NCBI GenBank assembly: GCA_003218345.1
Contig: QHNF01000006.1
Location: 1 to 10,906 of the forward strand
DNA length: 10,906 nucleotides
From: Verrucomicrobiota bacterium
GTDB lineage: Bacteria > Verrucomicrobiota > Verrucomicrobiia > Chthoniobacterales > UBA10450
Direction of reading: 5' to 3'
The notes beneath the pieces were generated by a model. That model was not told where the DNA came from. It was given only the letters and a program-made list of their open reading frames with translations, and ran no database searches. This document shows, in pieces, positions 1 to 10,906 of the stretch. The position numbers and the translations under genes were made by a program. Position 1 is the stretch's first letter. Every line of letters starts with the position of its first letter.

Positions 1-1068
1 CCAATAAATCGATTGCTGAAAATCGCCGACCATGCAGAAGTGTCCGGGCGGCGGCGGATCGATGCGCGTTTGCATCCAATCACCGGTCGCGGCCAGCGGT
101 CGCGTCGCTTCGAGCAGCACGGAAAATTGCGCCGGTTCGGTGTCCTGCGCCTCATCGAGAATGACGCGCATCTTTTCTTCGCGAATGCGCGGCGCTGCGA
201 CCGGATGTTGCAGCAATTCTTTCGCCAGCGCGATTTGATCTCCGTACGTGACGAATCCGCGCTCGAGTCGAAAATCGAGAAAATCGCGCTGCACTTCCGC
301 CGCCACGCACGTTGCAGCGGCGCTGATCCATCTGCGCAATGGCGAGAACGTCTGCGTCCAAAGATCCGAAAAATTCGAGTTCGCTGCGGTGAAGCAAACC
401 GGCCAGCGCAAATATTCCCAATCGCCAGCGTAACGTTTTTCCCACTCGCGCAATTCCGCTTGTGACTTGCTGATGTTGTCGCGACCGCGCTGATCAACTT
501 GCGCGTAAACTTCCATGAAATCGAGCCTCGGGCATGGCAGTAATTCCGGAACGCACAAGACCGCCGAACCCGCGCGTCGTCCCAATTCCATCAAATCGTG
601 CGCCTGCACAAGACGCAAAAGCGTGGCACGACTTTTTTCCCCTAACGAATGGCCGATGCGGGTCTGACTTTGCACAAATTCCTGCCAAAGGTCATTGTCA
701 TCGCTCACCAATTCGAGCGGTGCAGGCAAACCAAGATAATGACCAAAGTCGGTCAGGAGTCTCATGCAGAAGGAGTGGATCGTACCAAAGAAGGCGCGAT
801 TGAACGCCGTCTGGACTTCCGGCTTTAAATTTTCCTGGAGAAGAATCTGTCGCGCACGCTGCTGCATTTCGTCGGCCGCGCGATTCGTGAAGGTGACGAC
901 AACCAGGCGCGGCAGAATTTCAACCGCGCTTGCCGAGTGCGCGATCGACAAAACGCGTTGCGTGATCGCAGTAGTCTTGCCCGAACCGGCCGATGCGACG
1001 ACCGAAAAATTTCGATCCAGCTCGCCGGCAAATCGCGCGCGAGCGGATTCGTCGCTCAGCCTCACCAT
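1..1068 (-). CDS. addA: AddA-like UvrD/Rep-family helicase (3' end outside the window)
   Basis: The reading frame stays open from an ATG at 1068 to the left edge, so only the first 356 codons are present. The visible part is the N-terminal superfamily 1A helicase core. It shows Walker A ASAGSGKT at residues 25-32, motif Ia VVTFTNRAADEM at 57-68, GTIHSFC near residue 90, Walker B LDEAQD at 304-309, and motif III MVGDFQQSIYW at 346-356. Known family role: ATP-driven 3'-5' DNA translocation during processing of double-strand breaks, usually together with AddB. A C-terminal nuclease domain, expected for AddA, would lie outside the window. The ATG overlaps the addB stop by 7 bases (ATGGTGA), and AGGAG lies 8 bases upstream, which favours ATG over the GTG one codon later. 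The overlap implies translational coupling to addB. Helicase identity is very secure; AddA rather than another UvrD paralogue rests on the AddB-like neighbour. Confidence 0.92.
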   Translation of the reverse strand, partial: MVRLSDESARARFAGELDRNFSVVASAGSGKTTAITQRVLSIAHSASAVEILPRLVVVTFTNRAADEMQQRARQILLQENLKPEVQTAFNRAFFGTIHSFCMRLLTDFGHYLGLPAPLELVSDDNDLWQEFVQSQTRIGHSLGEKSRATLLRLVQAHDLMELGRRAGSAVLCVPELLPCPRLDFMEVYAQVDQRGRDNISKSQAELREWEKRYAGDWEYLRWPVCFTAANSNFSDLWTQTFSPLRRWISAAATCVAAEVQRDFLDFRLERGFVTYGDQIALAKELLQHPVAAPRIREEKMRVILDEAQDTEPAQFSVLLEATRPLAATGDWMQTRIDPPPPGHFCMVGDFQQSIYW

Positions 1069-4000
1069 ATTTCCCACTCCTCTTTTTCGAGCACAAGCGC
1101 GGGATGGGTTAAGGCCCATTTATCCTCCAAAATGTCGTTATCGATTTGCAATGTCGCGAGCGGATATGGCGCACTGTAACCAAACGCGGGACGAATCTCC
1201 CCTTTCATCCCGAAAACGCCCGTGCGCTGCATTTCCCCGAGATCGACGAAGATATTGGTATGAGGCGCAAGATCGACAGCGGACAATTGCGGCGCGACGT
1301 TTTTCACCGCGCTCGAAAGAATACTTGCGCTCACTTCCACCGCGCCAAGCTCGCGCATCGCCAGCGAATAGAGTCCGATCTGCAACGCTGTCCCTTTAAC
1401 GAGACCGTCGTGCAAATCGGAAGATTTTAGCTCTTTGGTCCAACCAGTTTTGTAATCGACAATCCAAATCTTTTGTCCTGCGAAGTTGGATGCGTCATTT
1501 TGCGCGAGCACCAAATCGATCTGGCCGCGCAGATGAAGTTCCACTTCCTCGGTTATTTTCACCGCGCCTTCGCGACCGATGGGCAACTCCGCCGCCATCC
1601 AACTCCAACCTTCGACGCCCGCAATTTTGCCGCCGAGATGCCGCGCGAGATAACGTGCGTTTAACCAGTCCGAGTTCCACCAATCAGGCACGACTTTGCC
1701 TAACGCGTCGCAAAGTTGCTGGAGCGCGGCGCGACGTTCGTCGGCAGAAACGCGGACGCGCTCATCTATTATTGTCGATGAAGGAAATGTTGCGAAAAGA
1801 TTCCCATCTTTCCTCTCGCCGATCCTCGCCAGCCAGCAATGCACCCATTTGCCGCTCGTTGCCGCCCACCGATTCGCGGTGTCTTCCGGCGGTTCGACAC
1901 CGAGATGGCGTTTCATCCAAATAATCGCCGGCGACGACACCGTGTGTTCGAGATCGCTGACACTCAGCGTAGGCATTGGCCGATACGACTGATTAGTCCG
2001 CAACGCGAAATCGTATTCGCTTGCAGGTTTCGAAGCATCGCGGCGCGCGTTGAATGCGATCAAAGTTTGCTTTACGTCCGTGTGTGGCGGCTCGGATTCG
2101 CGAGTCAACAGGCGCGGATCATTGACGAATTGCGCAGTCGCGCGTTGCAAATGTTTCAATGTTGCTTGCGTAAGCGGTTCGCGCCTCGTCGTGAGGTAGA
2201 GCTGAGTGAAATATTCGCTCGGGTTCCACCAACGCTCCGGCGCGTCTTCCTGCACCAGACTGGCCGCGAGCGTCACGCCTTCGCTGGCCGATTCGAGCAT
2301 CCCATCGAATTGTCGCAACGCAATCGCGCGTTGCTCGCTCGGGCCGAGATAGAGCGAATGATTTTCGCGCACGCTGGTGTGGCCTTCGCCCTGACTTCCC
2401 TGGCGCGCGGCGCGTTTATTGAGCTGCTGCACGCTGCGATTGAAGGAGCGAATTTCTTCCGCGCGCGCGAACTCCGCGCCAGTCGGCGGTGGCCACGCGC
2501 CTTCGTTCCAGCCGGCAAAGATCAGGTGCGACCATTCCTGATTTTGCGCGTGCGCCACGGTGAGCAAATGCACGCGCGCGTACGGATGATCGCCCTCGGC
2601 TGAACGCGCCGCGCCAAACGTCGCAGCCGTTTCTTCAAGCCATCGCAGAAAGAGGGCGCGCCGGAATTCCGCATCGAGACGTTGCGGCCAATCGCGCGTG
2701 ACTCTGGCAATTTCGAGCGCGTGTTGCTTCCAACCGAGATACGCGAGCGCGGCGTGCGTTTGTTCGAGAAACTGCGCGAGCATGGCGCGCGGGGGAAGAA
2801 ACGGCAACGCGCGCAACGCCTCGGCGGCCGATTGAAATTTCTTATCGGTGCGTGCGGCGCAAAATTCGCGCAGAACTTCGAGATCATCCAGCAACACTTC
2901 GCTATAACTTTCGCGCAGAATGTTTTCGAAGGCGGACCGGCTAAGAGACGTCGATAACACCGTGGGATCGGACAACGCGTTTAGAAAACGCAGGAAAGAA
3001 TTGAGTCGCGGCGCGCGTTGCAATTCGATCCATGCTTGCCATTCTGCCGATTCGAAGATGCCGGGAACGATGTGAGCGAGCCCGTCGTTGTGCGGGATGT
3101 CGAGTCGCGCCAGCGAGCTCGAGACCAGACGTGGCAACGCACCGCTGCCGGAGAAAATCACGCCGAGCCGCTTGCATTTTTCCTCCGACAAATAACGAAC
3201 GCATTGCCGCGCGATCGCTTCGGCTTGTTCCGAGACGTTTGTGCCGATGAGAAAATCGAAACGCTTTGCAGGTGCCGCGCCACCGCGCATTTCCGCTTCG
3301 CTAAAAAACGAATCGCTAAGCGCGTGTGTCGATTTTTGCGCGCGTTGCGCTTCGCCACAGACTTCTTCCCACGAACCGATCCAGCAAAGATCGATGTCAG
3401 AAAAGTCGCCACGCGGTTCTTCGACCGCGATCGTTGCGTTTTCCGCAAGCTCGACCGTGTTGCGCAGGAGAAACCACTGTGGCCAATGCGCTCCGTCGAA
3501 CCCGGTAATGAGCACGTGAGAAAATTTTCGCTCGCCACGCGCCGCTTGTTGCAAATGCAGTCGATCGGCTTCGCCCAACAGAAGAAAATCGCATTTTTTC
3601 AGGAGCTCGTTGAAACGTTGAACGACTGGTGCAAACGCCGGCAGCGCGAGTTCTTTGAATTTCCATCCGGCAGTTTCCAAACGATCCAACGCGCGCAGCA
3701 GCAGCGCCGGCGCACGGGCAACGGCTTTGGCGGCGAGTGCTTCCGATTCGTTAGGCCGGTCTTCCATTTCGCTCGCAGCAATTGCGAGGAGCAAGCGCAG
3801 ATGTTCCGGCTGCGCATGTGGCGTCGCATCATCTCGCGCGAGCAATGCCCGCAAACTTGCCAGTGTCACAAACTGCAAACCGAAATGCGAATAGCCTTTT
3901 GCAATCAAGCGCGCCTTCAGATCGTTGGCCTGCCCTCGCGTTGGGACGATGACCAGCGAAGGCAACGTGCGGTTCCACGTCTCGGGCAAAACTCGTTCGA

Positions 4001-4076
4001 ACCAGGGCGCAATCGCATCGTCCCACGCTTCCCGTAGCGACGGCACAACGAGCAGGACTGGTCGCGATCGCTCCAT
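1062..4076 (-). CDS. addB: AddB/RecB-type PD-(D/E)XK nuclease, 1004 aa
   Basis: This is a large AddB-like protein. The C-terminal RecB-type nuclease carries H746, GQID at 851-854, VDYKTG at 873-878 and QIGLY at 899-903, giving putative catalytic H746, D854, D874, K876, Q899 and Y903. GWNEGAWPP at 522-530 matches the NEGxxP signature of AddB-like inactive helicase regions. The N-terminus (LLVVPSLREAWDD) has no Walker A GKT/GKS, so the helicase half looks structural. The sequence has SSPA at 714-717, where iron-sulphur AddB proteins usually have a Cys-Pro pair, and no cysteine after residue 789, so the usual 4Fe-4S clamp appears absent. The start is fixed by an in-frame TGA two codons upstream of the ATG; GAGGG sits unusually close to it. 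The gene begins 25 bases after selB and overlaps the addA-like gene by 7 bases. Predicted role: DNA end resection for recombination, in complex with the AddA-like partner. Confidence 0.9.
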   Translation of the reverse strand: MERSRPVLLVVPSLREAWDDAIAPWFERVLPETWNRTLPSLVIVPTRGQANDLKARLIAKGYSHFGLQFVTLASLRALLARDDATPHAQPEHLRLLLAIAASEMEDRPNESEALAAKAVARAPALLLRALDRLETAGWKFKELALPAFAPVVQRFNELLKKCDFLLLGEADRLHLQQAARGERKFSHVLITGFDGAHWPQWFLLRNTVELAENATIAVEEPRGDFSDIDLCWIGSWEEVCGEAQRAQKSTHALSDSFFSEAEMRGGAAPAKRFDFLIGTNVSEQAEAIARQCVRYLSEEKCKRLGVIFSGSGALPRLVSSSLARLDIPHNDGLAHIVPGIFESAEWQAWIELQRAPRLNSFLRFLNALSDPTVLSTSLSRSAFENILRESYSEVLLDDLEVLREFCAARTDKKFQSAAEALRALPFLPPRAMLAQFLEQTHAALAYLGWKQHALEIARVTRDWPQRLDAEFRRALFLRWLEETAATFGAARSAEGDHPYARVHLLTVAHAQNQEWSHLIFAGWNEGAWPPPTGAEFARAEEIRSFNRSVQQLNKRAARQGSQGEGHTSVRENHSLYLGPSEQRAIALRQFDGMLESASEGVTLAASLVQEDAPERWWNPSEYFTQLYLTTRREPLTQATLKHLQRATAQFVNDPRLLTRESEPPHTDVKQTLIAFNARRDASKPASEYDFALRTNQSYRPMPTLSVSDLEHTVSSPAIIWMKRHLGVEPPEDTANRWAATSGKWVHCWLARIGERKDGNLFATFPSSTIIDERVRVSADERRAALQQLCDALGKVVPDWWNSDWLNARYLARHLGGKIAGVEGWSWMAAELPIGREGAVKITEEVELHLRGQIDLVLAQNDASNFAGQKIWIVDYKTGWTKELKSSDLHDGLVKGTALQIGLYSLAMRELGAVEVSASILSSAVKNVAPQLSAVDLAPHTNIFVDLGEMQRTGVFGMKGEIRPAFGYSAPYPLATLQIDNDILEDKWALTHPALVLEKEEWEIW

Positions 4077-4101
4077 CCCTCAATTTAGCTTCGCCGCTAC
4101 G

Positions 4102-6009
4102 CTACGCGAGCACGCGCTTGTCGCCGATGCGGCGCGTCACACCTTGTCGATCCAGCTTTTCGAGAAATGGCACCATGATTCGGCGCGAGCTCTCGAGCGC
4201 CTGCCGTAGCTCGCTCACAGTCGCTGGTCCGTTTTTGGAAATGAAATCAGCGACCGCGTTTTTCATCCGTTCGAAATTCTCGCGTAGCAGCACTACATCG
4301 GAGGCAATTTCGATGACTTCTCCACTCTCGATCAAGAATCTGAGAACTCGCTGCGCATTTCGATCTAACTCGATCTCTCTACACGGTAGTGGGTCGAATG
4401 GTTTTTTCGAGAGCGCTTCGCGAACTTTCGTCTCGACCGATTGAAATTCCACCGGCAACGCCGGCCGATGCGCAGTTCGCGAGATGACCGATCCCTTACG
4501 GACAAAATTGTCCGTGCATAGATCCACAATCAGCGCTTCGAAGACGTCTGGCCGTTGATCGCGTAGGCCTGTTCGTAATTCCCTCAGATCGAAACCCGCC
4601 CGATCGGGATTTCGCTTGTGTGCCTTTTCGATAACGGCGATCGCCTGGTTCCGCAGCTTTTTCCAAAATTCGGACTCTACCGCGAGGTCGCCATGCGCGA
4701 AAATTTCGTTCCCGTTTCGTAAACGAAGAAAGGCATCCCCAATTTCATTGGCACCAAAATGCGACTTGCTTAGAAGCGTTTCTCTCCGCGCGAATCCGCG
4801 CAGCGCAATCTCGGAGCGCACGCAGAGATCGACATCGTCCAATGCAAGGGCGCGCGCAGCCAGTAATGTTTGCTGCTTTGCATCGAGAAATTTCCCCTTG
4901 TCCGGAGCGAGAACCAGTCCACCAGCGATGGTGTGCTGTTCGGATGCGTCCCGCACGACGAAGCGATCGCCGAGGAACGCAAGGATCGGCGAGGCGAGTT
5001 TTAGCTGAGCAATCGCTTTCTTGCCGGCTTGGAGCGCACCGTTTTCGAGCAAAACGATCTTCGCAGCAACGCGTGATGTGCCATGATGAACGTAGACCGA
5101 GCTTCCATTCTTCAGCGGACGAGCGGCTGGACTTTCAATGCCAAGCCGCTCCGATCTTTCGAGGCACGCTACGAGAGTGGGACTTGCTCTTCCCACATCG
5201 ACAATGGTGATCACGTCGCCGCGCTTGATCTGCCCTGCGCCATCGCCGACGCCGACATCTGGAAGGTTAATGGCCGTCCTCATTCCGGATTGCGCGAATT
5301 CCAACTCGCGCCCGTGACTTTGAATGGAGCGAACTCGCGTTTCGAGATTGCTCGGTTGGACAACGATTTTCTGTCCGCGTCGCAATTGCCCGCCAGTTAG
5401 CGTTCCTGTTACGATGGTACCAATTCCATGCAGTACAAAAGCGCGATCAATAAATAAGCGCGGTTTTCCAATATCCCGTTGTGGTTGCATGTTCGCGAAC
5501 TCTGAGGCGAGCGCGCTCTTTAAGTTCTCAATTCCTTCGCTGGTGCGCACCGAAGTTCGAATAATCGGAGCTCGCGCGAAACCGGTGTCACGCAGTCGCT
5601 CGCGAATTTGTGCGACGATGCTGCCGGCGTCGCCCACATCGCTTTTCGTAAGCGCGATCACCGCGCGTTCCACGCCAAGATAAGTCAGAATCTGCAAATG
5701 TTCTTCGGTTTGTGGCATCCAACCGTCGTCCACGGCGACAACAAACAGCGCAAGATCAACTGAACCAACGCCCGCGATCATGTTGCGGACGAAATCCTCG
5801 TGCCCGGGCACATCGACGATTCCGACATGGAATCGCTGCTCGTTAGGCCCTTTAAGAATTAACTGCGCAAACCCGAGATCAATCGTGATTTGTCTCGCTT
5901 TTTCCTCCGGCAATCGATCAGGATCAGTTCCAGTGAGTGCCTCGACCAGCGCGCTCTTGCCGTGATCGACGTGACCGGCAGTCGCGAGAATGAAATGTTT
6001 CGCAGTCAT
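4102..6009 (-). CDS. selB: Selenocysteine-specific elongation factor SelB
   Basis: SelB is the EF-Tu-like GTPase that binds selenocysteyl-tRNA-Sec and the SECIS hairpin and delivers Sec at UGA. With the chosen start the protein has 635 residues, normal for bacterial SelB. GTPase motifs are G1 GHVDHGKS at 12-19, switch I ITIDLGFA at 41-48, G3 DVPGHEDF at 66-73 and G4 TKSD at 121-124. Translation-factor beta-barrel domains follow (FVLHGIGTIVTGTL), then the winged-helix RNA-binding tail ending in LDRQGVTRRIGDKRVLA. An upstream in-frame GTG at 6039 would add ten residues (MDCPNPIPRP) lying in repeat-like spacer DNA. The ATG at 6009 fits the family, where the G1 loop lies very near the N-terminus, although neither start has a well-spaced Shine-Dalgarno. 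The gene follows selA after 173 bases. Position 40 is Q where I expect G (RGITIDLG in relatives). Identity is near certain. Confidence 0.97.
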   Translation of the reverse strand: MTAKHFILATAGHVDHGKSALVEALTGTDPDRLPEEKARQITIDLGFAQLILKGPNEQRFHVGIVDVPGHEDFVRNMIAGVGSVDLALFVVAVDDGWMPQTEEHLQILTYLGVERAVIALTKSDVGDAGSIVAQIRERLRDTGFARAPIIRTSVRTSEGIENLKSALASEFANMQPQRDIGKPRLFIDRAFVLHGIGTIVTGTLTGGQLRRGQKIVVQPSNLETRVRSIQSHGRELEFAQSGMRTAINLPDVGVGDGAGQIKRGDVITIVDVGRASPTLVACLERSERLGIESPAARPLKNGSSVYVHHGTSRVAAKIVLLENGALQAGKKAIAQLKLASPILAFLGDRFVVRDASEQHTIAGGLVLAPDKGKFLDAKQQTLLAARALALDDVDLCVRSEIALRGFARRETLLSKSHFGANEIGDAFLRLRNGNEIFAHGDLAVESEFWKKLRNQAIAVIEKAHKRNPDRAGFDLRELRTGLRDQRPDVFEALIVDLCTDNFVRKGSVISRTAHRPALPVEFQSVETKVREALSKKPFDPLPCREIELDRNAQRVLRFLIESGEVIEIASDVVLLRENFERMKNAVADFISKNGPATVSELRQALESSRRIMVPFLEKLDRQGVTRRIGDKRVLA

Positions 6010-6052
6010 CGGTCGTGGAATTGGATTTGGACAGTCCACATTCCTCGCGCGC

Positions 6053-6167
6053 TCATCCTGATCCCGCAGTCGCGGGAGAAGGACCTCTCAGAGGTTGATT
6101 GATCGCACAATCTAGACGGCGTATTTCCCCCTTCGACTGTGAGTCTCTCGCTCCCCTCTGGATGACA
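6053..6167. repeat. Palindromic REP-like intergenic element between selA and selB
   Basis: The 173-base selA-selB spacer is bounded by inverted TCATCC (6053-6058) and GGATGACA (6160-6167). Inside are two adjacent hairpins: TCCCGC/GCGGGA with a four-base loop at 6062-6077, and ACCTCT/AGAGGT at 6083-6095. On the minus strand it reads CTTGTCATCC...AGTCGAAGG, resembling the TCATCCTGAGCGAAG-type extragenic repeats common in many bacterial genomes. The hairpins could also affect selA-selB co-transcription. Calling it a dispersed repeat is inference; only one copy is visible. Confidence 0.45.
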
Positions 6168-6182
6168 AGCTGTTGAATCCAT

Positions 6183-7556
6183 TCAAAGGCGTTGGGAACA
6201 TGCTGTGCGAATCGCGTCAACGACCAGATCATCCTGTTGCGGGAAGATTGTTCGGAGGTCGAGTTTGAATCTGTCGTTCGCGATATGGCCGATCACTGGT
6301 GGTCGCGAATTGCGCAGGCGGACAGCGAGATCGGCCAGCGAACAATTCCTGGGAACAATATCGACCGTGACTGAGGAGATCGTTGATTTTGGCAAAGTGC
6401 CGCCGCCAACCTTAACTACGCTGTGGCCAATTGTGATTTGCGCTGGCACGCCCTCGAGGCGTTTCACGATCGCTTCGGCTCGAATGCGCAATTCATCTTC
6501 CGAGACCTGCAGGAGGGCAATCGCAGGAATTCCGGCTGCTGATTGATTGAGATGAAGATCGACAGTGGCCTGCAGCGCGGCGAGACAAAGCTTGTCGCAT
6601 CGCAGGGCGCGAAATAATGGTTCGCGTTTCAATGCGGCTACGAATCGCCTCTTTCCAGCAATGATACCCGCTTGCGGCCCGCCAAATAGTTTGTCGCCGC
6701 TGAAGCAAACGAGGTCGGCTCCATCCTTCAACGCTTCAGATGGGGTCGGTTCGTGCTCGACAATTCCAAATTGTTCCGTTTCAACAATCGCGCCGCTTCC
6801 CAAATCTTCGACAAAGGGAGTGCGTTTCTTGCGCGCAATGCCGGCGATCTCCGCCGTGGACGGCGATCTGACAAAGCCGCTCATAAAAAAGTTACTGCGA
6901 TGAACCTTGAAGATGATCGCAGTGTCGCGCCCGATGGCTCGCGAGTAATCGCTGATAGTTGTTTTGTTGGTAGCGCCGATTTCGCGGAGTTTCGCCCCAG
7001 TCGCTTCGATGATTTCGCCAATGCGGAATCCGCCGCCGATCTGGACCATCTCGCCACGCGAGATCACGACTTCTGGTTTCAGTCTCGTGAAATGATGAAC
7101 GATCAGCACCAACGCGGCCGCGCAATTGTTCACCACCGCCGCCGTTTCGGCTCCGCAAAGCAGCGCCAGCGCATTCTCGATGTAAGCGCCGCGCCGGCCA
7201 CGTTCACCCGTTGCCAGATCATACTCGAGATTGGAGTAGCCCGAGCTAGCTTCGCCGAGCGCGCGGATCGCGTCGGGAGCAAGCGGAGCGCGCCCGAAAT
7301 TCGTGTGAATGACAATCCCGGTTCCATTGATAATCGGCTGGAGTCGACTGGCCCGAAGTTCATTGAGCGAGCGGCGGACAAGACTCACAATTAATTCAAA
7401 TTCGGGGACCTCGCTCTTTGCGCGAATCTGCGAAAGTTCGCGGCGAACAACATTGACAATCATTGGCCGCGGCAAATCGTAATAGCTCAGCGCATCGAGG
7501 ACCTTGGTCACGGCGGGGATTTGCCGGCGCGCGCGTGATTTTATCTGGTCATGCAT
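6183..7556 (-). CDS. selA: L-seryl-tRNA(Sec) selenium transferase SelA
   Basis: SelA is the PLP enzyme that converts Ser-tRNA-Sec to Sec-tRNA-Sec using selenophosphate; characterised bacterial SelA is a homodecamer. The 457-residue length fits the family (about 460). The substrate region INGTGIVIHTNFGRAPL spans 76-92, and SGDKLFGGPQAG at 286-297 holds the PLP-binding lysine K289. GERGRRGAYIENAL at 117-130 and VVNNCAAALVL at 141-151 are also typical. The ATG at 7556 lies inside the end of selD, with a 16-base overlap, so translation is probably coupled. I see no good Shine-Dalgarno, and a GC-rich dyad (7564-7578) lies just upstream, consistent with opening by ribosomes finishing selD. The stop is an ordinary UGA. 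Identity is near certain. Confidence 0.97.
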   Translation of the reverse strand: MHDQIKSRARRQIPAVTKVLDALSYYDLPRPMIVNVVRRELSQIRAKSEVPEFELIVSLVRRSLNELRASRLQPIINGTGIVIHTNFGRAPLAPDAIRALGEASSGYSNLEYDLATGERGRRGAYIENALALLCGAETAAVVNNCAAALVLIVHHFTRLKPEVVISRGEMVQIGGGFRIGEIIEATGAKLREIGATNKTTISDYSRAIGRDTAIIFKVHRSNFFMSGFVRSPSTAEIAGIARKKRTPFVEDLGSGAIVETEQFGIVEHEPTPSEALKDGADLVCFSGDKLFGGPQAGIIAGKRRFVAALKREPLFRALRCDKLCLAALQATVDLHLNQSAAGIPAIALLQVSEDELRIRAEAIVKRLEGVPAQITIGHSVVKVGGGTLPKSTISSVTVDIVPRNCSLADLAVRLRNSRPPVIGHIANDRFKLDLRTIFPQQDDLVVDAIRTACSQRL

Positions 7557-8599
7557 ATCAAGGGCCGGCGACGCCGGCGGGGCGCAATTCTTCCGATCAC
7601 CGTCGCGGAAGGTGTGCGCGCTTTTCGCAGGATACTCAGCACTTTCTCAAGGCTCGCTTCAGCAACGCAAAGGAGTAGTCCACCGCTAGTCTGCGCGTCG
7701 GTTAAGAGAATTCTGCGAGCCTCATCTGTACCTTGCCAGTCAACGAGGACAGTCGTCGCATGGAAATTTTGCCGGCTTCCTTCTGGGACGCAGCCCTGTT
7801 CGATAAGATCGCCAATCTCATCGCTAATCATCGGCACGGCGGCTGGATTTATATCGGCGGAAACACGACTGGCGCGGCATAATGAAACCAGATGACCAAT
7901 GAGACCGTAGCCGGTGATATCTGTAGCTGCACGCACCAGGCGAAGCTCAGCCAATTCGGCGCCTACAATGTTAATTTTCGACATAAGGGCGATCACTGCT
8001 TTCTGGAGCGCGCCAGAAGCAAATCCGCGCTTGATTGCGGTAGTCGCGACGCCAGTGCCCAGCGGCTTCGTTAACACCAGCAGATCGCCGGGACGCGCAT
8101 TTGCATTCGTCGTCAGACGGCGGACATCGACGATTCCGGTGACGGCCAGGCCATAAATTGGTTCGGGATTACGGATGGAATGGCCGCCGATGATCATGCA
8201 TCCGACTTCGGCTGCCTTGGCAAGACCGCCGCGCAAAATGGAAGAAATCACTCTTGGTCGAACGAGATCAGCCGGGAAACCAACGATGTTCAGCGCGGTC
8301 AACGGGCGCCCGCCCATCGCGAAGATATCGGAAAGCGAATTGGCTGCAGCGATTTGTCCGTAGGAAAATGGGTCGTCCACAATGGGCGTAAAGAAATCAA
8401 CCGTCTGCACGAGAGCGCGATGTCGATCCAGGCGATACACGCCGGCGTCGTCGAAAGTGTTCGAGCTGACGAGCACGTTCCGGTCTAAGGAAATGGGAAG
8501 CTGCGGCAAAACTTGTCGCAGGGCCTGTTGGCTCAACTTGGACGCTCATCCTGCGCACGATGAGAGTGAAGTGAGTTTTCGGATTTGCTCACGCGACAT
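7541..8599 (-). CDS. selD: Selenide, water dikinase SelD, a selenoprotein (UGA = Sec18)
   Basis: SelD makes selenophosphate from selenide and ATP, the selenium donor for SelA. The conserved body includes SSNTFDDAGVY, TVDFFTPIVDDPFSYG, NSLSDIFAMGG, GGHSI and TDITGYGLIGHL. A conventional open frame starts only at TTG 8536, after the active site should have occurred. Extending upstream in the same frame crosses one TGA (8546-8548) and reaches ATG 8599: MSREQIRKLTSLSSCAG-Sec-ASKL. Sec18 and K21 match the spacing of the catalytic Cys17/Sec and Lys20 of E. coli-type SelD (GAGCGCK, or GUGCK in Sec forms). The ATG has a perfect AAGGAGGTGA five bases upstream, and tRNA-Sec, SelA and SelB are adjacent. 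Full length is 352 residues, normal for the family. The C-terminus is oddly arginine-rich (APRRRRRP). It overlaps selA by 16 bases. Identity is near certain; Sec recoding is very likely. Confidence 0.95.
8513..8536 (-). promoter_or_regulatory. Candidate bacterial SECIS hairpin of selD
   Basis: Ten to 33 bases after the Sec UGA, the mRNA can form an apical CAG/CUG stem with a GCC loop, and below it UUG/CAA pairing across an internal loop. The apical loop begins with G and lies about 21 bases from the UGA, within the range expected for bacterial SECIS elements. The pairing is short and was found by eye without folding energies, and a competing GCC-AACA-GGC hairpin exists. Confidence 0.4.
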
Positions 8600-8604
8600 C
8601 GAGG

Positions 8605-8614
8605 TCACCTCCTT
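8605..8614 (-). promoter_or_regulatory. Perfect Shine-Dalgarno sequence that fixes the selD start
   Basis: The minus strand reads AAGGAGGTGA, complementary to the whole 16S rRNA 3' tail, with five bases (CCTCG) before ATG 8599. It shows that translation starts upstream of the in-frame TGA and predicts strong initiation. It lies 39 bases after the tRNA-Sec end, in a pyrimidine-rich leader. Confidence 0.9.
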
Positions 8615-8652
8615 TCGAGAAAATGAAGATTAAGAGGAAGAGAAAGATTGTG

Positions 8653-8749
8653 CGGAGAGGATAGGAATCGAACCTACCTCGGTCCCGCTGGTGCGGAATC
8701 GACAACGGTTTTGAAGACCGCGAGGGCCACCAGGCACCCTTCACTCTCC
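8653..8749 (-). tRNA. selC: tRNA-Sec (anticodon UCA)
   Basis: This 97-base tRNA decodes UGA as selenocysteine. The anticodon loop CTTCAAA (8716-8710) holds TCA at 8714-8712, closed by CGGT/ACCG. Other tRNA-Sec hallmarks are a long variable arm with TTCCGC/GCGGGA around ACCA (8698-8683), a D arm with a short TGGT loop, and the T arm GTAGG-TTCGATT-CCTAT (8677-8661). The acceptor begins GGAGAG and pairs with CTCTCC, followed by discriminator G at 8653; the genome then reads CAC, so CCA is not encoded. Only 12 bases separate the T loop from the discriminator, where canonical bacterial tRNA-Sec (8+5 bp) has 13, and U7 faces C. It lies between the SelW-like gene and selD, both predicted selenoproteins, on the same strand, and may be processed from a common transcript. 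Confidence 0.95.
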
Positions 8750-8750
8750 A

Positions 8751-8785
8751 GATTGTGGATTGTGGATTGCGGATTGCGGATTGCG
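8751..8785. repeat. Five tandem copies of a 7-base unit (GATTGYG)
   Basis: The plus strand reads two GATTGTG units followed by three GATTGCG units without a break, starting two bases upstream of the tRNA-Sec 5' end. This occupies the spot where a separate selC promoter would be. Similar short GGATTGCG-type repeats occur between genes in many bacteria. I see no convincing promoter here. Confidence 0.85.
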
Positions 8786-8823
8786 AATGATCGACAATTG
8801 GTCTTCGCGGTACAGAGCGGATT

Positions 8824-9060
8824 TTATTTTGCCTTCTTGATTGCGCTGACCATAGCGTCGAAATCCGGCCAGTCGCCGGTATCGAGTTTGGAATGGAGAA
8901 GTTTGCCATTGGCGCGGATCTCGAAGGCGCCCCCGCTCGAAGGGATGAGCGTGAGCGACTTGATGCGCTCGCCGAGCTCAAGAATTTTGGTCGCCAAACT
9001 GACGGCCTTCGGCGTGTAGTTTCAAACGACGCAGTATTCGATCGATACCTCGGTTTTCAC
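8824..9060 (-). CDS. SelW-like (Rdx family) selenoprotein with CVVU redox motif
   Basis: This 78-residue thioredoxin-fold protein is visible only if TGA at 9022-9024 is read as Sec13. It reads MKTEVSIEYCVVU and then NYTPKAVSLATKILEL, giving a C-x-x-U motif after the first beta strand, as in SelW/SelT/SelH/Rdx12 proteins. Downstream, SSGGAFEIRANGKLLHSK (41-58) matches the Rdx core (GGxFEVxxxGxxIxSK), and DWPDFDAMVSAIKKAK closes the fold. The similarity continues in one frame on both sides of the TGA, so a pseudogene is unlikely. The GTG start at 9060 has AAGGAG seven bases upstream (9068-9073), and a candidate promoter lies just before that. The stop is TAA. It is first in the sel cluster, 74 bases before selC. 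Family role: small redox protein; the substrate is unknown. Family membership is very likely; the exact subfamily is not settled. Confidence 0.9.
8989..9015 (-). promoter_or_regulatory. Region likely to hold the SECIS of the SelW-like gene
   Basis: Two mutually exclusive hairpins can be drawn just after the Sec UGA. One is ACGCC-GAA-GGCCGT with one bulged C, at +7 to +20, rather close to the UGA. The other is GGCCGT with GCGACC around a seven-base loop, at +15 to +33, containing one C-A mismatch and a G-U pair. The second has the more usual distance. I cannot choose between them by eye. Confidence 0.3.
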
Positions 9061-9083
9061 CAACGAGCTCCTTTCCGACAATG

Positions 9084-9112
9084 AAAGTATCGATGCGATG
9101 AAATGAGGTCAA
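9084..9112 (-). promoter_or_regulatory. Candidate sigma-70-type promoter for the sel cluster
   Basis: On the minus strand TTGACC (9112-9107, five of six matches to the -35 consensus) is followed after exactly 17 bases by TACTTT (9089-9084, a weak -10). The ribosome-binding site AAGGAG begins 10 bases further on, so the leader would be very short. It is the only good promoter candidate I find upstream of the SelW-like gene. Confidence 0.4.
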
Positions 9113-9154
9113 GGAATGTCCCAGGCGCATCCGCGCGCTGCCGCGCTCTCGGTA

Positions 9155-9197
9155 GCACACGCGTCTCGCGTGCTGGCGATGACGTCCTCGCCATCGC
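9155..9197. repeat. Double inverted repeat in the intergenic region
   Basis: CACGCG-TCT-CGCGTG (9158-9172), with an outer AGC/GCT, is followed at once by GCGATG/CATCGC (9176-9197), which overlaps an alternative GGCGA/TCGCC pairing. The pattern resembles compound palindromic intergenic repeats. It lies about 95 bases upstream of the SelW-like start, beyond the candidate promoter. No coding frame here looks real. Confidence 0.5.
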
Positions 9198-9251
9198 GAA
9201 CTTCTCGTGTGAACGCAATCCAAAATCAGACGCGAAATGTCTGGAAAGTTC

Positions 9252-9272
9252 GTTTCGGCGGGGCGCTGAAAC
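9252..9272. repeat. Nine-base-pair hairpin with GGG loop
   Basis: GTTTCGGCG and CGCTGAAAC flank GGG and pair over nine positions, with one G-U. No T-run follows on either strand, so I do not call it an intrinsic terminator. Confidence 0.5.
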
Positions 9273-9285
9273 CAGCACGAGAGAG

Positions 9286-9311
9286 GCGTGCGCTACCAAC
9301 TATCGGCACGC
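9286..9311. repeat. Short inverted repeat GCGTGC/GCACGC
   Basis: Six-base arms at 9286-9291 and 9306-9311 are separated by 14 bases. It is weak alone and is listed because it sits in a 475-base gene-free stretch dense with such dyads. Confidence 0.35.
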
Positions 9312-9400
9312 AACTGTCCGCGTTGCGTACGCACCCAGCCAAGGTCATCCGCCTTCGCTGCGCTACCGCGTGGCAGTGCGCAAGCACAGCTACAACTTAG

Positions 9401-9448
9401 GAAGTGTAGCCGCAGCCCGCTCCACCGGGCTGCGGCATGCTCCACTTC
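9401..9448. repeat. Nested palindrome with a perfect 10-bp stem
   Basis: CCGCAGCCCG (9410-9419) pairs perfectly with CGGGCTGCGG (9426-9435) around a six-base loop. An outer GAAGTG (9401-9406) pairs with CACTTC (9443-9448). Two nested levels suggest a dispersed palindromic element of the GTAGCCGC...GCGGC kind rather than a simple terminator; no T-run follows on either strand. Confidence 0.6.
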
Positions 9449-9495
9449 AGAAAGCGCGGAAACAACCGCGGCTTTTAGCCCTGAAGAAGTCTTTG

Positions 9496-9517
9496 GAAGC
9501 GCCGGCCCCGGCGCTTC
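9496..9517 (-). terminator. Perfect 10-bp dyad after the outer-membrane gene, possible terminator
   Basis: GAAGCGCCGG and CCGGCGCTTC flank CC, 18 bases after the stop of the outer-membrane gene in its reading direction. The stem is strong, but the minus strand continues CAAAGACTTCTTC without a clear T-run. It may be a weak intrinsic terminator, a 3'-end stabilising hairpin, or another repeat. Confidence 0.45.
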
Positions 9518-9535
9518 TTACCGTGACTGTCGACG

Positions 9536-10906
9536 TTAGAAGGCGAAGTTGAGACCGCTGCGGACCATTCCGAAATTATTTTTCGGCCCGTCGATCACGC
9601 CAAAGGTCAAGTCGTTAGTCCAACCGACGTGCCGCGCGATTCGGAATTCGAGGCCGGCTCCGAATTGGCCGACCGATTTGGTTTCGCTACCGAAGTGATG
9701 CGTCTGGGCATGCACAGTGAACGCGTCCGATGGCCCCTGGGTGGTCAGAATATCTTTTTCGCCGCCGCCGAAAATCGCACCGACACCGGCCCAGGCGTAC
9801 GGCGCGAAACGTGTGCATGGAATTGGATAGCGCAGTGTAAATGTCCCTAATAGAGCGCCAATGGTATGGTCGTGATTGATTCTCTCGCGAGTAAAAATAG
9901 GGGTCGTCGGATCCTCGAAGATATCGAAGCCGTTTTTGCTGGCATCGAGAGCGAATCCTTCAATGCCCACACCGAAGTAGCGGTGGAAAAAATATTTGAT
10001 GTCGCCGCCTCCGCCCCAAGCGTGATCGCCACCAATGTAACGGTCGAAGGTGCCGAGCACGGGGTGGCCTTCACTGGTACTTTGCACGACATCGACCAAC
10101 CAAAGATTAGGATTGTACTCGGTGTTGGTGAAAGCATAGGTGCCCCAGAGATTCACATTCCATTCGTTATCGCCGTACCATTGGGGGCACGGCGCCAGCG
10201 CGACCTGCTTCATTTCTTTTCCCGAATCTGTTCCCGAATAGTTATCGGCGACGCCAGCGCCAGAGTAGTAACGAAACCGCGTGGACACGGGCGCTTCGGC
10301 TTCGGCGCGTTCACTGCCGAAGAGCCAGGAAAAGGCAACAAAAACATCAGCCACAGGTGAATCGTCGGTGCAGCCGAATAAGGGTGAAATATCCACGCGA
10401 GTTTGCGACGTCGGCTTCCACGCGACGGTTGGACCGATGACGAAAATGTTCTCGGGATTACCGCGTGTGTCTTTGACGGTGAAATTTTTGTATTCCATTT
10501 CCACGCCGACTTTCAGGCGCTCGTTAGGTAAGAGGAACGGCATCAAGACGCTTTGTGAGAAGCCCCATTCGCGGCCGCGATCGCCGGTATTCTCTTTTTC
10601 GAAAAACCAGTTCATTGCCCACTCAAAGCGCTCGCCGAAGTCCTGGGCGAGAAGCAAACGAAATTCGTAGGCGTCGGGAACTTTCGGCGGGCCGCTCTCT
10701 TCCTCCTCCTCTCCAGGAGGCGGTGGCGCTTCTTCGTGTCGAATGGTACCGACGCCGAATTTATATTCCGCGAACAGTGTTGGGTTGAGGGGAATCTTGT
10801 TCCAGTCAGCGAGAGCCCATCGTGCTTCCAGACTCACTGTCTTCGCGCCGCCGCCGCCATTGAATCGTTCGAACTGCGCTTCCGCGGCAATCCCTAAACG
10901 ATAGGG
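9536..10906 (-). CDS. Outer-membrane beta-barrel protein, apparently two barrel modules (5' end outside the window)
   Basis: The frame is open to the right edge, so the true start and any signal peptide lie outside; 456 codons plus a TAA stop are present. The pattern is alternating aromatic and polar strands with glycine-rich turns, ending in SGLNFAF with a terminal Phe, typical of Gram-negative outer-membrane barrels. Residues about 1-197 form one run of strands (AEYKFGVG, KVGVEMEYKNF, ADVFVAFSWLFG) with an acidic, proline-rich loop, EAPPPPGEEEEE, near 59-70. After a linker containing SGKEMKQVALAPCPQWYGD, a second module begins at EWNVNLWGTYAF and continues through FGVGIEGFALD, YAWAGVGAIFGGG and FGAGLEFRIA to the end. 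The function is not recognised. No neighbour suggests a substrate, and inverted repeats separate it from the sel cluster. Surface or outer-membrane location is likely. Confidence 0.75.
   Translation of the reverse strand, partial: PYRLGIAAEAQFERFNGGGGAKTVSLEARWALADWNKIPLNPTLFAEYKFGVGTIRHEEAPPPPGEEEEESGPPKVPDAYEFRLLLAQDFGERFEWAMNWFFEKENTGDRGREWGFSQSVLMPFLLPNERLKVGVEMEYKNFTVKDTRGNPENIFVIGPTVAWKPTSQTRVDISPLFGCTDDSPVADVFVAFSWLFGSERAEAEAPVSTRFRYYSGAGVADNYSGTDSGKEMKQVALAPCPQWYGDNEWNVNLWGTYAFTNTEYNPNLWLVDVVQSTSEGHPVLGTFDRYIGGDHAWGGGGDIKYFFHRYFGVGIEGFALDASKNGFDIFEDPTTPIFTRERINHDHTIGALLGTFTLRYPIPCTRFAPYAWAGVGAIFGGGEKDILTTQGPSDAFTVHAQTHHFGSETKSVGQFGAGLEFRIARHVGWTNDLTFGVIDGPKNNFGMVRSGLNFAF

Follow-up and report, generated by a model that had tools for sequence, protein, structure and literature searches.

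A SelW-like gene with a conserved in-frame UGA at the head of a selenocysteine gene array in a Verrucomicrobiota bacterium

The minus strand of the analyzed stretch of DNA (10,906 nt, hereafter the window) carries at 9060-8824 a genuine gene of the Rdx/SelW family, selW, the frame of which runs across one TGA. When this TGA is read through, translation gives 78 residues with a single TGA (codon 13, in EYCVVU) and a terminal TAA. The evidence supports a selenocysteine (Sec)-containing SelW-like protein as its product, and insertion of Sec at UGA 13 by means of a hairpin 3' of this codon and the neighboring machinery is very probably the correct explanation. Coordinates and residues agree with the original prediction, in which a SelW-like reading frame with UGA at the U of a CxxU motif and a good Shine-Dalgarno sequence ahead of the GTG had been proposed; this sequence is present (Table 1), and GGAG was found at most 22 nt 5' of the start in 50/50 family copies.

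Table 1. Positions of selW, its signals and the Sec machinery genes in the window.
Feature	Position	Strand	Details and basis
selW, SelW-like (Rdx family) selenoprotein gene	8824..9060	-	GTG start, TAA stop, 78 residues; profiles, fold, pN/pS
In-frame UGA, codon 13, U of CVVU	9022..9024	-	Read-through translation; TGA in 52/52 distinct copies
Candidate SECIS hairpin	8989..9007	-	Loop AGUUU 9000-8996; arms 9006-9001 / 8995-8990, 5/6 pairs; outer G-C pair
Shine-Dalgarno AAAGGAG 5' of selW GTG	9068..9074	-	Sequence; GGAG conserved in family
tRNA-Sec (selC), anticodon TCA	8652..8749	-	Rfam RF01852 61.5 bits at 8654-8749; ARAGORN 8652-8749
selD, selenophosphate synthetase	7541..8599	-	TIGR00476 345.7 bits (7544-8536); start 8599 inferred from own Shine-Dalgarno; in-frame UGA codon 18, 8548-8546
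selA, selenocysteine synthase	6183..7556	-	TIGR00474 486.2 bits; own stop is TGA
selB, Sec-specific elongation factor	4102..6039	-	TIGR00475 314.2 bits; SelB-wing_3 64.9 bits

In the profile search against the Rdx family that had been suggested with the prediction, the selW product scored above the cut-off with both PF10262 (65.1 bits, E 6.5e-18, cut-off 22.6) and TIGR02174 (56.1 bits, cut-off 34.2). The top NCBIfam match was NF041051 SelTWH_Campy (SelT/SelW/SelH family (seleno)protein), which aligned over positions 1-69 of 70 with 69.6 bits, below its equivalog threshold of 88 bits. The structure predicted by AlphaFold is a SelW fold of the thioredoxin-like Rdx type, with a mean pLDDT of just 71-75 in four of five models. 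In the model the first strand (residues 3-10) is closed by the CxxU motif, C10-V-V-U13.

Conservation of the UGA was followed in genomes and in individual loci. A search of 83 family genomes gave a selW match in 49, all of which include a single TGA; in G044 the match additionally spans a TAA, the stop of this copy at codon 77. Among the copies fetched by similarity, TGA was found at codon 13 in 52/52 distinct sequences, which were derived from 91 loci and the window by a scan that permitted Cys and many other residues at this position. In the phylum of the Anaeromyxobacter locus, the second phylum sampled, an Rdx match was obtained in 99/195 genomes, with TGA inside at 97/100 places. A lone stop in an otherwise intact frame might be taken for a pseudogene or a sequencing error at codon 13, but this is refuted by the independent genomes, with the identical TGA in the 52 distinct copies and a TGA at the 97 places of the second phylum, and is regarded as next to impossible. 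A frame broken elsewhere in the homologues had been named beforehand as a sign against the gene; the homologues are unbroken apart from the UGA. Homologues with Cys at the position of codon 13, which had been sought as well, were identified both among Cys-type relatives in the phylum and among database proteins (P0002), so that the UGA aligns with Cys of relatives, as in bacterial selenoproteins.

The pN/pS ratio was 0.118 5' of the UGA (codons 2-12) and 0.195 3' of it (42 sequences; L041, with its own stop at codon 77, was left out, and L044-L050, L090 and L091, 9 of the 52, were left out of both these and the codon-identity counts). Control values for the part 3' of the UGA, read in either wrong frame, were 1.6 and 3.2, calculated on 21 of the 42 sequences after every second one was dropped. 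Purifying selection therefore acts on both sides of the UGA, which indicates that the two halves form one protein.

A hairpin 3' of the UGA (GCCGUC-AGUUU-GGCGAC in the window), the loop of which lies 21 nt past the codon, matches the published bacterial SECIS (bSECIS) model in geometry and is a putative SECIS. This model has a loop of 3-9 nt, an upper stem of 4-16 bp, a G among the first two loop nucleotides, a spacing of 16-37 nt from the UGA and a minimum free energy of at most -7.5 kcal/mol (PMC13188914). Loop, stem, G and spacing of the window hairpin agree with these values, with a single C-A mismatch near the stem base. With the pairs enforced, its energy is -6.9 kcal/mol, short of the limit, and the mismatch and this shortfall count against Sec insertion. 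The limit was reached in 70/84 copies and missed in 14/84. Relatives with a hairpin that departs from the window's in a single codon, Ala in place of Thr24, reach -14.1 kcal/mol (L003); the window SECIS is therefore judged weak but probably functional. An initial fold of the UGA region gave no signal against shuffled sequences (z 0.14), and free folds of a wider stretch favor a different structure; the hairpin became evident only through comparison with relatives.

In 43 family copies, codons 18-23 had the top codon identity among 72 six-codon windows, and Val20, Ser21 and Leu22 are each encoded by one codon throughout (43/43). Synonymous divergence was 0.108 for codons 18-24 versus 0.416 for codons 25-75. 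For the hairpin, the comparison took in 84 copies, of which 71 differ across the 60 nt used; they come from Verrucomicrobia, from the phylum to which the Anaeromyxobacter locus belongs and from a single Anaerolineales contig. L127 and L128 were dropped as copies of L090 and L091, and the Cys rows L131 and L133 were left out of the hairpin counts. All six arm pairs form in 49 of the 71 distinct sequences and five in the other 22; three of the 71 pair in a register shifted by one base (all 84 copies: 57 with six and 27 with five). The three shifted copies, L091, L136 and L141, form 2/6 pairs in the common register and 6/6, with a 4-base loop, in the shifted one. A G is located within the first two loop positions in 71/71 distinct sequences and 84/84 copies. 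Without the three shifted copies, pair 5 occurs as U-G, C-G, U-A, G-C, A-U and G-U; pair 4 as G-C, A-U and U-A, pair 3 as C-G, U-A, U-G and G-C, and pair 6 as C-G and A-U. Non-pairs at pairs 1 to 6 numbered 5, 10, 1, 6, 0 and 0 of 68. The covarying bases at pairs 3-6 thus point to compensatory change in the hairpin.

For 31 non-redundant copies, pairing in the common register was 5.32 of 6, whereas 2000 synonymous recodings gave 4.09 (sd 0.14, maximum 4.65); the energy was -11.6 versus -7.4 kcal/mol (sd 0.45, 300 recodings). When the register was slid in the 84 copies, 1.0-4.1 pairs formed, versus 5.5 unslid. The best slid registers were -3 columns, i.e., one codon (4.1/6), and +3 (3.3), with 1.0-2.6 in the others; because slides by one codon still pair, the codon GC pattern contributes part of the hairpin signal.

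A protein database search returned 473 homologues of selW, 120 of which were listed. Among these, 115 start 3' of the UGA, and 114 consist of 57 residues beginning at codon 22, within the SECIS. Two are full length, with Cys (P0002) and Leu (P0003) at the UGA site, substitutions that weigh against Sec insertion, and three have odd ends. Many of the short homologues bear the source name "selenoprotein W-related protein", and one shown is an NCBI "hypothetical protein". The 114 entries would suit a gene that is the 57-residue open reading frame from TTG codon 22, as in the database, with the UGA as a true stop. However, codons 2-12 are under purifying selection in the same frame and preceded by a Shine-Dalgarno sequence, the 57-residue form would in the model be deprived of the first strand and the entire CxxU site, and TTG is invariant in 43/43 copies as part of the hairpin. 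This reading was rejected as highly improbable. With codon 22 frozen as TTG in the SECIS, the recoding signal itself would supply the false start; gene finders begin there, which leaves most entries without the active site. The expectation that the gene would be missed and its relatives left unannotated thus needs correction: the entries are mostly shortened rather than absent. A systematic database error is thereby exposed, and mending it would restore the redox centre to those entries.

As had been predicted, the whole Sec machinery lies next door. tRNASec, SelA, SelB and SelD are all encoded in the window, as expected for a selenoprotein gene, in the order selW-tRNASec-selD-selA-selB on one strand. 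tRNASec directly follows selW in 48/50 family copies, 210-396 nt past the UGA; of the two exceptions, the contig of L049 ends 172 nt after the UGA, and the tRNASec of L069 is cut. At the latter locus ARAGORN detected no tRNASec, and only its 5' part is present and then runs into selD, which may be a deletion or a misassembly. Measured between match ends, selD follows selW on its strand at a distance of 181-851 nt in 47/49 genomes; the remaining two contigs, G037 and G017, stop 527 and 4 nt past the selW match. SelB or SelD was identified in 48 of the 49 selW genomes, whereas nine family genomes have machinery without selW and 25 have neither (counts that include partial hits of G051, G066, G069, G011 and G074, judged by hand). 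When only SelB above cut-off is considered, the numbers are 41/49 versus 8/34 genomes without selW. In the nine machinery-only genomes the contig ends before the place expected for selW from the usual gene order, and they are therefore not evidence that selW is absent.

The in-frame UGA at codon 18 of selD (CAGUASKLS) makes SelD a second likely selenoprotein; most family copies listed have one TGA inside the selD match and a few full-length ones have none. A third likely selenoprotein is formate-dehydrogenase-like, with one TGA (ARIUHSSTVPG), at L044 2-3244 and in related genomes. This gene is often an open frame of about 1100 residues and carries a TGA in at least 37/83 family genomes; at L044 it is followed, as judged by eye, by an iron-sulphur protein. 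Among the matches listed for the window's own, incomplete genome there was no TGA-bearing copy. Five tandem 7-base units (CAATCCG/A) lie between selW and tRNASec at 8751-8785. In the window's genome a 19-base pattern of nearly three units matches exactly only at this spot, and 5/50 family loci contain at least two units. L073 carries a near-identical tandem pair of tRNASec genes 363-455 and 628-721 nt past the selW UGA, either a duplication or an assembly artefact. Elsewhere in the window, 1062-4076 encodes a nuclease/helicase-like gene with a PD-(D/E)XK nuclease domain, and 1-1119, which runs off the left end, is nuclease/helicase-like and by eye UvrD-like; the two may be AddAB-like.

Genome-wide reassignment of UGA, for example to Trp, by which codon 13 would be read without selenium, is contradicted by several observations, with none found in its favor, and deserves practically no credence. 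Both selA and the gene at 1062-4076 terminate in TGA, Cys occupies the codon 13 position in Cys-type relatives, and tRNASec, SelA, SelB and SelD are present. Six selW copies of the family (L011, L020, L027, L036, L047 and L048) apparently also end in UGA, in L036 with another stop directly after it, so that UGA would have two meanings within one gene.

For Sec insertion at codon 13, the following route is proposed. Ribosomes would initiate at GTG 9060; SelD would provide selenophosphate, with which SelA would convert Ser-tRNASec to Sec-tRNASec; and SelB with Sec-tRNASec, acting on the hairpin 21 nt past the UGA, would allow Sec to be inserted. Without this action translation would end after 12 residues. 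The route from SelD and SelA via Sec-tRNASec, SelB and SECIS is established for bacteria (PMC9312934). We infer a small protein, probably cytosolic, that has a thioredoxin-like fold and in which Cys10-x-x-Sec13 forms the redox pair, most likely a selenol/thiol oxidoreductase that would pass through a selenenylsulfide cycle with a partner protein or small thiol.

The UGA and SECIS of selW might in addition sense selenium, with downstream expression set by the fraction of ribosomes that pass codon 13, but this is improbable. In its extended form selW would be the fixed head of a self-contained Sec cassette, its UGA-SECIS also serving to gauge selenium at the level of translation and so to tune the tRNA and machinery genes, an idea considered equally improbable. 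Its position directly ahead of tRNASec in the 48 family copies, and also at L122 and L123, which belong to another family of the phylum, would suit such a role, and in E. coli a SECIS-like regulatory element precedes selAB. No promoter-like site was found in 8500-9600 (0.2 expected by chance), but an absent sigma-70 match is little informative in the Verrucomicrobia phylum. For Alphaproteobacteria, a tRNASec gene lying within selB has been suggested to keep SelB and tRNASec in balance (PMC8124441). On the other hand, the distance from UGA to tRNASec is variable, selD has its own Shine-Dalgarno sequence, and the fetched stretches around selW of L124, L125, L126, L090 and L091 contain no tRNASec. 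Among the literature matches listed for regulation by the head gene of a sel array, most were unrelated and none was useful.

In the window's phylum (387 genomes sampled) an Rdx match was found in 48, 8 with TGA and 40 without a stop. In a tree of 86 rows and 80 columns, in which deeper forks are unsure and the root is midpoint only, 31/32 Cys-type proteins fall in one branch (support 100/99); 54 Sec-type rows lie outside it, together with one Cys row, L133. The 86 rows remained from 115 once L049, duplicate proteins and three of every four members of the near family had been removed. L133 is a Cys version (CAPCGY) in which GGTCTG still occupies the hairpin-loop position; it may reflect a change from Sec to Cys. 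The predicted dissimilarity of CVVUNYTPKA to CxxC Rdx proteins agrees with this branching, but its proposal as the mark of a distinct subfamily was rejected as stated, on motif counts and the tree. C..UNYTPKA occurs in 38/50 family copies and 1/34 others, whereas C..U.Y.P.A occurs in 50/50 and 30/34, respectively; CVVUNYTPKA is thus the signature of a lineage that belongs to the known Sec-type SelW group. Of the 40 named loci, 37 are labelled as Verrucomicrobia, Spartobacteria, Chthoniobacterales or Udaeobacter, and sample names such as "30cm" suggest a soil origin. L058, a contig labelled Acidobacteria (gp4 AA25), encodes the same selW protein as Verrucomicrobia contigs and is probably mis-binned.

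The SelW-like CxxU family is already established in bacteria and is not new (PMC13188914, PMC2398784, PMC1794560). It is given as an established family (PF10262, CxxU) in Table 1 of PMC13188914, had 10 members in 2006 (PMC1794560 Table 1) and, in the marine GOS set, had the most Sec sequences of any family, 427 versus 56 Cys forms (PMC2398784 Table 2); very few Cys forms were reported from Sec-using organisms (PMC1794560). The window selW shares with these the CxxU motif, one Sec, a SECIS just past the UGA and few Cys relatives in the Sec-type group, and differs in its organism group, in the typical CVVUNYTPKA and in heading selC-selD-selA-selB. It also differs from the CxxC Rdx proteins of bacteria (for example 2fa8, 2obk, 2p0g, 2oka, 2ojl and 3dex). 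The Cys-type relatives in the phylum form a separate branch and have CxxC, mostly followed by RW or RF, and a longer tail; the motif of 2fa8 is CTQCNW. Mouse SelW (2npb) and human MIEN1/C17orf37 (2ljk) are about 30% identical to the window SelW, and eukaryotic SECIS elements lie in the 3' UTR (PMC1088965), whereas that of selW would lie inside the gene. The fdoGHI-selABCD clusters of Alphaproteobacteria likewise place a selenoprotein gene beside the whole Sec machinery, but there it is formate dehydrogenase, as against SelW and a Sec-type SelD in the window, and the gene order differs (PMC8124441).

The finding is correct, has good support and is of an ordinary kind. The SelW family itself was already known; what the finding contributes is the lineage, the fixed order of the genes and the error in annotation. 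Candidatus Udaeobacter, which belongs to the window's genus, is itself abundant in soil. None of the literature matches listed dealt with SelW in Udaeobacter or with selenocysteine use by this group; in the matched text of PMC7857533 a Udaeobacter genome serves as outgroup and selenocysteine appears merely in an amino-acid list. The phylum Verrucomicrobia has been called abundant in soil (PMC12714770), and Sec use with a complete machinery is here indicated in Candidatus Udaeobacter and its relatives.
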